DNA of 64,000 nt from the NCBI GenBank assembly GCA_013178095.1, contig JABLXK010000001.1, positions 124,001 to 188,000 on the forward strand, read 5' to 3'. Below, one piece after another: positions 1 to 64,000 of this stretch. The position numbers were made by a program, and so were the translations under genes. This stretch comes from Anaerolineae bacterium. GTDB taxonomy: Bacteria; Chloroflexota; Anaerolineae; Anaerolineales; Anaerolineaceae. The notes beneath the pieces are model-generated. The model searched no databases. It was given only the letters and a program-made list of their open reading frames with translations, and had not been told where the DNA came from. How positions within the stretch are numbered: position 1 is the first letter of the stretch; every line of letters starts with the position of its first letter.

Positions 1-1
1 G

Positions 2-391
2 ATCCATGGTTTCAACTCCTGGGTGCCGGGCGAGGTCAGTTGGATCATCCCCAATGAAGTGGGTTTGAAAGACGATTCAAGGATCCCGGCGCTGGTCCAG
101 CCTTACGTGGACATGCTGCGCGCTTTCGGGTTCCGCGACGATTTCCTGGTGATTTACCTGCGGCCGGCGCTGTACCTGTACCTGGCTGTTATTTGCGTGG
201 CGGCATTGCTATTGCGCCACAGGGATTACAAAGCCCTGCTGGTGATCTTCCCCAGCTTGCTGCAATCTGCCATCCTGTTTTTAGTCAGCTACGCGCCGGC
301 CATCCGCTACCAGTACAGCATCTACCTGGTGGGAACGCTGCTGTTGGTTTTGCCATTCCTGCCGGACACGGACGCAGAAAAAAGCAACTGA
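2..391 (+). CDS. C-terminal part of a polytopic membrane protein (partial)
   Basis: The reading frame is open to the left edge (I-H-G-F-N-S-W precede the first possible GTG at 23), so only the last ~130 residues are present. A short extracytoplasmic stretch is followed by three hydrophobic segments (about LYLYLAVICVAALLL, LLVIFPSLLQSAILFLV and YLVGTLLLVLPFL) and a short acidic tail. Position and layout resemble the C-terminus of GT-C type glycosyltransferases such as the three genes that follow on the same strand. The catalytic N-terminal part lies outside the window, so the function is inferred from context. Confidence 0.6.
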   Translation: MHGFNSWVPGEVSWIIPNEVGLKDDSRIPALVQPYVDMLRAFGFRDDFLVIYLRPALYLYLAVICVAALLLRHRDYKALLVIFPSLLQSAILFLVSYAPAIRYQYSIYLVGTLLLVLPFLPDTDAEKSN

Positions 392-437
392 TGGATTGCG
401 GACAATCAATAACAGAGGGCGAGAAAGCATTCTGAAG

Positions 438-2213
438 ATGGGAAAGATTTGGGAACAATCACAAGAATTCCTGGAAACCAGGCGGGGCGCTCTGGCCGCT
501 TTGCTGTTGATTTTCGTTCTGGGCGTGCTGGGGACTGTGTATCTGGTGGATGCGAACGTGTACGGCCCGATGCATTTCAACGACGAGGTGCGCTATTGGG
601 AAATTGCACTTAACCTGTATAAAGGCAGCTTTTCCTTCGCCGAAAACACCGATTACCCGCCTTTTTACTCCATTTCCCTCCTGCCGGCTTTTTACTTCTT
701 TTCGCCGTTTGCGCGCTACGCCGCCGCACGCTGGCTGAATGCGATTTATGTGACCAGCGCGATTATCCCGGCTTACCTGATCCTGCGCAAATTTCTCAAC
801 CGGCGCGCGTCTCTGCTGGCGGTAATTGTGCTGCTGTGCAGCCCGATCCAGGTGGTCATCCCGCGCGTGCTGATCAGCGAGAATACTTTTTACCCGCTGT
901 TCATGTGGGCGTTCCTGCTGGCTTTCACCAACCTTTCGCCGGTTGAGCGCAAGTTGCATTACCTGGAAGACGCCGCATTCGGAATCCTGCTGGCGCTGCT
1001 GTACGCTACGCGCTTCATCGCGCTGGTGCTGATCCCGGCGCTGCTGCTGATCTGGTGGCTGAAACCGTTTGGGGATGAAAAACCTCCGCTGTTTTTATCG
1101 TGGAAGAAGGTGCTTCATCTGGCGATCGTGCTGGCGCCCATGCTGGCGCTGGTGGGGATTTGGTTCGCGCAGGGCCTGGCGGATGGGGCTGCGTTGAAAA
1201 TGATGATGGGATTCTCCATCGCGGACCATCCCAACCCGGCCCAGCTCGGCAGGCGCCGGCTGGTTATGTGGATGATTTTCTATTTATCCTACAGTGTTTT
1301 AATCGCCGCGCCGTATTTGGGGCTGATGCTGGCGTCGCTCGGGCAATTCAAGATTAAGAAATGGCGCGAGGATGAAAACCGTTGGTGAGTCGCGCTGGCG
1401 ATCATCGTTTTCTTCTTCCTGCTGGCCTGCGTGCGTCATTCCTGGCGGGCGGCCTATAACTACCCCGATCCGGTGAAGCTGCAGGGACGCTACATCATGT
1501 ATTTCGGCCCGCTGTTCCTCATCAGCGCTTTTATTTATTTCAAGGAGCGAGCGCTGCCTAAAAGGTCCGCTCTGTATCAAGGAGCGATCATCCTGTTATC
1601 CTGCGCATTGGTGGTCTTTTCCTATGCGGTGTTGTTCGAGCAATTCATCTTCCTGAAAGCGGAGCTGGGCGCTTCGGTGAATTCGCCTTACGGCAGCCTG
1701 ATGCGCACCCTGAAGAGCGGTTACGTTGCCCTGACGCTGGCGGCAGCGGCGGTCAGCATACTCCTGGTCGGGAGAAAGCGATCGCTTCACATTGGGATTT
1801 TCTCATTATTGCTGATTGCCTTTTACCTGTTCGGCGACGTGCGGATTTACCAAAGAATCCTGACTTCGCGCCAATTATTGAATTCCCACATCCACAACCT
1901 GCTGGCAGTCATCGAACCCTACATCCCCGAAGCGGAAGAGCGCGCGGCCATCACACTGGAAATCCCCAGCGACAGCGAATCGCGCGTGATCCGTTCCTGG
2001 CAGCAATCCCTGAACTTTGCCGGATACAGCGAGAATGCGTTAATCCCCAGCGGCGAGGTGGACGCGGATCCCAGCCTGGTATTCCGGGCGGAGTACGCCG
2101 GCCATCGGTTCGACCTATACCAATTGACTGCCGGGGAATACCGGCAAACGGAAGCATATAAATTCTCTCATTCGGGTTATTACTACGCCTTTGAAGAGAT
2201 GCCAGCAAATTAA
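438..2213 (+). pseudogene. GT-C (ArnT/PMT-like) membrane glycosyltransferase interrupted by an in-frame TGA
   Basis: Two open stretches (to 1388 and from 1389) lie in the same frame and are separated only by TGA at 1386-1388. The codons straight after it (VALAIIVFFFLLACV) continue a membrane helix, so this reads as one ~590-codon gene with a nonsense codon, close to the 619 and 641 residues of related proteins in this window. Family features are the acidic N-terminal loop FNDEVRYW, the DYPPFYSI motif and about ten hydrophobic segments, typical of polyprenyl-phosphate-sugar-dependent GT39-like enzymes. ATG 438 was chosen; an in-frame TTG at 396 is an alternative. If the stop is a sequencing error or is read through, the product would be intact. 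Confidence 0.6.
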
Positions 2214-2251
2214 ACGGGGCGGCTTTGCATTAGAATCAATTGCGGGTTGGG

Positions 2252-4885
2252 ATGACTGAACGGAAACATTATGAATTATCGGAAGAGGAAAAAGTGATCA
2301 AGAAACAACAAAGAAACCTCCTTGCGGATACTCTGAAATTTCTCATACTCATTACGATGGAAGGGTTTGCATCCGCGGCCTGGCTGCTGTTGATACCAAA
2401 GTCATCCAGCAACGCTGAATTTCTGGGTTACTCATTTGAACGGCTGGCCTTGTTGGTTCCAATTCTCGGCCTGGCGGCTTTGGCGGGATTGTTGAGACTG
2501 GCGCTTAAAACCAGGCTGAACTGGCAGTCTGCGCTGGAAAATCAGAAAACCAGAGTCGATCTATCACGCAAGGGAATTGTGCTGAGTTTCCTGTTGGCGT
2601 TATTCTCATGGAGTATCCCTTTTTTTGTGTTCTTTTTGCATATTCTCGACGATATCGGTGCTTATGTTCGTCTGCTGCCGGTTTTTGTTTATGCTTTTCT
2701 GGTTGGGATGGAGTGCATTATTTTTATTGCGTTGAATTGGTTGGGCGACACCCAAACGAAAGGGGAAAGCCAAAAAGTCATTTTCTTCAAAAAACCATTC
2801 TGGATTATTGCCGGGTTGTCGATCCTGATCTGGTCGATGATCGAACTAACCGGGTTGGGTAAAGCGCCGGAATATGTATCCATCATCTCCCTCGGAGTGC
2901 CTTTGTTGGAAGGACAAATTTGGTACGTGGCAGGTTTGGTTGGCTTAATCCTTTGCCTGACCAATGCATGGGCGCGATTACCTAAAAAGAATGGTCAGAG
3001 AACTAAAGCCAACATTGATCTCATTGTTTGTGTTTTACTGTGGGTTTTGGCAGCGGTATTATGGCTGAGCCTGCCCCTGCCGAGCAATAACTATTTCGCT
3101 CCCAGGCAGATGCCGCCTAACAATACGGTCTATCCATTCTCCGATGCGGCGCAGTACGATATGAATTCACTATGGGTGTGGAAGGGTTCGATAAAAGATA
3201 TTGTCATTTCCAAACCCCTCTATGTTACCTTTCTGGCGCTGGTGCATGCGTTGGTTGGGTTGGATTACGGGAAAGTAATCCTGGCGCAGACGCTGGTGCT
3301 GGCGCTGCTGCCGGCTGTGCTTTACCTGATCGGCAGAGAAATGCACAGCCGTTTGGGGGGCATCCTGTTGGGTTTGTTCGCAATCTTCCGGGAAATGAAT
3401 TCCATCCAGGCGACGAACTTTGCCAACGTATCCAATTCCAAACTGCTGCTCTCGGACCTGCCGGCGACGCTCGTGGTATGCGTACTGGTGTTGACGGTTA
3501 TCCGCTGGTTAAAATCAAACGACGCGAAAGTCGGATTGAGGCCTTTTATTATCGGCGGATTGGTAGGCTGTCTGAACCTGATGCGCATCCAAACCATGCT
3601 GCTCGAGCCATTTATCATTTTGGTTTTCATCATCCGTTATCGTAAGAATTTAAAGAAAATCCTGCAAGCCTGCGCGATTTTCACCCTGGCAGTGGCTTTG
3701 ATCATCGGCCCGGTTCTGATCAGAAACCATTCCATCACGGGAGTATATTGGCTGGATAATCCCACCGCATCTTCTTCCCTCTATCGCTTTTTCTTGAGCG
3801 CCAGCGAGGAGGAACTGGAAATCCCGCAAGCAGCCAGCGAAGAGCAAATGCTGAATCGCAACATCAGCGTGATTTCCCAGATCATCAGCAAGAATCTGGG
3901 CACCGTGGTGTACATGAGTCTCGACAATTTTATGCGGAATTTCATCTCCACCGTGTTGATTTTTCCTGTGCGGGCCGGCAATGGAATCGGATTGCTTGAT
4001 TACCTGCAAATTCGCAACCCATTCTGGATGGATGTTTACAGTCAAGCCAATATTCGGAATGCGTTGGTGGTCCTGTTCAATTTAATTATGATCTCCATCG
4101 GCATGGCTGCGGTTGGTCGCAAGAACAATTCGACGCTCATCTGGATACTGGGCTTTTATTGTATTTACAGTTCGAGTTCGGCGTTGGTGCGATTGTCCGG
4201 ATGGCGTTTTATCATGCCGGTGGATTGGTTATCCATGGCGTTTTATGCGTTTGGGATGGTCGATGGCGGACGCTGGCTGGCTTCACGGATAATCGGTTGG
4301 AACGGGATCGGAAACGAGGATGATTTGACCGGATATCAGGCAGGCGTCCCAACCAGTTCATTCAACTGGAAACCGGCGCTTGCGTTCGGAATTACCTTCC
4401 TGCTGATTGGCGCATTTATCTCCATTCGGGAGAATTTCCTTCCCGTGAGTTATCCCGAACTCTCGCAAGAGGAAGTATGCACGACTATCCAAAAAGCCCT
4501 GGATGGCAGCCGCTGGGAAGATCAAAGCAGCGAGATCTATGAGTTTTGCACCCGCGAAGATGTAAAGGCTTTCGTCGGCATCGGCATTTACCCGCGTCTC
4601 TTCAACCGGGGAGAGGGATATTACAAAAGAAATTACGACCCATATTTCGGCATTCAGGATTACCGCCGGCTGGTATTCCGAACGGTTGGTGACCCAAATG
4701 GCAAGGTTTTCATCAAAACGGATGAAAAGAAGATCCAATTTCCAGATGGCGCTTTGGTCTACGTGGTCGGTGAGGATGTGTCCAAATTTGAAGCGCGAGT
4801 GGTGTTGATCGACGGCGAAAAACCGCAATTGATCGTTTCCTCGGGAGATTTTTCCGAAACAAGCGTTTCCTCCGTGCAGGAATAA
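2252..4885 (+). CDS. Large polytopic membrane protein, GT-C glycosyltransferase-like
   Basis: About 877 residues from ATG 2252; a TTG four codons upstream is less likely. The N-terminus is hydrophilic and Lys/Glu-rich, then at least a dozen hydrophobic segments run to ~residue 730, followed by a C-terminal extracytoplasmic domain rich in aromatic and charged residues. After the first membrane block comes a loop with FSDAAQYD and, shortly after, KPLYVTFLALVH. This acidic loop followed by a Pro-Leu-Tyr segment is the arrangement of lipid-linked-sugar GT-C enzymes. It lies in a same-strand run of related genes, which suggests cell-surface glycan or glycolipid assembly. Donor and acceptor cannot be told from sequence. 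Confidence 0.65.
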   Translation: MTERKHYELSEEEKVIKKQQRNLLADTLKFLILITMEGFASAAWLLLIPKSSSNAEFLGYSFERLALLVPILGLAALAGLLRLALKTRLNWQSALENQKTRVDLSRKGIVLSFLLALFSWSIPFFVFFLHILDDIGAYVRLLPVFVYAFLVGMECIIFIALNWLGDTQTKGESQKVIFFKKPFWIIAGLSILIWSMIELTGLGKAPEYVSIISLGVPLLEGQIWYVAGLVGLILCLTNAWARLPKKNGQRTKANIDLIVCVLLWVLAAVLWLSLPLPSNNYFAPRQMPPNNTVYPFSDAAQYDMNSLWVWKGSIKDIVISKPLYVTFLALVHALVGLDYGKVILAQTLVLALLPAVLYLIGREMHSRLGGILLGLFAIFREMNSIQATNFANVSNSKLLLSDLPATLVVCVLVLTVIRWLKSNDAKVGLRPFIIGGLVGCLNLMRIQTMLLEPFIILVFIIRYRKNLKKILQACAIFTLAVALIIGPVLIRNHSITGVYWLDNPTASSSLYRFFLSASEEELEIPQAASEEQMLNRNISVISQIISKNLGTVVYMSLDNFMRNFISTVLIFPVRAGNGIGLLDYLQIRNPFWMDVYSQANIRNALVVLFNLIMISIGMAAVGRKNNSTLIWILGFYCIYSSSSALVRLSGWRFIMPVDWLSMAFYAFGMVDGGRWLASRIIGWNGIGNEDDLTGYQAGVPTSSFNWKPALAFGITFLLIGAFISIRENFLPVSYPELSQEEVCTTIQKALDGSRWEDQSSEIYEFCTREDVKAFVGIGIYPRLFNRGEGYYKRNYDPYFGIQDYRRLVFRTVGDPNGKVFIKTDEKKIQFPDGALVYVVGEDVSKFEARVVLIDGEKPQLIVSSGDFSETSVSSVQE

Positions 4886-4902
4886 GAAAGCCAGGTCGAT
4901 TT

Positions 4903-6762
4903 ATGAAAAATCTCTTAAGCCGAATTCGGGAAAACAAGATTATTTACATTCTACTGCTGACGGTGATCGCGGCAGCTTTCCTGACGCAAGCCGTGATCTA
5001 CGCCCACCAGCTGCCCTCGCGGGTGGACGAGGGTTCTTTCTTGATCAAGGGCTATTATTACGTCAAAGGCATCTACCGTCCTTTCCAGGATTACGGTCCG
5101 TGGACCAACAACATGCCGCTGGCATATTACATCCCTGGGCTGGCGCAGGCGGTTTTCGGGCCCGGGCTGAAGACCGGGCGCTACTTTGCCATTTTCATGG
5201 CGCTCTTGATGCTGGCGGCGGTTTGGCTGCTGCTGCGCCGCTTGAAGGGCAGGTGGTGGGCGCTGGCGGGCGTGTTGTTCTTCGCGCTAAACCCCGCGTT
5301 GATCAAAACATACGTACAGGCGGTTTCGCAGGTGATCGTGGCCTGCCTGCTGGCCTGGTCGCTGTTCTTCCTGATCGGCGAGAAGCGCAGCCTGGCTCAA
5401 ATCGGATTGGGAGCGTTCTTCTGCGCGCTGACCACCCTGACGCGCCAAAACATGGTTTTTATGATGGCCTTCGCCGTCCTGTACGCCTGGATTATTTTCG
5501 GGAAAAAAGCCGGCTGGGTTGCTCTGTTATGCGCGGGGCTGCCATTCCTGCTGGTGCACCTGCTCTATTACCCGCGCATCATTTCCCTGTGGGCGTCCTG
5601 GCTGCCCGGATTCATCCTGAAATTGATCCATTATCAGGCGGTCAGCAGCGGCAATGTGGAACAGGTCTGGTCACCCGATATCGGACTGCTGACGCGTTTC
5701 ACCTCCTTCTTCACGGCTGTGCGCTATTATTTCGTGCCGCTGATCGGTGTGCTGCTGTGCTTCATACTCCTGCCGCTAAAGGAAGCCTGGAAATCGAAGG
5801 TTGAACACCAAACGGTGTTCTTGCTCGGTGTGCTGTTTACGATCATGTTCCTGATGCATGCCTGGGCCTCGCTGGGCAAGAATTATTGCGTATATTGCTT
5901 CCCGATCTATCTGGCATTTTTCATCCCGATCGCGGTGGTGATGACGGCAATTGTTTTGAGCAATTTGGCTGGCATCCAACCCAAAATCAAGCTGTTTTGG
6001 GTATTGCTGATTGGTCTGTTTTTCATCCCGGGCGCTTTCCTGGGCAGCCTGGAAACGGTCGGGCGCCGGGTGATGAGCCTGGCGGTGCCGCGTATCAAGG
6101 GCGGCAGGGTCCTGGAGGGCAGCACCGAACTCTGGAAACTTTTCAGCAACCGCTTTGGTTTTTCCTACGAGGATTTGCTGCCATATATCGCGGTAGCCTT
6201 TGGGCTGATGGTCGCTGTGGTATTCCTCTGCCTGGGCTGGCTGGCTTTCCGCGGGTTCGGCAAACGGAAAGGGCTGCAGGCGGGTAATTTCATCCTGGTT
6301 GTGTTGATCGCCGTTTCATTGATCCTGATGCCCAGCCCGCTGCTGGCGGATATGCAAACCAGCAACACCTGCGGCGGGGACGTGTTGAACGCTTACGAGA
6401 AAGCCGGCGCGCAGTTGAACGAGCGCATCCCGGCGGGCGTCACAGTTTATTGGGCGGGCGGCAGCGTGGTCACGCCGCTGCTCTACCTGACGGACGATTA
6501 CGTGCATCCGCAATTATTGAATGGGGTGTATTCCAAGTATTTAGGCGGCGAGCGTGATGAGCTGGAAAAAAAGGGATATTACAACGCGGCTTCCATCGAA
6601 GCCTGGCGCGCCGAGGCGGATTATATTGTCAATAGCAACGTTAAAATGGTGGGGAGCTGGTTGACCTTCCTCAATTCGGATGATTACGATGAATACCAGC
6701 ACACGGACGCGCTGGATCCCTGCGACCCGAGCACATTTTTAAGGATATACAAGAAAAAATAA
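4903..6762 (+). CDS. GT-C (ArnT/GT39-like) membrane glycosyltransferase
   Basis: 619 residues. A first transmembrane helix (residues ~10-30) is followed by the acidic loop SRVDEGSFLIKGYYY and the DYGPWTNNMPLAYY segment, the classic first extracytoplasmic loop of ArnT/PMT-type enzymes in which the Asp-Glu pair acts in catalysis. Nine or more further hydrophobic segments follow, with a soluble C-terminal domain of ~120 residues containing paired Cys. It starts 17 bases after the previous stop, so it is probably co-transcribed, and a clear terminator follows. It probably transfers a sugar from a polyprenyl-phosphate donor outside the membrane; the substrate is unknown. Confidence 0.75.
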   Translation: MKNLLSRIRENKIIYILLLTVIAAAFLTQAVIYAHQLPSRVDEGSFLIKGYYYVKGIYRPFQDYGPWTNNMPLAYYIPGLAQAVFGPGLKTGRYFAIFMALLMLAAVWLLLRRLKGRWWALAGVLFFALNPALIKTYVQAVSQVIVACLLAWSLFFLIGEKRSLAQIGLGAFFCALTTLTRQNMVFMMAFAVLYAWIIFGKKAGWVALLCAGLPFLLVHLLYYPRIISLWASWLPGFILKLIHYQAVSSGNVEQVWSPDIGLLTRFTSFFTAVRYYFVPLIGVLLCFILLPLKEAWKSKVEHQTVFLLGVLFTIMFLMHAWASLGKNYCVYCFPIYLAFFIPIAVVMTAIVLSNLAGIQPKIKLFWVLLIGLFFIPGAFLGSLETVGRRVMSLAVPRIKGGRVLEGSTELWKLFSNRFGFSYEDLLPYIAVAFGLMVAVVFLCLGWLAFRGFGKRKGLQAGNFILVVLIAVSLILMPSPLLADMQTSNTCGGDVLNAYEKAGAQLNERIPAGVTVYWAGGSVVTPLLYLTDDYVHPQLLNGVYSKYLGGERDELEKKGYYNAASIEAWRAEADYIVNSNVKMVGSWLTFLNSDDYDEYQHTDALDPCDPSTFLRIYKKK

Positions 6763-6769
6763 AACTGAA

Positions 6770-6798
6770 AGCCGGTGAAAAACTCATCGGCTTTTTTT
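6770..6798 (+). terminator. Rho-independent terminator of the glycosyltransferase cluster
   Basis: A 9-bp stem (AGCCGGTGA pairs with TCATCGGCT, one G-T pair) with a 5-base loop is followed directly by a run of seven T. It begins 8 bases after the stop codon at 6762. Confidence 0.85.
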
Positions 6799-6939
6799 AA
6801 TTTTGCCCGGCAAAACCGGGAACAGGAGAAAATACCCTCGATGTGAGTATTGGTTCAGCATTTTTAAGCAACCAGCTTCACTAAGTTGCTTGGCTGCCGG
6901 ATACATCATACCGGCGTTTTGTGAGAAAAATAAGCAGAG

Positions 6940-7509
6940 TTACTTTTTCCTCATTTCTTTCTCAACTTTATTCGACTGCGCCCGGGCGCGCAGGAACATC
7001 TGCGTGGGGATGGCAAGAATGGCCTGCAGCACAAACGTGCCTCCCCAGGCGCAAGCAATGATGAGCGCAATTTGCCACCAGGGCAGCCCGCGCTGGAAAA
7101 GGACATACCCCAATCCTGCGTAAGCCGGATAGGTCAACCAGCTGGCATGACCCAGGATTTTGTAAAGCGACTGGTTGTAATAAACCTGCGTCAGGCTGAC
7201 CAGCATTGCCAGCACGGCGATGCCGTAGATTGCCCCGGTTTTCAATGAGCCGAACATGCTGACCAGGCAGAAGACCAGCACGGACAGGTCGTGGGGCAGC
7301 GACTGCCAGCCGATCTGCGATTGCTGACTGATTTTGGCTTCAATTACCTGGCGGCGCACGTCTTCGAATTCCTGACGGGTCAACATGCTGAAGCGCGCCA
7401 GCCATTCTTGCGCGGCGCTTTCATCCATTTTGTCCAGTTCGACCAACTTGAGGTCGAAAAGCTGCGCGGCTAATTCTTTGGCTTTGGCAAGTTTATGCGT
7501 TTTATCCAT
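6940..7509 (-). CDS. Small membrane protein with soluble helical N-terminus, unknown function
   Basis: 189 residues starting at the ATG complementary to 7507-7509, preceded by TGAGGAAT as ribosome binding site; a longer reading to 7578 lacks such a site. Residues 1-80 are charged and helical (KTHKLAKAKELAAQLFDL and on), followed by four hydrophobic segments and a basic tail ending EKEMRKK. I do not recognise the family. It stands alone between a plus-strand terminator and the divergent nagA gene. Confidence 0.6.
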   Translation of the reverse strand: MDKTHKLAKAKELAAQLFDLKLVELDKMDESAAQEWLARFSMLTRQEFEDVRRQVIEAKISQQSQIGWQSLPHDLSVLVFCLVSMFGSLKTGAIYGIAVLAMLVSLTQVYYNQSLYKILGHASWLTYPAYAGLGYVLFQRGLPWWQIALIIACAWGGTFVLQAILAIPTQMFLRARAQSNKVEKEMRKK

Positions 7510-7627
7510 ATCCTGTGTATTCCTCAATTCGTAGTAAATCCCTTTGATTAGTATAGCTGCGCGATGGGCGAGCGTCAAACCAATGCTTTTTTATCGCGAA
7601 GGATGGGTTTGTTTTTCCAGGATAGAT

Positions 7628-7657
7628 TATAATTGTAGTTACATTACTACATTACAA
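7628..7657 (+). promoter_or_regulatory. nagA promoter -10 box with overlapping operator-like dyad
   Basis: TATAAT lies at 7628-7633, followed by the dyad GTAGT-N6-ACTAC (7635-7650), itself inside a looser TTGTA...TACAA repeat. A symmetrical site at the start of transcription suggests repressor control. No convincing -35 box is visible. The regulator is not adjacent. Confidence 0.4.
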
Positions 7658-7700
7658 CAATTCCTGTCATGTTGCATGACTTCATTAAGGAGAAAAATAA

Positions 7701-8876
7701 ATGGCTAACCTTGTACAAATCAATGCCGGTATGATTTATACCCCGACCGCAGTATTGAAGAATAGCTGCGTGGTGGTGAATGATGCCGGGAAAATCCAGT
7801 TCGTCGGCCCCCGGTCGAAAGCCCCCGTTGACGCCGCCAAAACCATCCAGGCGGATCACCTGAATCTATCGCATGGTTTTGTGGATATTCACGTGCATGG
7901 CGGTTACGGTATCGGCTTCGGCATCGGCAGCAAATGGGAAGAGGATCTGGTTAACTATTCCCAATGGGTGATCAAAACCGGTGTGACCGATTTCCTGTGT
8001 TCGCTGGCGGCGGCTTCGCACAAGGAACTATGCGAGATGCTGGAAGCTTACGTGGGTTTTGCCGAAAAGGGATTGCCGGGCGCAAACCTGGCGGGTATTC
8101 ATCTGGAAGGGCCTTACCTGAATCCAGAACGAAAAGGCGCTTTCAACCCTGCCTGGCTGCGGACACCAAATATCGATGAGGCGCGCGATTTTATCCGCAT
8201 CGGCGGCAAGTGGCTCAAGCAGATGACCATGGCGCCGGAATTACCCGGTGCGCTTGAAGTGGCCGCCGAATTCCGCCGCGCGGGCCTCACGGTGGCCCTG
8301 GGCCATTCCAACGCCGATTACGACACCGCGCGCGAGGCATTGAAAGGCGATTTTACACATGTAACCCATACTTTCAACGCGCAAACCGGGCTCGACCATC
8401 GCAAGCCGGGCGTGGTGGGGGCGGTGATGTCTTCTGACGAGATCACCGGCGAATTGATCGCGGACGGCATCCACGTCAATGAGGGCGCCATGCGCGTGTT
8501 GCTGCGCAACCTGGGCAGCCAGCGGGTGGTGCTGATCACCGATGCGATCCCGGGAGCCGGATTACCCGATGGCGTTTACAGTTCGATCGGACAAACCATT
8601 ATCGTCAAGGACGGGCGGGCTACCTTGGAAAACGGTACGCTGGCCGGCAGCGCGGCGATGATGAACCATTGCGTGCGCAACGCGCATACGCTGGCAGGCG
8701 CCACCGTACAGGAAGCCATTCGCATGGCTACTTTCAACCCGGTCAGGGCGATGCACATGGAAGGGCAATTGGGCCTGGTTGCCACCGGCCGCAAGGCAGA
8801 CCTGATCCTGTTGGACGACGATTTCAACGTTCGCATGACCATGGTCAACGGCAAGATCGTTTATTCCGATTTATAA
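7701..8876 (+). CDS. nagA: N-acetylglucosamine-6-phosphate deacetylase
   Basis: 391 residues, normal family length, with AAGGAG upstream of ATG 7701. It belongs to the amidohydrolase superfamily. Metal-site and catalytic signatures are visible: FVDIHVHGG near residue 60, the HLEGPYLNPERKGA block with the metal-binding Glu, GHSNADYD, THTFNAQTGLDHRKPG and the catalytic Asp in LITDAIPGAG. NagA removes the acetyl group from GlcNAc-6-phosphate to give glucosamine-6-phosphate in the cytoplasm. An SIS-domain isomerase follows 21 bases downstream, and the same nagA-SIS pair recurs at 28926-30847. No transporter is adjacent, so this copy may serve wall recycling or a substrate taken up elsewhere. Confidence 0.9.
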   Translation: MANLVQINAGMIYTPTAVLKNSCVVVNDAGKIQFVGPRSKAPVDAAKTIQADHLNLSHGFVDIHVHGGYGIGFGIGSKWEEDLVNYSQWVIKTGVTDFLCSLAAASHKELCEMLEAYVGFAEKGLPGANLAGIHLEGPYLNPERKGAFNPAWLRTPNIDEARDFIRIGGKWLKQMTMAPELPGALEVAAEFRRAGLTVALGHSNADYDTAREALKGDFTHVTHTFNAQTGLDHRKPGVVGAVMSSDEITGELIADGIHVNEGAMRVLLRNLGSQRVVLITDAIPGAGLPDGVYSSIGQTIIVKDGRATLENGTLAGSAAMMNHCVRNAHTLAGATVQEAIRMATFNPVRAMHMEGQLGLVATGRKADLILLDDDFNVRMTMVNGKIVYSDL

Positions 8877-8897
8877 AAACAGGAATGGAGAAATAAC

Positions 8898-9644
8898 ATG
8901 GAAGAAAAAGGCTACATCAAATATTTCGATGGGATCGAGGCGATCCAAAAGAAAATCCGCGCCACCCAGGGCGAAAATATCGAGAAAGCCGCGCGCATTG
9001 TGGCGGAGGCGCTGATCAACGATCATTTGCTGCACGTGTACGGCGCCGGGCATTCAGCCTGCATTTCTGAGGAAATCTTTTTCCGTGCCGGTACGATTGC
9101 CGGAATCAACCAGATCCTGGACCTTTCGCTGGCGGGCGCGGTGAACGCCTGGAAAAGCGCTTACATGGAAAGGCTGGAAGGCATTGGCGAGATCCTCTAC
9201 CAGCACAGCCATGCCCAGCCTGGCGATGTATTCCTGGTTATCTCCAACTCCGGCCGCAACGCCGCCCCGGTTGAGATGGCGCGCGAAGCGCAGAAACACG
9301 GCCACAAGGTGATCGCGGAAACTTGCGCTGAATTCAGCCTGTCGCAGCCTTCCCGCCATTCTTCGGGAAAGCGCCTGCTGGATTACGCGGATGTGATTTT
9401 GGACAACCAGGGCGTTTACGGCGACTGTGTGGTGAAAATGGACGGATTCGAAATGCCCATGGGACCGGCTTCCGGTGTTTTGGGATCCTACATCATCCAT
9501 GCCATGCTGGTGCAGGTGGTTTTCACCATGCGCGATATGGGCGTGCAAAAACCGCCGGTATTCATGCACGGAAACCTGGACGGCGGCATGGAGTATAACC
9601 AGGCGCTGCTTGATAAATACTGGCCGCGCATCCGCAACTGGTAG
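8898..9644 (+). CDS. SIS-domain sugar-phosphate isomerase-like protein (UPF0309 type)
   Basis: 248 residues, a single SIS domain. A phosphosugar-binding loop is visible in VYGAGHSACISEE and VISNSGRNAAPVEMA, followed by the SRHSSGKRLLDYAD block and the C-terminal NLDGGMEYNQ motif that mark the UPF0309 subfamily. It is co-transcribed with nagA, so it presumably acts on an amino-sugar phosphate; the exact reaction (isomerase, etherase or deaminase) cannot be read from sequence. It is a clear paralogue of 30101-30847, which also follows a nagA. Confidence 0.8.
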   Translation: MEEKGYIKYFDGIEAIQKKIRATQGENIEKAARIVAEALINDHLLHVYGAGHSACISEEIFFRAGTIAGINQILDLSLAGAVNAWKSAYMERLEGIGEILYQHSHAQPGDVFLVISNSGRNAAPVEMAREAQKHGHKVIAETCAEFSLSQPSRHSSGKRLLDYADVILDNQGVYGDCVVKMDGFEMPMGPASGVLGSYIIHAMLVQVVFTMRDMGVQKPPVFMHGNLDGGMEYNQALLDKYWPRIRNW

Positions 9645-9668
9645 ACGGGTTTACTGCCAAAAAAACCG

Positions 9669-9699
9669 AACCATCCGGATAACCCCGGATGGTTTTTTT
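9669..9699. terminator. Terminator between convergent nagA-SIS and RACo-like genes
   Basis: A perfect 10-bp stem AACCATCCGG / CCGGATGGTT with a 6-base loop is followed by seven T. A-tracts on the left side make it usable on the minus strand as well. The T run overlaps the stop codon of the minus-strand gene. Confidence 0.85.
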
Positions 9700-11497
9700 A
9701 TGCCTGGATGCCGCGCGCGTAGAAGAGATCAAAATCCGGATAAAGCGATAGTTCCAGGTATTCCATACGGCGGGTGAGCGCTTCCGCCTGCGTTCGGGCA
9801 TGCGCGGAAACCAGCATGCTGCGCGCGCCGGCGCCGGCGGCGTTGCCAACCGCGCGGATCTTTTCCAGCGGGATTTCCGGCAGCATGCCGATGCGGATGG
9901 CCTGTTCCGGCAGCATGTAGGAGCCGAATGCGCCGGCGATCACAACCTCGTCGATTTGCGCAGGCTGGATTTTTAGATAATCCATCAACACCTCAATGCC
10001 GGCGCGGATGGCGCCTTTAGCCAGCAGCACCTGGTCGATATCGTGCTGCGATAACGTGATGGTTCTCCCATCGACGGGGTCATCCGAGAGCGGGAAAAAC
10101 GCCATACCGTTCGCATCCAGTTTAACGGCAGGGTGGGTCTTTTCCAGGCGTCCGCGGCGGTTGAACATACCGGCAGCGCGCATCTCTCCCAGCGCGTCCA
10201 GAATGCCCGACCCGCAAATCCCGTTGGGCTGCCGATCTCCGATGACGTCCAGTTCGAGCCTGCCATCCGGGCGGATGCGCACGTGTTCGATGGCGCCCGG
10301 CGCAGCACGCATGCCGAATTGAATGTGCGCGCCCTCAAAAGCCGGGCCGGAGGCCGTGGAAACGCTGACGATACGGTTGCCTTTTTGCAGAGCGATCTCC
10401 GTGTTGGTGCCGATGTCGATCCCCAGGCGCTTGCGTTCATCCCTGCCGAAAGCGCAGGCGTATAGAAATGCCAGGTGATCTGAGCCGACAAAACCGGCGA
10501 TCACCGGCGGAGCGTACACGCGCATGCCGGGCATGCCGATTAGTCCGATATCTTCAGCCGGGACGTTTTGCGCGGCGGAAACCGCCGGCACGAAAGGCGA
10601 GACTGCCAGGGATGCGCCGGGCAGGTCCAGAAAAAAATGGTGCATGGCGGTGTTGCCAACCAGGCAGGCATCCGCGATGGAATCATCTGCGATCCCGACC
10701 TGGCGGCACATTTCCACGGCAGTGTTCTGAATGGTCTCGATTACCAGATTATGCAGCTTTTGGCTTTGCTGCGCACCCTGCTGCGCGTAAGCCAGGCGCG
10801 CCATAATATCCTCGCCGTACCCGATTTGCGGATTGGGCGCGCCTTTAGCTGCCAGCAGGCAGCCGGTTTCCAGGTCGAGCAGGTAACATGCCAGCTTGGT
10901 GCTGCCCACATCCACGGCCAGCCCGGCCAGTGGCCGGCAGGCCGCCGGTGCGAAATGCATGACCGTATGTCCGTGGTGGATGAGGTTGATATGCCATTGA
11001 GACGAGCGCAGCGCTTCGGGCAGCCTGCGCAGGGTTTTCATATCCGCCGTCAGGTCCGCCAATCCACAAGCGTCTTTCAGGCGTTCAAAGTCCGATCGTA
11101 AATCTTCCAGGGTGGGCGGTGGAAGCATGACTGCCTGCTGCTGAATGGGGGAATCCACCTGAAGATCGATTTCCTCTCCGCTGGTTTGCAGCACCTGGCC
11201 GGAAAGCATGGTTTCCGCCGGAATCAGGACTTTGCAATCGCCATCTGCCACTGCGGAACAGGCCAACCGAAAACCCTCGCCGATTTGTTTCTCGGAGAGA
11301 TGCCTGCGGTCATTTTCGACAGGCGGGATGGGGTGCGCGCTGGCGGCGACCTGTACGCGGCATTTTCCGCAGGTTCCCGCCCCGCCGCAATCGGCGCGCA
11401 ATGACAGCCCCACGCGCCGGGCGGCATCCAGGAGGGTGAGCGGCTCCTCGTTAACCAGCCGAACGCCGACCGGTTGAAATTCAATCGTAAAACTCAT
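9698..11497 (-). CDS. Ferredoxin-ASKHA fusion protein, RACo-like corrinoid activation protein family
   Basis: 599 residues. The N-terminus is a plant-type [2Fe-2S] ferredoxin domain with ligands C37, C43, C46 and C80. After a ~100-residue linker comes an ASKHA ATPase domain from about residue 190 (GLAVDVGSTKLACYLLD), with LGIDIGTNTEIAL, the CGSGILDALGEM block and VIAGAFGSYM. Known members (RACo) reductively reactivate Co(II) corrinoid proteins using ATP; others in the DUF4445 group have no assigned role. No corrinoid methyltransferase gene is adjacent, but the cobamide salvage operon lies 2 kb away. The function is inferred from domain order only. Confidence 0.75.
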   Translation of the reverse strand: MSFTIEFQPVGVRLVNEEPLTLLDAARRVGLSLRADCGGAGTCGKCRVQVAASAHPIPPVENDRRHLSEKQIGEGFRLACSAVADGDCKVLIPAETMLSGQVLQTSGEEIDLQVDSPIQQQAVMLPPPTLEDLRSDFERLKDACGLADLTADMKTLRRLPEALRSSQWHINLIHHGHTVMHFAPAACRPLAGLAVDVGSTKLACYLLDLETGCLLAAKGAPNPQIGYGEDIMARLAYAQQGAQQSQKLHNLVIETIQNTAVEMCRQVGIADDSIADACLVGNTAMHHFFLDLPGASLAVSPFVPAVSAAQNVPAEDIGLIGMPGMRVYAPPVIAGFVGSDHLAFLYACAFGRDERKRLGIDIGTNTEIALQKGNRIVSVSTASGPAFEGAHIQFGMRAAPGAIEHVRIRPDGRLELDVIGDRQPNGICGSGILDALGEMRAAGMFNRRGRLEKTHPAVKLDANGMAFFPLSDDPVDGRTITLSQHDIDQVLLAKGAIRAGIEVLMDYLKIQPAQIDEVVIAGAFGSYMLPEQAIRIGMLPEIPLEKIRAVGNAAGAGARSMLVSAHARTQAEALTRRMEYLELSLYPDFDLFYARGIQA

Positions 11498-11602
11498 GAG
11501 ATAGTTATCCGGTATTGATTATAAATGAAGGATAACCGGATTTTTAAAACGAAAATCCACATGCGGATACATGCGGACGGGGAAGGGGAGAAAAACGGGG
11601 AT

Positions 11603-12370
11603 TTAAGGCAGAATCAAGTCGGCAATGGATTTAACCACTCTGCCGGGTCGGTAGGGATATTCCTCGATCTGTTTCACGGAGGTCACGCCGCTGAGCACCA
11701 GGACGGTTTCCATGCCGCTTTGAATGCCGGCTACGATATCGGTGTCCATACGGTCGCCGATCATGACGGTATTCTCCGAATGCACGCCCAGGTAATTCAG
11801 GGCTGAGCGCATCATAAACGGGCTTGGTTTGCCGCAATAGAAGGGCGAACGGCCGCTGGCTTTTTCGATCAGGGCAGCCATGGCGCCGCAGGCGGGCGTG
11901 ATGCCGCTTTCCGAGGGGCCGGTGGGGTCGGGGTTGGTAGCGATGAACGAAGCGCCTTCCATGATCAATCTAACCGCCTTGGTGACCTGGCGGAAGTTGT
12001 AATCAAACGTCTCGCCGAGCACCACGAAATCCGGATTCTCATCGGTCATGATGTAACCGGCGTTGTGGATGGCTACGTTCAGTCCGCTTTCGCCGATCAC
12101 AAAAGCATTGCCGGCTTCTTTCTGGGCTTTCATGAAGGCGGCGGTTGCCATCGCCGAGGTGAAAATATGATCGGCGTCAATATTCAATCCAATATTTTGC
12201 AGCCGGTGAGCCAGGTCGATCTGCGTATAGATCGAGTTGTTGGTGAGAACCAGAAATTTCGCCTTGTTCTTTTTCAATGATTCGATGAATTCATCCGCGC
12301 CGGGGATCATTTTCTTGCCCTGTACGAGGACGCCATCCATGTCAATCAAGTAATTTTTGATATTTTCCAT
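11603..12370 (-). CDS. HAD-IIA (NagD-like) phosphatase
   Basis: 255 residues, the usual length of the family. HAD motif I is YLIDMDGVL (nucleophile Asp and general acid Asp), motif II is VLTNNS, the motif III Lys is in FYCGKPSPF and motif IV is [10 protein letters not shown]. The cap insertion between motifs II and III is of the C2A type seen in NagD and p-nitrophenylphosphatases. AAAGG precedes the ATG. It is probably a cytosolic phosphatase for nucleotide or sugar phosphates. It sits between the RACo-like gene and the aldolase gene on the same strand, separated from the latter by a terminator. Confidence 0.85.
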
Positions 12371-12440
12371 TCATATACCTTTTTGTTTTATTAACTTATT
12401 TCATAACCTTTATATATTATATTCGTTATGAATTTGCCGC

Positions 12441-12482
12441 AAAAAAAGGGACCCGAAAAATTGTTTCAACCGGATCCCTTTT
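12441..12482 (-). terminator. Terminator of the aldolase gene
   Basis: Read on the minus strand, AAGGGATCCG pairs with CGGGTCCCTT (one mismatch) and is followed by a run of seven T. It begins 22 bases after the aldolase stop codon. Confidence 0.85.
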
Positions 12483-12503
12483 CTCTTTCACGATCTGTTG
12501 AAC

Positions 12504-13451
12504 CTACGAAACGAGCTTGCGAACTTCTTCCAATTGCCCGGAGCTGCCCAGGAAGTCATTCTTCTGGTGGATGAACTTGGCATATTCCGCCATGAAGATC
12601 TTGCCCGGCGCGCGTAAATCGAAACCTTCGGGGTGTTCGAGGAAGTATTCGCGGTGTACACGCGTCCAAACCAGGCGGCCGTCGGTGTCGATGTTGATCT
12701 TGGTCACGCCCAGTTTGGCGGCCTGCTTGAATTGAGTTGCGTCCACGCCTTTGGCACCCAGCAGCTTGCCGCCGGCGGCATTGATGCGCTCGACCTCTTC
12801 CTGCGGGACCGAGCTGGAACCGTGCATGACCAGCGGGAATCCGGGCAGGCGTTTCTGGATTTCCGAGAGTACATCGAAATGCAGCGACTGCGAGCCGGAG
12901 AATTTGAACGCGCCGTGGCTGGTGCCGATGGCAACTGCCAGCGAATCGCAGCCAGTGCGTTCAACGAAATCTTTGGCCTGGTCAGGATTGGTCAGTTTGG
13001 CATTTTCTTCCGAAACGCTGACGTGTTCTTCCACGCCGCCCAACTGGCCGAGTTCCGCTTCCACCACGATGCCCCTGGCATGCGCGGCTTCCACGACGCG
13101 TTTGGTTACCTCAATGTTCTTTTCATATTCCAGATGGCTGGCGTCGATCATGACCGAGCTGTAGAAACCGCTGGCAATGCAGTCGTAGCAGGCTTCCTCA
13201 TCGCCATGATCCAGGTGCACGGCAAAGATGGCTTCCGGGAAAACTTCGTCCGCGCCGCGAATGACGTTTTCCAGCATGATTTTGTTGGTATAGCTGCGCG
13301 CGCCTTTGCTGATCTGGATGATAAATGGCGCCTGGCTTTCCAGGTTGCCCTGGAACAGCCCCATGGTTTGTTCCATGTTATTGATGTTATAAGCGCCTAA
13401 AGCATATTTTCCATATGCCGCTTCAAATAATTTTTTGGTAGTTACGATCAT
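12504..13451 (-). CDS. fba: Class II fructose-bisphosphate aldolase family protein
   Basis: 315 residues. Class II (Zn-dependent) signatures are present: YNINNMEQ, FAVHLDHGDEE with a zinc-binding His, the EAELGQLGGVEE block with the metal-binding Glu, AIGTSHGAFKF, PLVMHGSSSVP and KINIDTDGRL. The enzyme cleaves fructose-1,6-bisphosphate, or tagatose-1,6-bisphosphate in close relatives, to dihydroxyacetone phosphate and glyceraldehyde-3-phosphate. The tagatose alternative deserves thought because amino-sugar genes lie on both sides. It is a single gene with its own terminator. Confidence 0.88.
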   Translation of the reverse strand: MIVTTKKLFEAAYGKYALGAYNINNMEQTMGLFQGNLESQAPFIIQISKGARSYTNKIMLENVIRGADEVFPEAIFAVHLDHGDEEACYDCIASGFYSSVMIDASHLEYEKNIEVTKRVVEAAHARGIVVEAELGQLGGVEEHVSVSEENAKLTNPDQAKDFVERTGCDSLAVAIGTSHGAFKFSGSQSLHFDVLSEIQKRLPGFPLVMHGSSSVPQEEVERINAAGGKLLGAKGVDATQFKQAAKLGVTKINIDTDGRLVWTRVHREYFLEHPEGFDLRAPGKIFMAEYAKFIHQKNDFLGSSGQLEEVRKLVS

Positions 13452-13588
13452 TTAAGTCTCCTTGAATTAAACCCGAATAAATACCCACGCTATTATAGTA
13501 TGAAAAAAGCCGGCAGATTGGCCGTTTGTTCGATTTAATTGAATATTAACGTTGCCAGAAGATTTAATCCATAAATAAATGACCAATA

Positions 13589-13616
13589 TTGACACTTAAC
13601 CAAGTCATCATATAAT
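13589..13616 (+). promoter_or_regulatory. Promoter of the cobamide operon
   Basis: TTGACA (13589-13594), a 16-base spacer and TATAAT (13611-13616) give a consensus housekeeping promoter. Transcription would start near 13623, just before the cobalamin riboswitch. Confidence 0.8.
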
Positions 13617-13639
13617 CAAGTCACAACTGGATAGAAATC

Positions 13640-13770
<131 letters not shown>

Positions 13771-13809
13771 GGCTGGTTCCAAATTTCTTCGAGAGAAAGA
13801 GGTAGGAAC

Positions 13810-14790
13810 ATGCAACATTCCCGAAAGTCTAAATCCAGTATATTTTTCCTCATTGTGGCGCTGATGGCTTTCAGCGCTTGCGCGCCAGCCGCGGTGACCG
13901 CCGCCGAACCCGCGGAAGCGGCAGCCGCCGTCCCCGGCGAGTTTGCGGCGCTGAAGTTTACCGATTCGGTCGGGCGCGAGGTTGTGATCAATGCGCCGCC
14001 CGCGCGCATTGTATCCCTGGCGCCGTCCATCACTGAATCACTGTATGCCATCGGAGCGGGCGATTTGCTGGTGGGGCGCACGGACTTCTGTGATTATCCG
14101 GAAGAAGCCGCGGCGCTGCCTTCGGTGGGCGGGTTTGACGCTTCCACCATCAGTATCGAGACTATCCTGGCTCTGGAGCCGGACCTGGTGATCGGGGGCA
14201 GCATCTATCAGGCCGACCTGGCGGAATCTCTGGCGAAGGCCGGTATCCCCGTTTTCATCATGGAACCGCGCACCGTGGAAGAGATCATGAGTTCCCTGCA
14301 AACACTCGGTAAGGTCACCAACCACGCCGCCGAGGCAAACGCCGTGGCGGCGGATATGCAGCAGCGCATAGATGCGGTGTCCAAGATCGTCGATACCATT
14401 CCGCAGGATAAACGGCAGACCGTATTTTATGAGGTGTGGGCCGATCCTTACATGACAACCAGCAATCAGACCTATATCGGCGAGCTGATCAGCATGGCCG
14501 GCGGCGTGAACATCTTTGGGGATTTGAAGGAAGATTACCCCACCATCAGCGCCGAGGAGATCATCGCCAGGGACCCGCAGGTGATCCTGGGGCCCAGCAA
14601 TCACGCCGATCAATTGACCGGCGATGCCATCGCGGGGCGTGAAGGTTGGAGTAATATCGCGGCGGTAAAAAATCAGCGTGTCTACATCGTGGACGGGAAT
14701 ATTGTCTCGCGCACCGGGCCGCGCGTGGTGGACGCGCTCGAGGATATGGCTAAATACCTCTACCCGGATCAATTCGGAGGACAGCCATAA
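13810..14790 (+). CDS. btuF: Corrinoid ABC transporter substrate-binding lipoprotein
   Basis: 326 residues from ATG 13810, with GAGGTAGG upstream; an earlier in-frame ATG at 13693 lies inside the riboswitch and is rejected. A signal peptide ends in the lipobox FSAC (C24), followed by an Ala/Glu-rich linker. The mature part has the type III binding-protein start (KFTDSVGREVVINAPPARI, SLAPSITESLYAIG) and LALEPDLVIGG. It delivers corrinoids to BtuCD at the outer face of the membrane. It is the first gene of an operon under a B12 riboswitch, which supports corrinoid rather than iron-siderophore specificity. Confidence 0.88.
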   Translation: MQHSRKSKSSIFFLIVALMAFSACAPAAVTAAEPAEAAAAVPGEFAALKFTDSVGREVVINAPPARIVSLAPSITESLYAIGAGDLLVGRTDFCDYPEEAAALPSVGGFDASTISIETILALEPDLVIGGSIYQADLAESLAKAGIPVFIMEPRTVEEIMSSLQTLGKVTNHAAEANAVAADMQQRIDAVSKIVDTIPQDKRQTVFYEVWADPYMTTSNQTYIGELISMAGGVNIFGDLKEDYPTISAEEIIARDPQVILGPSNHADQLTGDAIAGREGWSNIAAVKNQRVYIVDGNIVSRTGPRVVDALEDMAKYLYPDQFGGQP

Positions 14791-14804
14791 CCGCGAAGAC
14801 CAGA

Positions 14805-15779
14805 GTGGTTGCCGGCATTCTGACAATTGCCTTGCTGGCAGCCATCATCGTCAGTTTGGGATTGGGAGCGGTAAGCCTGACTGTCAGGGAAACCGTCTCG
14901 GCGTTGTTCGACCATGCTCTGAAAACCGCCCACCGTTCCATCATTTGGGATTTCCGGCTGCCACGCATTCTGCTGGTGGCGTTGTGCGGCGCGGCGCTGG
15001 CGATCGCCGGCACCGGTTTTCAGGGATTATTCCGCAACCCGCTGGCTGATCCGTACGTGGTAGGCGCGTCCGGCGGGGCGGCCCTGGGAGCTACGCTCGC
15101 CATCATTTTTCGTTTTACCCGACCCTCCGTTCCCATCGGGATTGGAGCCTTTATCGGCTCGATGCTGGCAGTTTTAGTCGTATTCACCATCTCGGAATTC
15201 AGCAATTTCGGTTCGATTGCCGGTCTGCTGCTGGCCGGTTCGGCCATGAGCGCCATGCTGACCGCGATTAACTCCCTTTTACTGTTGATGAACGACCAGG
15301 TGCTGCATGGCGTTTACGCCTGGCTGCTGGGCAGTTTTGCCAATGCCAGTTGGGGCCAACTCAGGCAGGCTGCCTTTCTGGCGCCGCCGGCGATCCTGAT
15401 GATCTGGCTGATGGCGCGTTCGATGGACGCGCTGGCTGCGGGTGAAGAAACTGCACAATCGCTGGGCTTGAACCTGCGCCGCGCCCGCCTGCTGATCGTG
15501 ATCGGCTCCAGCCTGGCTACCGCCGCGGCGGTTTCGGTGAGCGGAACGGTGGGGTTCGTAGGCTTGATTGCACCGCACCTGGCACGCTCGCTGGTGGGCG
15601 CCAACCACAAGAACGTGATCCCGATTTCCATGCTGATGGGCGCGGTGCTGCTGCTGGCGGCCGACGACCTGGCGCGTACCATCATGGCGCCGGTAGAGAT
15701 GCCGGTGGGTATCTTCACGGCTTTGCTGGGCGGACCGTTCTTCATTTACCTGATGAAGAGAGGGGAGCGGGGGTCATGA
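14805..15779 (+). CDS. btuC: Corrinoid ABC transporter permease
   Basis: 324 residues from GTG 14805. FecCD/BtuC family with about ten hydrophobic segments and the blocks DFRLPRILLVALCGAALA, GFQGLFRNPLADPYVVG and the C-terminal GTVGFVGLIAPHLAR. Start choice is odd: GGAGG at 14776-14780 has ideal spacing (6 bases) to an in-frame ATA at 14787, while GTG 14805 is 24 bases away. Translation from ATA would add a sensible N-terminus (T-A-K-T-R-V). The 3' end overlaps btuD by ATGA, pointing to translational coupling. Confidence 0.88.
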   Translation: MVAGILTIALLAAIIVSLGLGAVSLTVRETVSALFDHALKTAHRSIIWDFRLPRILLVALCGAALAIAGTGFQGLFRNPLADPYVVGASGGAALGATLAIIFRFTRPSVPIGIGAFIGSMLAVLVVFTISEFSNFGSIAGLLLAGSAMSAMLTAINSLLLLMNDQVLHGVYAWLLGSFANASWGQLRQAAFLAPPAILMIWLMARSMDALAAGEETAQSLGLNLRRARLLIVIGSSLATAAAVSVSGTVGFVGLIAPHLARSLVGANHKNVIPISMLMGAVLLLAADDLARTIMAPVEMPVGIFTALLGGPFFIYLMKRGERGS

Positions 15780-16567
15780 TGATCTTGCAGGCGCAGGACC
15801 TTTCCCTCGGATACAAACATAAGGCGGTTGTGGAAGGTTTCAACGCTTCCATCCGCAAGGGCAGCGTGATTGGGCTGATCGGGCCCAATGGCTCCGGCAA
15901 GACCACGCTGCTGCGAGCCTTCTCGGGATTGATCAGACCGCTGCGCGGAAAAGTAATGCTCGATGGGCAGCCTTTGACGGCCATACCGGCCCGCCGGCGG
16001 GCGCAATTGATTGGTTGGGTGCCGCAGCGGGAAAAAATTGCCTGGCCTTTGACAGTCAGGGAAGTTGTCTCGCTGGGGCGTGCCCCTTATCGGGGCTGGC
16101 TGCTGCCGCTCACGGAAAATGACCAGGAAGTGATCGAACAGGCGCTCAGTTTCACGGATTTGAAGGAATTGACTGATCGCAGTGTGGAAGAACTCTCCGG
16201 CGGCGAATTCCAGCGGGTATTGGTGGCGCGCGCTTTGGCGCAGGAACCGCGCGTGCTGCTCTTGGATGAACCCAGCGCCAACCTGGACATTCATTATCAA
16301 ATTCAGGTGATGGATTTGGTGCGGGAACTGGTAGCGCAGCGCGGCATCACGGCTATCATCGCCATTCACGATTTGAGCGTGGCCGCGCGCTATTGCGACA
16401 CTTTGATCCTGATACATCATGGAAAGAAGATTTGCTCGGGCGTTCCGCAGGAGGTTCTGTCACCGGAACACATGCGCAAGGTCTTCCGCGTAGAAACCCG
16501 TTTATACAAAGATCCCTGGGAACATTTGGCGGTCAGCGCCAGAAACGGACTGGATAAAAATGAGTAA
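15776..16567 (+). CDS. btuD: Corrinoid ABC transporter ATP-binding protein
   Basis: 263 residues. Walker A GPNGSGKTT, Q-loop VPQREKIAWP, signature ELSGGEFQRVLVARAL, Walker B VLLLDEPSANLD and the H-loop AIHDLSVAARY are all intact. It powers corrinoid import through BtuC. Its start overlaps the btuC stop (ATGA) and its end overlaps cobO by 8 bases, so the genes are tightly coupled. Confidence 0.9.
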   Translation: MMILQAQDLSLGYKHKAVVEGFNASIRKGSVIGLIGPNGSGKTTLLRAFSGLIRPLRGKVMLDGQPLTAIPARRRAQLIGWVPQREKIAWPLTVREVVSLGRAPYRGWLLPLTENDQEVIEQALSFTDLKELTDRSVEELSGGEFQRVLVARALAQEPRVLLLDEPSANLDIHYQIQVMDLVRELVAQRGITAIIAIHDLSVAARYCDTLILIHHGKKICSGVPQEVLSPEHMRKVFRVETRLYKDPWEHLAVSARNGLDKNE

Positions 16568-17108
16568 CGAAAAAAGGGCAGTCAAGCAAAAAGGGCTGGT
16601 GATGGTGTACACCGGCAATGGCAAGGGCAAGACCACCGCTGCGCTGGGCATGCTCATGCGCGCCTGGGGTAGAAACATGAAGGTGGCCGCCATCCAGTTT
16701 ATCAAGGATGAAGGCCGGCTGACCGGTGAAAAGCAGGCGGCCGCGCGTATGGGTATTGAAATGCTGCAGGTGGGCGACGGCTTTACCTGGGAGAGTAAAG
16801 ACATGGATCAAAGCACAGCGCTCGCCCGGCACGGCTGGGAGATCGCCAAACAGAAAATCCTGGATGCCAGCTACGAGATCATCCTGCTGGACGAATTCAC
16901 TTTTCCGCTGCGCTTCAAATGGCTGGATACGGCTGAGGTGATTCAATGGCTCAAGGAAAATAAACCGCAAAAATTGCACATCGTGATCACCGGGCGGCAT
17001 GCCCCGAAAGAACTGGTGCAATACGCCGACCTGGTGACCGAAATGCGCGAGATCAAACATCCTTTTCACGACCAGGGGCTGCTGTCGCAGCCGGGCGTGG
17101 ATTATTAA
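16560..17108 (+). CDS. cobO: Cob(I)yrinic acid a,c-diamide / corrinoid adenosyltransferase
   Basis: 182 residues, CobA/BtuR/CobO family. The family's P-loop is MVYTGNGKGKTTAALGM at the N-terminus; VAAIQFIKD, the IILLDEFTFPLRF Walker-B-like segment and VITGRHAPKEL follow. The enzyme transfers the 5'-deoxyadenosyl group of ATP to Co(I) corrinoids. Placed after the importer, it would adenosylate imported corrinoids before remodelling. It overlaps btuD by 8 bases. Confidence 0.92.
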   Translation: MSNEKRAVKQKGLVMVYTGNGKGKTTAALGMLMRAWGRNMKVAAIQFIKDEGRLTGEKQAAARMGIEMLQVGDGFTWESKDMDQSTALARHGWEIAKQKILDASYEIILLDEFTFPLRFKWLDTAEVIQWLKENKPQKLHIVITGRHAPKELVQYADLVTEMREIKHPFHDQGLLSQPGVDY

Positions 17109-17125
17109 ATAGAAAGTATTCCAAA

Positions 17126-18166
17126 ATGAGATTACCTTCTATACCAAATTTTGACCAAGCCGCAGCACAAAAAGCCGCCCATAGGCAGGATCACCTGACC
17201 AAACCGCAGGGCTCGCTGGGCAGGCTGGAAAGCCTTTCCGTGCAACTGGCCGGCATGACCGGCAGGGAGCGTCCGCGTTTCGCGCGCAAGGTGGTGATCG
17301 TGATGGCGGCTGACCACGGCGTGGCGCTGGAAGGCGTCAGCGCCTACCCGGTGGAAGTGACCGCGCAAATGGTGGAAAATATCGCCCGCAACGGCGCGGC
17401 GGTCAGCGTGCTGGCCCGGCAAAATCAGGCGCGCGTGGTGGTGGTAGACATCGGCGTGGCAAAAGATGTTTCCAGCTTGGCGGGTGTGCTGCACCGCAAG
17501 GTGGCGGCCGGCAGTGCCAACATGCTGAAAGGGCCGGCGTTAACCCACGCGCAGGCGGAGCAAGCTATCATGGTAGGTATGCAGGTGCTGGATGAACAGG
17601 CGGCGCGGGGATTGGACCTGGTGGCGCTGGGCGAGATGGGCATCGGCAACACCACGCCCGCTTCCGCCATCACCGCAGTGCTGACCGGCTTGCCGGTGAA
17701 AGAGGTCACCGGGCGCGGCACAGGGCTGGACGACACCGGATTGCAGAACAAGATCCAGGTGATCGAAGCAGCCATCCGTCTCAACCAACCCGACCCTTCA
17801 AATGCGCTGGACGTGCTGGCAAAGGTAGGCGGGTTGGACATTGCCGGGTTGACCGGTGTGATCATCGCCTCGGCTGCCCGGCGCATCCCGGTGGTGGTGG
17901 ACGGTTTCATTTCAGGCGCGGCGGCCCTGCTCGCAGCCGGCTTGCGACCGGAGGTCAAACCCTACCTGATCGCCTCGCACCTCTCGGTGGAGGCCGGCCA
18001 CACCGCAATATGCAAAAAACTGGCGCTCGAGCCATTGCTGGACCTGCGCATGCGCCTGGGGGAGGGCAGCGGAGCGGTGCTGGCTTTCCCGATCATCGAG
18101 GGCGCCGCCCGCATTTTGGACGAAATGGCCACCTTTGAAGAAGCGGGGGTCAGCCGCAATGATTGA
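17126..18166 (+). CDS. cobT: Nicotinate-nucleotide-dimethylbenzimidazole phosphoribosyltransferase
   Basis: 346 residues, standard length. Diagnostic stretches: QDHLTKPQGSLGRLE, VIVMAADHGVALEGVSAYP, GEMGIGNTTPASAI, GRGTGLDD and the C-terminal MRLGEGSGAVLAFPII block with the catalytic Glu. CobT activates a lower-ligand base as the alpha-ribotide for attachment to the corrinoid. No bluB or bza genes are in the window, so the base is probably scavenged. CobS overlaps its 3' end by 8 bases. Confidence 0.93.
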   Translation: MRLPSIPNFDQAAAQKAAHRQDHLTKPQGSLGRLESLSVQLAGMTGRERPRFARKVVIVMAADHGVALEGVSAYPVEVTAQMVENIARNGAAVSVLARQNQARVVVVDIGVAKDVSSLAGVLHRKVAAGSANMLKGPALTHAQAEQAIMVGMQVLDEQAARGLDLVALGEMGIGNTTPASAITAVLTGLPVKEVTGRGTGLDDTGLQNKIQVIEAAIRLNQPDPSNALDVLAKVGGLDIAGLTGVIIASAARRIPVVVDGFISGAAALLAAGLRPEVKPYLIASHLSVEAGHTAICKKLALEPLLDLRMRLGEGSGAVLAFPIIEGAARILDEMATFEEAGVSRND

Positions 18167-18893
18167 TGCGCTGCTTACCGCGCTTGGTTTTCTGACCATC
18201 CTGCCGATCCGCTCTAAAAAAGAAATACGAGTTGAAGGTTTGGGCGGATCAGCCGGCTGGTTCCCTTACATCGGCGCGCTGATCGGCGCTTTGGCCGCGT
18301 TGGCGTTATTCGGCTTCTCGATCATTTTTCCCCGGCTGCTGGCCGCTGCGCTGGCGGCGGCGGTCTGGATCGCCCTGACCGGCGGCCTGCACCTGGACGG
18401 GCTGGCGGATTGCTTTGACGGGCTGCTTTATTCGGGCGCGCCGGAAAAGCGCCTGGAGATCATGAAAGACCCGCGCCACGGCACTTTTGCCGGCGTTGGG
18501 TTGGCGCTGACCATCCTGGTTAAGATCATCGCACTCTATAGCCTGCCGGAGGGAATGGCCTGGCTGGTGCTGCCGCTGGCGAGCGCGACCGCGCGCTGGC
18601 TGCTGCTGCCAGCCGGCAAACAGCCCAATGCCCGTCCGGGCGGACTGGGCAGTATGTTCTCGGCTGGATTGCAGAACAGCGCGTTCCTCTGGGGAGCGCT
18701 GCCTATGGCAGCGCTGACCGCTTTGATCGGCTGGCAGGCGCTGGCGGTGGTAGCTGCCGCGCACGCGTTGGCCTGGCTGGTGTTCCGCCTGGCGCAGGCG
18801 CGCCTGGGGGGCATGACCGGCGACGTGTACGGCTTGCTGGTTGAGATGAGCGAACTTGTTATTCTGACCGGTTTTTGCGTGAAAGGGCTATGA
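18159..18893 (+). CDS. cobS: Adenosylcobinamide-GDP ribazoletransferase (cobalamin synthase)
   Basis: 244 residues from ATG 18159, overlapping cobT. It is an integral membrane protein with the CobS hallmarks FLTILPIRS near the N-terminus, GGLHLDGLADCFDGL (the Asp-rich catalytic motif), MKDPRHGTFAGVGL and RPGGLGSMF. It joins activated lower ligand to AdoCbi-GDP at the membrane. Its stop overlaps the cbiR start (ATGA). Confidence 0.92.
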   Translation: MIDALLTALGFLTILPIRSKKEIRVEGLGGSAGWFPYIGALIGALAALALFGFSIIFPRLLAAALAAAVWIALTGGLHLDGLADCFDGLLYSGAPEKRLEIMKDPRHGTFAGVGLALTILVKIIALYSLPEGMAWLVLPLASATARWLLLPAGKQPNARPGGLGSMFSAGLQNSAFLWGALPMAALTALIGWQALAVVAAAHALAWLVFRLAQARLGGMTGDVYGLLVEMSELVILTGFCVKGL

Positions 18894-19702
18894 AGAAGAC
18901 GCCTTTCCGCATCGGCACCACTTCCTATATTATTCCGGCGGATATCCTGCCGAATGCGGCGTACCTGGCCGGCAAGGTGGACGACGTGGAGTTGGTGCTG
19001 TTCGAGGTGGAGGAAGGCGGCGGCAACCTGCCGGATGAGAATACCCTCGCACAACTGGCGGATATTGCCCGGCGGAACGACCTGACCTATACCGTGCACC
19101 TGCCGCTGGATTTGCGCCTGGGGGATGACGACCTCTCCCGCGAGCGATCCACGCGCAAGGCGCTGCAAGTGATGCGGGCTACCGAAGCGCTGAATCCCTT
19201 TACGTACACTCTGCATCTGGACGGCCGTTCCGTGCAGCAGGAGTATCTCTCGCCCGCCTGGCAGGCCTGGCGCGAGCGAACCCATAAGGCGCTGTCGGAA
19301 TTGACCGCTTTTCTAGAAAAGCCCGCTTTACTAGCGGTAGAGAACCTCGACCATTACCCGCCGGACTTTTGGGACGAAGTGTTGGAAGGCTTGCCGGTGA
19401 GCCGTTGCATTGACGTGGGGCACCTGTGGGTGGACGGGCATGATCCATTACCATATCTGGAAAAACACATCGCGGCCGCGCGGGTGATCCACATCCACGG
19501 ACACATACAGCGCGACCATCAATCCCTGAGCGCGATCCCGCCGGCCGAGTTGGAAAGGGTGATTGGGTTTTTGGTGGAGAGCGGATTTAGCGGCGTAATC
19601 ACCATGGAAATATTCGGCGAGCAGGATTTTCAAACTTCCTGCGCTGCTTTATCGGCAGTGCTGCAAAGATTGCATTTGGAGGCGAAATGGGAAAATCATT
19701 GA
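18890..19702 (+). CDS. cbiR: TIM-barrel protein, probable cobamide-remodelling hydrolase CbiR
   Basis: 270 residues from ATG 18890. The fold signature is the AP-endonuclease-2/sugar isomerase TIM barrel: [16 protein letters not shown] at the N-terminus, [47 protein letters not shown] and the C-terminal [10 protein letters not shown], giving a cluster of metal-binding His/Glu/Asp. CbiR enzymes remove the nucleotide loop from cobamides so that a new lower ligand can be added. The assignment rests on position between cobS and cobU with overlaps on both sides, plus fold and length. A different phosphatase role in the same pathway remains possible. Confidence 0.72.
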
Positions 19703-20226
19703 CCCTGATCCTGGGTGGGGTGCGCAGTGGAAAATCGAGCCGTGCCCAAAAGATGATGGAGGAGAAAGGCGGGCCGGTCCTGTTCGTCGCCACCGCCAGC
19801 GCCGGAGATGCCGAGATGGCAGAACGCATCCGTGTGCATCAATTGGAACGGCCGGCGGGTTGGGCTACCCTGGAAGCCTCCCGCCATGTCGGCGCTGCCA
19901 TCCGGGAGCAGGATTTCAAGGGAAATATCCTGTTGGATTGCCTGACCTTGCTGGCCAGCAACGTGATGATGGAATTCCCCGAGCCGGTGGATGAGCAGGC
20001 TTATACGCAGGCCATGCAGACGGAAACCGATGAACTTCTGGAAGCCTATCATGCGCATACCGGGGAATGGGTGATTGTTTCCAACGAGGTTGGCTTGGGG
20101 GTGGTGCCGGCCTATGAAATGGGGCGCTATTACCGCGACGCGTTGGGGCGCGCCAATCAACAGCTCGCGGCGGCGGCCGACCGCGTGATCTTTATGGTGG
20201 CGGGAATTCCTATGGTTGTTAAATAA
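19687..20226 (+). CDS. cobU: Adenosylcobinamide kinase / adenosylcobinamide-phosphate guanylyltransferase
   Basis: 179 residues. The P-loop [30 protein letters not shown] with the region that carries the guanylylated residue, the family motif [13 protein letters not shown] (RP.W.T.E), [11 protein letters not shown] and [11 protein letters not shown] are all present. It phosphorylates adenosylcobinamide and adds GMP to give AdoCbi-GDP, the CobS substrate. It starts inside the cbiR end (16-base overlap) and ends the operon. Confidence 0.92.
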
Positions 20227-20415
20227 ATACCTGCTTTACCGATCAAGTTGTTTGCTGCCCAATCCATCTTCCCAAAGAAACTTTTTTGATTTAAAGTTTT
20301 TCGTGAATTTCCTTATGAATGAAATACTGGAATTTATATCGAATATCAAAAAACCCTTGACGATGAAATAAATCCGAATATTATCAATGCATAATCTGGT
20401 AAGACCTGAGGATAT

Positions 20416-21243
20416 ATGCGCTTTATTAAAAAAGACATCAGAAGCGGAAATTGGTTTGTTGCGGCTACGATGATTTGGACGTATGTTGTGTTAGCAATTC
20501 CTGCATTGCGCGGTTTGAACTTTGAAGATCCACTGACCAGGATCACTTTTATTCTTGCAGGAGCATCGCCTTCTGTATTCGGGTTATTCTTTGTGTTCCT
20601 CACCGCTGATCGGACCTATATCCGTATGTTCCTGAAAAGAATCGTGACCCTGGGCAATACAAAAATGGAAAAAATAATCATCGCCCTGGTTCTGGTGCCG
20701 CTGGTTACGGTGTTTTCAGCTTACCTGAGTTTTCTTTTTACTTCAGTTCCACCTGATTTTTCTGTCCTTGGCGCTTATACTAAAAATATTGGCGGACTTT
20801 TCCTTTTCGCCATTTTTACTTTGGTTTTTGGCCCATTGGCGGAAGAAATTGGTTGGCGAGGATATTTACTGGATTGCTGGCAGGAAAAAGGAATAATCGG
20901 CTACGGTGCAGGCATTGGGTTGATCTGGATGCTGTGGCATTTACCGATGTTTTTTATAACAGGCTCATATCAAAACTCGCTTGCTTTGCAAGGGCTAATC
21001 CCGGTCCTGTCTTTTGCATTATCGACAATATCTCTCGGCGTGATTATTGGGAAAATCACCAAAACCACCGGTAGTATACTGCTGGCGATCCTGTTCCATT
21101 TCACTATTAACTTTACAGGTGAACTTATCCCACTTTCATTGGCTGGGGAGCTCATTAACGCCCTCATCCTCACAATCATTGCTGCTTGGATCATTTTTTC
21201 ATCCTCTTCAAATAAGGAAACAGCCAGTGGAAACGGCGGATAG
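20416..21243 (+). CDS. CPBP family intramembrane glutamic endopeptidase
   Basis: 275 residues, eight or so hydrophobic segments. CPBP (Abi/Rce1-like) motifs are intact: motif 1 AEEIGWRGYLL with the catalytic Glu pair, motif 2 WMLWHLPMFF with the His, and motif 3 ILFHFTINF. Members cleave or process prenylated or other membrane-bound peptides; the substrate here is unknown. A second CPBP gene overlaps its end by 17 bases. Confidence 0.85.
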   Translation: MRFIKKDIRSGNWFVAATMIWTYVVLAIPALRGLNFEDPLTRITFILAGASPSVFGLFFVFLTADRTYIRMFLKRIVTLGNTKMEKIIIALVLVPLVTVFSAYLSFLFTSVPPDFSVLGAYTKNIGGLFLFAIFTLVFGPLAEEIGWRGYLLDCWQEKGIIGYGAGIGLIWMLWHLPMFFITGSYQNSLALQGLIPVLSFALSTISLGVIIGKITKTTGSILLAILFHFTINFTGELIPLSLAGELINALILTIIAAWIIFSSSSNKETASGNGG

Positions 21244-22066
21244 GGCAGAATTAATACCTCAAATAGGAAAATATTTCAGCGCCACAATAATTATCACATG
21301 GATTGTGTGGCTCCCCGCATTGCTGATCAGGAATTATGAACTTGTCATACCGATTCCCTACGACGTATTCATCAAAATCGGCAGTTTTGTTCCAACTCTG
21401 GTGGCATTGTTTTTGATACACAAATATGACGGAAGTGAAGGGATCCGCTTGATATGCAGATCGTTGATAAATTTCCGTATCAGAATTGAATGGCTTTTCT
21501 TTATATTTCTCGTCTTGCCGGGGGTGTTGATAGCATCGTATGTAATATTACGAATATCAGGTGGAAATTTGCCGCGGATGGGAATTGATCCCCGATTTAT
21601 TCCGATTGCATTTTTGTATGTCCTTATCTTCCTTGGGCCGCTGGGTGAAGAAATCGGCTGGCGCGGTTTTGCGTTGAAACGAATCCTGCGGAATACACCC
21701 CCGATACAAGCGGCGATATTTGTTGGATCTATCTGGTCAATTTGGCACTTGCCGCTATTTCTTATTAATGGAACTACCCAGAACGCTTTGGCAAAATTCG
21801 GGCTGCTGCCGGCTTTTTTCGGATATATGCTCTATACGGTCATGCTTTCGATTTTGATTACGCTATTGTTCGTGAAATGCAACGCAAATATTTTTGGCTC
21901 GATCTTGTTTCATACCGTCAGCAATTTATCGCAAGGAGTCCTCCCATTGATTTTTTCGAAAAATGGAGCAATGATCGAACTCCTTATTTTGTGCATGGTG
22001 ACCGCTGGTTTTGTTTATGGATTCAGAGAAATCATGTTTTCTAAAACGCGATTAACCGGCGTATGA
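21227..22066 (+). CDS. CPBP family intramembrane glutamic endopeptidase (tandem paralogue)
   Basis: About 279 residues from GTG 21227, chosen because AAGGAAA lies just upstream and the earlier ATG (21047) sits deep inside the previous gene. Motifs: GEEIGWRGFALKRI, WSIWHLPLFLI and ILFHTVSNL. It is similar in layout to the gene before it and overlaps it by 17 bases, which suggests tandem duplication and translational coupling, and perhaps a heteromeric membrane protease. Confidence 0.8.
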   Translation: METADRAELIPQIGKYFSATIIITWIVWLPALLIRNYELVIPIPYDVFIKIGSFVPTLVALFLIHKYDGSEGIRLICRSLINFRIRIEWLFFIFLVLPGVLIASYVILRISGGNLPRMGIDPRFIPIAFLYVLIFLGPLGEEIGWRGFALKRILRNTPPIQAAIFVGSIWSIWHLPLFLINGTTQNALAKFGLLPAFFGYMLYTVMLSILITLLFVKCNANIFGSILFHTVSNLSQGVLPLIFSKNGAMIELLILCMVTAGFVYGFREIMFSKTRLTGV

Positions 22067-22121
22067 ATTGCTGGAATCATTCTCATCGATGGGGTCGGTA
22101 ACAGCGATCTTAAAATAGGAT

Positions 22122-22862
22122 CTACCCTGCGCAGAAGATGTGCACTGCCTCGCGCACGAAAGCCGCGCCGCCCTTGCGGATGCGTTCATAGTTGACCGCG
22201 AAGCGCGGATCGGCCACCCACATATCCGCCAGGTTCCGCATCATTTCTTTATCAATTGCGTAGAAATAGCGGTTGATGTAGCTCATGTAGTCGGCGATGG
22301 CCGCCTGGATTTGCGGATCGTCCGCTTTCACCCGTTCATCCGCGCCGACCATGCGGAGTGTAATTTCCTGCCCCTCGGCTTTAATGGCTTCCTTTTTATC
22401 CGCGGAGTAGGAACCCCAGCGCTTTTGCGATTCGGCGTAGGCGGCGGTGCTGCCCCAGCGCTGGCGTGCTTCTTCTTCATACTGGGTTTCGTCGAATCCC
22501 TCGAAAATTTCATTCTCTTTCATTTGACTTTCTCCTTTGAGAGTGTGTATGGTTTGGTCGACCGTGTGGATCAACCTGTCCAGGCGCTGGCGGCGGTTCA
22601 TCAAGGCCGAGCGGTGCTTTTCCATTGCGTCCAATGGATCGAAGTCCGGTTGGCTCATGATGATTTGGATGTCCTGCAGGGGAACGTCCAGCTCGCGATA
22701 GAACATGATCTGCTGCAGACGCAGCAGGCTGCCGCGGTCGTAATAACGGTAGCCGTTTCCGCCAATTTGGACCGGCGCCAATAATCCAATTTGGTCGTAA
22801 TAGCGGATCGTACGCGTGGTCACGCCTGCCAGATCGGCAATCTGCTTGATACTGTATGCCAT
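22122..22862 (-). CDS. MerR family regulator with TipAS-type effector domain
   Basis: 246 residues from the ATG complementary to 22860-22862. The N-terminal MerR helix-turn-helix reads YSIKQIADLAGVTTRTIRYY. A coiled-coil dimerisation helix (residues ~80-115) and a C-terminal TipAS domain from ~residue 120 follow (EEARQRWGSTAAYAES, and the Tyr/Arg-rich C-terminus). TipA-like proteins bind thiopeptides or other hydrophobic drugs and activate their own promoter by untwisting a long spacer. The promoter upstream has exactly that architecture, so autoregulation is likely. Confidence 0.87.
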   Translation of the reverse strand: MAYSIKQIADLAGVTTRTIRYYDQIGLLAPVQIGGNGYRYYDRGSLLRLQQIMFYRELDVPLQDIQIIMSQPDFDPLDAMEKHRSALMNRRQRLDRLIHTVDQTIHTLKGESQMKENEIFEGFDETQYEEEARQRWGSTAAYAESQKRWGSYSADKKEAIKAEGQEITLRMVGADERVKADDPQIQAAIADYMSYINRYFYAIDKEMMRNLADMWVADPRFAVNYERIRKGGAAFVREAVHIFCAG

Positions 22863-22882
22863 TTTTTCACCTGTTATGGAAG

Positions 22883-22913
22883 ATCTTACACCTTTACGTA
22901 ACGTTAATGTCAA
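22883..22913 (-). promoter_or_regulatory. MerR-type promoter with 19-base spacer and dyad operator
   Basis: On the minus strand TTGACA (22913-22908) and TAAGAT (22888-22883) are separated by 19 bases, the over-long spacing typical of MerR-activated promoters. The spacer holds a 19-bp dyad (22891-22909) in which two ACGT cores and flanking TT/AA pairs are symmetrical. It sits 21 bases before the MerR gene. Confidence 0.85.
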
Positions 22914-22917
22914 GAGT

Positions 22918-22945
22918 AAAAAAATACCGCTTCGCAGCGGTATTT
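22918..22945 (-). terminator. Terminator of the phosphotransferase/acyltransferase operon
   Basis: A perfect 10-bp stem AAATACCGCT / AGCGGTATTT with a 4-base loop; on the minus strand it is followed by a T run (22924-22918). It lies 15 bases after the stop at 22960 and just upstream of the MerR promoter. Confidence 0.9.
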
Positions 22946-22959
22946 GCAGGTTATTTAGT

Positions 22960-23706
22960 TTAGCTTCCCTGAAAAGCGGATTTCTGCTTGGCCAATTTTT
23001 TAAGCATTTTTTTACGATCCTTCCGCTCCAGCTTGATGCCGGTGGTGATGGTTGTGTAAGTGAAGAAGAAAAATAATAAGAAAATAACGAGTGTGATAAC
23101 CAGGTTGTACACCTGTACAGGCTTGTTCAGTAGAGGCAAGGTGATTTCCGGATTCCCGACAAAGAACATAAAGATATTGGTCAGGATGGCGATAAACCGC
23201 ACCTCGGTCGGGCCGAGGGATGCGTAAGAGATCTTGAACTCGCCTTTGACTGAAGTGGTGATATAAACCAGATTGGCCATGCACTGGTAGCCGACCAGAG
23301 CCAACAGCGCCAGGGTCAGGTCGACATAGGGAGAAAGGCCGATGCCGACAAAGATCAAGACCTCGCTGATGGTATCGATGGTGTGATCAATGAAGAAACC
23401 GTAGCGCGGACGTTCAATTTTCCGATAACGCGCCAGGTTGCCGTCCAGGCTGTCGCCGAACCAATTCAGGAAAAAACCGAGGTTGGCCAGCCAGAAATAA
23501 TTCTTGTCAAATGTGGTCAGATAATAGCTAACGCCGATCAGCACGGACGCGAAAAACCCAAGGAAAGTCAGATGATCCGGCGTAACCCAGCGGGGCATGT
23601 GCGCAACCAGCCAGGCAATCGCCGGCCTCTCCAGCGGTCCCAGCAGGATATTATTGACTCGATGGTGCTTTTTGATCTTTTTGAGCTCTTTTTCTTTTTT
23701 TGCCAT
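22960..23706 (-). CDS. CDP-alcohol phosphatidyltransferase family membrane protein
   Basis: 248 residues, about six hydrophobic segments, Lys-rich at both ends. The family active site is complete: D85, D88-G89, A92-R93, G103, D107 and D111, matching D-x2-D-G-x2-A-R-x9-G-x3-D-x3-D. It condenses a CDP-lipid with an alcohol to form a phospholipid. The N-terminal PDHLTFLGFF is typical of the family. The upstream co-oriented acyltransferase recalls the actinobacterial pair of phosphatidylinositol-phosphate synthase and PIM acyltransferase, so an inositol lipid is one possibility; the alcohol cannot be read from sequence. Confidence 0.88.
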   Translation of the reverse strand: MAKKEKELKKIKKHHRVNNILLGPLERPAIAWLVAHMPRWVTPDHLTFLGFFASVLIGVSYYLTTFDKNYFWLANLGFFLNWFGDSLDGNLARYRKIERPRYGFFIDHTIDTISEVLIFVGIGLSPYVDLTLALLALVGYQCMANLVYITTSVKGEFKISYASLGPTEVRFIAILTNIFMFFVGNPEITLPLLNKPVQVYNLVITLVIFLLFFFFTYTTITTGIKLERKDRKKMLKKLAKQKSAFQGS

Positions 23707-23733
23707 ATCTTATTCTACCTTTTTTGCGTCTGT

Positions 23734-24636
23734 TCAGGGCATTTTTTCCAATGCAAACGGCCAAAGCGGATAAGTCATGGCCCATTGGGTGGGGTGCTCG
23801 CGGATGAATGGTTCAGCCAGTTTTAAGACTGTTTCCGCGTTTCTTTCAATTTCATCGGTGGCGTTGTCGAAAGTTTTCATCATTACCGGGCCTGAGCATT
23901 CCAGCGTGTAATTTTCTTCAGGCGACCCGACGCAGGCGACCAGCAGGATGGCGGCGTTGGTTTGCAGCGCCATGCGCACGTAGCTGACAGGCAGGGGAGC
24001 GGGATAGCCGAAGAAATGCGGGTAATAATTCGTTTGGGGCAGCGGCCGCTCCAGGCCGGTAATCACAATGCCGCCTTCCCGCAAATGAGTTTTCGCCAGC
24101 CGCATGCTCTCGGTTGACATAGGGGTGATGTTGATACCGATATCCCTGCGCAGGCGGTTCTGCCACTGGTAACTGGGCCGCGGCTGAGGATATGAGAGCG
24201 CTTGAACTTTATACCCATGCAATGCCATGGCACGCCCGGCGAAGTCGAAATTGCTCAGGTGGGGGGCGAGCAGCAGGGTTCCTTGATTCTTCTCTTTGCG
24301 TTCTTCAAGAATTTCCACAAGGCGCGGACTGAGCTTGACCCTGTCCAGAATTGCCTGGTAATTGTAGAGGTTGTGATACAAATCGAAAAGATTGCGTGCG
24401 GTTTTTCGAAAGTTCTCACGCACGATATCATCTAATTCCTCTTTGGTGAGTTTTTCTCCGGTGACGATCCACAGGTTGGCGCGTACGGCGCGAACCATGC
24501 GGGAGTCTTTATGGGAAGAAATCCAATCCGCGACCCTGTCGGCGAGTCGATACCCGGTTGCGGGTTTCATGGATTTTGCGATGCCCAGGATAATTCCAAT
24601 ACCGATGCGGCTATTAATAATGGATTCCAATGACAT
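23734..24636 (-). CDS. LpxL/PatA-like membrane acyltransferase
   Basis: About 300 residues from the ATG complementary to 24634-24636; the frame stays open to 24834, but the extra residues look non-conserved, so the start is uncertain. The lysophospholipid acyltransferase HX4D motif is LLAPHLSNFDFAG, with the later GGIVITGLERPLP and the C-terminal REHPTQWAMTYPLWPF (the usual P-x-Q-W). It transfers an acyl chain from a thioester donor to a glycolipid at the inner membrane face. It is transcribed with the CDP-alcohol transferase 27 bases downstream; together they probably build a membrane phosphoglycolipid. Confidence 0.82.
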   Translation of the reverse strand: MSLESIINSRIGIGIILGIAKSMKPATGYRLADRVADWISSHKDSRMVRAVRANLWIVTGEKLTKEELDDIVRENFRKTARNLFDLYHNLYNYQAILDRVKLSPRLVEILEERKEKNQGTLLLAPHLSNFDFAGRAMALHGYKVQALSYPQPRPSYQWQNRLRRDIGINITPMSTESMRLAKTHLREGGIVITGLERPLPQTNYYPHFFGYPAPLPVSYVRMALQTNAAILLVACVGSPEENYTLECSGPVMMKTFDNATDEIERNAETVLKLAEPFIREHPTQWAMTYPLWPFALEKMP

Positions 24637-24815
24637 AACGATAATGTTAACACAAATCAACAAGCGGGGATTCACCTTCAAAGAATCTAAGAATATTTTT
24701 ACATTTATATATTTCTCCTTTCCTTCATCTTTGCAACCGTAGCGATTTAAATCCGGAATGTTCGCATCTGTGCGTATGAGAATATAGTGAAAATATTGCC
24801 TCATTTTGGCTTGTA

Positions 24816-24848
24816 TACGAACACATAAGAACATAAAACATGTTCGTA
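24816..24848. promoter_or_regulatory. Operator upstream of the DeoR-type regulator
   Basis: TACGAACA (24816-24823) is repeated inverted as TGTTCGTA (24841-24848), with a nested second dyad GAACAT-N5-ATGTTC (24829-24845). Located 55 bases before the regulator gene, this is a likely binding site for that regulator and for control of the whole PTS operon. Confidence 0.65.
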
Positions 24849-24902
24849 TGTGTGCTATATTTTGACCTGCAACATTTCAGCACATAGAATGGGAGGGTAG
24901 AC

Positions 24903-25670
24903 ATGCTAAAAGAAGAGCGACAGCAAATCATTATTCGTGCGTTGGAACAGAACGGCAATGTGAAAGTGAATGAGCTTGCCGATTCATTCAACGTCTCGCG
25001 CATGACCATCCGTAGAGACTTGTTTGAAATTGAAAAAGGCAATCTTTTGAAGCGGATTCATGGCGGGGCTATTCTGCCGCTGCGTTCGCCGGCGTATAAC
25101 CAGCTGCCCACAATCAAAAGGATGGATTTGATGAAGGAGGAAAAAATCAGGATCGCCAAGGCATTGGTTCCGCTGATTCAGGAAAAAGAAGTGATCTTCT
25201 TAGGATCCGGGACGACCACGCTCTATGTCGCCAGGGAGCTGCATGACCGGGACGATATCACTATTCTGACCAATGCCATTACGGTAATCAATGAGTTGGG
25301 AACAGACGCGAAAATGCAGATCATTGCCATCGGAGGGTTTCTCAGAAGAGCCGAGCAATCCATGATCGGCCACTTCGCCGAAAGGGTGATCGAAGACTTG
25401 CGGGTCGATAAAGTCATAGTGGGTATGCGCGGCGTTCATCCGCATTTCGGTTTGACCAATGAAGATCCGCAGGAATTGATGACCGACCGAAAAATTTTGG
25501 GCATCAGCGACACGGTCATTGTCGTGGCTGACCATACCAAAATTGGGCACGTATCAACCAGCAAAACTGCCCCGGTGACCGATGCAACCACGATCATAAC
25601 GACCGTGGATGCGCGCGAAGAGATGGTGCAAGGAATAAGAGAGCAGGGTGTGGAAGTCATCCAAGTTTAA
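24903..25670 (+). CDS. DeoR/GlpR family sugar-operon transcriptional regulator (AgaR-like)
   Basis: 255 residues. The N-terminal winged helix-turn-helix reads ERQQIIIRALEQNGNVKV followed by SFNVSRMTIRRDL, then the HGGAILP junction. The C-terminal DeoRC sensor has ISOCOT-fold motifs FLGSGTTTLYVARELH, ILTNAITVINEL and VVADHTKIGH. Such regulators respond to a sugar phosphate and usually repress the adjacent catabolic operon. It is the first gene of a seven-gene run and has a dyad operator upstream. The inducer is probably an amino-sugar phosphate. Confidence 0.9.
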   Translation: MLKEERQQIIIRALEQNGNVKVNELADSFNVSRMTIRRDLFEIEKGNLLKRIHGGAILPLRSPAYNQLPTIKRMDLMKEEKIRIAKALVPLIQEKEVIFLGSGTTTLYVARELHDRDDITILTNAITVINELGTDAKMQIIAIGGFLRRAEQSMIGHFAERVIEDLRVDKVIVGMRGVHPHFGLTNEDPQELMTDRKILGISDTVIVVADHTKIGHVSTSKTAPVTDATTIITTVDAREEMVQGIREQGVEVIQV

Positions 25671-25690
25671 TTATTGAGGAGAGTAAGGTT

Positions 25691-26728
25691 ATGCAGCAAG
25701 ATAAAGGCAAGTTCACACAGCAGGAAATTCAGTCTCAACCCACCACCTGGATGGAGACGCTGAAATATCTCAAGCGCGATTGGACCGGCAAACTTCCGAT
25801 TTTGCAGAATTATGACCAGGTTATTGTCACCGGATGCGGATCGACCTATTATTTTTCAATCTGGGCTTCCCGTTTCCTTCAGGAAAACACGGGGGTTGCG
25901 TGCGCGGCTTTACCGAGTTCGGAAATTTGGTATTCGGGGGAAAGTTGGTTGAAACCGCATCGAAACACCCTGTTGATAGCGGTGTCGCGCTCAGGCCTGA
26001 CGACTGAAACACTGCATGCGATCGAGGCCTACAGAAAAATGAATAAGGGCGACGCGATCGCCATCACCTGTTACGAGGACAGCCCCCTGGCGAAAATGAT
26101 CAGCACAGCGTTCGTTACAACAGCGGGGAAGGAACAAAGCATTGCTCAAACCCGATCTTTCACCAACATGATGTGGCCGATCATCTTTTTGTCGGAAAGA
26201 AATATTGAAGATTCTCTGATTGAGCAAATCGGCCAATCCAGCCGGCAAATGGTGGAGAAATACCAGTCCACGGCGCAGAAAATCGGCAGTGATGCGAGGC
26301 TTTCAAAGTTTTTCTTCCTCGGAAACGGCCCGCTTTTTGGGTTATCCCAGGAAATCATGCTCAAAATCAAGGAGATGTCCCTGAGCCATTCGGAAGCTTT
26401 CCATTTTCTTGAATTCCGCCATGGGCCCATGTCGCTGGTCAACGAAAGCGCGCTGGTGGTCGGATTCAACCATCCGCAATTAACGGAGTTTGAATATCCG
26501 GTCATGCGCGACATGAAGGAATTGGGCGGGCAAACCCTGGCTGTCGGGTCCTTTGAAACGTCTCCATCATTCGCCGATCATGCTTTCAACATAGGGATGG
26601 ATGTCCCCATGGCGTGGCGTTTCCCGATGTACCTGCCCCTGCTGCAAACGATCGCGTATGAACGCAGCCTTTCCAAAGGACTGGACCCGGACAACCCTGA
26701 AAATCTGAAAGCGGTTGTGGAATTATAA
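25691..26728 (+). CDS. Double-SIS sugar-phosphate isomerase/deaminase (AgaS/GlmS-C-like)
   Basis: 345 residues with two SIS domains: VIVTGCGSTYYFSIWASRF then LIAVSRSGLTTETLHAI, and in the second half FFLGNGPLFGLSQEIMLK and HFLEFRHGPMSLV. The Glu-His-Gly-Pro segment resembles the isomerase half of glucosamine-6-phosphate synthase. No glutaminase domain is present, so it should work as an isomerase or deaminase rather than a synthase. Within this operon the likely substrate is glucosamine-6-phosphate, galactosamine-6-phosphate or a fructosamine-phosphate. Confidence 0.85.
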   Translation: MQQDKGKFTQQEIQSQPTTWMETLKYLKRDWTGKLPILQNYDQVIVTGCGSTYYFSIWASRFLQENTGVACAALPSSEIWYSGESWLKPHRNTLLIAVSRSGLTTETLHAIEAYRKMNKGDAIAITCYEDSPLAKMISTAFVTTAGKEQSIAQTRSFTNMMWPIIFLSERNIEDSLIEQIGQSSRQMVEKYQSTAQKIGSDARLSKFFFLGNGPLFGLSQEIMLKIKEMSLSHSEAFHFLEFRHGPMSLVNESALVVGFNHPQLTEFEYPVMRDMKELGGQTLAVGSFETSPSFADHAFNIGMDVPMAWRFPMYLPLLQTIAYERSLSKGLDPDNPENLKAVVEL

Positions 26729-26737
26729 AGGCCGGTC

Positions 26738-27199
26738 ATGCAACTCAATGAGCTGTTGATTCGCGAAGCTGTTCAAGCCAGACTCGACCTGCGGACGAGG
26801 GATGAGGTCATCCAAATGTCGGGGAAAATGCTCGCGGCTGCCGGCGCTGTGGAACCGCGATATGCAGACGCCATGAAAAAAGTCATGGATGATCTGGGAC
26901 CTTATTGCGTGATTGCGCCGGGAATCGCCTTGCTGCATGCGCGGCCTGAGGATGGCGTGATCAGGTCCTGTTTGTCTTTGATCACGCTGCAGAAACCGAT
27001 CGAGTTCGGGCACTCCAGCAACGATCCGGTCGATTTGGCATTCGCCCTGGGCGCGCTTGACAAAAAAAGCCACATCAGCGCCCTGGCGGAACTGGCCGGT
27101 TTTCTTTCCAATGCAGATTTTTTGCGCGTTCTGCGCGGTAGTGCTGATACACCTGCATTGCAGACGTCGCTATTCAGTTTCATAGAAAAAGGAAAGTAG
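26738..27199 (+). CDS. PTS system EIIA component (mannitol/fructose/ascorbate type)
   Basis: 153 residues, a single EIIA type-2 domain. The phosphorylated His is H67 in GIALLHARPEDGV, with the family's SLITLQKPIEFG following. It receives phosphate from HPr and passes it to the EIIB encoded 7 bases downstream. No EI or HPr gene is visible in the window. Confidence 0.88.
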   Translation: MQLNELLIREAVQARLDLRTRDEVIQMSGKMLAAAGAVEPRYADAMKKVMDDLGPYCVIAPGIALLHARPEDGVIRSCLSLITLQKPIEFGHSSNDPVDLAFALGALDKKSHISALAELAGFLSNADFLRVLRGSADTPALQTSLFSFIEKGK

Positions 27200-27206
27200 A
27201 GGATTT

Positions 27207-27482
27207 ATGGTGATCGCAACGCTTTGTGGAATGGGTTTTGGAACCAGCATGATGCTCAAGCTATTCATCGACGATATCCTGAAAGCGGAAGGCATCAAAG
27301 CGGAAACCAACCCCTGGGATTTGGGATCGTTCAAGGGAAATAAAGCCGATATCGTTGTGGCCCCGGTGGATATGGAACCGCACTTGCGCGATTACCCCGC
27401 AAAAATTGTCCTGATTAAGAACCTGGTGGATAAACAAGAGATCAAAGAGAAGGTCCTGGGGGCGCTAAGGGAACTCTCATGA
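27207..27482 (+). CDS. PTS system EIIB component (ascorbate/galactitol type)
   Basis: 91 residues. The N-terminal phosphocysteine loop is TLCGMGFGTSMML, Cys7 being the phospho-acceptor. Length and fold match UlaB/GatB-like EIIB proteins. It passes phosphate from EIIA to the incoming sugar at the EIIC channel. Confidence 0.88.
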   Translation: MVIATLCGMGFGTSMMLKLFIDDILKAEGIKAETNPWDLGSFKGNKADIVVAPVDMEPHLRDYPAKIVLIKNLVDKQEIKEKVLGALRELS

Positions 27483-27554
27483 GGAAAGGAGGATTATCGG
27501 GAAATCAATAACTTTCTAGGCACGATCGAAAAACAAATAAATTAGGAGGAAGAA

Positions 27555-28871
27555 ATGGCTGTATTTGATGCAATACTATCTTTGATTACATTACCTGCGA
27601 TTGTTCTGGGATTTATTGCCTGCGTGGGCTTGCTGCTCCAGAAAAAAGCTGCCGGGGATGTGTTCAAAGGAACTTTAAAAACCATATTGGGTCAATTAAT
27701 TATCGGAGTTGGGATCACCGCATTGATTGGTGCGCTATCCCCAATTCAGGTATTCTTTGAAAAAGGGATTCCTTCCGGTGGTTTTGAAACTTTCGTAACG
27801 TATGACGAAGCTGTGGTTGGCGCCGTTCAGACTGCCAACCTGGCCAACCTGGGCGCGGAAATCGCGTGGACGATGTTGTTCGGTTACGTGGTTCATATCC
27901 TTGTGTCCCGCTTCACCAAGCACCATTATATCTATCTGACCGGACATATGATTTGGGTGCAGGCCGGCGCGTTTGCACTCTTGTTCCATTCCTTTGGATT
28001 CGCAACACCTGTGGTTGTGGCGCTGGCATCCATTGTCGATGGTTTCTACCTGACCTTGGCGCCGGCGTTGGCGCAGCCCGTCATGCGCTTGATCACCGGC
28101 AGCGATGAAATTGCGTTCGGCCACGGCCAGACCCTGTTGAATATGTTAGGCGCGTGGGCCGGTAAATTGGTCGGGAAACCGGAAGATTCCGCCGAGAAAA
28201 TTGAAATCAAGGAATCGTTCAGCTTCCTGCGCGATATGTCCGTATCCATTTCCATCATTATGCTGCTGGTGGCCTTTATCGGCGCCGGATTGGCATTAAG
28301 CCAAATCGGCGTTGCGGGATTCCAGGAACAGATCAGCGGCGGGCAAAATTGGGTCGTCTACACGCTGCTGACCGCCCTGAACTTCACAGCCGGCGTTTTA
28401 GTCCTGCTGCAAGGGGTTCGCATGTTGATTTCCGAAATTACCCCGGCTTTCAAAGGAATCGCGGAAAAATTGATCCCGGGCGCGAAACCTGCGCTGGATT
28501 GCCCGGTAATCTATCCGTACGCGCCGAACTCGCTGATCTTCGGGTTGATTTCCGGCACCATCGGGCAGGTGGCAGGCATGGTTGTCCTCGCTTTGATCGG
28601 CTGGCCTGTCCCGCTGCCCAGCATGATCGCCGCGTTTTTTGCCAGCGGCGCTGGCGCGATCTTTGGAAACGCCACCGGCGGCCGGAAGGGCGCCTGGTTG
28701 GGCGGTTTCCTGTGGGGCTTTGTCGGCTGGCTGCTGATCAGCTTTGCCTATAAGTTCCAGGTGTTTGGCGACCTGTCCGCGCTTGGCGCGGTCGGGTTGG
28801 GCTTCACGATCCCGGATGCCATCGTGCCCGGTATTGCCATTTGGGGCATTGCCAAGCTGTTTGGTTTGTAG
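27555..28871 (+). CDS. PTS system EIIC component, UlaA/SgaT-like
   Basis: 438 residues, about ten hydrophobic segments. It resembles the ascorbate-type EIIC family: GQLIIGVGITALIGALSPI near the N-terminus, VSRFTKHHYIYLTGHMIW, a GHGQTLLNMLG loop and PYAPNSLIFGLISG. AGGAGGAA precedes the ATG. UlaA-type permeases are named for ascorbate, but the nagA, SIS and AgaS-like neighbours argue that this one imports and phosphorylates an N-acetylated amino sugar. A 73-base gap with a second Shine-Dalgarno-like AGGAAAGGAGG precedes it. Confidence 0.85.
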   Translation: MAVFDAILSLITLPAIVLGFIACVGLLLQKKAAGDVFKGTLKTILGQLIIGVGITALIGALSPIQVFFEKGIPSGGFETFVTYDEAVVGAVQTANLANLGAEIAWTMLFGYVVHILVSRFTKHHYIYLTGHMIWVQAGAFALLFHSFGFATPVVVALASIVDGFYLTLAPALAQPVMRLITGSDEIAFGHGQTLLNMLGAWAGKLVGKPEDSAEKIEIKESFSFLRDMSVSISIIMLLVAFIGAGLALSQIGVAGFQEQISGGQNWVVYTLLTALNFTAGVLVLLQGVRMLISEITPAFKGIAEKLIPGAKPALDCPVIYPYAPNSLIFGLISGTIGQVAGMVVLALIGWPVPLPSMIAAFFASGAGAIFGNATGGRKGAWLGGFLWGFVGWLLISFAYKFQVFGDLSALGAVGLGFTIPDAIVPGIAIWGIAKLFGL

Positions 28872-28883
28872 AATTTCCAACCC

Positions 28884-28907
28884 AAGGGGAGGGGCAGCCC
28901 TCCCCTT
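28884..28907 (+). other. Intercistronic hairpin after EIIC
   Basis: A perfect 10-bp GC-rich stem AAGGGGAGGG / CCCTCCCCTT with a 4-base loop sits 12 bases after the EIIC stop. The T run comes 13 bases later (28919-28924), so it is a weak terminator or a processing or stability element between the PTS genes and nagA. Confidence 0.6.
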
Positions 28908-28925
28908 AGCTGTAGCCCTTTTTCC

Positions 28926-30098
28926 ATGGAAAAGATAATCATTCACGCAACCGTTGTCGATAATGGAAAAGCTTTCCCAAATCGGTCGATCATGATCCGG
29001 GACGGGAAAATTGAGGCTGTGTTTCCATCCGATGATCGAACCGCTCGGGATTTCGAGCATGAGGTGATCGACGCGCAAGGGCTGCTGGTCACACCGGGTT
29101 TGATCGACATCCATATTCATGGCTGCATGGGTGTGGATGCGATGGACGCCGACGATGATGCTTTGAACACCATAAGCGATTTCCTGGCGAGCCATGGCGT
29201 AACATCTTTCTATGCCACCACCATCACCCAAACACCGGAAAATGTTGAAAATGCGCTGAAAAGCATCGCCCGCCAGTCAGGGAGAACGGGCGGAGCAAAT
29301 CTTCTCGGCGCGCACGTGGAGGGGCCTTATATCAATGCCAAGCATAAAGGCGCTCAAAACCCTGATTTTCTGCGAATACCCGCTCCGGAAGAATACCAGA
29401 ATTGGATCCGGAAAAAAGTTGTCAGGCTGATCACCATCGCTCCGGAATTGGAAGGCGCGGATGAAATGATCCGGTACTGCCGCAAGCACGAAGTCGAGGT
29501 GGCGGTCGGCCACAGCGGCGCCAGTTTTGAGCAGGTTGTGCATGCTGCTGATCTGGGCCTCAGCCAAGCCACCCATCTGTTCAATGGCATGCAAGGGCTG
29601 CATCACCGGGAACCGGGCACGGTGGGCGGCGCGCTTTGGGATTCCCGAATTTTTGCGCAGGTGATCACGGATGGCATTCATCTTCATCCTGCGATTGTGG
29701 ATCTGATCGTTAAAATTAAAGGGATTGACCGGACGATACTCATTTCCGATTCCATCCGCGCTTGCGGTTTATCGGATGGTAAATATGATCTGGGCGGTCA
29801 GACTGTAAATGTGAGAAACGGAGAAGCCAGGATTGAAAATGGAAGCCTGGCAGGCAGCACCCTGACGTTGGATCAGGCCGTCCGCAATACAATGGACTTT
29901 ACGGGTTTGGATTTTGAGGTTGTCGTTGCCATGGCTACCGCCGTTCCAGCCCGCGTGATGAAGATCGCAGGAAGCAAGGGCAGTATCAAGGCGGGCTGCG
30001 ACGCGGACCTGGCATTTTTTGATAACGATTTTAAGGTAGCGGCAACCATGATTAATGGTTCGATAAAATATCAACGCAATAAAAAGACAGGAGAATAA
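28926..30098 (+). CDS. nagA: N-acetylglucosamine-6-phosphate deacetylase, second copy
   Basis: 390 residues. Signatures: GLIDIHIHGCMG, AHVEGPYINAKHKGAQ with the metal-binding Glu, VAVGHSGASF, THLFNGMQGLHHREPG and the catalytic Asp in LISDSIRACG. It is clearly distinct in sequence from the 7701 copy. As part of the PTS operon it would deacetylate the imported sugar phosphate; GalNAc-6-phosphate (AgaA activity) is an alternative to GlcNAc-6-phosphate. The ATG has no obvious ribosome binding site, and the SIS gene follows after two bases. Confidence 0.9.
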   Translation: MEKIIIHATVVDNGKAFPNRSIMIRDGKIEAVFPSDDRTARDFEHEVIDAQGLLVTPGLIDIHIHGCMGVDAMDADDDALNTISDFLASHGVTSFYATTITQTPENVENALKSIARQSGRTGGANLLGAHVEGPYINAKHKGAQNPDFLRIPAPEEYQNWIRKKVVRLITIAPELEGADEMIRYCRKHEVEVAVGHSGASFEQVVHAADLGLSQATHLFNGMQGLHHREPGTVGGALWDSRIFAQVITDGIHLHPAIVDLIVKIKGIDRTILISDSIRACGLSDGKYDLGGQTVNVRNGEARIENGSLAGSTLTLDQAVRNTMDFTGLDFEVVVAMATAVPARVMKIAGSKGSIKAGCDADLAFFDNDFKVAATMINGSIKYQRNKKTGE

Positions 30099-30100
30099 GA

Positions 30101-30847
30101 ATGTCCAAATTGACCAGCGAATACATTGAGGGCGTTATCGCTCTTTTAAAGCAAATTGAAATCGAGGAGGCGTCGGCAATCGATCAGGCTTCCCAATTAA
30201 TAGCGGAGGCTGTTGAGAAGGGCAACCGGATTTTTGGCTTTGGATGTTCCCATTCATCGCTGCCGATTCAGGATGTGGTGTACCGGGCAGGCGGATTTAT
30301 GCTGATGAACCCGATTTACGCACCCGGAATCGCCCACCTTGATGTTCACCCCACCACCATGACTTCCGGGATCGAGAAATTGGTTGGGTATGCCAAGGTG
30401 ATCCTGGATAATCAACCGATCCAACCGGGAGATGTCCTGATCATCATCTCGGTCTCGGGGAGGAACGCCGTTCCGATTGAAATGGCGCAGCTTGCCCGAG
30501 AAAGGGGAGTAAAGGTGATCGGTGTGACTTCCCGCAAGTATTCACAAGGCGTTGAATCGCGCCATCCCTCGGGGAAGAAAATGCATGATTTTGCGGATGT
30601 GGTGATCGATAATAAGGTAGGAAAAGGTGACGCGATGCTGTCAATGGATGGGTTGAATACCAAATTCACCCCAGCTTCAGGGATCACCAGCGCCGCGATT
30701 ATGCATTGCCTGACCACGGCAACGATTGAGAAGTTGCTGCAAAAAGGAATTACACCCCCGGTATTTATCGCGGCTAATGTTGATGGCGGGGCGGAACATA
30801 ATCAAAAGCTGCTGACTGAATACCGTGACCGAATATTTTACGTTTAA
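30101..30847 (+). CDS. SIS-domain sugar-phosphate isomerase-like protein (UPF0309 type), second copy
   Basis: 248 residues, exactly the length of its paralogue at 8898. Motifs: FGFGCSHSSLPIQD, IIISVSGRNAVPIEMA, the SRHPSGKKMHDFADVVIDN block and ANVDGGAEHNQ. AGGAGAA precedes the ATG. It is the last gene of the PTS operon. The recurrent pairing with nagA at two loci argues for a reaction on the nagA substrate or product. Confidence 0.8.
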   Translation: MSKLTSEYIEGVIALLKQIEIEEASAIDQASQLIAEAVEKGNRIFGFGCSHSSLPIQDVVYRAGGFMLMNPIYAPGIAHLDVHPTTMTSGIEKLVGYAKVILDNQPIQPGDVLIIISVSGRNAVPIEMAQLARERGVKVIGVTSRKYSQGVESRHPSGKKMHDFADVVIDNKVGKGDAMLSMDGLNTKFTPASGITSAAIMHCLTTATIEKLLQKGITPPVFIAANVDGGAEHNQKLLTEYRDRIFYV

Positions 30848-30911
30848 CGCTCCGCAAAAGCCTAAATAATCCGAATTTTAAGAGCAAAAATGACAAAAAT
30901 CGGCAAATTCC

Positions 30912-30940
30912 TTGACAATCATCCTGCAGCGTGTTATAAA
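30912..30940 (+). promoter_or_regulatory. Strong promoter for the amino-acid transporter leader
   Basis: TTGACA (30912-30917), a 17-base spacer and TATAAA (30935-30940). Transcription would start near 30947, 23 bases before the first stem of the leader RNA. Confidence 0.8.
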
Positions 30941-30969
30941 CGGCACCATTATGGAATTTGAGAACCGAT

Positions 30970-31069
30970 CTCCGAAAGCTAAACGCCATACCACCTACAC
31001 TCCTTCTGGAAGGAGCGGCGTTTTGCTATAGGTAAACGGAGTTGATTCAAACCTAATGACTGAACGTGA
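30970..31069 (+). ncRNA. Pseudoknotted structured leader RNA, candidate riboswitch of unknown class
   Basis: Nested helices can be drawn by eye: P1 CTCCG 30970-30974 with CGGAG 31037-31041; P2 AGC-T-AAACGCC 30977-30987 with GGCGTTT-T-GCT 31017-31027; P3 CTCCTT 31000-31005 with AAGGAG 31010-31015 (loop CTGG). In addition ACCTA (30993-30997), in the internal loop, pairs with TAGGT (31029-31033), forming a pseudoknot. CTGGAAGG (31006-31013) is perfectly complementary to CCTTCCAG (31074-31081) in the following terminator, so P3 and an antiterminator would exclude each other. I do not recognise the class. It precedes an amino-acid ABC transporter. Confidence 0.6.
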
Positions 31070-31097
31070 AAGGCCTTCCAGGAATGGAAGGCCTTTT
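31070..31097 (+). terminator. Leader terminator (attenuator) before the amino-acid transporter
   Basis: AAGGCCTTCCA pairs with TGGAAGGCCTT around a 4-base loop and is followed by T5. It lies ~130 bases after the predicted start of transcription and before any transporter gene, the position expected for conditional termination. Confidence 0.8.
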
Positions 31098-31102
31098 TCG
31101 TT

Positions 31103-31214
31103 ACCTGCTGAATAATAAAAACGATGGAGGTAGGCATGAAAAAATATAAAATACAACACCAAAAATGAAGACCATCATTTGATTAATGGAATTTGCGATG
31201 ATCATTCAGCAGGT
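31103..31214 (+). repeat. Inverted repeat enclosing a leader ORF
   Basis: ACCTGCTGAAT (31103-31113) and ATTCAGCAGGT (31204-31214) are a perfect 11-bp inverted repeat around 90 bases that contain the 10-codon ORF. In RNA this would close a large stem just before the Shine-Dalgarno sequence of the binding-protein gene. Confidence 0.55.
31136..31168 (+). CDS. Ten-codon leader peptide ORF (MKKYKIQHQK)
   Basis: An ATG at 31136 has a strong, well-spaced GGAGG (31126-31130), encodes ten residues and stops at TGA 31166-31168. It lies between the leader terminator and the transporter gene, inside the large inverted repeat. Whether it is translated is unproven; the ribosome site is better than most in the window. 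Confidence 0.4.
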   Translation: MKKYKIQHQK

Positions 31215-31252
31215 CATAAATTAGGAAAAAAACCAAAGGAGAAGAATTAACA

Positions 31253-32197
31253 ATGAACAGCAAGAGATTTTTTGTAATGGTAGTATTCTTGGTCGGCGCC
31301 CTGATTTTGGGCGCGTGCGGCAGCGCCCAGGCGGATGCTGCTGCAAGTGAAGCCGCTCCGGCAGAGGCCGCTCCGGAAGAAGCCGCTCCGGAAGAAGCCG
31401 CTCCGGAAGAAGCCGCTCCGGAAGAAGCCGCTGCGGAACCCACGTACGGTGAAAATGGCATTCCGGTTTACGGCTGCCTGGGCACTGCTGAAGATGCCCT
31501 GGTCGATTTGAACTGCCGGGAAGTCACCATCGCAGTTGAGAACGCGTATCTGCCCTTCAATTACATCGACGAAGCAACCGGGCAGGCAGGTGGTTGGGAT
31601 TACGTGGTCATTCCCGAAATCTGCGAAATGCTGCACTGCACACCGGTTTTTGAAGAATGCTCGTGGGATATCCTGATCCAGTCGGTCGCCGACGGCCTGT
31701 ATGACATGGGCGCGGATGGCATCACCAATACCACTGACCGCCAGGAAATCGTGGATTTCTCGGACACCTATATCTCCATCGATCAGCGCCTGCTGGTTAA
31801 CAAGGGAGAGACTCGCTTCGCGTCCATTGAGGATTTCGTTGCTATCCCTGAACTGATCCTGGGTGTTCAATCCGGTACCACCAATTATGAAACAGCCGTC
31901 AAGTATTTACCGGAAGAACGCATCAGCGCTTTCGAGCAGTATCCTTTTGCAGTGCAATCCTTGCTCTCCAATGACGTGGATGCCGTACTGATCGACGAAC
32001 AAGCCGGCATGGGTTACCTGAACGAAAACCCCGACGGACTTGAATTTGTCGGGCCTTCCATCTCCAGCGATGAATTGGCTTTCATTTTCCCCAATGACAG
32101 CGACCTGGTGGATCCTTTCAACCAGGCCCTCCAAGCCTTGAAGGACAGCGGCAGGTTAGCTGAAATCAACACACAATTCTTTGGATTCGCTGAATAA
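31253..32197 (+). CDS. Polar amino-acid ABC transporter substrate-binding lipoprotein
   Basis: 314 residues, with AAAGGAG upstream. The signal peptide ends in lipobox LGAC (C22). A low-complexity linker of six E-A-A-P-(A/E)-like pentads follows, then a family 3 (GlnH/HisJ-like) binding domain: VTIAVENAYLPFNYID, YDMGADGITNTTDRQEIVDF and the C-terminal LNENPDGLEFVGP. Four Cys in the mature domain (CLG, NCRE, EICEMLHC, EECSW) are unusual for this family and could form disulfides outside the cell. It is first in the transporter operon, behind the attenuator-like leader. The ligand is not predictable. Confidence 0.88.
   Translation: MNSKRFFVMVVFLVGALILGACGSAQADAAASEAAPAEAAPEEAAPEEAAPEEAAPEEAAAEPTYGENGIPVYGCLGTAEDALVDLNCREVTIAVENAYLPFNYIDEATGQAGGWDYVVIPEICEMLHCTPVFEECSWDILIQSVADGLYDMGADGITNTTDRQEIVDFSDTYISIDQRLLVNKGETRFASIEDFVAIPELILGVQSGTTNYETAVKYLPEERISAFEQYPFAVQSLLSNDVDAVLIDEQAGMGYLNENPDGLEFVGPSISSDELAFIFPNDSDLVDPFNQALQALKDSGRLAEINTQFFGFAE
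31349..31438 (+). repeat. In-frame 15-bp minisatellite in the binding-protein linker
   Basis: Six tandem units of GAAGCCGCTCCGGAA, the central ones identical and the first and last slightly diverged, encode the Glu-Ala-Ala-Pro linker. Unit number could vary by slippage without shifting the frame. Confidence 0.85.
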
Positions 32198-32215
32198 TAA
32201 AAAGATAAAAAAAAC

Positions 32216-32244
32216 GACTGGCCGGTTGTCAAAATCGGCCAGTC
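32216..32244 (+). other. Intercistronic hairpin between binding protein and permease genes
   Basis: A perfect 9-bp stem GACTGGCCG / CGGCCAGTC with an 11-base loop. A runs rather than T runs flank it on the plus strand, so it is better explained as an mRNA-stabilising or partial-attenuation element that keeps binding-protein levels above permease levels. Confidence 0.6.
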
Positions 32245-32269
32245 AAAAAAGTAAGTATAAGAGGACATC

Positions 32270-33151
32270 ATGATTGCAGAAGATTCGCTAACACCGGCGC
32301 AAAAGATTGCCTTGCGGCAATCCAGACGCCAACGGTTACGTACCAGGCTGGCCACTTTTCCCTGGTGGCTGGTGATTGTGGGATTGATCATTGGTGCAAC
32401 CCTTTGGTTGATCACCAAAAGTCCCACTTATAGTGAGGCGTTTGCAACCATCCGCACCGGCATGGTTGTAACCCTGGTTATCACTCTCATTTCCTACACA
32501 ATTTCCCTTTTGATCGGTTTGTTCACAGGCTTGGGCCGCGTTTCATCCAACATCGTTTCCCAAAATATCGCCACCTTATACGTCGAAGTCATGCGCGGCA
32601 TTCCCATGTTGGTCTCCATCTTTTTCATCGCGCTGGTTCTGGTTCCCGGGATCATTGAAATGCTGTCTTTCCTGGGATCGAAATTTACCGAAGCGGGTTT
32701 GACGGGAATTGGCGCCAGCCTGGCGAACATGAATACCAAATCGATCTCCATGAGCGTGCGCGCCGTGATTGCCTTATCGTTGACCTACGGCGCATATTCG
32801 GCGGAAATCTTCCGCGCTGGAATACAATCGGTTCCGGTCGGGCAGATGGAAGCGGCCCGTTCGCAAGGTATGAGTTACGGGCAGGCCATGCGCAATGTAG
32901 TCCTGCCGCAAGCCATCCGCAACGTACTCCCGGCCATCGGCAATGATTTTATTTCCATGTTGAAGGATTCTTCATTGGTATCCATCCTGGCGGTGCGGGA
33001 TATCACCCAGATTGCACGCTTGTATGCCGGACACTCTTTCCGTTACCCGGAAGCTTATACAACCCTCTCGGTGATGTATCTGACCATGACTATGCTGCTT
33101 TCGCTGCTGGTCAAATTGCTGGAAAGGCGGTTAGCGAACAATGGAAAATAA
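32270..33151 (+). CDS. Polar amino-acid ABC transporter permease
   Basis: 293 residues. A charged N-terminal extension (~45 residues) precedes a HisM/GlnP-type transmembrane domain with about five helices: TGMVVTLVITLISYTISLL, EVMRGIPMLVSIFFIAL and the EAA loop EAARSQGMSYGQAMRNVVLPQA. It forms the channel with the ATPase that overlaps its 3' end by 11 bases. Confidence 0.9.
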   Translation: MIAEDSLTPAQKIALRQSRRQRLRTRLATFPWWLVIVGLIIGATLWLITKSPTYSEAFATIRTGMVVTLVITLISYTISLLIGLFTGLGRVSSNIVSQNIATLYVEVMRGIPMLVSIFFIALVLVPGIIEMLSFLGSKFTEAGLTGIGASLANMNTKSISMSVRAVIALSLTYGAYSAEIFRAGIQSVPVGQMEAARSQGMSYGQAMRNVVLPQAIRNVLPAIGNDFISMLKDSSLVSILAVRDITQIARLYAGHSFRYPEAYTTLSVMYLTMTMLLSLLVKLLERRLANNGK

Positions 33152-33893
33152 CAATTCCTCCAACCTGGTAGAAATCAAGTCCGTCGACAAATGGTTCGGC
33201 GAATTGCAGGCATTGGACAATGTCAGCCTGAACGTGCCGTCCGGCAAGGTGATGGTGATCATCGGCCCCAGCGGTTCGGGAAAATCCACCCTGCTGCGCT
33301 GCATCAACTATCTTGAAACGCCCACCAATGGGCAGGTATGGTTCAACGGCGAGAAAATGAGCGGGGACCAGAAAGAACTGAATCGCCACCGCGCCGAGAT
33401 TGGAATGGTGTTCCAGAGTTTCAATTTGTACGCTCACCTCACGATCCTGCAAAACATCACCCTGGCGCTGAAAGTCGTCAAGAAACTGGATGAGAAAGAG
33501 GCCGAAACCCTGGCGATGGAACAGCTCAAGCGGGTTGGCATTGCGGATAAAGCTGACAAAATGCCGGCCCAGATTTCCGGCGGCCAGCAGCAGCGCGCCG
33601 CAATTGCCCGCGCGCTGGCCATGCGCCCAAAACTGATGCTGTTCGATGAACCAACCAGCGCTTTGGACCCGGAAATGATCAAGGAAGTATTGGACGTTAT
33701 GATGATGCTGGCAAAGGAAGGCATCACCATGATCATCGTAACGCACGAGATGGGTTTCGCGCGCGCTGCGGCGGATGAGGTGATCTTCATGGATCACGGA
33801 CGTATCGTGGAACGCAATACACCGGATGGGTTATTCAACAATCCCGCCAGCGACCGTACGAAGTTGTTCCTGTCTCAGATCTTGCATAAATAA
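33141..33893 (+). CDS. Polar amino-acid ABC transporter ATP-binding protein
   Basis: 250 residues, GlnQ/HisP-like. Walker A GPSGSGKSTLLRC, Q-loop VFQSFNLYAHLTIL, signature ISGGQQQRAAIARAL, Walker B LMLFDEPTSALDPE and H-loop VTHEMGFARAAADEV are intact. It energises import by the preceding permease and binding protein. Confidence 0.93.
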   Translation: MENNNSSNLVEIKSVDKWFGELQALDNVSLNVPSGKVMVIIGPSGSGKSTLLRCINYLETPTNGQVWFNGEKMSGDQKELNRHRAEIGMVFQSFNLYAHLTILQNITLALKVVKKLDEKEAETLAMEQLKRVGIADKADKMPAQISGGQQQRAAIARALAMRPKLMLFDEPTSALDPEMIKEVLDVMMMLAKEGITMIIVTHEMGFARAAADEVIFMDHGRIVERNTPDGLFNNPASDRTKLFLSQILHK

Positions 33894-33917
33894 TATCTCA
33901 TGATGTCCCATGATTGC

Positions 33918-33949
33918 GCGGGGAATACGGCTGCGGCTGTGTTCCCCGC
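33918..33949 (+). other. Hairpin after the transporter operon
   Basis: GCGGGGAA pairs with TTCCCCGC around a 16-base loop, 25 bases after the ATPase stop. No T run follows, so it may be a 3' stability element. The 9-mer GATGTCCCA occurs directly repeated on both sides (33902 and 33964). Confidence 0.45.
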
Positions 33950-34041
33950 AGCACGGAAGGCGGGATGTCCCAAAATTATTCGTCATATTATTAATAACAT
34001 GATATAAATCCTTATTCAAAACAGAGAAGGTATCATTTATT

Positions 34042-35811
34042 ATGCGCAACGGCTCCTATCATTTTTACGGCGATAAATTCATTCTACGCGTCAGCAACCG
34101 TGTTTGCATCAATTCGGAAGAATTATTAACCAGTGAACCATTCATGACATTTTTCAATGCTTATCTGGAATCATTAAAAAGAAAGCAATCCACATTATTA
34201 GGAATTTTTGCCGATAAGGACTTTTCTGAAAAGGACGTTAAGCTCTTACAGGAGACCTTATATTATCTCAACTCGCTGCCGGCCGAAAAGGTCATCAAAC
34301 TGGTGGATGGCTCGCAGGTTTTCTTCCGCAATACATTATTGTTGAATGAATTTGTTGAGCAATTCTATAATTACTGGCGCCGTATGCACCGCCTGGTGAT
34401 CTGCGATTCGGTATTCGACCGCCTGGACAAACGACCCTACCGGACATTCAATGACCTGGTGGAAAGCCTGATGCACCTGGTGCGTAGCACCTACCGCAAT
34501 ATCCAGGAAAATATCACCGGCAACCACCCCAAAATCTACCGTCAGGTGAGCGCCGGCGCGGAAGTCGGCGCGATAGCGTTGCCGTATAAACTTCAATATC
34601 CCAACGATAATTTCAAGATGCTGGATGACATTTTTGTGATCCGGCAGGTGTTGATCTATCCTCCCATGATCTTCAACACTCCGATGAATAAACGCAAGGG
34701 CGAATTCGCCCGCATCGAAAAAAACCCGCTGGATGGATTGAAGGTGAATCCCAAGGAATGGTTGTGTTATCCCGCGCGGGTGGGGCCTTTACTGATCGCC
34801 ATCTATTTTCCCCTCAGCCTTTTTGAGCTGGGTTTTTCACTCTCCAACCTGTTCGAGCTGGCGGATGAAGAAGACCTGAAACGCAAACCGGACGCGGTTT
34901 ATATCTACGGCGCCCCGCTGGAAAACGCGCTTTCCGTGAACGGCAATGAGACCGTTTTCTTCGACGACGAAAAAAATAATATCCTGATCGGTTCGGTTCC
35001 GCTCAGGAATGAGTACGCCTATTTCGGTTACCTGAAGAAAATGATCCTGACCTTGCACAACATTATCCGCATGAAGAGCGGTTACCTGCCTTTCCATGGC
35101 GCCATGATCAAGATCACCATGCGCGATAAAAAACCTTTCTCGGTGTTGATTATGGGCGACAGCGGCGCGGGAAAGTCCGAATCAATTGAAGCGTTACGCA
35201 TCATCGCCAGCGAAGACTTGGAAGATTTAACTGTGATCGCGGATGATATGGGCTCGATTGACGTGGATGAACAAGGCCGGTTGATCGGCTACGGAACGGA
35301 GATGGGCGCTTTCGTGCGCCTGGACGATTTGCAATCGGGTTACGCGCTGGGGCAGATCGACCGCACCATCATCATGAATCCCGACCAGGTCAATGCGCGT
35401 GTGGTTATGCCCGTCACCCGCTATGAATACATCATGGAAGGCACGCCCATCGACTGCGTGCTATACGCCAACAACTACGACGTTGTGGACGACGCTCACC
35501 CGATTATCGAGCAGTTTGCGAATGCCAAAGATGCTCTGGATGTATTCCGGCGCGGGGCGGTTATGAGCAAGGGCACCACCACGACCAGCGGTATTGTGGA
35601 AAATTATTTCGCCAACATTTTCGGCCCGGTCCAATATCAGGATTTGCACGAGAATCTGGCTGAGAAATATTTCCAGGATATGTTCGCCAAAGGCATTTAC
35701 GTGGGGCAGCTGCGCACGCAGCTGGGTGTACCCGGCCAGGAGCAAAGCGGACCGCAGCTTTCCGCAAAGGCCCTGCTGGAAATGATCCAGCAAAAAGCTC
35801 CTCGCGCCTAA
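34042..35811 (+). CDS. Unknown protein with HPr kinase/PEPCK-like P-loop domain
   Basis: 589 residues, no signal peptide or membrane helix. Residues 1-~290 match no family I know. From ~residue 350 (FHGAMIKI) comes a kinase-like core with Walker A GDSGAGKSES (~372-381) and a downstream VIADDMGSIDVD (~400), the same order as the GxSGxGKSE and H/A-DD pair of HPr kinase/phosphorylase and related PEPCK-fold kinases. It is much longer than HPr kinase (~310 residues). It could phosphorylate a protein or small molecule. It lies alone after the amino-acid transporter; a PTS operon is 6 kb upstream. The assignment to the fold is moderately sure, the substrate unknown. Confidence 0.6.
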   Translation: MRNGSYHFYGDKFILRVSNRVCINSEELLTSEPFMTFFNAYLESLKRKQSTLLGIFADKDFSEKDVKLLQETLYYLNSLPAEKVIKLVDGSQVFFRNTLLLNEFVEQFYNYWRRMHRLVICDSVFDRLDKRPYRTFNDLVESLMHLVRSTYRNIQENITGNHPKIYRQVSAGAEVGAIALPYKLQYPNDNFKMLDDIFVIRQVLIYPPMIFNTPMNKRKGEFARIEKNPLDGLKVNPKEWLCYPARVGPLLIAIYFPLSLFELGFSLSNLFELADEEDLKRKPDAVYIYGAPLENALSVNGNETVFFDDEKNNILIGSVPLRNEYAYFGYLKKMILTLHNIIRMKSGYLPFHGAMIKITMRDKKPFSVLIMGDSGAGKSESIEALRIIASEDLEDLTVIADDMGSIDVDEQGRLIGYGTEMGAFVRLDDLQSGYALGQIDRTIIMNPDQVNARVVMPVTRYEYIMEGTPIDCVLYANNYDVVDDAHPIIEQFANAKDALDVFRRGAVMSKGTTTTSGIVENYFANIFGPVQYQDLHENLAEKYFQDMFAKGIYVGQLRTQLGVPGQEQSGPQLSAKALLEMIQQKAPRA

Positions 35812-36011
35812 GGCTTTCCTGACGACCTGGCTTTTCCGATCAACTCCTCCCGTTTGCGCCGGTACTGAATGACCGGCCCATCCCCGCTCAGCAGGGTTTC
35901 ACCCATGCGGTGATATGGACGCAGCGGCCGTTGGGTGATCACCACGCGGCGATCCTGGCGTTCAATGATAAAGCTGCCCAGCCGGCTGGAAAGATGGAAC
36001 AATTCGCGCAA
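35808..36011 (-). CDS. Possible small protein of 67 residues
   Basis: The frame begins only with a TTG and has no clear ribosome binding site; an in-frame TGA lies 30 bases upstream of it. The product is basic, containing RRVVITQRPLRPYHRMG. It converges on and overlaps the preceding gene by four bases. It may be a real small gene, a fragment or chance; nothing in it is recognisable. Confidence 0.25.
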   Translation of the reverse strand: MRELFHLSSRLGSFIIERQDRRVVITQRPLRPYHRMGETLLSGDGPVIQYRRKREELIGKARSSGKP

Positions 36012-36306
36012 GATTTGTGTGTTGAGTGCATGGTATTGATGTCATGGGCAAAAGAGTGAATAAATAGAAAGCCTTATCGATCAACCATTTTTTGAGTTTT
36101 GAGATTATTAAACTGTTTACTTAAAATCTGATTTCGTTTGTGCATGGGAACAAGCTTATCGAGTCAGATTCCGTTCGTGTGAGAACGGGATGTATGATTC
36201 TGTGCGTTTGTGGGATCAGGTCGAATTTCCAAGTTTTTAAAAAATAAACAAATAGGGGCTTACCGGGGGATTTTGGCATTTGCCCCTGAAAATAATTATC
36301 CGATTA
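36012..36306. other. Intergenic stretch without recognisable genes
   Basis: About 295 AT-rich bases before the MFS gene end. I see no convincing ORF, terminator or conserved structure. Confidence 0.5.
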
Positions 36307-37455
36307 TCAATTTTGCCTACTTTCCGCAACAAAAACTGGAATCTTTACAAAGCTTATCAAAAGCGCGAGTGATAGTATCATCGCAAGATAGAACGGCATT
36401 TGCATGCCCTGTAAATGAAAGATCGATTGAATCCCATCAATAATAAAGGGCGATAAAAATTGCCCTAAGTACAGCATAGCGCTCATGATAGACATTGCAG
36501 AGGTCATTTTCTCTTTATCGACATGGTAAGATATTTGATCATTCAGCATTGGTACCAGTGTGCCCAAGCCTACGCCAAGGGCAACCAGACCTAGTACAAC
36601 TGTAACGATATGGTTTGTAAAGCTCAGGCTGAAAAATCCCAAAGCCAATATTCCCGACGCAAAATATTTTGTATATCTGCCGACTATTTTTAAAATAATT
36701 GATAGTGCCAATCCAGTTGTGAAAGCGGTAATATTTTGCACTGACATAAGCAGTCCGATGAAAGAGGTGGGAACCAGATTCTCTTTTGTCATAATTATCG
36801 AGAAATTGGAAGGCAGAGCGTAAAATATGATCATGGTTATAAACATAGTGAACACATAAGGTGTTATATTGCGAATGCTTTTTGCATCAATGCTATTTTT
36901 TGTATTGCGTATTTCCGCTTTCGGAAGAAATTCAACTACCATAATCATGACCAAAAGCCCCAGAAGATAGATGGTGAAACTATACCGCCAATCCAATGAA
37001 ACCAGATATCCTGAGAGTGTCGTGGCAATGACTCCGCCAAGGTTGTTCATCGCCGAAGAATATCCCATTAGTTTCGATTGCTCATTTTTATCAAAAAAGT
37101 AAGCGATCAACCCGGTGGACAAGGGCATAATCAGTCCTACGCCTATTCCCAAAATACTTCTGAAAGCTAAGAGCAAATAGATATTGTTTACAAAGCCTGC
37201 CCCGCAGCCACCGACGATATAAAGAAACAAGCCACTGATGGCAATTGTTTTTGATGAAAGCCTGCTCGATAGCGAACTGAAAAGCAGCGACGTAAAAATG
37301 ATAAACAGCGCAGGCAAGGTGATAATCAATTTTATTAGTAGAGGATCCGTATTGCTGAAATAATTTGCTATTGCGCCTAATGCGGGTGCTACAGCAGCGC
37401 CTGACATCACGGTAACCAATGACAGCGACAGGATAGTGACTTTAAGTTTACCCAT
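36307..37455 (-). CDS. MFS transporter
   Basis: 382 residues, about twelve hydrophobic segments, no long soluble parts. MFS motif features include YFFDKNEQSKLMGYSSAMNN in the loop after TM4 and LGIGVGLIMPLSTGLIAY in TM4. AAAGGAAA precedes the ATG. It is transcribed behind a MarR regulator with only one base between the genes, the common layout of drug-efflux units. Base composition is more AT-rich than the neighbours, which hints at transfer. Confidence 0.85.
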   Translation of the reverse strand: MGKLKVTILSLSLVTVMSGAAVAPALGAIANYFSNTDPLLIKLIITLPALFIIFTSLLFSSLSSRLSSKTIAISGLFLYIVGGCGAGFVNNIYLLLAFRSILGIGVGLIMPLSTGLIAYFFDKNEQSKLMGYSSAMNNLGGVIATTLSGYLVSLDWRYSFTIYLLGLLVMIMVVEFLPKAEIRNTKNSIDAKSIRNITPYVFTMFITMIIFYALPSNFSIIMTKENLVPTSFIGLLMSVQNITAFTTGLALSIILKIVGRYTKYFASGILALGFFSLSFTNHIVTVVLGLVALGVGLGTLVPMLNDQISYHVDKEKMTSAMSIMSAMLYLGQFLSPFIIDGIQSIFHLQGMQMPFYLAMILSLALLISFVKIPVFVAESRQN

Positions 37456-37456
37456 A

Positions 37457-37903
37457 TTATTTTCCTTTCGTTACTTTCAATGCATTATTTGCCATAACTG
37501 TGAGCTTTTGAATGATGGCATCTTTCTCTTCTTCATCCATACCTTCTGAAATAATATCAGTCCATTCTTTCAGTGTTTTAAGAATGATTGGCTGAATACT
37601 GACACCTTTTTCCGTAAGATTGATACGGTAGGATCTTCTGTCGCTCTGGCTTTTTTCCCTGACGACATAGCCTTTGCTTTCAAGGCTTTTCATTGCTCTG
37701 GTGGTGAGTGCATCGTCGATGATGATCATATCGGACAAATGTTTTTGATTGCTCCCACTATTCTCAGCGGTAAGGTTGACCAGATAAATATACTCTGAGG
37801 AATTTATGCCGTATGGTTTTAATTTCCTATTAAGGTATATCTGTGCTTGCCTATAAAGAATGGAAATCCACTTGCCAATGCTTTTGTTTTCTTGATGCTC
37901 CAA
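37457..37903 (-). CDS. MarR family transcriptional regulator
   Basis: 148 residues from TTG (complement of 37901-37903), supported by GGAGGTG eight bases upstream. Winged helix-turn-helix with the recognition region KHLSDMIIIDDALTTRAMKSLE and wing REKSQSDRRSYRINLTEKG. It probably represses itself and the MFS gene; two matching dyads overlap its promoter. Confidence 0.9.
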   Translation of the reverse strand: MEHQENKSIGKWISILYRQAQIYLNRKLKPYGINSSEYIYLVNLTAENSGSNQKHLSDMIIIDDALTTRAMKSLESKGYVVREKSQSDRRSYRINLTEKGVSIQPIILKTLKEWTDIISEGMDEEEKDAIIQKLTVMANNALKVTKGK

Positions 37904-37920
37904 GGATATTCACCTCCATA

Positions 37921-37970
37921 TACTTGACATGTCAATAAATTATAAAGCAAAATACTTGATAAGTCAAGTA
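37921..37970 (-). promoter_or_regulatory. MarR promoter flanked by two operators
   Basis: On the minus strand TTGACT (37967-37962) and TATAAT (37944-37939) have a 17-base spacer. The dyad TACTTGA-N4-TCAAGTA (37953-37970) covers the -35 box and a second copy, TACTTGA-N4-TCAA (37921-37935), lies just downstream of the -10 box. Two copies of one dyad bracketing the promoter fit autorepression by the MarR protein. Confidence 0.85.
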
Positions 37971-38022
37971 ATATGAGAAAATGAATAATACCTTACACCA
38001 AGTGTGCAATATTGCGTATTAC

Positions 38023-38659
38023 TTATTCATACGCATCCACCATCATGCCAGGCCTGCATTTTGTTGTAATTCTCTCCTTAATAACAATGGCCTTATTAAT
38101 CAACCACCAGTCAAGCAGCTCGACGTACTCGGCTAAGAAGACGCACTGTTCCCGCAGAAAAGTGCCCGTGACGGCAATGCGTTTTTTCTACTCGTCCTGC
38201 CCGTTACTATCCAGCTGAAGCTTCAGCTTCTCATCGCTCAAGCGGTAAATCTCTTCGGCGACATCCTCATTATCGGCTCAGGATACGGGACGATATAAAA
38301 ATTCATCCTGAAGTTCACCCCACCAGATCCAGATGAACCCAAAGGCATCCCGCGCAGGGTATGAGCGGGTTTGAAATACTTTAGGAATGGGGATTGTACC
38401 TGCCGTAAGCGGGAATATAGCTGCGGCGGCCGCTCGCGTCAAACTCCAATCCATGAAAGGGACATTGAATTTGATGGTCGATTAATTTCCCGGCGCTGAG
38501 CACCGCCCCGCGGTGCAGGTATTGGTCCCGCAGGCTGGCAACTTCTTCTGCGGAGTTCTGCCAGAGCACCAGGTTTTCTCCCAGCCGCCTCACTCCCAAA
38601 GGCTTATTTCTTTTCACTTCGCGGCTGTCCAGGAGGACGTACCATTGATTAGGGATCAT
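38023..38659 (-). pseudogene. Decayed Rieske-type oxygenase gene
   Basis: The start is normal (ATG complementary to 38657-38659 with AAGGGGA upstream) and encodes a Rieske N-terminal domain: MIPNQWYVLLDSREV, then LHRGAVLSAGKL and QCPFHGLEFD. The first ligand pair, normally C-x-H, reads Y-L-H, so one cluster Cys is lost. The frame stops at 38381, but the protein continues in another frame (VFQTRSYPARDAFGFIWIWW, typical of these oxygenases) until a stop at 38278; further coding-like remnants in that frame run to 38023 with a second stop at 38188. One frameshift, two nonsense codons and a missing ligand indicate decay. Confidence 0.7.
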
Positions 38660-38743
38660 CTATTTATTTTCCCCTTTCTGTTGAATGAGAAACGACTTTT
38701 GTTCATTATAATAATCATAGATTAACTGATTCATTCAAATAAA

Positions 38744-39538
38744 ATGAACGCACATTTCCGCTTCTACGCGGAATTGAACGAATTTCTCCCTCACGATAAA
38801 AGATTTCAACCTGTAACGATATCCTTCAAAGGGCGGCAGAGCGTTAAGCACCTGATCGAATCGCTCGGCGTTCCCCATACCGAAGTTGATTTGGTGCTGA
38901 TCAACGGGCACCCGGTCGATTTCCGATACCTGGTGCAGGACGGGGACCGGGTGGCAGTTTACCCCGTTTTCGAGTGCATGGATATCACCCCGCTGCTTAA
39001 GCTGCGGCCGGAAGCGCTGCGAGAGCCGCGTTTTGTACTGGATGGCCACCTGGGAAGACTGGCTGCTTACCTGCGCATGTTGGGATTCGACACGTTGTAC
39101 CGCAATGATTATGAAGATGAAAAACTGGCGGAAATTTCCGCCGGGGAGAACAGGATCCTGCTGACCCGGGATCGCGGATTGTTAAAGCGAAAGATGGTCA
39201 CACACGGTTTTTGCCTGCTCACCAAAGATCCACGCCAGCAATTGCTGGAAGTAATCAAGCGCTTCGACCTGCAGAGTTGCTTCAAGCCATTCGCCCGCTG
39301 TATTGCTTGCAACGGAATTCTACGGAAAGTAGAGAAAGCAGATATCCTGGATCAATTGGAACCCGGCACGCGCAGGTATTTCAATGATTTTTCACGCTGT
39401 AATTCCTGCGGGAAAATCTATTGGAAAGGTTCGCATCATGACCGTATGCTGAGTTTAGTAACCTGGGTCAATGAAAGTTTGAATAGAAAGCTTCCTGAAT
39501 CAGACGTAAAAAATATATGCAAGAAAAACGAAAAGTGA
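38744..39538 (+). CDS. Mut7-C RNase domain protein with N-terminal ubiquitin-like (MoaD/ThiS-like) fold
   Basis: 264 residues. Residues 1-~85 form a beta-grasp domain (HFRFYAELNEFL, VDLVLINGHPVDF, DGDRVAVYPVFE), followed by a Mut7-C PIN-like nuclease domain (RFVLDGHLGRLAAYLRMLG, ILLTRDRGLLKRK) and a zinc ribbon with two C-x2-C pairs (CIACNG, CNSCGK). This fusion is a known bacterial architecture of undetermined role, probably RNA processing. It is monocistronic here. Confidence 0.85.
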   Translation: MNAHFRFYAELNEFLPHDKRFQPVTISFKGRQSVKHLIESLGVPHTEVDLVLINGHPVDFRYLVQDGDRVAVYPVFECMDITPLLKLRPEALREPRFVLDGHLGRLAAYLRMLGFDTLYRNDYEDEKLAEISAGENRILLTRDRGLLKRKMVTHGFCLLTKDPRQQLLEVIKRFDLQSCFKPFARCIACNGILRKVEKADILDQLEPGTRRYFNDFSRCNSCGKIYWKGSHHDRMLSLVTWVNESLNRKLPESDVKNICKKNEK

Positions 39539-39596
39539 TAGAATCGTGTCCTTGTCTCTCGATTATTGAGGGTTTAAGAGGTAATCATCGATTTAT

Positions 39597-42476
39597 ATGG
39601 CTGTAAAAAAAGTTCTTCCTAATGAGGCGCCTGATCATCTGGAACAAAAAATAAAATTGGCGAGTCTCACTCCGGTTGAGATTTTCAACCTGATGGGGAC
39701 AGGGGAAAAGGGGTTAACCAGCGAAGATGCTCAAAAGCGACTGCAAGCAGTCGGTCTGAATCGCATCGCAGAAGGAAAGAAAACATCCCTGGTACTGAAA
39801 TTCCTGAATAATTTCACCCACCTGATGGCGATCTTGTTATGGATTGCCGGCATTGTATCTTTGGTGGCCAGAATGCCGGAACTAGCAATCGCGGTATGGA
39901 TGGTGAATATTATCAACGGTGCATTCAGCTTCTGGCAGGAATTCCGCGCGGAAAAAGCAACCGAGGCTCTGAAGAAATTATTACCATCCTATTCGCGTGT
40001 ACTGCGCGACGGCGTTGAGCAAAAGATCCTGGCGGAGGAATTGGTGCCGGGCGATATTGTGCTGCTGGCGGAAGGTGAACGGATTTCCGCCGACTGCCGC
40101 CTGATCGACCAGGCAGCGCTGCGCACCGACCAATCCACGCTGACCGGTGAATCCCGGCCGGTCAACAAGACAGCCGAAATTGTAGACCAGGAGAAGATCA
40201 CTTATACGGAATTGCAGAATATGGTTTTTGCGGGAACCAGCGTGGCCACCGGCACCGGCAAAGCGGTCGTGATCTCCACCGGCATGAACACCGAATTCGG
40301 CAAGATTGCCCACCTTACGCAAGAAATGAAGGAAGAACTCAGCCCACTGCAACTGGAAATGAAAAACATCACCAAAATGGTGACAGTCATTGCCGTTTTG
40401 GTGGGAATAGTTTTCTTTATTATGGCTTTGGTGCTGGCAGGAATTACACCTGTTGAGAGTTTCATTTTCGGATTGGGCATGATCGTGGCTTTTGTACCGG
40501 AAGGGTTGCTGCCAACGGTCACCCTGGCGTTGGCAATGGGTACGCAGCGCATGGCCAAGCGCAACGCGCTGGTCAAAAAGTTGTCAGCCGTTGAGACATT
40601 AGGCTGCACCAGCGTGATCTGCACGGACAAGACCGGTACCTTAACCCAAAATGAAATGACAGTGCGCGCGCTTTGGCTGCCTGAAGCGGTGGCGGGGGGT
40701 AATTCCGCCGGCAATATCGGCAAATCATATACCTTGACCGGCACCGGTTACGAACCGGTTGGGGATTTATTGTTTAATAATGAAAAACTCGATCCCGCTC
40801 AACAGGAAGGTGTGCGCGCTTTACTGGCTGCAGCCAGCCTGTGCAACGATTCCCGCTTGCTGGAACCTGATGGCGCCGAACATAAAACGTGGCGGATCAT
40901 CGGCGATCCCACCGAAGCAGCCATCAAGGTGGCGGCGCGAAAATGCGGACTGGACATGAAAGAAATCGACAGAGCCATGCCGCGAATTTTTGAGATTCCT
41001 TTTGACTCCCGGCGCAAGCGCATGACCACCATTCACCGCATCAACGAGGGCGAATGGCTCGATGATTTCTTTTATCATACCGATTCATACCGCATCGCTT
41101 TTATCAAGGGAGCTCCCAAGGAAGTGCTGGATTTGTGCGATGGCGTCTACCTGAACCGCAGCGTGATGAAAATCAGCGACGAGATCCGCGGCGCGGTGAT
41201 GCAAGCCAACGATGCTTACGCGCGCGAAGGGCTGCGCGTGCTGGCTGTGGCGCAGCGCACCGTTCCCAAAGGCGCGGCGAATTATGAACCCGAACAGATT
41301 GAAAATGAACTGGTGCTGATCGGCCTGGTGGCCATGATGGATCCGCCCCGGCCGGAAGTGGCGGAAGCGGTCAAAAAATGCCACAGCGCCGGCATCCGCA
41401 TCGTGATGATCACCGGCGATTACGGCCTGACCGCCGAGAGCATTGCCCGCAAGGTGGGCATTGTGCGCGGCAGCCACCCGCGCATCATCACCGGTTTTGA
41501 CCTGAATAGTATGGATGAAACGGCGCTTCGCGCTGCCTTGCAAGATGAGGTCATCTTCGCGCGTGTTGCGCCCGAGCATAAATTGCGCGTGGTTTCAGCA
41601 TTGCAGGATATGGGTCAGATTGTGGCTGTCACCGGCGACGGCGTCAACGACGCACCAGCTCTCAAGAAAGCTAACATCGGCGTTGCCATGGGCTTAAGCG
41701 GCAGCGACGTGGCCAAAGAGGCCGCGGCCATGATCCTGACAGATGACAATTTTGCCTCGATCGTGAACGCCATCGAGGAAGGCCGGGCGGTTTATGCCAA
41801 TATCCGAAAGTTTACGACCTATATCTTTACGTCCAATACCCCGGAAGCCATTCCATTTATTTTGTACGCTTTCTCGAGTGCCAGAATTCCACTGGCATTG
41901 AACGTGATGCATATCCTTTCCATCGATCTGGGAACGGATATTGTCCCGGCTTTGGCATTGGGGTCCGAACCGCCCGAACCGGGTGTGATGGACAGGCCTC
42001 CGCGGAATTTGAAAGACCACGTTATCGACAAATCCATGCTATTCCGCGCGTATTTTTGGCTCGGCAGCATCCAAAGCCTGGCGACCATGGCGGCTTTCTA
42101 CTATTTTTATTGGACCAATGGATATGCCGGACAATGGATCAACCTGCCCGGAGAAGGCAGTCTCTATCGGTCGGCAACCGGTATGGCGCTGGCGGCAGTG
42201 GTGATGACCCAGATCGGCAACCTGTTCGCGGAGCGCTCGGAACGAACCTCGGTATTCAAGTTCTCCTTGACCAACAACCGCATGCTCTGGATCGGAATCG
42301 CTTCGGAAGTGCTGTTGGTGTTTGCGATTATTTACCTGCCATTCTTCCACAGTTTCATCGGCACCGGCTCGTTCCCGTTGAGGTATTGGGGATTTCTGGT
42401 ACTTTGGATTCCCTCCCTGGTCATTGTGGATGAAATCAGGAAATGGCTGATCAGGAGAAAGGAAAAGGGCGGATAA
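39597..42476 (+). CDS. P-type (P2) cation-transporting ATPase
   Basis: 959 residues. Actuator motif LTGESRPV, phosphorylation motif ICTDKTGTLTQNE (Asp at ~residue 343), nucleotide-binding KGAPKEVLDLC and hinge VTGDGVNDAPALK are intact; about ten hydrophobic segments. The M4 motif VPEGLLPTV and the C-terminal SIDLGTDIVPALALGSEPPE resemble Na+/K+- and Ca2+-ATPase type P2 pumps rather than heavy-metal P1 pumps. Two RCK potassium-channel regulatory proteins follow closely, which favours a Na+ or K+ role over Ca2+. Confidence 0.9.
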   Translation: MAVKKVLPNEAPDHLEQKIKLASLTPVEIFNLMGTGEKGLTSEDAQKRLQAVGLNRIAEGKKTSLVLKFLNNFTHLMAILLWIAGIVSLVARMPELAIAVWMVNIINGAFSFWQEFRAEKATEALKKLLPSYSRVLRDGVEQKILAEELVPGDIVLLAEGERISADCRLIDQAALRTDQSTLTGESRPVNKTAEIVDQEKITYTELQNMVFAGTSVATGTGKAVVISTGMNTEFGKIAHLTQEMKEELSPLQLEMKNITKMVTVIAVLVGIVFFIMALVLAGITPVESFIFGLGMIVAFVPEGLLPTVTLALAMGTQRMAKRNALVKKLSAVETLGCTSVICTDKTGTLTQNEMTVRALWLPEAVAGGNSAGNIGKSYTLTGTGYEPVGDLLFNNEKLDPAQQEGVRALLAAASLCNDSRLLEPDGAEHKTWRIIGDPTEAAIKVAARKCGLDMKEIDRAMPRIFEIPFDSRRKRMTTIHRINEGEWLDDFFYHTDSYRIAFIKGAPKEVLDLCDGVYLNRSVMKISDEIRGAVMQANDAYAREGLRVLAVAQRTVPKGAANYEPEQIENELVLIGLVAMMDPPRPEVAEAVKKCHSAGIRIVMITGDYGLTAESIARKVGIVRGSHPRIITGFDLNSMDETALRAALQDEVIFARVAPEHKLRVVSALQDMGQIVAVTGDGVNDAPALKKANIGVAMGLSGSDVAKEAAAMILTDDNFASIVNAIEEGRAVYANIRKFTTYIFTSNTPEAIPFILYAFSSARIPLALNVMHILSIDLGTDIVPALALGSEPPEPGVMDRPPRNLKDHVIDKSMLFRAYFWLGSIQSLATMAAFYYFYWTNGYAGQWINLPGEGSLYRSATGMALAAVVMTQIGNLFAERSERTSVFKFSLTNNRMLWIGIASEVLLVFAIIYLPFFHSFIGTGSFPLRYWGFLVLWIPSLVIVDEIRKWLIRRKEKGG

Positions 42477-42522
42477 TGTTTACTATAATAAAGATAAGCA
42501 TTCAAATCTTTTGGAGGAACCA

Positions 42523-43167
42523 ATGAAAGTGATTATCATCGGATGCGGGCGCCTGGGTTCGGGCATGGCGCGCGATTTGAGCATGCGCGGCAATGAAGTC
42601 ACTGTCGTCGATATGGACCCACTGGCTTTTGAAAGATTGGGTAAAGGCCTAAAGATCAAGACAATAGCCGGGATCGGGTTTGATCGCGACGTTCTGGTTA
42701 AAGCCGGGATTGAGACAGCGGATTCTTTGGCGGCGGTTACCTCCAGCGATGAAGCCAACGTGGTTTCCGCCAGAATTGCCAAGATGGTCTTTCGTGTTCC
42801 CAGGGTAGCGGCGCGGGTTTACGACCCCCGCAAAGCCGAGATCTACCGCCGGCTGGGTATCCCCACCATCTCGCCGGTAGCCACCACAGCCGCCAGAATT
42901 GCCGAATTGTTGACTTTCTCCAACCTGAATACACTGGTCAGTCTGGGATCCGGTGAGGTGAATATTGTCGAGATTGACGCAACCGATCTTTTGGCGGGAC
43001 AGACCATCGATCATCTCTCCTTGCCCGGGAAAGCCCTGGTGGTATCCATCACGCGCATGGGCAGATCATTCATGCCGCACGCAGCCACGCAAATTGAGTA
43101 CGGCGACGTACTCCACCTGGCCGTGATGGGCGACGACATGGATCGGATCGCAAGTTTGCTTGGCTAG
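42523..43167 (+). CDS. TrkA/RCK-type potassium channel regulatory protein
   Basis: 214 residues from ATG 42523, preceded by GGAGGAA. An RCK-N Rossmann domain with the nucleotide loop IIIGCGRLGSGMARDL and acidic VVDMDP, and an RCK-C domain in the last ~80 residues. TrkA/KtrA-like subunits gate a TrkH-type channel in response to nucleotides. No channel subunit is in the window. A second RCK gene follows 12 bases downstream. Confidence 0.88.
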   Translation: MKVIIIGCGRLGSGMARDLSMRGNEVTVVDMDPLAFERLGKGLKIKTIAGIGFDRDVLVKAGIETADSLAAVTSSDEANVVSARIAKMVFRVPRVAARVYDPRKAEIYRRLGIPTISPVATTAARIAELLTFSNLNTLVSLGSGEVNIVEIDATDLLAGQTIDHLSLPGKALVVSITRMGRSFMPHAATQIEYGDVLHLAVMGDDMDRIASLLG

Positions 43168-43179
43168 GAAGGAGAAAAC

Positions 43180-43854
43180 ATGAAAACAATGATCATTGGC
43201 GGCGGCAAAGTAGGCGCGTTTATCGCCGATTTTCTGAAAAAAGAAGGCCACAGCGTCCTTGTCATCGAAGAAAGACGCGAAGAATTGGAGCGCTTGTATT
43301 CCGAGATCGGCAAGGATAGCGTTTTCCACGGCAACGGAACCGATCCAGTGGATTTGGAAGCGGCCGGCATCCGGCAGATGAATGTCGTGGCAACGGTAAC
43401 CGGCAAGGATGAAGTCAATTTGGTGGCTTCCAGCCTGGCGCGTTTTGAATTCAACATCCCGCGCGTGATCGCCCGCGTAAACAACCCCAAGAATGCCTGG
43501 ATGTTCACCGATGAGATGGGCGTGGATGTGGCATTAAATCAGGCCGAGTTGATCGGGCGCATGATCCTGGAAGAAATGTCGCTGGGGGACATGATCCCGC
43601 TGCTGAAACTGCGCAAAGGACAATTTTCAATCGTGGAGGAGAAAGTCCATCCGGATTCGAGCATGGCGGGCAAACGCATCGACCAGATCGAGCTGCCGGA
43701 CCAGTGCGTATTAATCGCCATCCTGCGCAAGACCGGCATGGTGATCCCGCACGGGAATGTGGAGATCAATCCGGCGGATGAAGTGATTGCCTTGTCGCAT
43801 TCCTCGCAACTGGATGATCTGGCTGCCTTGATGGGGCCGGCGAAAGGAAAGTAA
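43180..43854 (+). CDS. TrkA/RCK-type potassium channel regulatory protein, second copy
   Basis: 224 residues. N-terminal Rossmann loop MIIGGGKVGAFIADFL and VIEERREELE, C-terminal RCK-C domain. GGAGAAA precedes the ATG. It pairs with the previous gene and may form a hetero-octameric gating ring, or serve a separate channel. A terminator follows. Confidence 0.88.
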   Translation: MKTMIIGGGKVGAFIADFLKKEGHSVLVIEERREELERLYSEIGKDSVFHGNGTDPVDLEAAGIRQMNVVATVTGKDEVNLVASSLARFEFNIPRVIARVNNPKNAWMFTDEMGVDVALNQAELIGRMILEEMSLGDMIPLLKLRKGQFSIVEEKVHPDSSMAGKRIDQIELPDQCVLIAILRKTGMVIPHGNVEINPADEVIALSHSSQLDDLAALMGPAKGK

Positions 43855-43899
43855 GCGGGATTTCTTCCCGGTTTGAACCGAGGTAATCCTTGACAGTCA

Positions 43900-43928
43900 A
43901 AAGACCGGAAGCGACCCGGTCTTTTTTC
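43900..43928 (+). terminator. Terminator of the ATPase-RCK operon
   Basis: AAGACCGG / CCGGTCTT with a 7-base loop, followed by a T run. Confidence 0.88.
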
Positions 43929-43995
43929 TTACAAACCTTTTACTTGCGCGATTTATAATTTATTCTAATATTCAATATCTATAATTAGAAAGAAT

Positions 43996-45126
43996 ATGAA
44001 AAGATTTTTTGCATTTCTTTTGGTGGTTGGATTGGTGATCGGCAGCGCCATCGCGGGAGCGTACATCGGCGTGCGGATAGCTTCCACAAACGGGCAGGCA
44101 GTCATAGGCCTGGAAACCATTATTCCGACGCAAACTCCCGAACTCGTGACCAATTCCGTATCGGTGTCATACTCGGATATCAGCACCACCATCACCCAGG
44201 TAGTGGAGCGGGTCGGCCCGGCGGTGGTCACCGTGGTGGGCACCACCAGCGGACAGATGACCTTTTTCGGCTATTCCGGCGACCAGGAAGTCAGCGGCAG
44301 CGGATTCATCATCACCAACGACGGATACATTATTACCAATAATCACGTTGTAGAAGATACCCAAGACGTGCGGGTGATCCTGAGCGACGGAAGCGAACTG
44401 CCGGCAAGCGTGGTCAGCACGGATTCCTTTGCTGACCTGGCCGTGCTGAAAGCGGATGGCGTTATGCCCGGTGTGGCGGTGCTGGGGAATTCGGATAACC
44501 TGAAACCCGGCGAGACGGTGATCGCGATCGGGTCCCCGTTGGGGGATTTCCGCAACAGCGTCACGGTCGGCGTGGTCAGCGCGACCGGACGGTCGCTGGA
44601 CACAGGCAATAATTACCAGATGGAGAATTTGATCCAAACCGACGCAGCCATCAACAGCGGCAATTCAGGCGGTCCGCTGGTCAACCTGGCTGGGGAAGTC
44701 ATCGGCGTGAACAGCGCGGTGGTGCGCGGAAGCGGAAATTCCGCCATTGCCGAGGGGTTGGGTTTTGCCATACCCTCAAACACGGCTTTGCTGATTAGTC
44801 AGCAGATCATCACCAAAGGGTATTTTTCACGCCCGTATATGGGAGTGAGCATCCAACAGATCGATCCATCCATTGCCAGCCGCTACGACCTGCCGGTGCA
44901 ATGGGGGGCGTACGTCACGCGCGTGGGGGCCGGCTCACCGGCAGGCAACGCCGGCATCCAGCAGGGCGATATCATCGTGCGTATCGGCGACAAGGTATTC
45001 AGCGAAAACACGAAATTTGTCAACGCCCTGTTCGCATTTCAACCGGGGGACGTGGTGGAAGTGGAAGTGATGCGCAATAATCAAAAAATGATTTTCCAGG
45101 TCACTTTGACCGAGATGAGTTATTGA
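43996..45126 (+). CDS. HtrA/DegP-like membrane-anchored serine protease
   Basis: 376 residues. An N-terminal membrane anchor (residues ~5-30) is followed by a trypsin-like domain with catalytic His in ITNNHVVEDT, Asp in SFADLAVLKAD and Ser in NSGNSGGPLVN, and one C-terminal PDZ domain (GAYVTRVGAGSPAGNAGIQQ). It degrades or refolds damaged proteins outside the membrane. Confidence 0.93.
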   Translation: MKRFFAFLLVVGLVIGSAIAGAYIGVRIASTNGQAVIGLETIIPTQTPELVTNSVSVSYSDISTTITQVVERVGPAVVTVVGTTSGQMTFFGYSGDQEVSGSGFIITNDGYIITNNHVVEDTQDVRVILSDGSELPASVVSTDSFADLAVLKADGVMPGVAVLGNSDNLKPGETVIAIGSPLGDFRNSVTVGVVSATGRSLDTGNNYQMENLIQTDAAINSGNSGGPLVNLAGEVIGVNSAVVRGSGNSAIAEGLGFAIPSNTALLISQQIITKGYFSRPYMGVSIQQIDPSIASRYDLPVQWGAYVTRVGAGSPAGNAGIQQGDIIVRIGDKVFSENTKFVNALFAFQPGDVVEVEVMRNNQKMIFQVTLTEMSY

Positions 45127-45160
45127 CACTTTTATTAGAGGATCAGTCCCTGGAGATAAA

Positions 45161-45188
45161 ACAGGCCTGCCATCACCGACAGGCCTGT
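45161..45188. terminator. Bidirectional hairpin between htrA-like and CPBP genes
   Basis: A perfect 9-bp stem ACAGGCCTG / CAGGCCTGT with a 10-base loop and AT-rich flanks on both sides, between convergent genes. Confidence 0.65.
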
Positions 45189-45209
45189 TATTTTATGTCA
45201 ACTTCCTGA

Positions 45210-46106
45210 TCAATCTCTGGATTTGAAGATAATCCAGACGGTAACCAGGGTGAAGGGCAGCATTCCGATCAGGCCGGCGGGGGTAGGACCGAGCAAAACG
45301 GGGTAGGTTTCCTTCACGAAGAAAAGCCCGATAGCGGCAATACCATTCACCGCTGCGTGCGCAATGACGGCCGGCCAGACGCTTTGGGCTTTTTGCGACG
45401 ACCATCCGATCAAACCGCCGATGGATATGGTAAAGCACAGTGTGGCCAGAAGCCCCGTCCACGGATATCCCCAATAATCCAGTCCGTAATTGTGCCCCAT
45501 CGCGATCAACGGCCAATGCCAGATGCCCCAGATCACACCGCTGAGCAGCAGCGCCTTGCGCTCGCCCAGGACGGACAGCTTCGGCAGCAGGTAACCCCTC
45601 CAACCGAATTCCTCGCCGAAAGTGGCGGGAAAATTGACCAGGGGCGAGATAAGAATGCCCATTAGCGTTTGAACCATGACAAGCTGAAACGGATCGATTG
45701 CCGCGGTGCTCCCGGCAGCTTTCAACTGGGCTTGCAACAGCCCCATGCCCGCATCGTAATATTGCGGAAACAGTGCAAAAAATAGCGCCGCGCCGGCAAT
45801 GGTGAGCAACCCGGGCCCGAACCACGCGATCAGCCAGTAAGGCCAGGCGGACTTCAGGCGAAACCCAAGAAAAAGGTTTTGGCGGCCTTCGCGGGTTACC
45901 AGGCGGGTGATGATGTTTGCCAGCGCCGGTCCCCACATGAAAATGCTGGCTTCCAGGATAAGCGCCAGGGTGACCTGCGTGCCGGGAATCAGCACCGGGC
46001 TGTTGGCCAACCCGCCGGTCAAAGCGATTATCACCGCGCTTGCCCAGGAGATACCAAACGCCAGAATCAAAAATAATGTCACCCTTTTTTTCTCAATTGT
46101 TTCCAT
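45210..46106 (-). CDS. CPBP family intramembrane glutamic endopeptidase (third in the window)
   Basis: 298 residues, multiple hydrophobic segments. Motif 1 GEEFGWRGYLLPKL, motif 2 WGIWHWPLIAMGH and motif 3 VIAHAAVNG. AAAGGAAA precedes the ATG. It is followed on the same strand by nothing and preceded by the FGGY kinase 39 bases away. The substrate is unknown. Confidence 0.87.
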   Translation of the reverse strand: METIEKKRVTLFLILAFGISWASAVIIALTGGLANSPVLIPGTQVTLALILEASIFMWGPALANIITRLVTREGRQNLFLGFRLKSAWPYWLIAWFGPGLLTIAGAALFFALFPQYYDAGMGLLQAQLKAAGSTAAIDPFQLVMVQTLMGILISPLVNFPATFGEEFGWRGYLLPKLSVLGERKALLLSGVIWGIWHWPLIAMGHNYGLDYWGYPWTGLLATLCFTISIGGLIGWSSQKAQSVWPAVIAHAAVNGIAAIGLFFVKETYPVLLGPTPAGLIGMLPFTLVTVWIIFKSRD

Positions 46107-46145
46107 AGTTTCCTTTCAAAATAATAAATCGATTACTTAAGATGA

Positions 46146-47678
46146 TCAGCCTTCCTGCAGATCAGCAAGGCGATGAACAACCTCTTTGGATTGGTTATAA
46201 AGTTCGCGAAAGAGTTGGTAATGCTGGTCGTAAACACTCTTTAACTTTTGGTCAGGTTTGACCTCTTTCTTGATCTTTACCCATTGTTCGGCAAGGGTCT
46301 TCAATCCATCCACTGCTCCAATTGCCATACCGGCCAGATACGCATCGCCATAGGAAGCGCCGATGGTCTTTTCCGGCACGAGCTGCGGAACGCCGGAAAT
46401 GTCGCTGACCATTTGCAGCCACAAGTCGTTTTGCGTGCCGCCGCCCACAGCCACGCCGTGCTTGAAGGGCGTGCCGGCGGCTTGCATGGCTTCCAGGTTG
46501 TGGCGGATGGCGTAAGCGGTGCCTTCCAGCACGGCGCGGTACATATCGCCGCGCGTGTGGTTGAGGCCCAGCCCGGCGAAGATACCGCGCGCCCGGGTGT
46601 CGAAAATGGGCGTGCGCTCGCCGCTCAGGTAGGGCAGCATCAGCAAACCGTTGGCGCCGGCCGGGGAAGCCGCGGCCTCGCGCGCCAGCACGGCGTAAGC
46701 GTTCTCGCCGCCTTCTTTTTCCTGCTGAACCAGGTCGCGGGCAAACTGATCGCGGAACCAGGTGGTGGCGGAACCGCTGGTGGAAAGCCCGGCGGCATAC
46801 ACATAGGTGCCTTTGAACGCGCCCATATCCATCCATAATTCTTCGGAAGGGATGGGTTTTTCGATCACCAGGATGAAAAAGGCTGTGCTGCCGTACATGA
46901 TCATCAACTCACCGGGGTGCGCCACCCCCACACTGAGGGCTTCGGAAAGGGCGTCCACCGCGCCGAAGGTAACCGGCGTGCCCTGGGGGATGCCGGTCAG
47001 GCGGGCGGCCTCGGCTGTGACTTGCCCGGCGATCTCGTTGCTCCAGCCCAGGCGGGGCAGCTTTTCCAGCGGGGTGATGCCGCCGGCGAACTTTTCATCC
47101 CATTCGTTGGTGTGGATGTTGATCAACGGGTTGAACTCGGTGGCGGTGTGGCGTTCGATCACATAATCGCCGGTCAGTTTGAAAATGACGTAAGAGGTGG
47201 CGGTCAGGAACTTGTGCGCAGCCTGGTATATCTCCGGTTCGTGCTGCTTGAGCCACAGGATCTTGGGGCCGACGGCCTGCGAAGTCAGGCGCATACCGCC
47301 CAGTTCGACCAGTGCCGCGCGCCCGTATTGCTGCTCGAGCTGGTCGATCTGGTCGCTGGCGCGGATGTCCACGCCATAGAGAATGCCCGGGCGCAGGGGC
47401 TTGCCCTGCTTGTCAACCGGCAGCAGGCAGGCGCCGATGGCGCTGACGGCCACCGCGGCGATCCGGTCGCCGGCCGGCACTTTGGCGGAGAGGGCTTGCG
47501 AGATTGTTACGAAATCCGCCCACCATACGCCGTCCGCGTCGTGTTCGGCGTAGCCGGGTTTAGGGATGGACATCTCGTGGTCGGCGCGCGCTTCCGCCAG
47601 GATGGCGCCGTCCGGGCGGCACAACACGCCTTTGGAGCTGTAGGTGCCGATGTCGATACCGAGTAATAAGGTTGCCAT
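46146..47678 (-). CDS. FGGY family carbohydrate kinase (xylulokinase-like)
   Basis: 510 residues. ASKHA kinase fold with N-terminal phosphate-1 loop GIDIGTYSSKGVLC, the central DALSEALSVGVAHPGELM block, LPYLSGERTPIFD and the C-terminal HGVAVGGGTQNDLWLQMVSD signature. GGAGG precedes the ATG. It phosphorylates a pentulose, pentitol or related sugar; the substrate cannot be fixed because no other pentose gene is adjacent. Confidence 0.88.
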   Translation of the reverse strand: MATLLLGIDIGTYSSKGVLCRPDGAILAEARADHEMSIPKPGYAEHDADGVWWADFVTISQALSAKVPAGDRIAAVAVSAIGACLLPVDKQGKPLRPGILYGVDIRASDQIDQLEQQYGRAALVELGGMRLTSQAVGPKILWLKQHEPEIYQAAHKFLTATSYVIFKLTGDYVIERHTATEFNPLINIHTNEWDEKFAGGITPLEKLPRLGWSNEIAGQVTAEAARLTGIPQGTPVTFGAVDALSEALSVGVAHPGELMIMYGSTAFFILVIEKPIPSEELWMDMGAFKGTYVYAAGLSTSGSATTWFRDQFARDLVQQEKEGGENAYAVLAREAAASPAGANGLLMLPYLSGERTPIFDTRARGIFAGLGLNHTRGDMYRAVLEGTAYAIRHNLEAMQAAGTPFKHGVAVGGGTQNDLWLQMVSDISGVPQLVPEKTIGASYGDAYLAGMAIGAVDGLKTLAEQWVKIKKEVKPDQKLKSVYDQHYQLFRELYNQSKEVVHRLADLQEG

Positions 47679-47779
47679 GCTGCCTCCGGGTGAGTCAAGT
47701 GAGTTAGAAACGACTTTGAATTATATCCACATTGTCGCATTATTAACGTTTACATGCAGGGCGAACCAAACAGATGGAG

Positions 47780-49705
47780 CTAAAAAGTGATTTTGTAAAT
47801 CGAGACTGCTTCCGATGGCAGAGAGGTAAAAACCATTATTTTACCGGCTATCAATCCCAATTTCTCCAATTCGCTGCTGTACATTAAAGAATTCGGATAA
47901 TCCCCTTCCAATAGATAGATACCGCCCCCGCCTGCTCGCTGATCTTTCAACCACACAGCCAGCTCGCGCAGGCGCGGGTAATACAACGCCCCGCTGAGCG
48001 GCTTGGCGTGCTCATAGGGCAGCCCCAGCCATTCCCGCTCGCCGCAGCCGAAGTTGAAGGCGTACCACCATAGCGGTTTGAGGTAAGCGTCCACCAGCAG
48101 CAGGCTGTCCGCCTCCGTGTTGGCGGCGATCCATTCGCAGGCTTTCCGATAATTCTCATTCTTTCCAAGGTAGCGCTCATCGTCATGCGCCACGGCCAAC
48201 CCGGCCGGCAGCAATACCAGCATAAAGAAAAGGATGACACCGACGAAAACAGGCGGGGCGGGTTTCCTGCGGAATAGCAAAATGCCACAGGCGGCAATGA
48301 CTGCCAGGATGGCTGCCATCAGCCCCGTCGCCCAGACCTGCCTAACACCTGGCAGGTGCAGCCAGGCGATGTCGGTTTCGACGCCCTGAAATGCCAATTG
48401 CCAATGCCGCCAGAGCGGCATCAGGTTCATGCTCCACTGTTGGGCGGTGTTCAGGTTCTGCCCGCTGGTTTGAACCACCCAGTTGGCGTAAACCGGATCG
48501 GAGGTCAGGACACGCCCAACCTGGATCAACAAACAGGCGGCGAGCAAGACCCATGTGAGGGTTCGTATATATTTGCGCTTGTTATACAGGCCGGCATCCA
48601 GCGCAGACAGGGCAACTAACACCAGCAGCGGCAGGACGGGCAGCAGCGCGCGCGTGCTCCAGGTGATGCCCCACCAATCTGCGTCATAGATCAGGGCTTG
48701 CATGAGCATCAACGCCGCCAGGCTGCCAAAGGCAATCAGGTTATCGGGAGTTGAAAAAGAGATTGGCTTCCCATAGGGATGCCCCTCGGCCGATAAGCCC
48801 AGCCAACGCTTGGGGATCAATCCCAATGCGATAACCGGTGAATAAAACAGCAAACCCTTACCCGGGCTGAACAACATGCCCGCCAAGGCCTGCCAGAAAG
48901 ATGTGTGCGGAATTCGGGTCATGGTGACGACCATGGAAGCGATGAAATCCAGCGAAAAGCGCCGGGTGGCCGCCACTGGCAGCCATTGCAGGGCAGCAGC
49001 CACACCCGCCAGGCCAATCAGCAAACAAGTTCCGAAAAAAATAACGACCTGTCTATTTGCGCACCCGGCATTCCTTTTCAAATGAAACCAGCCCGCAAAC
49101 ATGAAAAAGGGGAGGCATAATCCGCAGGTTACCTTGGTGAGGGCGGACAATCCGACCAGTACCATCATGGCCAATAGAAACAATAAATACCTGAAGAAGG
49201 ATTGATGCGCTTCCCGCAAATGATCCAGGCAAAAAGCCGCGCCGGTCAGGCACAGCATAGCCAATGGCTCGCGGAAGTTGGTGCGCGCGTACGGAAAGGC
49301 AATCGTACCCAGTCCAAAGATGAGGGCCAAACCAAACGCGCCCGATTTACGATACCCGCGGCGTAAGGCAATGGCTGCCAGCAGGGCAGCGCTCAGCGCG
49401 GTGTAGATGCCGGCGGGCAGTTGCTGCGCCTGGGCGCGTCCCAACCCAAAAGATTTTGCTATGAGATAGAAAGGAATATTGAACAGGATGTGCAGCGGTT
49501 CCAGGTTGCCGCTTTTGCCCAGCAGCCGGTCATTCCCATAGAGCGGCAGGATGCTGATATCTCGATCGGAAGCCAGGCTGCCGCTGGCCACCGCGAAGAG
49601 CTGCTCGTCATCGGTGACACCCACCCCATTAAAAACCAGCAGATAAATGCCCATTAACAGGCAAAATATCAGCATACAGGATGTTACGATCTCCCGATTT
49701 TTCAT
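47780..49705 (-). CDS. GT-C-like membrane glycosyltransferase
   Basis: 641 residues, about eleven hydrophobic segments and a C-terminal soluble domain of ~150 residues. The first extracytoplasmic loop carries GVTDDEQLFAVASG, the acidic pair expected for lipid-sugar-dependent enzymes, followed by a LEPLHILFNIPFYL segment. It resembles the 4903 gene in plan. No ribosome binding site is visible before the ATG. Confidence 0.65.
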   Translation of the reverse strand: MKNREIVTSCMLIFCLLMGIYLLVFNGVGVTDDEQLFAVASGSLASDRDISILPLYGNDRLLGKSGNLEPLHILFNIPFYLIAKSFGLGRAQAQQLPAGIYTALSAALLAAIALRRGYRKSGAFGLALIFGLGTIAFPYARTNFREPLAMLCLTGAAFCLDHLREAHQSFFRYLLFLLAMMVLVGLSALTKVTCGLCLPFFMFAGWFHLKRNAGCANRQVVIFFGTCLLIGLAGVAAALQWLPVAATRRFSLDFIASMVVTMTRIPHTSFWQALAGMLFSPGKGLLFYSPVIALGLIPKRWLGLSAEGHPYGKPISFSTPDNLIAFGSLAALMLMQALIYDADWWGITWSTRALLPVLPLLVLVALSALDAGLYNKRKYIRTLTWVLLAACLLIQVGRVLTSDPVYANWVVQTSGQNLNTAQQWSMNLMPLWRHWQLAFQGVETDIAWLHLPGVRQVWATGLMAAILAVIAACGILLFRRKPAPPVFVGVILFFMLVLLPAGLAVAHDDERYLGKNENYRKACEWIAANTEADSLLLVDAYLKPLWWYAFNFGCGEREWLGLPYEHAKPLSGALYYPRLRELAVWLKDQRAGGGGIYLLEGDYPNSLMYSSELEKLGLIAGKIMVFTSLPSEAVSIYKITF

Positions 49706-49867
49706 AAAGCATTGTTACAGTTCGTTTAACTGATTTTAATAGGATATTTGTAAAATGATTGATTTTGCACTCCTGTCGCGCTAAAATGAATTTACATTAC
49801 CCCATTCCATTGAAGAAATACTTGATCTAAGGCCGCCTGAAAGAAATTGATTCCAAAGGAGGAGATC

Positions 49868-52804
49868 ATGCATAAAAAAAGACGTTCTTTGTGGATTGGA
49901 TTAACGATTTTGTTACTGTTGACAATGGGGGCGTCGGAGTGCGCGCCAAAGATGCAGGCGCCGCCGGCGGAGGCAGCCGAATCCGCGGCAGCGGCGGTCA
50001 AGCCGAATTTGAGCATGTACGCCAGCCCCATCAGCAGCCCGGTGGCAACCCTCACCATTCCCCCATACCTGCTGCGTTTCCGTATTCGCTATATTCCCCC
50101 TGGCTGGTTTGCGCTTGGCAGCGATGAGGAGGAGGACAAGCTTTCACGAGGGGATGAGGCTCCACAGCGGATTGTGGCTGAGTCGGGCTTTTGGATCGGT
50201 GAGAGCGAAGTAACCAATAAGGAGTACCTGGATTGCGTGAAATCCGGTTGCTGCACCCCGCCCAGCCTGCGGGAAAGCGGCCCCACCAACCATTACGGCG
50301 ATCCGGCATACGATGATCATCCGGTGGTGGGAGTGAATTGGTTCCAGGCGGCGCAATACTGCGAATGCATGGACGCGCGCCTGCCCACCGAAGCAGAATG
50401 GGAGAAAGCCGCCCGCGGGGACGAGGGTAATATCTATCCATGGGGAGACGAAGCACCCACCTGCGACCGCACAAACATGAACGGCTGCGGCGCGGAAGGA
50501 TCCACCAAAGCGGTGGCTTCCTATCCACTGGGGATCAGCCCCTACGGTTTGTACGATATGGCCGGCAATGTGCGTGAATGGACGGCGGACGATTATGAGG
50601 CTGACAGTTATCAAACCCTGGCCAGGTTCAATCCCGGCAACGCAGATGACGGCGAGAAAAAGGTCGCGCGCGGTGGCGGATTCAACGATTTCGAAGAAAA
50701 CCTGCGTTCGGCTGCGCGCTTGTCGCTGGATCCCAAACAGGACTACGATGATGTCGGTTTCCGCTGCATACCGGTTTCGCGCACCTACGCGCCGGTTTGC
50801 CAGCCAACCTACCGCAGATTTTGCTACGATCCGCGCAATCCACCCCTGGATGAACCTTGTGAACCCGGGCAGGGCGTACCCGGCGAGGAAGGGCTGACCT
50901 TCCTGGGTTACGGCTGCCCGATGGATAAAAAGGTTGATTTCCAGGTCAGGACCAACGGCGGGGGCAACAGCGGCTACTCCGCGGTTGTCAACGGTGTTTC
51001 CTTTAATTGCACGCCGTCTTCGAGCGGAGCGGACATCGTCAATTGCAGCGGGCCGGAAACACCCATGGGGAGCGAGGTGCAAATTGTGGTTTGCGCGGGA
51101 GGCGCAACCCCAACCACCGCGCAGGACACAAGCCCGGTCAGCCAGGCTGCCGGAGGGATCCTGCCGGTCTTGTTTACAACCATCGGCAAGGTCAGTTTGA
51201 TGACTGCCACGTCGAGCAACTGCCCGGATGGATACGTCATGAACCCGGATACCGGCCAATGTGAACGGGATACCACGCAGCCGGATTGCCCGGAAAACTG
51301 GACGCTGAACCGCCAAACGCAGCAATGCGAACCCAACAACCCGCAGGAAGATTGTCCGGAAACCACTACCTACTCCGCAAATCTGCAGGGCTGCCAACCG
51401 GAAGATGGAGAATGCCCGCAGGGATACTACCTGACGGCGCAGCAAACCTGTGAACCGGACAAAAACCGCCAGGAAAACTGCCCGCCCGGTTATTACTTCA
51501 ACGTGCAGATCGGCTGCTGCGAACCGATCCCTTCCAATAATTACGGCTGCGAAGATGGTTATTACTACAACCTCCGTTATCAGCGCTGCGTGCCCGTGGA
51601 TGACAATGGCTGTTATTTCGGCACCACCTACAACGGGTACGGCCAATGCGACCAGAACCCGGATACACCGGGCCCGGATGACGAGCAGCAAGGGGATTGC
51701 CCGCCCGGACTGGTGACGGCGGCTACCAACATTTGCGACCTCCCGGAAGGCGAAGGCAATGAAAACAATCCGCCAATCGGCACCTTGCTGCGCAGCGGGG
51801 ATACAATAACCGCGGATGAGGTCATGCCCGGCGCAGGCGATCAGGGCAATTGCGCGGATGGCTACGTATATGCGGCCGCCATCGGGCGCTGCATCCAACG
51901 CGACGAAAATAATTGCCCGCCCGGTTACTATTTTGACAAAGAATTCAAGCGCTGCCGGCCGACCAATGGACCGGGCAGTCCCTGCCCGAAAGGCTACGTT
52001 TTCAGCTACCGGGCGAACTGCTGCTTGCCGCAGCCCGGAACGGATGGCGCTTATTGCCCGGAGGATGGCGATGATTCGCAAGGCACGCCTGATCAGACGG
52101 ATGGTCAAACCGCAGCAGCCGGCGCGACCGCTGCGAATGGCAGCCAGGTGACGCCTTTCGCCAATTCCAATTTCGATATCCTGACGGGTTTGTGCATTGA
52201 AGGCGGAACGCCTGAGGATGACGATAACCCCGATAATCCTTGCCCGCCCGGAACTTACAGCGCCAACTTCACCAACTGTGACCAGTATCCGCAGGATGGC
52301 GAGGAAGCCACTGAAGATCCCGAGGAGATCAAGCTGCGACAGGCGAACTGCCCGCCCGAATACTGGAACGCCAACACCAACACCTGCGATTACCCCGAAC
52401 CGCAGTGCGGCGAGAATGAATACTTCGACCGCCAATTGGGCTACTGCGTGCCCCTGCAGGAAGACTGCTGCGAACTGGGTCAGGATTATTCCGCCAACCT
52501 GAAACGCTGCGAGGACGTGATCACCAAACCGCGCGACGGCGGCTGCCCGGAGGGTTACGAACTATTGAATGACGGGTTATGCTACCTGATTGGGCGCACC
52601 GAGGGCATGGGGCAGTGCTGGACCTTTACCGTCAACACACCCAGATGCGTTGGCCCCTGCGAGGTCGGCTTGATCTACAATCAGGTGACCGGACGCTGCG
52701 AGAAACCGCAAGTTACTGATGAATGCGCTAATGTAAAATGCAGCGCAAATCATTGTCCCAGTAAATGCTGTGTTTGGATAAAAGATCGTTGTGTAAAAAG
52801 ATAA
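49868..52804 (+). CDS. Secreted protein with SUMF1 (FGE-like) domain and Cys-rich repeats
   Basis: 978 residues from ATG 49868 (AAAGGAGGAG upstream). An N-terminal signal segment is followed by a SUMF1 domain at ~70-300: YIPPGWFALGSDEEEDKL, FWIGESEVTNKEYLDCV, RLPTEAEWEKAARG, YDMAGNVREWTADD and ARGGGFND...RSAARLSL...VGFRC. The region where true formylglycine-generating enzymes carry two catalytic Cys has none (GGGFNDFEENLRSAAR), so sulfatase activation is unlikely. From ~430 to the end come about fifteen Cys-rich units of the form C-P-x-G-Y-Y-x(6-8)-C-x-P, probably disulfide-bonded. Probably a large extracellular binding or matrix protein. Confidence 0.75.
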   Translation: MHKKRRSLWIGLTILLLLTMGASECAPKMQAPPAEAAESAAAAVKPNLSMYASPISSPVATLTIPPYLLRFRIRYIPPGWFALGSDEEEDKLSRGDEAPQRIVAESGFWIGESEVTNKEYLDCVKSGCCTPPSLRESGPTNHYGDPAYDDHPVVGVNWFQAAQYCECMDARLPTEAEWEKAARGDEGNIYPWGDEAPTCDRTNMNGCGAEGSTKAVASYPLGISPYGLYDMAGNVREWTADDYEADSYQTLARFNPGNADDGEKKVARGGGFNDFEENLRSAARLSLDPKQDYDDVGFRCIPVSRTYAPVCQPTYRRFCYDPRNPPLDEPCEPGQGVPGEEGLTFLGYGCPMDKKVDFQVRTNGGGNSGYSAVVNGVSFNCTPSSSGADIVNCSGPETPMGSEVQIVVCAGGATPTTAQDTSPVSQAAGGILPVLFTTIGKVSLMTATSSNCPDGYVMNPDTGQCERDTTQPDCPENWTLNRQTQQCEPNNPQEDCPETTTYSANLQGCQPEDGECPQGYYLTAQQTCEPDKNRQENCPPGYYFNVQIGCCEPIPSNNYGCEDGYYYNLRYQRCVPVDDNGCYFGTTYNGYGQCDQNPDTPGPDDEQQGDCPPGLVTAATNICDLPEGEGNENNPPIGTLLRSGDTITADEVMPGAGDQGNCADGYVYAAAIGRCIQRDENNCPPGYYFDKEFKRCRPTNGPGSPCPKGYVFSYRANCCLPQPGTDGAYCPEDGDDSQGTPDQTDGQTAAAGATAANGSQVTPFANSNFDILTGLCIEGGTPEDDDNPDNPCPPGTYSANFTNCDQYPQDGEEATEDPEEIKLRQANCPPEYWNANTNTCDYPEPQCGENEYFDRQLGYCVPLQEDCCELGQDYSANLKRCEDVITKPRDGGCPEGYELLNDGLCYLIGRTEGMGQCWTFTVNTPRCVGPCEVGLIYNQVTGRCEKPQVTDECANVKCSANHCPSKCCVWIKDRCVKR

Positions 52805-52816
52805 GTTTCCATGTAA

Positions 52817-52850
52817 AAAGCGGGTGGCTGAAAGGCCATCCGCTTTTTTT
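52817..52850 (+). terminator. Terminator of the SUMF1-domain gene
   Basis: AAAGCGGGTGGC pairs with GCCATCCGCTTT (one mismatch) and runs into eight T. Confidence 0.88.
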
Positions 52851-52852
52851 TA

Positions 52853-53272
52853 TTAGGGATTTGCTGGTGGTGGAATAGAGTGATTACTTACAGATTTTAA
52901 CCGGATGATCAGGGGAATGAAGTGAATGCTGGTTCCGTCCAGAAACAGCTCGATGTGATATTCGCCTTCTTCAATGAATTCCGTGTTAAAAAACGCAAAT
53001 GAGACAAAACCTTTGCGGGGTTGATTAACCGTCGACCGGAAGGGAATATTGATGCGCTTGGAGGTTTCCTCGCCGGTGGGGGAGGTGATCTGGGCACTCA
53101 GTTCAAATTGCTCCTCGCCGCCGGTTTGCATTTCCAACGCCACGTAAAGCTGCGGCCAGCGCTGCGGCAGTTTGGTGAAGTTGATATGGTCGAATGTGCC
53201 GATGATGTAGGCTTTGCCGGCAGGGTCGACGCTGGCGTAATCGCACAGGAAAGCCCATTTGATGATTGGCAT
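52853..53272 (-). CDS. DUF6941-like small protein
   Basis: 139 residues. The opening IIKWAFLCDYASVDPAGKAYIIGTFD followed by a predicted beta-sandwich (LYVALEMQTGGEEQFELSAQI, EEGEYHIELFLDG) matches the DUF6941 group, whose function is unknown. GGGAG precedes the ATG. It is monocistronic and shares the terminator region with the convergent SUMF1 gene. Confidence 0.65.
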   Translation of the reverse strand: MPIIKWAFLCDYASVDPAGKAYIIGTFDHINFTKLPQRWPQLYVALEMQTGGEEQFELSAQITSPTGEETSKRINIPFRSTVNQPRKGFVSFAFFNTEFIEEGEYHIELFLDGTSIHFIPLIIRLKSVSNHSIPPPANP

Positions 53273-53420
53273 GGTTATTCTCCCAATGGTTATGGTTATT
53301 GTACACGGATTAGAGGAATACGATGCACATAACTGAGAGATGTCTGTGAATTGCCTTCAACGACACCTCACCACTGATCCTCTCCTCAATATTGAGGTGA
53401 GGGCTTTTTGTTTAATAATT

Positions 53421-53491
53421 GTAGGGCGCGTTTCTAAACGCGCCACAAAAGGTTTATATATTGAAGCGGCGGCTTTGGGAAGCCGCCCTAC
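53421..53491 (+). repeat. Hairpin repeat, copy 1
   Basis: A 71-bp unit bounded by GTAGGGC and GCCCTAC, with two internal palindromes (GGCGCGTTT-AAACGCGCC and GGCGGCTT-AAGCCGCC) separated by an AT-rich linker GGTTTATATATTGAAG. Copies 2 and 3 follow within 100 bases. Confidence 0.85.
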
Positions 53492-53504
53492 GTTATCTCA
53501 TAAG

Positions 53505-53574
53505 GCGGGCGCGTTTCCAAACGCGCCATAAGAGGTTTACATATTGAAGCGGGGGCTTTGGAAAGCCACCCTAC
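53505..53574 (+). repeat. Hairpin repeat, copy 2
   Basis: Same plan as copy 1 with small changes: GGTTTACATATTGAAG linker, one arm base changed in the right hairpin, right end CCCTAC kept, left end degraded. Confidence 0.8.
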
Positions 53575-53586
53575 GCAGGAATGGAA

Positions 53587-53656
53587 GTAGGGCGCGTTTC
53601 CAAACGCCCCACAAAAAGTTTATATATTGAAGCGGCGGCTTTGGAAAGCCGCCCTC
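53587..53656 (+). repeat. Hairpin repeat, copy 3
   Basis: GTAGGGCGCG left end, AGTTTATATATTGAAG linker and GGCGGCTTT-AAAGCCGCC right hairpin; the right terminus reads CCCTCC. It ends 67 bases before the GH13 start codon. The gap 53273-53722 holds nothing else except a TATAAT. Confidence 0.8.
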
Positions 53657-53707
53657 CATTTCATTCAAAGCATGTACTTCCTGATAAATCATCAAATTCT
53701 CCTGCTA

Positions 53708-53713
53708 TATAAT
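53708..53713 (+). promoter_or_regulatory. -10 box close to the GH13 start codon
   Basis: TATAAT at 53708-53713 would start transcription about 2-3 bases before ATG 53723, which has no Shine-Dalgarno sequence. This fits a nearly leaderless mRNA. No good -35 box is seen. Confidence 0.4.
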
Positions 53714-53722
53714 CTTAACAAG

Positions 53723-56700
53723 ATGGAATTCCACATTTCCCGCCAGGCGCGCAGGCGCTACCGCTTTGAAGATTCCCTGTTCGCTTTCGACGGCAACGTG
53801 ATCTTTGCCAACTTCCATGCCGCGCGCGTCTTCGCGCAGCGCATGAACGAAACGCGCAACGCGGCCGCCAATCCGCACCTGGCGGTGCGTTCCGGGCAGA
53901 TCAACGCGCTGGGCCTGATCGACGAGATCCTGCATTACGTGGTCGGACAGTACCGCACGCGCATGAACCCGGCTTTGTACGATGACCTGCTGGCCTGTCT
54001 GGAGCAAGAAGTCGGCAGACGCAAGCTGAACGCTGCGCTGCGCGCCTTCCTGCGGGAATTCCCGCCGACGGCGGTGTACCAGGGCAAACTGGATTTGAAC
54101 ACCTATCTAGCAGGCACAACGGACGGCATCCCGCACCGCGCGGCGGCTACCGAAGAACTGCTGATGCTATGGCTGGCCAACCAAAACCCGGCTTTCCAGC
54201 CGTATCAGGAATTGTTCGACGACAGCAATCTACAAGAGAAAACCGCCTATTCAGATATTGCGGAAAGCCTGCACGCCTTTTTCGAAACCCAACCGCGTTT
54301 CGGCCCGGACGGGCAGAACCTGGTGGATATGCTGCGCAGCCCGGCCATCGCCGTGCCGCACTCGCTCAATGGCCAATTGGAGTACATCCGCAGCCGCTGG
54401 GGCGATTTACTTGGACACTACCTGCTTAAGCTGCTGGGCAGCCTGAACCTGATCACCGAAGAGGAACGCCTGCGCGGGCTGGGGCCCGGCCCTGTGCGCA
54501 TCCCCACTTACACCGACCGGCTGGAGGGCGAGGAGGAGCGTTTCAGCCGCGACGCGGATTGGATGCCGCATCTGGTGCTGATTGCCAAGAATACTTACGT
54601 CTGGCTGGATCAGCTCAGTAAAGCTTACAAACGCCCCATCACCCGCCTGGACCAGATCCCGGATGAGGAATTGGATAAATTGGCCGACTGGGGTATCACC
54701 GGCTTGTGGCTGATTGGTCTGTGGGAGCGCAGCACGGCTTCAGCGCGCATCAAGCAATTGTGTGGCAACCCGGAAGCCATCGCCTCGGCTTATTCGCTCA
54801 AGGATTACCGCATCGCGGATGAACTGGGCGGAGAGGCCGCCTGCCAAAACCTGCGTGAGCGCGCCTGGCGGCGCGGCATCCGCCTGGCCAGCGATATGGT
54901 GCCCAACCACATGGGCATCGATTCCAACTGGCTGTACGAGCACCCGGACTGGTTTATCTCCATGCCTTACTCGCCTTTCCCTTCGTATACCTTCACCGGC
55001 GAGAACCTGAGCGCCGACCCGCGCGCGGCCGTGCAGATTGAAGACCATTACTACAACCGCAGCGACGCAGCCGTGGTGTTTAAGTACCATGATAACGAAA
55101 AAAATTCTGACAAATTCATTTACCACGGCAACGACGGCACCAGCATGCCCTGGAATGACACCGCCCAGTTGAACTACCTCAACCCGCAGGTGCGCGAGGC
55201 GGTCATTCAGAAGATTCTTTCCATCGCGCGCAACTTCCCCATCATCCGCTTCGACGCCGCCATGACCCTGGCGCGCCGGCACTTCCAACGCCTGTGGTAT
55301 CCGCTGCCGGGCGGCGGTTGCGACATCCCCTCGCGCAGCGAATTCAGCCTGACCGCCGAGCAGTTCAACCAGTATATGCCACAGGAGTTCTGGCGCGAGG
55401 TGGTGGAGCGCGTGGCGGCGGAAGCGCCGGACACGCTGCTGCTGGCGGAAGCCTTCTGGCTGATGGAAAGCTACTTCGTGCGCACGCTGGGCATGCACCG
55501 CGTTTATAACAGCACTTTCATGAACCTGCTGCGCGACGAGGACAACGCCAAGTACCGCCAATTGCTTAAAAACACGCTGGAGTTCGATCCGCAGATCCTC
55601 AAGCGCTACGTCAATTTCATGAACAACCCCGACGAACAGACCGCTGTCAGCCAGTTCGGCAAGGGCGACAAGTATTTCGGCATCTGCACGCTGCTGGCTA
55701 CCATGCCGGGGCTGCCCATGTTCGGGCACGGCCAGGTGGAAGGCTTCAGCGAAAAATACGGCATGGAATACAAGCGGGCTTATATCGATGAGGTTCCCGA
55801 TCAGGGGCTGATCGACCGGCACAACTGGCAGATCTTCCCGTTATTGAAAAAGCGCTACCTTTTCTCGGAGGTGGAGCGTTTTTACCTGTACGATTTCTAC
55901 ACCGCCGACGGACTGGTGGACGAGAACGTGTACGCCTACTCCAACCGCAGCGGGGACGAGCGCGCGCTGGTGCTGTACCACAACAAATTCGGCGATACCG
56001 CCGGCTGGGTGCGCACCTCGGCGGCATTCATGGACAAGCAAAGCGGGACGCAGCGCCAGGTGGACCTGCGCGCGGGCCTGGACCTGCCCGGCGCGCGCGA
56101 CCATTTCGTTATCTTCCGCGACAGCATCACCGGCCTGGAATACATCCGCTCCTGCACCGAGATCGCCCAGAAGGGCTTGTATGTGCAGTTGGACGCTTAC
56201 CGCGCGCACGTCTTCCTGGATTTCCGCGTGATCGCCGACGACGGCGAAGGGCACTGGCGCCGGGTTCACGATCACCTGAACGAGCGCGGCACCAGCGACG
56301 TCCAGCGCCTGCGCTGGGAGCTTCCGCTGCAGCCGGTGCTGGGGCCGCTGCGCGAGATTTTCAACCCGGGTTATTTCGCTTTCCTGTTGAAGAGCCTGCC
56401 GCAAACCGCCGGCGGAGAGCTGCCGGAATTTCTGCTCAACGAAGCCGGGCACAAAATGGCCGGGCTGGTGAAAGGCGCGCAGGCGCTGCTGCTCGAGCCG
56501 CACAAAGCGCCTGCTCCCGAAGTTAATTCCGCTGATTTTAAGGAACGTTTACGCTTGCTGAACGCAGCGTTGTGGATCGACCAGAACCTGGCGCTGGGGG
56601 AGGATACCCAAAGCAGCCGCATGATGACCGCGCTGCGCGCCGAATTGAATGAGGAGAGCGAGCTGGCGCTGCTGAGCTGGACATATCTGGAAGGGCTGCG

Positions 56701-57184
56701 GGCGGCGTTGGGGATGGAGCAGGGAAAATTTGCGCAGGCGGTGGAGGAGTGGCGCTTCCAGCCGCTGCTGGAAGAAGCCCTGCGCGGCATGGGCATCCCC
56801 GCGCTCTCGCCGGGTAAAGTCGTGCAATCCGTGCGCCTGCTGTTGAACTTGCAAGGTTGGACGGTGCGGCTCGTCCGGCGCGGTGCGGACCAACTGGCGG
56901 GGGATCTGTTGGAAAACGCGGACGTGCGCCATTACCTGCAATTCAATATTTACGAAGGCAAGCGCTGGTTCAAGCGGGAAGCCTTTGAATCGTTCTGGAC
57001 TTATCTGGCGGCGGAAGGGATGGTCGAGCTGCTATCGGAAGGAAAGCCCGCAGGGAAGCAGTTCAACACGCGCCTGGAAAAACTGGCAGGAATGCTCAAC
57101 CGCCTGCGGACGGCTGCGCAGGAAGCCAATTACGAAGAGGAAAGCTGGCTGGAAGCTTTAAACAAGCCGGGGGATCAGGCGTAA
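53723..57184 (+). CDS. GH13 (alpha-amylase superfamily) glucan-active enzyme, large multidomain
   Basis: 1153 residues from ATG 53723; the earlier in-frame ATG at 53627 lies inside repeat copy 3. Residues 1-~300 are a helical N-terminal extension. The GH13 barrel follows: LASDMVPNHMGID (region I), IIRFDAAMTL with nucleophile Asp511 (region II), LLLAEAFWLM with acid/base Glu576 (region III), then FMNNPDEQTAV near region IV. A ~450-residue C-terminal region is mostly helical. It probably acts on intracellular alpha-glucan. Its stop overlaps the convergent GH57 gene by 10 bases, and the two probably serve glycogen metabolism together. The specificity cannot be set by eye. Confidence 0.8.
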   Translation: MEFHISRQARRRYRFEDSLFAFDGNVIFANFHAARVFAQRMNETRNAAANPHLAVRSGQINALGLIDEILHYVVGQYRTRMNPALYDDLLACLEQEVGRRKLNAALRAFLREFPPTAVYQGKLDLNTYLAGTTDGIPHRAAATEELLMLWLANQNPAFQPYQELFDDSNLQEKTAYSDIAESLHAFFETQPRFGPDGQNLVDMLRSPAIAVPHSLNGQLEYIRSRWGDLLGHYLLKLLGSLNLITEEERLRGLGPGPVRIPTYTDRLEGEEERFSRDADWMPHLVLIAKNTYVWLDQLSKAYKRPITRLDQIPDEELDKLADWGITGLWLIGLWERSTASARIKQLCGNPEAIASAYSLKDYRIADELGGEAACQNLRERAWRRGIRLASDMVPNHMGIDSNWLYEHPDWFISMPYSPFPSYTFTGENLSADPRAAVQIEDHYYNRSDAAVVFKYHDNEKNSDKFIYHGNDGTSMPWNDTAQLNYLNPQVREAVIQKILSIARNFPIIRFDAAMTLARRHFQRLWYPLPGGGCDIPSRSEFSLTAEQFNQYMPQEFWREVVERVAAEAPDTLLLAEAFWLMESYFVRTLGMHRVYNSTFMNLLRDEDNAKYRQLLKNTLEFDPQILKRYVNFMNNPDEQTAVSQFGKGDKYFGICTLLATMPGLPMFGHGQVEGFSEKYGMEYKRAYIDEVPDQGLIDRHNWQIFPLLKKRYLFSEVERFYLYDFYTADGLVDENVYAYSNRSGDERALVLYHNKFGDTAGWVRTSAAFMDKQSGTQRQVDLRAGLDLPGARDHFVIFRDSITGLEYIRSCTEIAQKGLYVQLDAYRAHVFLDFRVIADDGEGHWRRVHDHLNERGTSDVQRLRWELPLQPVLGPLREIFNPGYFAFLLKSLPQTAGGELPEFLLNEAGHKMAGLVKGAQALLLEPHKAPAPEVNSADFKERLRLLNAALWIDQNLALGEDTQSSRMMTALRAELNEESELALLSWTYLEGLRAALGMEQGKFAQAVEEWRFQPLLEEALRGMGIPALSPGKVVQSVRLLLNLQGWTVRLVRRGADQLAGDLLENADVRHYLQFNIYEGKRWFKREAFESFWTYLAAEGMVELLSEGKPAGKQFNTRLEKLAGMLNRLRTAAQEANYEEESWLEALNKPGDQA

Positions 57185-58581
57185 TTCAGATTGAAGCGTG
57201 ATAAATAGCTGAGGTAAGCCATGTCGCCATGCAGGCCGGATTGCTGGCTTTGCGCGCGGCTGATGATGGGCAGCAAATCCTGGCTGACGTCGCGCCCGCA
57301 GGCCAGTTGGGTCAGGTGGGCGGCGTGCGCGGCATATTTCAAGGCGTTGAGCGGCTCGATGCGATCCAAGTCGTAGAAGAACCAGGCGTCCGAAGAGAAC
57401 ATGCGTAAGCGTTCGTGCTGGGCGGCCAGCAGGTTCTTGAGCAAGGTGACCTCGGCGCTGTTCAGCTTCTTTTTAGCATGCGCCTGGACGAACTCGTTGG
57501 GGTCGGCCTGCCCCATGATCACCTGCGCATAGTCGTCACGCAGCGCCCACAGGTCGCCAACCAAACCAGAAGTTTTTTCCTCATAGATAGCGTCTACGGC
57601 CTGGCTCAATTGGGTGAGGAATTCACGCAAAGGTTTCTTCCAGGTGGCGTCGGGCGCGTCGCCGCACACGTCGCGCCAGCGCTCGATGCCGTGATGGCAG
57701 CTCCAGGAAGTATTCTCGACGATCTCGGTGCTTTGCTCCAGGGGATGGTTGCGCAACCAAGCGGCCGGGTAGCTGCGCAGGATGCCGCGCTCTTCCACCG
57801 CGCCGTCCAGCAGGTGGGAGAGGAACATATCGCGGAAGGGCTGGTGATGGCCGTACAGCTCACCGTCTGAAGCCGCCAGGAAGAATTGAGCGCCGTCGCG
57901 CTGAATGGCGCCCATCTGCGGCAGCAGCCAATCCTGCACGAAGCGGTCGGCGTTCTCCGTCGCGCAGGGATTAAAACTGATCTCACCCGAGAGGAAACTG
58001 TTATAGAAGAAGACCGCGATGCTTCTGCCCGAGGGCAGATTCACTTTATAGGGCTGGGTGACATCCAGGTCGGAGCGTTTAGCTTGCCAGGGCGCCAGAA
58101 TGGTGAACTGCAGGCCTTCCCCCGCCAGCACGTCCAGCGTCTCCAGGTCCACGGCGGTTTCCGGCAGCCACATGCCCTGCGGGAGGTGGCCGAACAGCCG
58201 CTGGTAGTCGCGCAATCCCCAGCGCACCAGGGTGAGCTTGTCGCGCTTGTCTGCAAGCGGCATGATGGTATGGAAGTAGGGCTGCGCCATGCCGTTGCTG
58301 ACCCCCAGGCGCGCGAAGACCGCGTTTTCCTGGCGCACGATTTCTTTAAGCGTATCGGGATGGTGCTGCTCCATCCAATGGGTGAGGGTGGAGCCCAGGT
58401 TGAAGCTGATCTTCTCAAAATTGCCGATCAAGGTGTTGGGTCGGTAACAGGTGTGATAGATTTTCTCGGTCCAGTTGGAGTAAGGTTCGGCGCCATACTC
58501 CTGCGGGATCTCCCCGGTGAAGGGGTCCACCCGCGGAGGCTGGTAGAAGTGGCCGTGCACGCAGAAGGCTCGCTCAGGCAT
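57175..58581 (-). CDS. GH57 family glycoside hydrolase / alpha-glucan enzyme
   Basis: 468 residues. The GH57 start CVHGHFYQPPRVDPF (conserved His in H-x-Y/H-Q-P), catalytic nucleophile Glu141 in GMWLPETAVD and the later AASDGELYGHH segment with the acid/base Asp are present; the C-terminal half is helical. Family members are amylases, amylopullulanases or branching enzymes. The length fits a minimal member. It converges on the GH13 gene with a 10-base overlap. Confidence 0.85.
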   Translation of the reverse strand: MPERAFCVHGHFYQPPRVDPFTGEIPQEYGAEPYSNWTEKIYHTCYRPNTLIGNFEKISFNLGSTLTHWMEQHHPDTLKEIVRQENAVFARLGVSNGMAQPYFHTIMPLADKRDKLTLVRWGLRDYQRLFGHLPQGMWLPETAVDLETLDVLAGEGLQFTILAPWQAKRSDLDVTQPYKVNLPSGRSIAVFFYNSFLSGEISFNPCATENADRFVQDWLLPQMGAIQRDGAQFFLAASDGELYGHHQPFRDMFLSHLLDGAVEERGILRSYPAAWLRNHPLEQSTEIVENTSWSCHHGIERWRDVCGDAPDATWKKPLREFLTQLSQAVDAIYEEKTSGLVGDLWALRDDYAQVIMGQADPNEFVQAHAKKKLNSAEVTLLKNLLAAQHERLRMFSSDAWFFYDLDRIEPLNALKYAAHAAHLTQLACGRDVSQDLLPIISRAQSQQSGLHGDMAYLSYLSRFNLNYA

Positions 58582-58695
58582 TAATGAGAAAATTCCTCGA
58601 AATTGTCATGATTTTCCAAACGGGGAAATTTTACACTAAAAATATGTCAGTTGAATAAACGTAGGCGACAAATACTTGTGAAAATAATTATTAAT

Positions 58696-59025
58696 TTAAA
58701 GAATCAGTTTTGAAATTTTTTCCTGTACTTCTGAAATACATTCTGGGGGAACATGATCCACAATTTGTACTTTACGTGCGTTCCAATCAATTGTCCTGAC
58801 TTGATCGGAAAGGATTACACCGGTTACTTTCAGTCCTGTAGGTATTTCAACCTCAAAAGGATACCCTTTTTGCTGATTGGTGATGGAACATACAACAGCC
58901 AAGCCAACTTTTCTGTTATATATTTCCGGAGAAATTACCAGGGCACGGCGATAACCTGCTTGCTCATGGCCCGTTGTGTTGTCAAAATCGAGTTTGATTA
59001 AGTCTCCCCGTTTCGGAATTTCCAT
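58696..59025 (-). CDS. mazF: MazF/PemK-like endoribonuclease toxin
   Basis: 109 residues, the usual size. Opening IPKRGDLIKLDFDNTTGHEQAGYRRALVIS and the later VILSDQVRTIDW are the conserved PemK/MazF blocks, containing the Arg and Ser/Thr positions used in RNA cleavage. It starts one base after the antitoxin stop, so expression is coupled. Confidence 0.92.
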   Translation of the reverse strand: MEIPKRGDLIKLDFDNTTGHEQAGYRRALVISPEIYNRKVGLAVVCSITNQQKGYPFEVEIPTGLKVTGVILSDQVRTIDWNARKVQIVDHVPPECISEVQEKISKLIL

Positions 59026-59026
59026 G

Positions 59027-59260
59027 CTAGATCATTTCCTTCCCTTGTGCGGAACTGTGATCGATTAGCTCATGCTTGTTTTCTTCGGTGATTAATGCCA
59101 TCATTTCATCCAGACTTTGTCCGCGTTTGATGATCAATTGATCGCCGACCAATTCAAGTGAAACACTGGTATTTTCCTTTACACCAAGTTGGGCAGCAAA
59201 GGGTTGGGGAATACGCAAAGCCAGACTGTTTCCCCATTTCGCGATAGTTACATTAATCAT
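59027..59260 (-). CDS. mazE: MazE-like AbrB-fold antitoxin
   Basis: 77 residues. The N-terminal swapped-hairpin DNA-binding domain reads KWGNSLALRIPQPFAAQLGV, followed by a polar C-terminal tail that would wrap around MazF. AAAGGAT precedes the ATG. It represses its own promoter, which holds a long palindrome. Confidence 0.92.
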   Translation of the reverse strand: MINVTIAKWGNSLALRIPQPFAAQLGVKENTSVSLELVGDQLIIKRGQSLDEMMALITEENKHELIDHSSAQGKEMI

Positions 59261-59274
59261 TTTTTATCCTTTAT

Positions 59275-59318
59275 CATGTATATACATTATATATACATGA
59301 TTTTACCTTGCGTGTCAA
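59275..59318 (-). promoter_or_regulatory. mazEF promoter and operator
   Basis: On the minus strand TTGACA (59318-59313) and TATATA (59295-59290) have a 17-base spacer. The -10 region lies inside the inverted repeat CATGTATATA-N5-TATATACATG (59275-59299), the expected MazE binding site, so binding would block initiation. Confidence 0.85.
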
Positions 59319-59367
59319 GGTGAAGACAAAGAGATCTGCTAACCCCGACAAATTCGAAATGTTGTAG

Positions 59368-59394
59368 GTTGGGTTGGTGCTCTTCCAACCCAAC
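59368..59394. repeat. Hairpin GTTGGGTTGG / CCAACCCAAC
   Basis: A perfect 10-bp inverted repeat with a 7-base loop in the gap between mazEF and the VWA gene. It resembles dispersed repeat hairpins; no T run on the plus strand. Confidence 0.55.
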
Positions 59395-59454
59395 AAAAAT
59401 CTGTTACGTAGAAATTATTAGGTTTCTTCTCATAATTAAAAATGTTTTAACTCG

Positions 59455-59483
59455 GAGAGCGGCCTGCACTGCAGGCCGCTCTC
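59455..59483 (-). terminator. GC-rich hairpin at the 3' end of the ubiquitin-like operon
   Basis: A perfect 13-bp stem GAGAGCGGCCTGC / GCAGGCCGCTCTC with a 3-base loop, 33 bases after the VWA stop in the direction of that operon. The T-rich part (TTTTT) comes only ~17 bases later, so it is a strong 3' stem with imperfect terminator form. Confidence 0.55.
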
Positions 59484-59516
59484 GTCAGTTGGGTAGGAGG
59501 GCGGAAAAATTCTTGT

Positions 59517-60638
59517 TTAGTCTTTCAAAGTGATCTTGATTTTCTTTTTCTTCTTGCCGGCTTTCTTGCTCTTGAAGATGTTCACCACCAGCGGGATGCA
59601 CAGCAGCACCACCAGCACGGCCAGGATGCCGCCGAACAGCAGCCAGGATGCCGGGCGTGCCACTTCGGGCACCAGCCCGCCGGGGTTGTAACCGGTCTGC
59701 GACTGGCCGCCCACGCCGCTGTAGCGGTCGGAGAGGGTGACGGTCAGTGCGCGGCGCACGCCGTCGCGCAGGCTGAGAGGCGTGATGTAACTGATCACCA
59801 CCTCGCTTTGCAGGGCGCGGCGCATCTGGTCGTAAATGGCCGAAAGTTCTTCCTTGTTCTCGGCGTAGCCGTAGCGCCCGCCGGCGTTCTCGGCGATTCC
59901 GCGCAGCGCGGCTTCGTCGATGCCGCTGTACTGGTCGGCTTCCTCTTCCTCTGCGGGGATTTGCCCGAAACCGATTGTGGAGATGGACAGGCCGCCGAAA
60001 CCGATGCCCGCCAGGGCTTCGTCAGCGGTGGCTTTGCTCTGGTTGTCCATGCCATCCGTGAGCACGATGATAGCCTTGCGCCCGGAAAGCGGGTTGAGCA
60101 TTTCAATGGCTTTCACCAGCGCGTCGTACAGGGCGGTATCGGAATTGGCGCTGATGCCGTCGATGGCGTCTTCCAGGTCTTCGCGGTCGGAGGTGATTTC
60201 CTGCGCGACCTCGACTTCGGTATTAAAGGTGATGACGCCGGCCTGGTCGCCGCCGCGCATCTGGCTCAAATATTCTTTGGCCACATCCTTGGCGCTTTCC
60301 AGTTTGTCGGCGTAGTTCATGCTGCCGGAGTTATCGATCAGCAGCAGGGTGGTGAGCGCGCCGGCTTCGCCGCTGCCCCGAATGCTCTGGCTGCTGACGG
60401 GCTGCCCATTTTCCATAAGTTGCAGTTTGCCGGTGTTGATCACCTGCGGCTCGCCGGCCGCATCCTGCACGGAAATGTAGACGTCCACCAGCGGGAAATC
60501 GGTGGTGTCGATCTGCGTGATCTGCAGCACGTACTGCCCCTGGCTTTCCACTTTAGGCGTGGACACCTGGCAGGCGGACGCCAGCAGCATGAGCGCCAGC
60601 AGGGAAACGGTCAATAAGGGTTTCATTATTCTCATCAT
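59517..60638 (-). CDS. VWA-domain lipoprotein with C-terminal membrane anchor
   Basis: 373 residues, GAGGT before the ATG. The signal peptide has lipobox ASAC (C23). A VWA domain spans ~95-280 with a complete MIDAS: DNSGSM (D102, S104, S106), the Thr in SDTALYD and the Asp in VLTDGMDNQ. A transmembrane helix near the end (WLLFGGILAVLVVLLCIPLV) is followed by a Lys-rich cytosolic tail. The domain faces outward, anchored at both ends. It is the last gene of the Ubl/E2/JAB operon, 3 bases after the FHA gene. Possible role: metal-dependent adhesion or assembly of a surface complex; the link to protein modification is positional. Confidence 0.88.
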   Translation of the reverse strand: MMRIMKPLLTVSLLALMLLASACQVSTPKVESQGQYVLQITQIDTTDFPLVDVYISVQDAAGEPQVINTGKLQLMENGQPVSSQSIRGSGEAGALTTLLLIDNSGSMNYADKLESAKDVAKEYLSQMRGGDQAGVITFNTEVEVAQEITSDREDLEDAIDGISANSDTALYDALVKAIEMLNPLSGRKAIIVLTDGMDNQSKATADEALAGIGFGGLSISTIGFGQIPAEEEEADQYSGIDEAALRGIAENAGGRYGYAENKEELSAIYDQMRRALQSEVVISYITPLSLRDGVRRALTVTLSDRYSGVGGQSQTGYNPGGLVPEVARPASWLLFGGILAVLVVLLCIPLVVNIFKSKKAGKKKKKIKITLKD

Positions 60639-60641
60639 GAC

Positions 60642-61499
60642 TTACCTCTTTTCGTGATAGACCATTTCCGACTTGCCCATGCGAATGCGCGCGCCGGCAT
60701 GCAGGCGGGAGACTTCGATCTTCTTGCCGTCCAGGTAGGTGCCGCTCATGCTGATGTCCTTGAGGGTGAAGTAAGTGCCTTCACCTTTCAGGATGGCATG
60801 CTGCGGCGCGATATCCGGGTCGGCCACCACGATGTCGGATTTGAGCGGGCTGCTGCCGATGGCGGCGGCAGGCGCTTCCTTGGCGAGGAATTTATCCAGG
60901 ATGAATTCCATGCCCAGCATCTTGCCGCTGGTCACTTCCAGCCAGACGCGCGAGAGCAGGAACACGATCAGGGCGATAAAGACGCCGACCGAGGCGCCCA
61001 ACAGCATCAACCCCGCGGCTTTGCCCATCAAGGGATCGGCGAACATCAGGCGCGCGCCTTCCAGCAGCACGCCCCCCAGCAGGCCGCCGATCAGCCCGCC
61101 CAGGCCCCCCTTCCATAGCTGGGCACCTCCGGTGATACCAGTGGCCAGACCGGTGAGCAAACCGAAGATGCCCCAGCCGATGGGGCGCCCCCACACCTGC
61201 CCGCCGATGGAAAGGAATACTCCCTCGGCAATCGGCAGGGCGATGGCGCCGCCCACCGCGCCCAACAAGGCGCTCAAAAGGGATTTGCGCAGGCCGAACA
61301 GGAAACTCTGCGCAGCGAATCCTTCACCGAAGCCGATCAGCAGGCCGATCACGCCGCCCAGCAGCGCGCCCACGATCACTTCGCTCAGGAAAAGATTGTC
61401 CGTAAAGGATAACCCCAGGATGTTGCTGATCTGCCACCCGATCAGTCCTCCGATGGCGCCCAGCAATCCGTAGGTATAAAAACGCATGATACGACTCAT
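60642..61499 (-). CDS. Polytopic membrane protein with C-terminal FHA domain
   Basis: 285 residues. Residues ~7-190 are five or so Gly-rich hydrophobic segments with glycine-zipper character (GLLGAIGGLIGW, GGLIGGLLGGVLL). Residues ~205-285 are an FHA domain: DIVVADPDIAPQHAIL, YFTLKDISMSGTYLDGKKI and RIRMGKSEMVYH. FHA domains bind phosphothreonine peptides, but the usual Arg-Ser pair before the H reads D-I-A-P-Q-H here, so binding may be altered. Its ATG overlaps the JAB stop (ATGA), giving tight coupling. It could recruit a phosphorylated partner to the membrane. Confidence 0.85.
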   Translation of the reverse strand: MSRIMRFYTYGLLGAIGGLIGWQISNILGLSFTDNLFLSEVIVGALLGGVIGLLIGFGEGFAAQSFLFGLRKSLLSALLGAVGGAIALPIAEGVFLSIGGQVWGRPIGWGIFGLLTGLATGITGGAQLWKGGLGGLIGGLLGGVLLEGARLMFADPLMGKAAGLMLLGASVGVFIALIVFLLSRVWLEVTSGKMLGMEFILDKFLAKEAPAAAIGSSPLKSDIVVADPDIAPQHAILKGEGTYFTLKDISMSGTYLDGKKIEVSRLHAGARIRMGKSEMVYHEKR

Positions 61500-62167
61500 G
61501 TCGGTAAGACCTCCTCAGTCTGTTCGTTAATTTCTTGGGCAGGCTGCAGGTTCTTCCAAAAGACCACGCTTCTCTGATTTCTATTGGTCAGCTCATAGAA
61601 ACCAAAGTAGTTGCGTTGGTCCAGCGTGCCGTCCGGCTGGCGGATGAAAAAGCCGCCGATCGACTGGTGCGGTTCGATCACCAGGGCAACCTGCCATTTT
61701 TCCGGAAAAAAGTTCTGGTGCAGCCAGGCATCCCAATGGGAGAAGAAAACGCCCATGCGCGGGTGGGTATGATACCAACCCAGGAAGACCTTACGCGGGT
61801 AGTACTCCTCCAGGTGATTGTGCAGCGCCACCTGGGTGTCGCCGGTAAAGGTCAGGTGCGCCGCGCCTTGCTCGGTGTAGACTGCCGGCAGGATGGTATC
61901 TACCACGATGAAAGGCTCGCCGTGCAGGGAATCACGGCAAAACTTTCCGGCCATCCAGCCGCCCACTTCATTGTCCAGGTCGCTGCCCGCGTGCGCGCAC
62001 ATGCGCACGAAGGCGTTCTGGGTGAGAAAGATGTCCAGCGGCGGGCGAACCCGCTGCATCTCCTCATCTTTCGGTTCCCAGCGGATGGCGCTGTGGTAAG
62101 GGATGCGGGTGCGCTGCGGCTTTAATCCGTTGTTATCCGATAATTTCACTCGCGGAGGGTTATTCAA
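61496..62167 (-). CDS. JAB/MPN (JAMM) metalloprotease, deubiquitinase-like
   Basis: 223 residues from TTG (complement of 62165-62167), supported by GGAG eight bases upstream. All JAMM residues are present: Glu67 in NEVGGWMAG, H133 and H135 in YHTHPRMG, and S143 and D146 in FFSHWDAW, i.e. H-x-H-P-x6-S-x2-D. A Zn-dependent isopeptidase is expected. Gene order (just after the free ubiquitin-like protein) suggests it removes or matures that modifier. No extra domain is fused. Confidence 0.92.
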   Translation of the reverse strand: MNNPPRVKLSDNNGLKPQRTRIPYHSAIRWEPKDEEMQRVRPPLDIFLTQNAFVRMCAHAGSDLDNEVGGWMAGKFCRDSLHGEPFIVVDTILPAVYTEQGAAHLTFTGDTQVALHNHLEEYYPRKVFLGWYHTHPRMGVFFSHWDAWLHQNFFPEKWQVALVIEPHQSIGGFFIRQPDGTLDQRNYFGFYELTNRNQRSVVFWKNLQPAQEINEQTEEVLPT

Positions 62168-62194
62168 GGCGGCAGCTCCGGATTTTATTCTCCG

Positions 62195-62461
62195 TTATCC
62201 CGCGGTGATGTCGGCAGTGATCATCAGGCGGTCGTTATCGGGCACGGCAGCGCTGCTGAGGGTTTCATCGTCCTTCAGTTCGCGGCCGAGCGCCTTGCTA
62301 TCCAACCGGTAGCTTACCGGCCGGCCATCCGGGCCGACAGTGGGCAGTTCCAGGGTGGTAGCCAATTCAGGCACCAATTCCTTCACAGCCACGTCATCGG
62401 GTACTTCCGCGTTGCGGGTACCTCCGGAGGGTAAAACAAGCGTTACGTTTTTGTCAGCCAT
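62195..62461 (-). CDS. Free ubiquitin-like (YukD/beta-grasp) protein ending in Gly
   Basis: 88 residues, AGGAAAAAG before the ATG. The sequence VTLVLPSGGTRNAEVP, GPDGRPVSYRLDSKALGREL and a final strand RLMITADITAG fit a ubiquitin/YukD-like beta-grasp fold. By hand alignment 60 of 88 positions are identical to the N-terminal domain of the neighbouring E2 fusion. The reading frame stops directly after Ala-Gly, so the protein is made with an exposed C-terminal Gly and would need no processing before activation. It is the obvious candidate modifier of this operon. Confidence 0.88.
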   Translation of the reverse strand: MADKNVTLVLPSGGTRNAEVPDDVAVKELVPELATTLELPTVGPDGRPVSYRLDSKALGRELKDDETLSSAAVPDNDRLMITADITAG

Positions 62462-62475
62462 CTTCTTTTTCCTTT

Positions 62476-63321
62476 CTATTTGAGTCTGATTTTGGGTTTC
62501 GCCACGCTCAGCGGCTTGTTGAACTTGATGCGTTCCGGCCGCAGCAATTCGCGTGAATCGACGGGAAAATATTTGGGATTCTTTTTACGGAATTCCCGGC
62601 ACCATTTGGCGGCTTCCATGTCCCACGGAAAAGGGGGTTTGGTGGGATCATCGTGGAAGTTTTTATATTCCAGCATCTCCCCCAGCATGATCACCAGGCG
62701 GTCCAGCGAACGGCTGGCAGACCACCAGGCGGCGTCGATGCACACGCTGCCGTTGGCATGGTTGATGTTCGGGTGCCAGATGGGGGTCAGCCACTTCATG
62801 CCCGGCCAGCGCTGCGGGTATTGGCTGTGCAGGTATATTTCCACCTGGTGATGTTCTCCGACTTTGGGATTCCCCAAACGGTCAATCCCGATAATACCTT
62901 TGCATTTATAGGTGATGATGTAGCGTTCGGGCGGCAGCCCGATGCGTTCGGTTTTGGCGTTGACCTGGATCAGGTCGCTGCGCGCATCAATTTCCTGGAT
63001 AAGTTCGTAATCCTTGCGCAATCGGCGCAGGCGCGGGTTGGAATCGACCGATATGGCCCCGGCGGTGATGTCGGTGGTAATCATCAGCCGATCTTCATGC
63101 GGAATCCCGCTGCTGGATAAAGTCTCATTCTCGCGCAGTTCGCGCCCCAGCGCCTTGCTGTCCATGCGGTACCCCATCGGACGGCCGTCAGGGCCGACGA
63201 TGGGCAGGCCGAGCAGCGAGGTGAGTTCAGCCAACAGGTCGCGCACCGCCACGTCATCCGGCATATCCGCCCGGCGTGTGCTTCCGTTGGGTAAAACGAG
63301 TGTTACTGGTATATCCGCCAT
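62476..63321 (-). CDS. Ubiquitin-like domain fused to E2-like conjugating enzyme
   Basis: 281 residues from ATG 63321 (GGAGGA upstream; a longer reading to 63381 lacks a site). Residues 1-88 are a ubiquitin-like domain paralogous to the next gene. Residues ~95-260 are an E2/UBC fold: ERYIITYKCKGIIGI and HHQVEIYLHSQYPQRWP strands, the canonical H183-P184-N185 motif, then catalytic Cys194 in GSVCID, followed by WWSASRSLDRLVIMLGEML and a helical C-terminus with FHDDPTKPPFPWD. HPN plus Cys nine residues later is very close to eukaryotic E2s. It should carry a modifier as a thioester; the built-in Ubl may be a cis regulator or a substrate. Confidence 0.93.
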   Translation of the reverse strand: MADIPVTLVLPNGSTRRADMPDDVAVRDLLAELTSLLGLPIVGPDGRPMGYRMDSKALGRELRENETLSSSGIPHEDRLMITTDITAGAISVDSNPRLRRLRKDYELIQEIDARSDLIQVNAKTERIGLPPERYIITYKCKGIIGIDRLGNPKVGEHHQVEIYLHSQYPQRWPGMKWLTPIWHPNINHANGSVCIDAAWWSASRSLDRLVIMLGEMLEYKNFHDDPTKPPFPWDMEAAKWCREFRKKNPKYFPVDSRELLRPERIKFNKPLSVAKPKIRLK

Positions 63322-63346
63322 CCGTTCCTCCAAGTAGACAATGAAT

Positions 63347-64000
63347 TCATAGCTCGTTCCGGTGAGCCACACCGCAAGCACCGGTCAGGTCCCAACAATC
63401 CTGATGGTGCCATGTACCGCATTCGGGACAGATCATTTTTCTGTCGTTCTTGTTGACTTTTTCCAGGCAATACGGGCAGACATGTTCCTCTTCGCCCATC
63501 AGTTTAACGTCGTTATTCTGCGGGGTTTTGGATTTTTTAATCGCAGCGGGTTTGGCAGCCGCGAGCTGCTTAACAGCGGGTTTGACTGCACGGCCGGTTT
63601 TTATGGTTTTTGAAGTGGATTTAGAAGCAGCATTAACCCGCACCGGTTTGGCAGAGACAGCCTTTTTGGCGGTTTTGGTGATCTTTTTGACCTGCTTGCC
63701 GACATCACGCGTGACCTGCCAATTGGCCGGGTTGATAGTATTGATCACCGGCTGCACCCGTTCGCTCAAGGAAACCTGCGGCTGGATGCTCTGAATTGGC
63801 TGCGGCGCGGGCGCAGGTGCGGATTGCGCCTGAATCCTGGCGGGTTTGCGGCGCCTGCGCAGGAAAAACAGCGTCGGCAGCGCGACCAGCAGAATCAGAA
63901 TAAACTGAGCGGCATCGCTGGGGATGGGCATGGCGAAAGTAAAATTGCGGGTCAGAAATGACAGGCGATAGGTGCCATCGTAGAAATAGTCGATCACCAG
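63347..64000 (-). CDS. Membrane-anchored RING-finger-like protein, candidate E3 (5' end outside the window)
   Basis: 217 residues visible; the frame continues past the right edge. A luminal/extracellular part is followed by one transmembrane helix (AAQFILILLVALPTLFFL) with an Arg-rich stop-transfer, a long Ala/Lys/Pro-rich linker and a C-terminal zinc domain of ~35 residues: CPYC, CPEC, HH-x2-CW and CGVAH. Spacing and the CPECGTWHHQDCW core resemble the prokaryotic RING family 1. The zinc domain faces the cytosol. The E2 gene starts 25 bases downstream, so an E3-like or scaffold role is likely. Confidence 0.8.
   Translation of the reverse strand: MVIDYFYDGTYRLSFLTRNFTFAMPIPSDAAQFILILLVALPTLFFLRRRRKPARIQAQSAPAPAPQPIQSIQPQVSLSERVQPVINTINPANWQVTRDVGKQVKKITKTAKKAVSAKPVRVNAASKSTSKTIKTGRAVKPAVKQLAAAKPAAIKKSKTPQNNDVKLMGEEEHVCPYCLEKVNKNDRKMICPECGTWHHQDCWDLTGACGVAHRNEL

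Follow-up and report, generated by a model that had tools for sequence, protein, structure and literature searches.

Bacterial operons that combine a YukD-like ubiquitin-like protein (Ubl) with E1, E2, JAB and Prok-RING domains were reportedly predicted in 2011 by Burroughs, Iyer and Aravind, who are said to have proposed that YukD-like Ubls are conjugated; the core domain set of the locus described here is the same, and the core pathway is of a kind already predicted. In Caldiarchaeum subterraneum, ubiquitin, E1, E2 and a small RING protein are encoded in one operon, and an Rpn11/JAMM protease processes the ubiquitin precursor (excerpts of PMC5654768 and PMC6043591). The Bub and Bil operons encode bacterial Ubl pathways as well, many of them with a dedicated regulator (excerpt of PMC13373217). 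The locus analysed here comes from an Anaerolineae bacterium (Anaerolineaceae) and was found in a window of 64,000 nucleotides (contig JABLXK010000001.1, positions 124,001 to 188,000; assembly GCA_013178095.1). It resembles the Caldiarchaeum operon, as far as the excerpts describe it, in the clustering of E1, E2, RING and modifier genes and in having a JAMM protein related to Rpn11. We consider it probable that the locus is a chromosomal operon of seven genes conserved in Anaerolineae bacteria, encoding E1-like, E2-like, membrane RING-like and JAMM proteins and two ubiquitin-like domains, whose E1 carries a GntR/FadR-type domain predicted to repress its own promoter.

Six of the genes occupy 59517-64000 of the window, all on the minus strand, with the small gaps or overlaps that a preliminary description of this DNA had pointed out. 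A membrane RING-like protein (63347..64000 within the window, the full gene running 237 bases past its end to 64237) is followed after 25 bases by a Ubl-E2 fusion of 281 residues (62476..63321), after another 14 by a free YukD-like Ubl of 88 residues with the C-terminus TADITAG (62195..62461), and after 27 by a JAMM (JAB/Rpn11-like) protease of 223 residues (61496..62167); the JAMM gene overlaps by 4 bases that of a Gly-rich membrane protein with a C-terminal FHA domain (60642..61499), from which 3 bases separate the gene of a VWA protein (59517..60638). An open reading frame of 301 residues for Ubl-E2 is an upstream extension of the 281-residue frame starting at ATG. All six genes match Pfam families above the curated cut-offs (Prok-RING_1, 2e-9; UQ_con, 1.5e-11, and YukD, 6e-7, in Ubl-E2; YukD, 4e-11, in the free Ubl; JAB, 1e-8; FHA, 1e-11; VWA_2, 4e-18), among them every family for which a profile search had been proposed. 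The E1 expected to the right of position 64000 is indeed there: a minus-strand gene of 568 residues with GntR and ThiF matches (L003:5234-6940, wholly past the window end) is the first of the operon and shares 4 bases with the RING gene.

A survey of the gene order had likewise been suggested: of 31 loci from relatives, 27 have the full series E1, membrane RING, Ubl-E2, Ubl, JAMM, membrane FHA, VWA, and three of the other four are cut at contig ends. The features read beforehand from this one locus proved to be conserved: the HPN motif and active-site Cys of the E2 (here Cys194, codon 62740..62742) are kept in 31 of 31 aligned rows, the JAMM ligands E, HxH and SxxD in 30 of 30, and the C-terminal Gly of the free Ubl in 29 of 30, the remaining row (L041) being cut by a contig end and L044 being absent from this alignment through a length filter. 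An E1 and intact E2 and JAMM active sites, on which the preliminary description had staked its reading, are both present. The zinc ligands of the RING protein are Cys or His in all 32 rows (the last His in 31, with one gap), and the GAGALGN motif and Cys306, the candidate catalytic Cys, of the E1 are invariant in 26 rows; the E1 of L054 is split over two frames.

One could envision the operon as an anti-phage defence system of the Bil, CBASS or Bub kind, its Ubl being conjugated to phage or immune proteins. Phage defence is the main role described for known bacterial Ubl operons in the excerpted text of PMC12687455, and the E1-E2 and JAB models of PADLOC match the E1 and the JAMM protein. However, PADLOC gave no match for the RING, Ubl-E2, Ubl, FHA or VWA proteins, and a ribosomal L1 gene upstream of the operon, or a LexA gene next to it, indicates a core-genome setting for 10 or 11 of the 32 loci, though not for that of the window. 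Neither the 50,697 phage records nor the 72,556 plasmid records searched contain a match to Ubl-E2, and a mobile-element origin was rejected on this ground. Among the best 25 of 34 matches, the only one to a BilABCD component was of 67 residues, to BilD in the E1, and in contrast to type II CBASS there is no CD-NTase family among the seven genes and the E2 is fused to Ubl rather than to E1. In addition, the regulators of Bub and Bil operons (CapW, CapH with CapP, CapK with CapS) are separate genes, whereas the predicted regulator here is none of these and is part of the E1 itself, and Bub is without demonstrated phage protection (both from excerpts of PMC13373217). We thus regard a defence role as unlikely, though far from negligible.

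The fused Ubl ends in TTDITAG (63058..63078, minus strand), a likely processing site, with a small residue and then a variable linker behind it. Because the fused Ubl retains this TAG end, JAMM processing of Ubl-E2 is likely; the nearest solved relatives of the JAMM protein are Rpn11 chains, and a Ubl-E2 fusion with a retained TAG end was not found in the literature searched. That the YukD-like Ubl instead acts non-covalently, within a type VII secretion-like assembly, is suggested by its match to YukD, by the presence of FHA and membrane proteins, and by the structure model, chains of the ESX-5 type VII pore complex being among those that its Ubl part aligns with. Against this, a search of four genomes for WXG100 gave no match in this genome, Pelolinea or G071 and two in G061, and Bacillus YukD was found unconjugated (excerpt of PMC1779556), whereas the Ubl here has a conserved TAG end beside E1, E2, RING and JAMM genes, so that this reading is very improbable. 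A MoeB/ThiF-type E1 acting in a sulfur-carrier or cofactor pathway would be at odds with the E2 and its Cys, the RING and the JAMM in the same operon; Pfam assigned none of the seven genes to a rhodanese or cofactor family, a separate ThiF-family gene is present on C8, and we give this alternative hardly any credence.

Membrane linkage, also claimed at the outset, is supported by hydrophobic segments in the RING, FHA and VWA proteins. The complete RING protein has 296 residues (L003:4347-5237), with its hydrophobic segments within residues 11-126 and Prok-RING_1 at the C-terminal end. The FHA protein retains the domain and the membrane segments ascribed to it, but its description needs correction: where the phosphothreonine-binding Arg is expected, which we take to be the position after the Gly of the first loop, all 28 rows that have a residue carry Ser (one more row is gapped), and the proposal that FHA is the phospho-reader of the pathway was dropped for this reason. 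The VWA protein has a signal-peptide-like start and a VWA domain with a complete metal-site motif. Its description as a lipoprotein holds insofar as there is a lipobox-like Cys, found only in this genome and Pelolinea among the N-termini inspected, several of which start upstream of the true start; the label is nonetheless incomplete, as a C-terminal transmembrane segment (by a hydropathy script) follows, and then a basic tail, KIKITLKD.

The E1 is composed of a GntR winged helix (residues 10-72; PF00392, 1e-17), a ThiF domain (residues 135-366; 3.6e-57) and a tail with [IV]K[IL]-type motifs. The helices and strands predicted for residues 9-72 fit a winged helix, and the nearest curated regulator is the PdhR model, at a score below the PdhR full-length cut-off; Pfam found no FadR-type ligand-binding C-terminal domain in the E1, its place being occupied by ThiF. 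GntR aligned in the 32 E1s of the first locus set, and of 7401 matches the 120 listed are all annotated with it; these 120 are close relatives, so that their agreement is not independent. Fold searches with both models returned lists dominated by the E1 core and the Ubl, with the winged helix and the E2 part barely covered.

The predicted operator core, TGGTCAGACCA (L003:6962-6972), lies 21 bases from the E1 GTG, and a promoter-like TTGACA-17-TATACT (L003:7010-6982) ends 9 bases before this dyad. Of 41 loci with the GntR-E1 fusion, 39 have the TGGTCWGACCA dyad, with at most one mismatch, at the promoter (shuffled upstream control: 21/8400), and the other two have a variant dyad, ACTGGTAT-N7-ATACCAGT, instead; since four survey loci are duplicates (L122=L052, L123=L049, L124=L050, L127=L048), the 41 represent 37 distinct loci, of which 35 have the core operator and the other 2 the variant. 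Among 17 E1 loci without the fusion, by comparison, there was no exact dyad and one with a single mismatch. In 12 more genomes, which include three repeats (L150=L030, L151=L029, L157=L025) and exclude L154, L158 and L159 for want of usable upstream sequence, the core dyad was present in 9, and the other 3 have in its position a looser TGGTNNNACCA with no more than one mismatch. We take a motif of the TGGTNNNACCA type to be a GntR/FadR-type operator, and as a predicted site it is present in the numbers just given. The GntR fusion, together with a dyad that marks the promoters of fused loci and is nearly absent from unfused ones, makes the E1 a probable self-repressor, and it is likely, judging from sequence and by analogy, that it represses its own operon in the fashion of BirA. 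The literature searched held no report of a GntR-fused E1 with a promoter dyad.

Alternatively, the GntR domain may not be autoregulatory and may carry the E1 to DNA, where it would modify DNA-bound proteins or control other genes; in several genomes the 11-mer does occur 2 to 5 times. By our estimate, however, about one chance copy is expected per genome, so that only the position of a copy is informative, and the operon promoter has the sole copy both in this genome and in that of Pelolinea, which is complete. Across 21 genomes, 26 of 39 copies lie away from the operon, which is no commoner than a reversed control pattern (31), and a regulon beyond the operon was therefore rejected; in 8 of the 21 the exact 11-mer is absent at the operon, a near form being present in all 8. 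We consider action at other DNA sites quite unlikely, and self-repression by the E1 remains our preferred reading.

The E1, E2 and VWA proteins have a common basic tail motif of the PRIKLK type, in the E2 here PKIRLK (62479..62496, minus strand). Of 31 E2s, 28 have it within their last 12 residues (at most 4 in shuffles), as do 19 of 28 VWA proteins (at most 2), and the tails of 115 E1s (5 of the 120 homologues were not parsed) contain 263 copies against a shuffle mean of 17, with up to 9 in one E1. Only 18 of 32 E1s have it in the last 14 residues, a stricter pattern found no copy in 2 of 30 E1 tails (L025 and L027), and it is absent from the E2 tail of L128 and from some VWA tails; the tail pattern overlooked near forms such as GRVHLID. 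In type A operons the beta2-alpha1 stretch of the Ubl is negative in 36 of 38 and the E2 tail positive in 41 of 41, whereas in the sister operons of type B the charges are reversed, with a positive Ubl stretch in 17 of 17 and a negative E2 tail in 17 of 17 (18 rows before exclusion of L131, an E2-Ubl fusion that the script had binned as type B). An exception is L050 (= L124), where the Ubl stretch has a charge of +1 although the E2 tail is basic, and support for the charge swap comes from two or three lineages.

The shared tail is probably a SIM-like dock for the Ubl, and we found no account of shared tails with such a charge pattern in the literature searched. The tails could instead be basic membrane-binding or lysine acceptor peptides, being rich in lysine and, in the VWA protein, coming after the transmembrane segment. 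Several E1 tails, however, have no lysine in the motif (RPRIVVH), and the acidic E2 tail of type B keeps the same I-x-I pattern while the Ubl stretch is basic, which neither membrane binding nor a lysine acceptor would require; we find this explanation doubtful, albeit deserving of attention. In the AlphaFold model of Ubl-E2 the tail is undocked with pLDDT below 50, and cis docking of the E2 tail was rejected, although a single chain is a weak test. A wider set of tail-bearing substrates was also rejected: a codon-pattern search of 6 genomes for a C-terminal P-[KR]-[IV]-x-L-K tail followed by a stop, with looser codons, gave 10 hits against 7 for the reversed control, and the 5 hits that end an open frame of more than 100 residues are 4 E2s and 1 VWA-like frame.

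A possible scheme, which we put forward tentatively, is that a BirA-like E1 is the repressor of its own operon and reads Ubl loading, that a SIM-like charge code, of reversed polarity in the sister pathway, fits the tails of E1, E2 and transmembrane VWA protein to the groove of their cognate Ubl, and that an outward VWA sensor calls Ubl conjugation to the membrane RING protein. The mode of working that we hold to be likely is that an E1 dimer of the MoeB/ThiF kind binds the TGGTCWGACCA dyad through its two winged helices, right at the transcription start, and adenylates the Gly-ended Ubl; by analogy with BirA, E1 loaded with Ubl or Ubl-AMP would repress once acceptors run out, and a busy E1 would leave the operator, so that the enzyme that starts the pathway would set its own dose through repression of its own operon. 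JAMM would likely cut the Ubl-E2 precursor after TAG, like Rpn11 with pro-ubiquitin in Caldiarchaeum, and reverse conjugation. The basic C-terminal tails of E1, E2 and VWA protein would likely attach to the Ubl as beta-strands lying in its acidic beta2-alpha1 groove, like SIMs with SUMO, and so keep the pathway assembled at the membrane next to the RING protein. Neither a BirA-like self-repressing E1 nor a bacterial SIM-like charge code was found in the literature searched. If the E1 does repress its own operon, control of a ubiquitin-type pathway would lie with how its first enzyme is loaded, as is known for biotin ligase but, for an E1, was not met with in that literature; the tails suggest that SIM-like modifier recognition, regarded as a SUMO trait, occurs in bacteria and can be traced across operons by charge. 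Because the genome of Pelolinea submarina is complete and public, regulation, conjugation and substrates are directly testable.

BirA adenylates, and its loading drives its repression; its fold is unrelated to that of an E1. Unlike in BirA, the activated substrate here would be a protein, the Ubl, and repression is a prediction. BirA is a group II biotin protein ligase, and ligases of group I lack the counterpart of the GntR domain (excerpt of PMC4016012), just as type B E1s have no GntR. In contrast to Caldiarchaeum, whose E1 is described without mention of a DNA-binding domain in the excerpts of PMC5654768 and PMC6043591, the E1 here has GntR, the modifier is a YukD-like Ubl that has one Gly only, a Ubl is fused to the E2, the RING protein is membrane-bound, and FHA and VWA genes follow; nor was a proteasome-family gene found in this genome or Pelolinea (PF00227), and a proteasomal fate of the conjugates was rejected accordingly. 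The SUMO E1 subunit SAE2 has a C-terminal SIM that binds the beta2-alpha1 groove of SUMO and is proposed to tether the modifier (excerpt of PMC12687455). As in SAE2, the motif stands here at the extreme C terminus of an E1; unlike in SAE2, its charge is reversed in type A operons and it is carried by the E2 and the transmembrane VWA protein too, all of which are predicted to dock on the Ubl.

The first gene of the operon lies just past the window end, upstream of the six minus-strand genes at 59517-64000, and it encodes an E1 that carries a GntR domain. Two ThiF family matches were found in the organism's own genome, one of them on the minus strand of contig C1 at 188843-189538, 843 bases past the window. 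The E1 gene itself (L003:5234-6940, minus strand; window positions are those of the operon stretch L003 plus 59000) occupies the DNA from 234 bases past the window onward and encodes 568 aa; its stop and the RING start share a 4-base overlap. By Pfam, this single open frame carries GntR at residues 10-72 (1e-17) followed by ThiF at 135-366 (3.6e-57); the families matched by the remaining six proteins are RING, Ubl plus E2, Ubl, JAMM, FHA and VWA, all above curated cut-offs. Source annotations, where they name the E1 at all, name one or both domains and give no pathway. In the titles and abstract openings searched, no paper describes GntR fused to a ThiF/E1-like domain; because the papers likeliest to treat such operons (2011 Burroughs and the 2024-2026 Bil/Bub papers) lay outside that search, we claim novelty only relative to the literature searched.

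Several neighbors were recorded alongside the operon. A MazE/PemK-like toxin-antitoxin pair (window 58696-59260) comes immediately after the VWA gene, reading in the same direction, and the MazE query had no match in any other locus of the gene-order survey of 31 relatives' loci. On the other side, at L003:7294-10958, is a divergent protease of the papain family that has an I42 (chagasin-like) inhibitor domain inside it, and a stand-alone I42 inhibitor gene comes after it. The window also encodes a long Cys-rich protein at 49847-52804; a frame of 763 aa antisense to it (50144-52435) is probably not a real gene.

Six short peptide patterns, able to detect close relatives only, were run against one genome from each of 84,980 species. 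They gave 31 loci that hold a relative of this E1, under the titles Pelolinea, Anaerolinea, other Anaerolineales, Anaerolineae or Chloroflexi, the complete Pelolinea submarina genome among them. All seven genes occur in identical order and strand in 27 of the 31; three incomplete sets (L041, L046, L054) end at contig ends, and L050 is without FHA and VWA. Catalytic and metal-site residues are retained throughout: the E2 HPN and Cys in 31/31 rows, the JAMM ligands in 30/30, and the VWA metal-site DxSxS in 28/28, while the free Ubl ends TAG in 29 of 30 rows, the remaining one being truncated by its sequence end. The distribution of the operon is patchy, since the Ubl-E2 is matched in only 25 of 101 genomes (our own and relatives) and in 15 of 400 genomes of the phylum (10 close, 2 type B, 3 weak). 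Deep-branch operons of this type A (L048, L049, L051, L052, L125, L128-L130) have a second, longer JAMM gene, in several ending in the basic tail motif described below; in L128 the long JAMM alone was found.

Sister operons of a second type (type B, family f20; L066, L067, L109-L121, L132 and L133, from many genomes of the class) combine an E1 without GntR, a free Ubl, a free E2, two JAMMs, one with a hydrophobic stretch, and a RING; no FHA or VWA match was found in them, several loci being cut by contig ends. In the E1 tree, all the GntR-fused E1s given to it group with the unfused E1 of the type A locus L126 in a clade (99/99) that excludes type B; L126 may have lost its GntR or split off earlier. 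Pelolinea has, in addition, a different Ubl operon (L070, 5646-13577), comprising an E1 with a Ubl-like C-terminal stretch, a JAMM, a VWA, two RING-like genes, two E2s, one without the active-site Cys, and a Ubl ending ITSAR.

The winged helix could be aligned in every E1 of the relatives' set, and its Arg36, Arg46 and Arg50 are invariant across 26 rows; by residue pattern, these presumably correspond to the DNA contacts of FadR. PdhR was the top-scoring curated regulator, and the operators of FadR and PdhR take the form TGGTNNNACCA. Upstream of the operon, TTGACA-17-TATACT is present in 11 of 12 cases, with TGGTCTGACCA (gene strand) 9 bases past it. The core dyad TGGTCWGACCA, at no more than one mismatch, occurs within 250 bases upstream in 39 of 42 type A loci, as compared to 21 of 8400 shuffled upstreams, and in 34 of these 39 a further ACCA follows four bases past it. 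The three loci without it are L126, whose E1 has no GntR, and L051 and L128, which carry the variant ACTGGTAT-N7-ATACCAGT; a TGGT/ACCA dyad is thus found in all 41 GntR-fused loci (37 distinct). Among 17 E1 loci without GntR, the exact site was never found and a one-mismatch site once, 193 bases off. Of 21 genomes searched whole, 13 have the exact 11-mer at the operon and 8 lack it there; in upstream regions from 12 additional or unresolved genomes, nine have the core dyad at no more than one mismatch and three the looser TGGTNNNACCA, at the same distance and with 0 or 1 mismatch. The 11-mer is single copy, at the operon promoter, in our genome and in Pelolinea, although chance alone would give roughly one copy per genome (an estimate). 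We infer that the GntR-E1 binds the dyad and represses its own operon.

Within three frames upstream, 11 of 32 loci have a ribosomal L1 gene and 9 of 32 an L10 gene; within three frames downstream, 10 of 32 have a convergent LexA gene (one member per group verified by Pfam). None of these genes flanks the window's own locus. In L029 and about ten other loci, the operon follows ribosomal protein genes and converges with the LexA gene. These neighbors, together with the absence of any Ubl-E2 match in phage and plasmid records, speak for a core function over a mobile defence island, a role in defence being compatible.

The E2 ends in PKIKLK or a near form in 28 of 31 loci and in 119 of 120 homologues (close relatives), and the same basic motif falls in the last 12 residues of 19 of 28 VWA proteins. 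In the E1 tails of 115 proteins the motif was counted 263 times (shuffle mean 17), with 9 copies in homologue P0109 and 8 in P0060, arranged in tandem; among the loci, 28 of 30 E1 tails carry at least one copy, and L025 and L027 carry none. Only 7 of 801 other frames of at least 150 aa in the loci have it in their last 14 residues, and four of these belong to the operon, namely a second JAMM gene in three cases and an E1 piece in one. In 36 of 38 type A rows the beta2-alpha1 stretch of the Ubl carries negative charge, both exceptions being a single genome (+1), and in 17/17 type B rows it is positive. For E2 tails the signs are opposite, positive in 41/41 type A and negative (EADDLGINIL-like) in 17/17 type B (L131 dropped from type B; type A rows include four repeats). 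L070 likewise pairs a basic Ubl stretch with acidic E2 tails. In SUMO, the beta2-alpha1 groove binds SIMs, one of which lies at the very C-terminal end of SAE2, an E1 subunit (PMC12687455). By this pattern of charges, the tails would dock in the corresponding groove of the Ubl; in the AlphaFold model of Ubl-E2, the tail is loose.

The Ubl-E2 fusion is likely a derived state, because Ubl and E2 are separate genes in two loci that fall outside the main group, L068 and L126. A reversed fusion, E2 first and then a Ubl ending MAG, was seen at L131:3-743, its E2 match over the Pfam cut-off and its YukD match below. The end T[AT]D[IV]TAG, then Ala, Ser or Gly, persists in the fused Ubl in 31/31 loci and 118 of 120 homologues, with a linker after; the free Ubl has the same end and needs no processing. 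Judging by the sequence, a tryptic digest would leave the free Ubl's LMITADITAG, and not GG, attached to modified lysines. Retention of this free-end motif inside the fusion suggests that the JAMM cuts Ubl-E2 there. In Caldiarchaeum, Rpn11 processes the Ub precursor (PMC6043591, PMC5654768).
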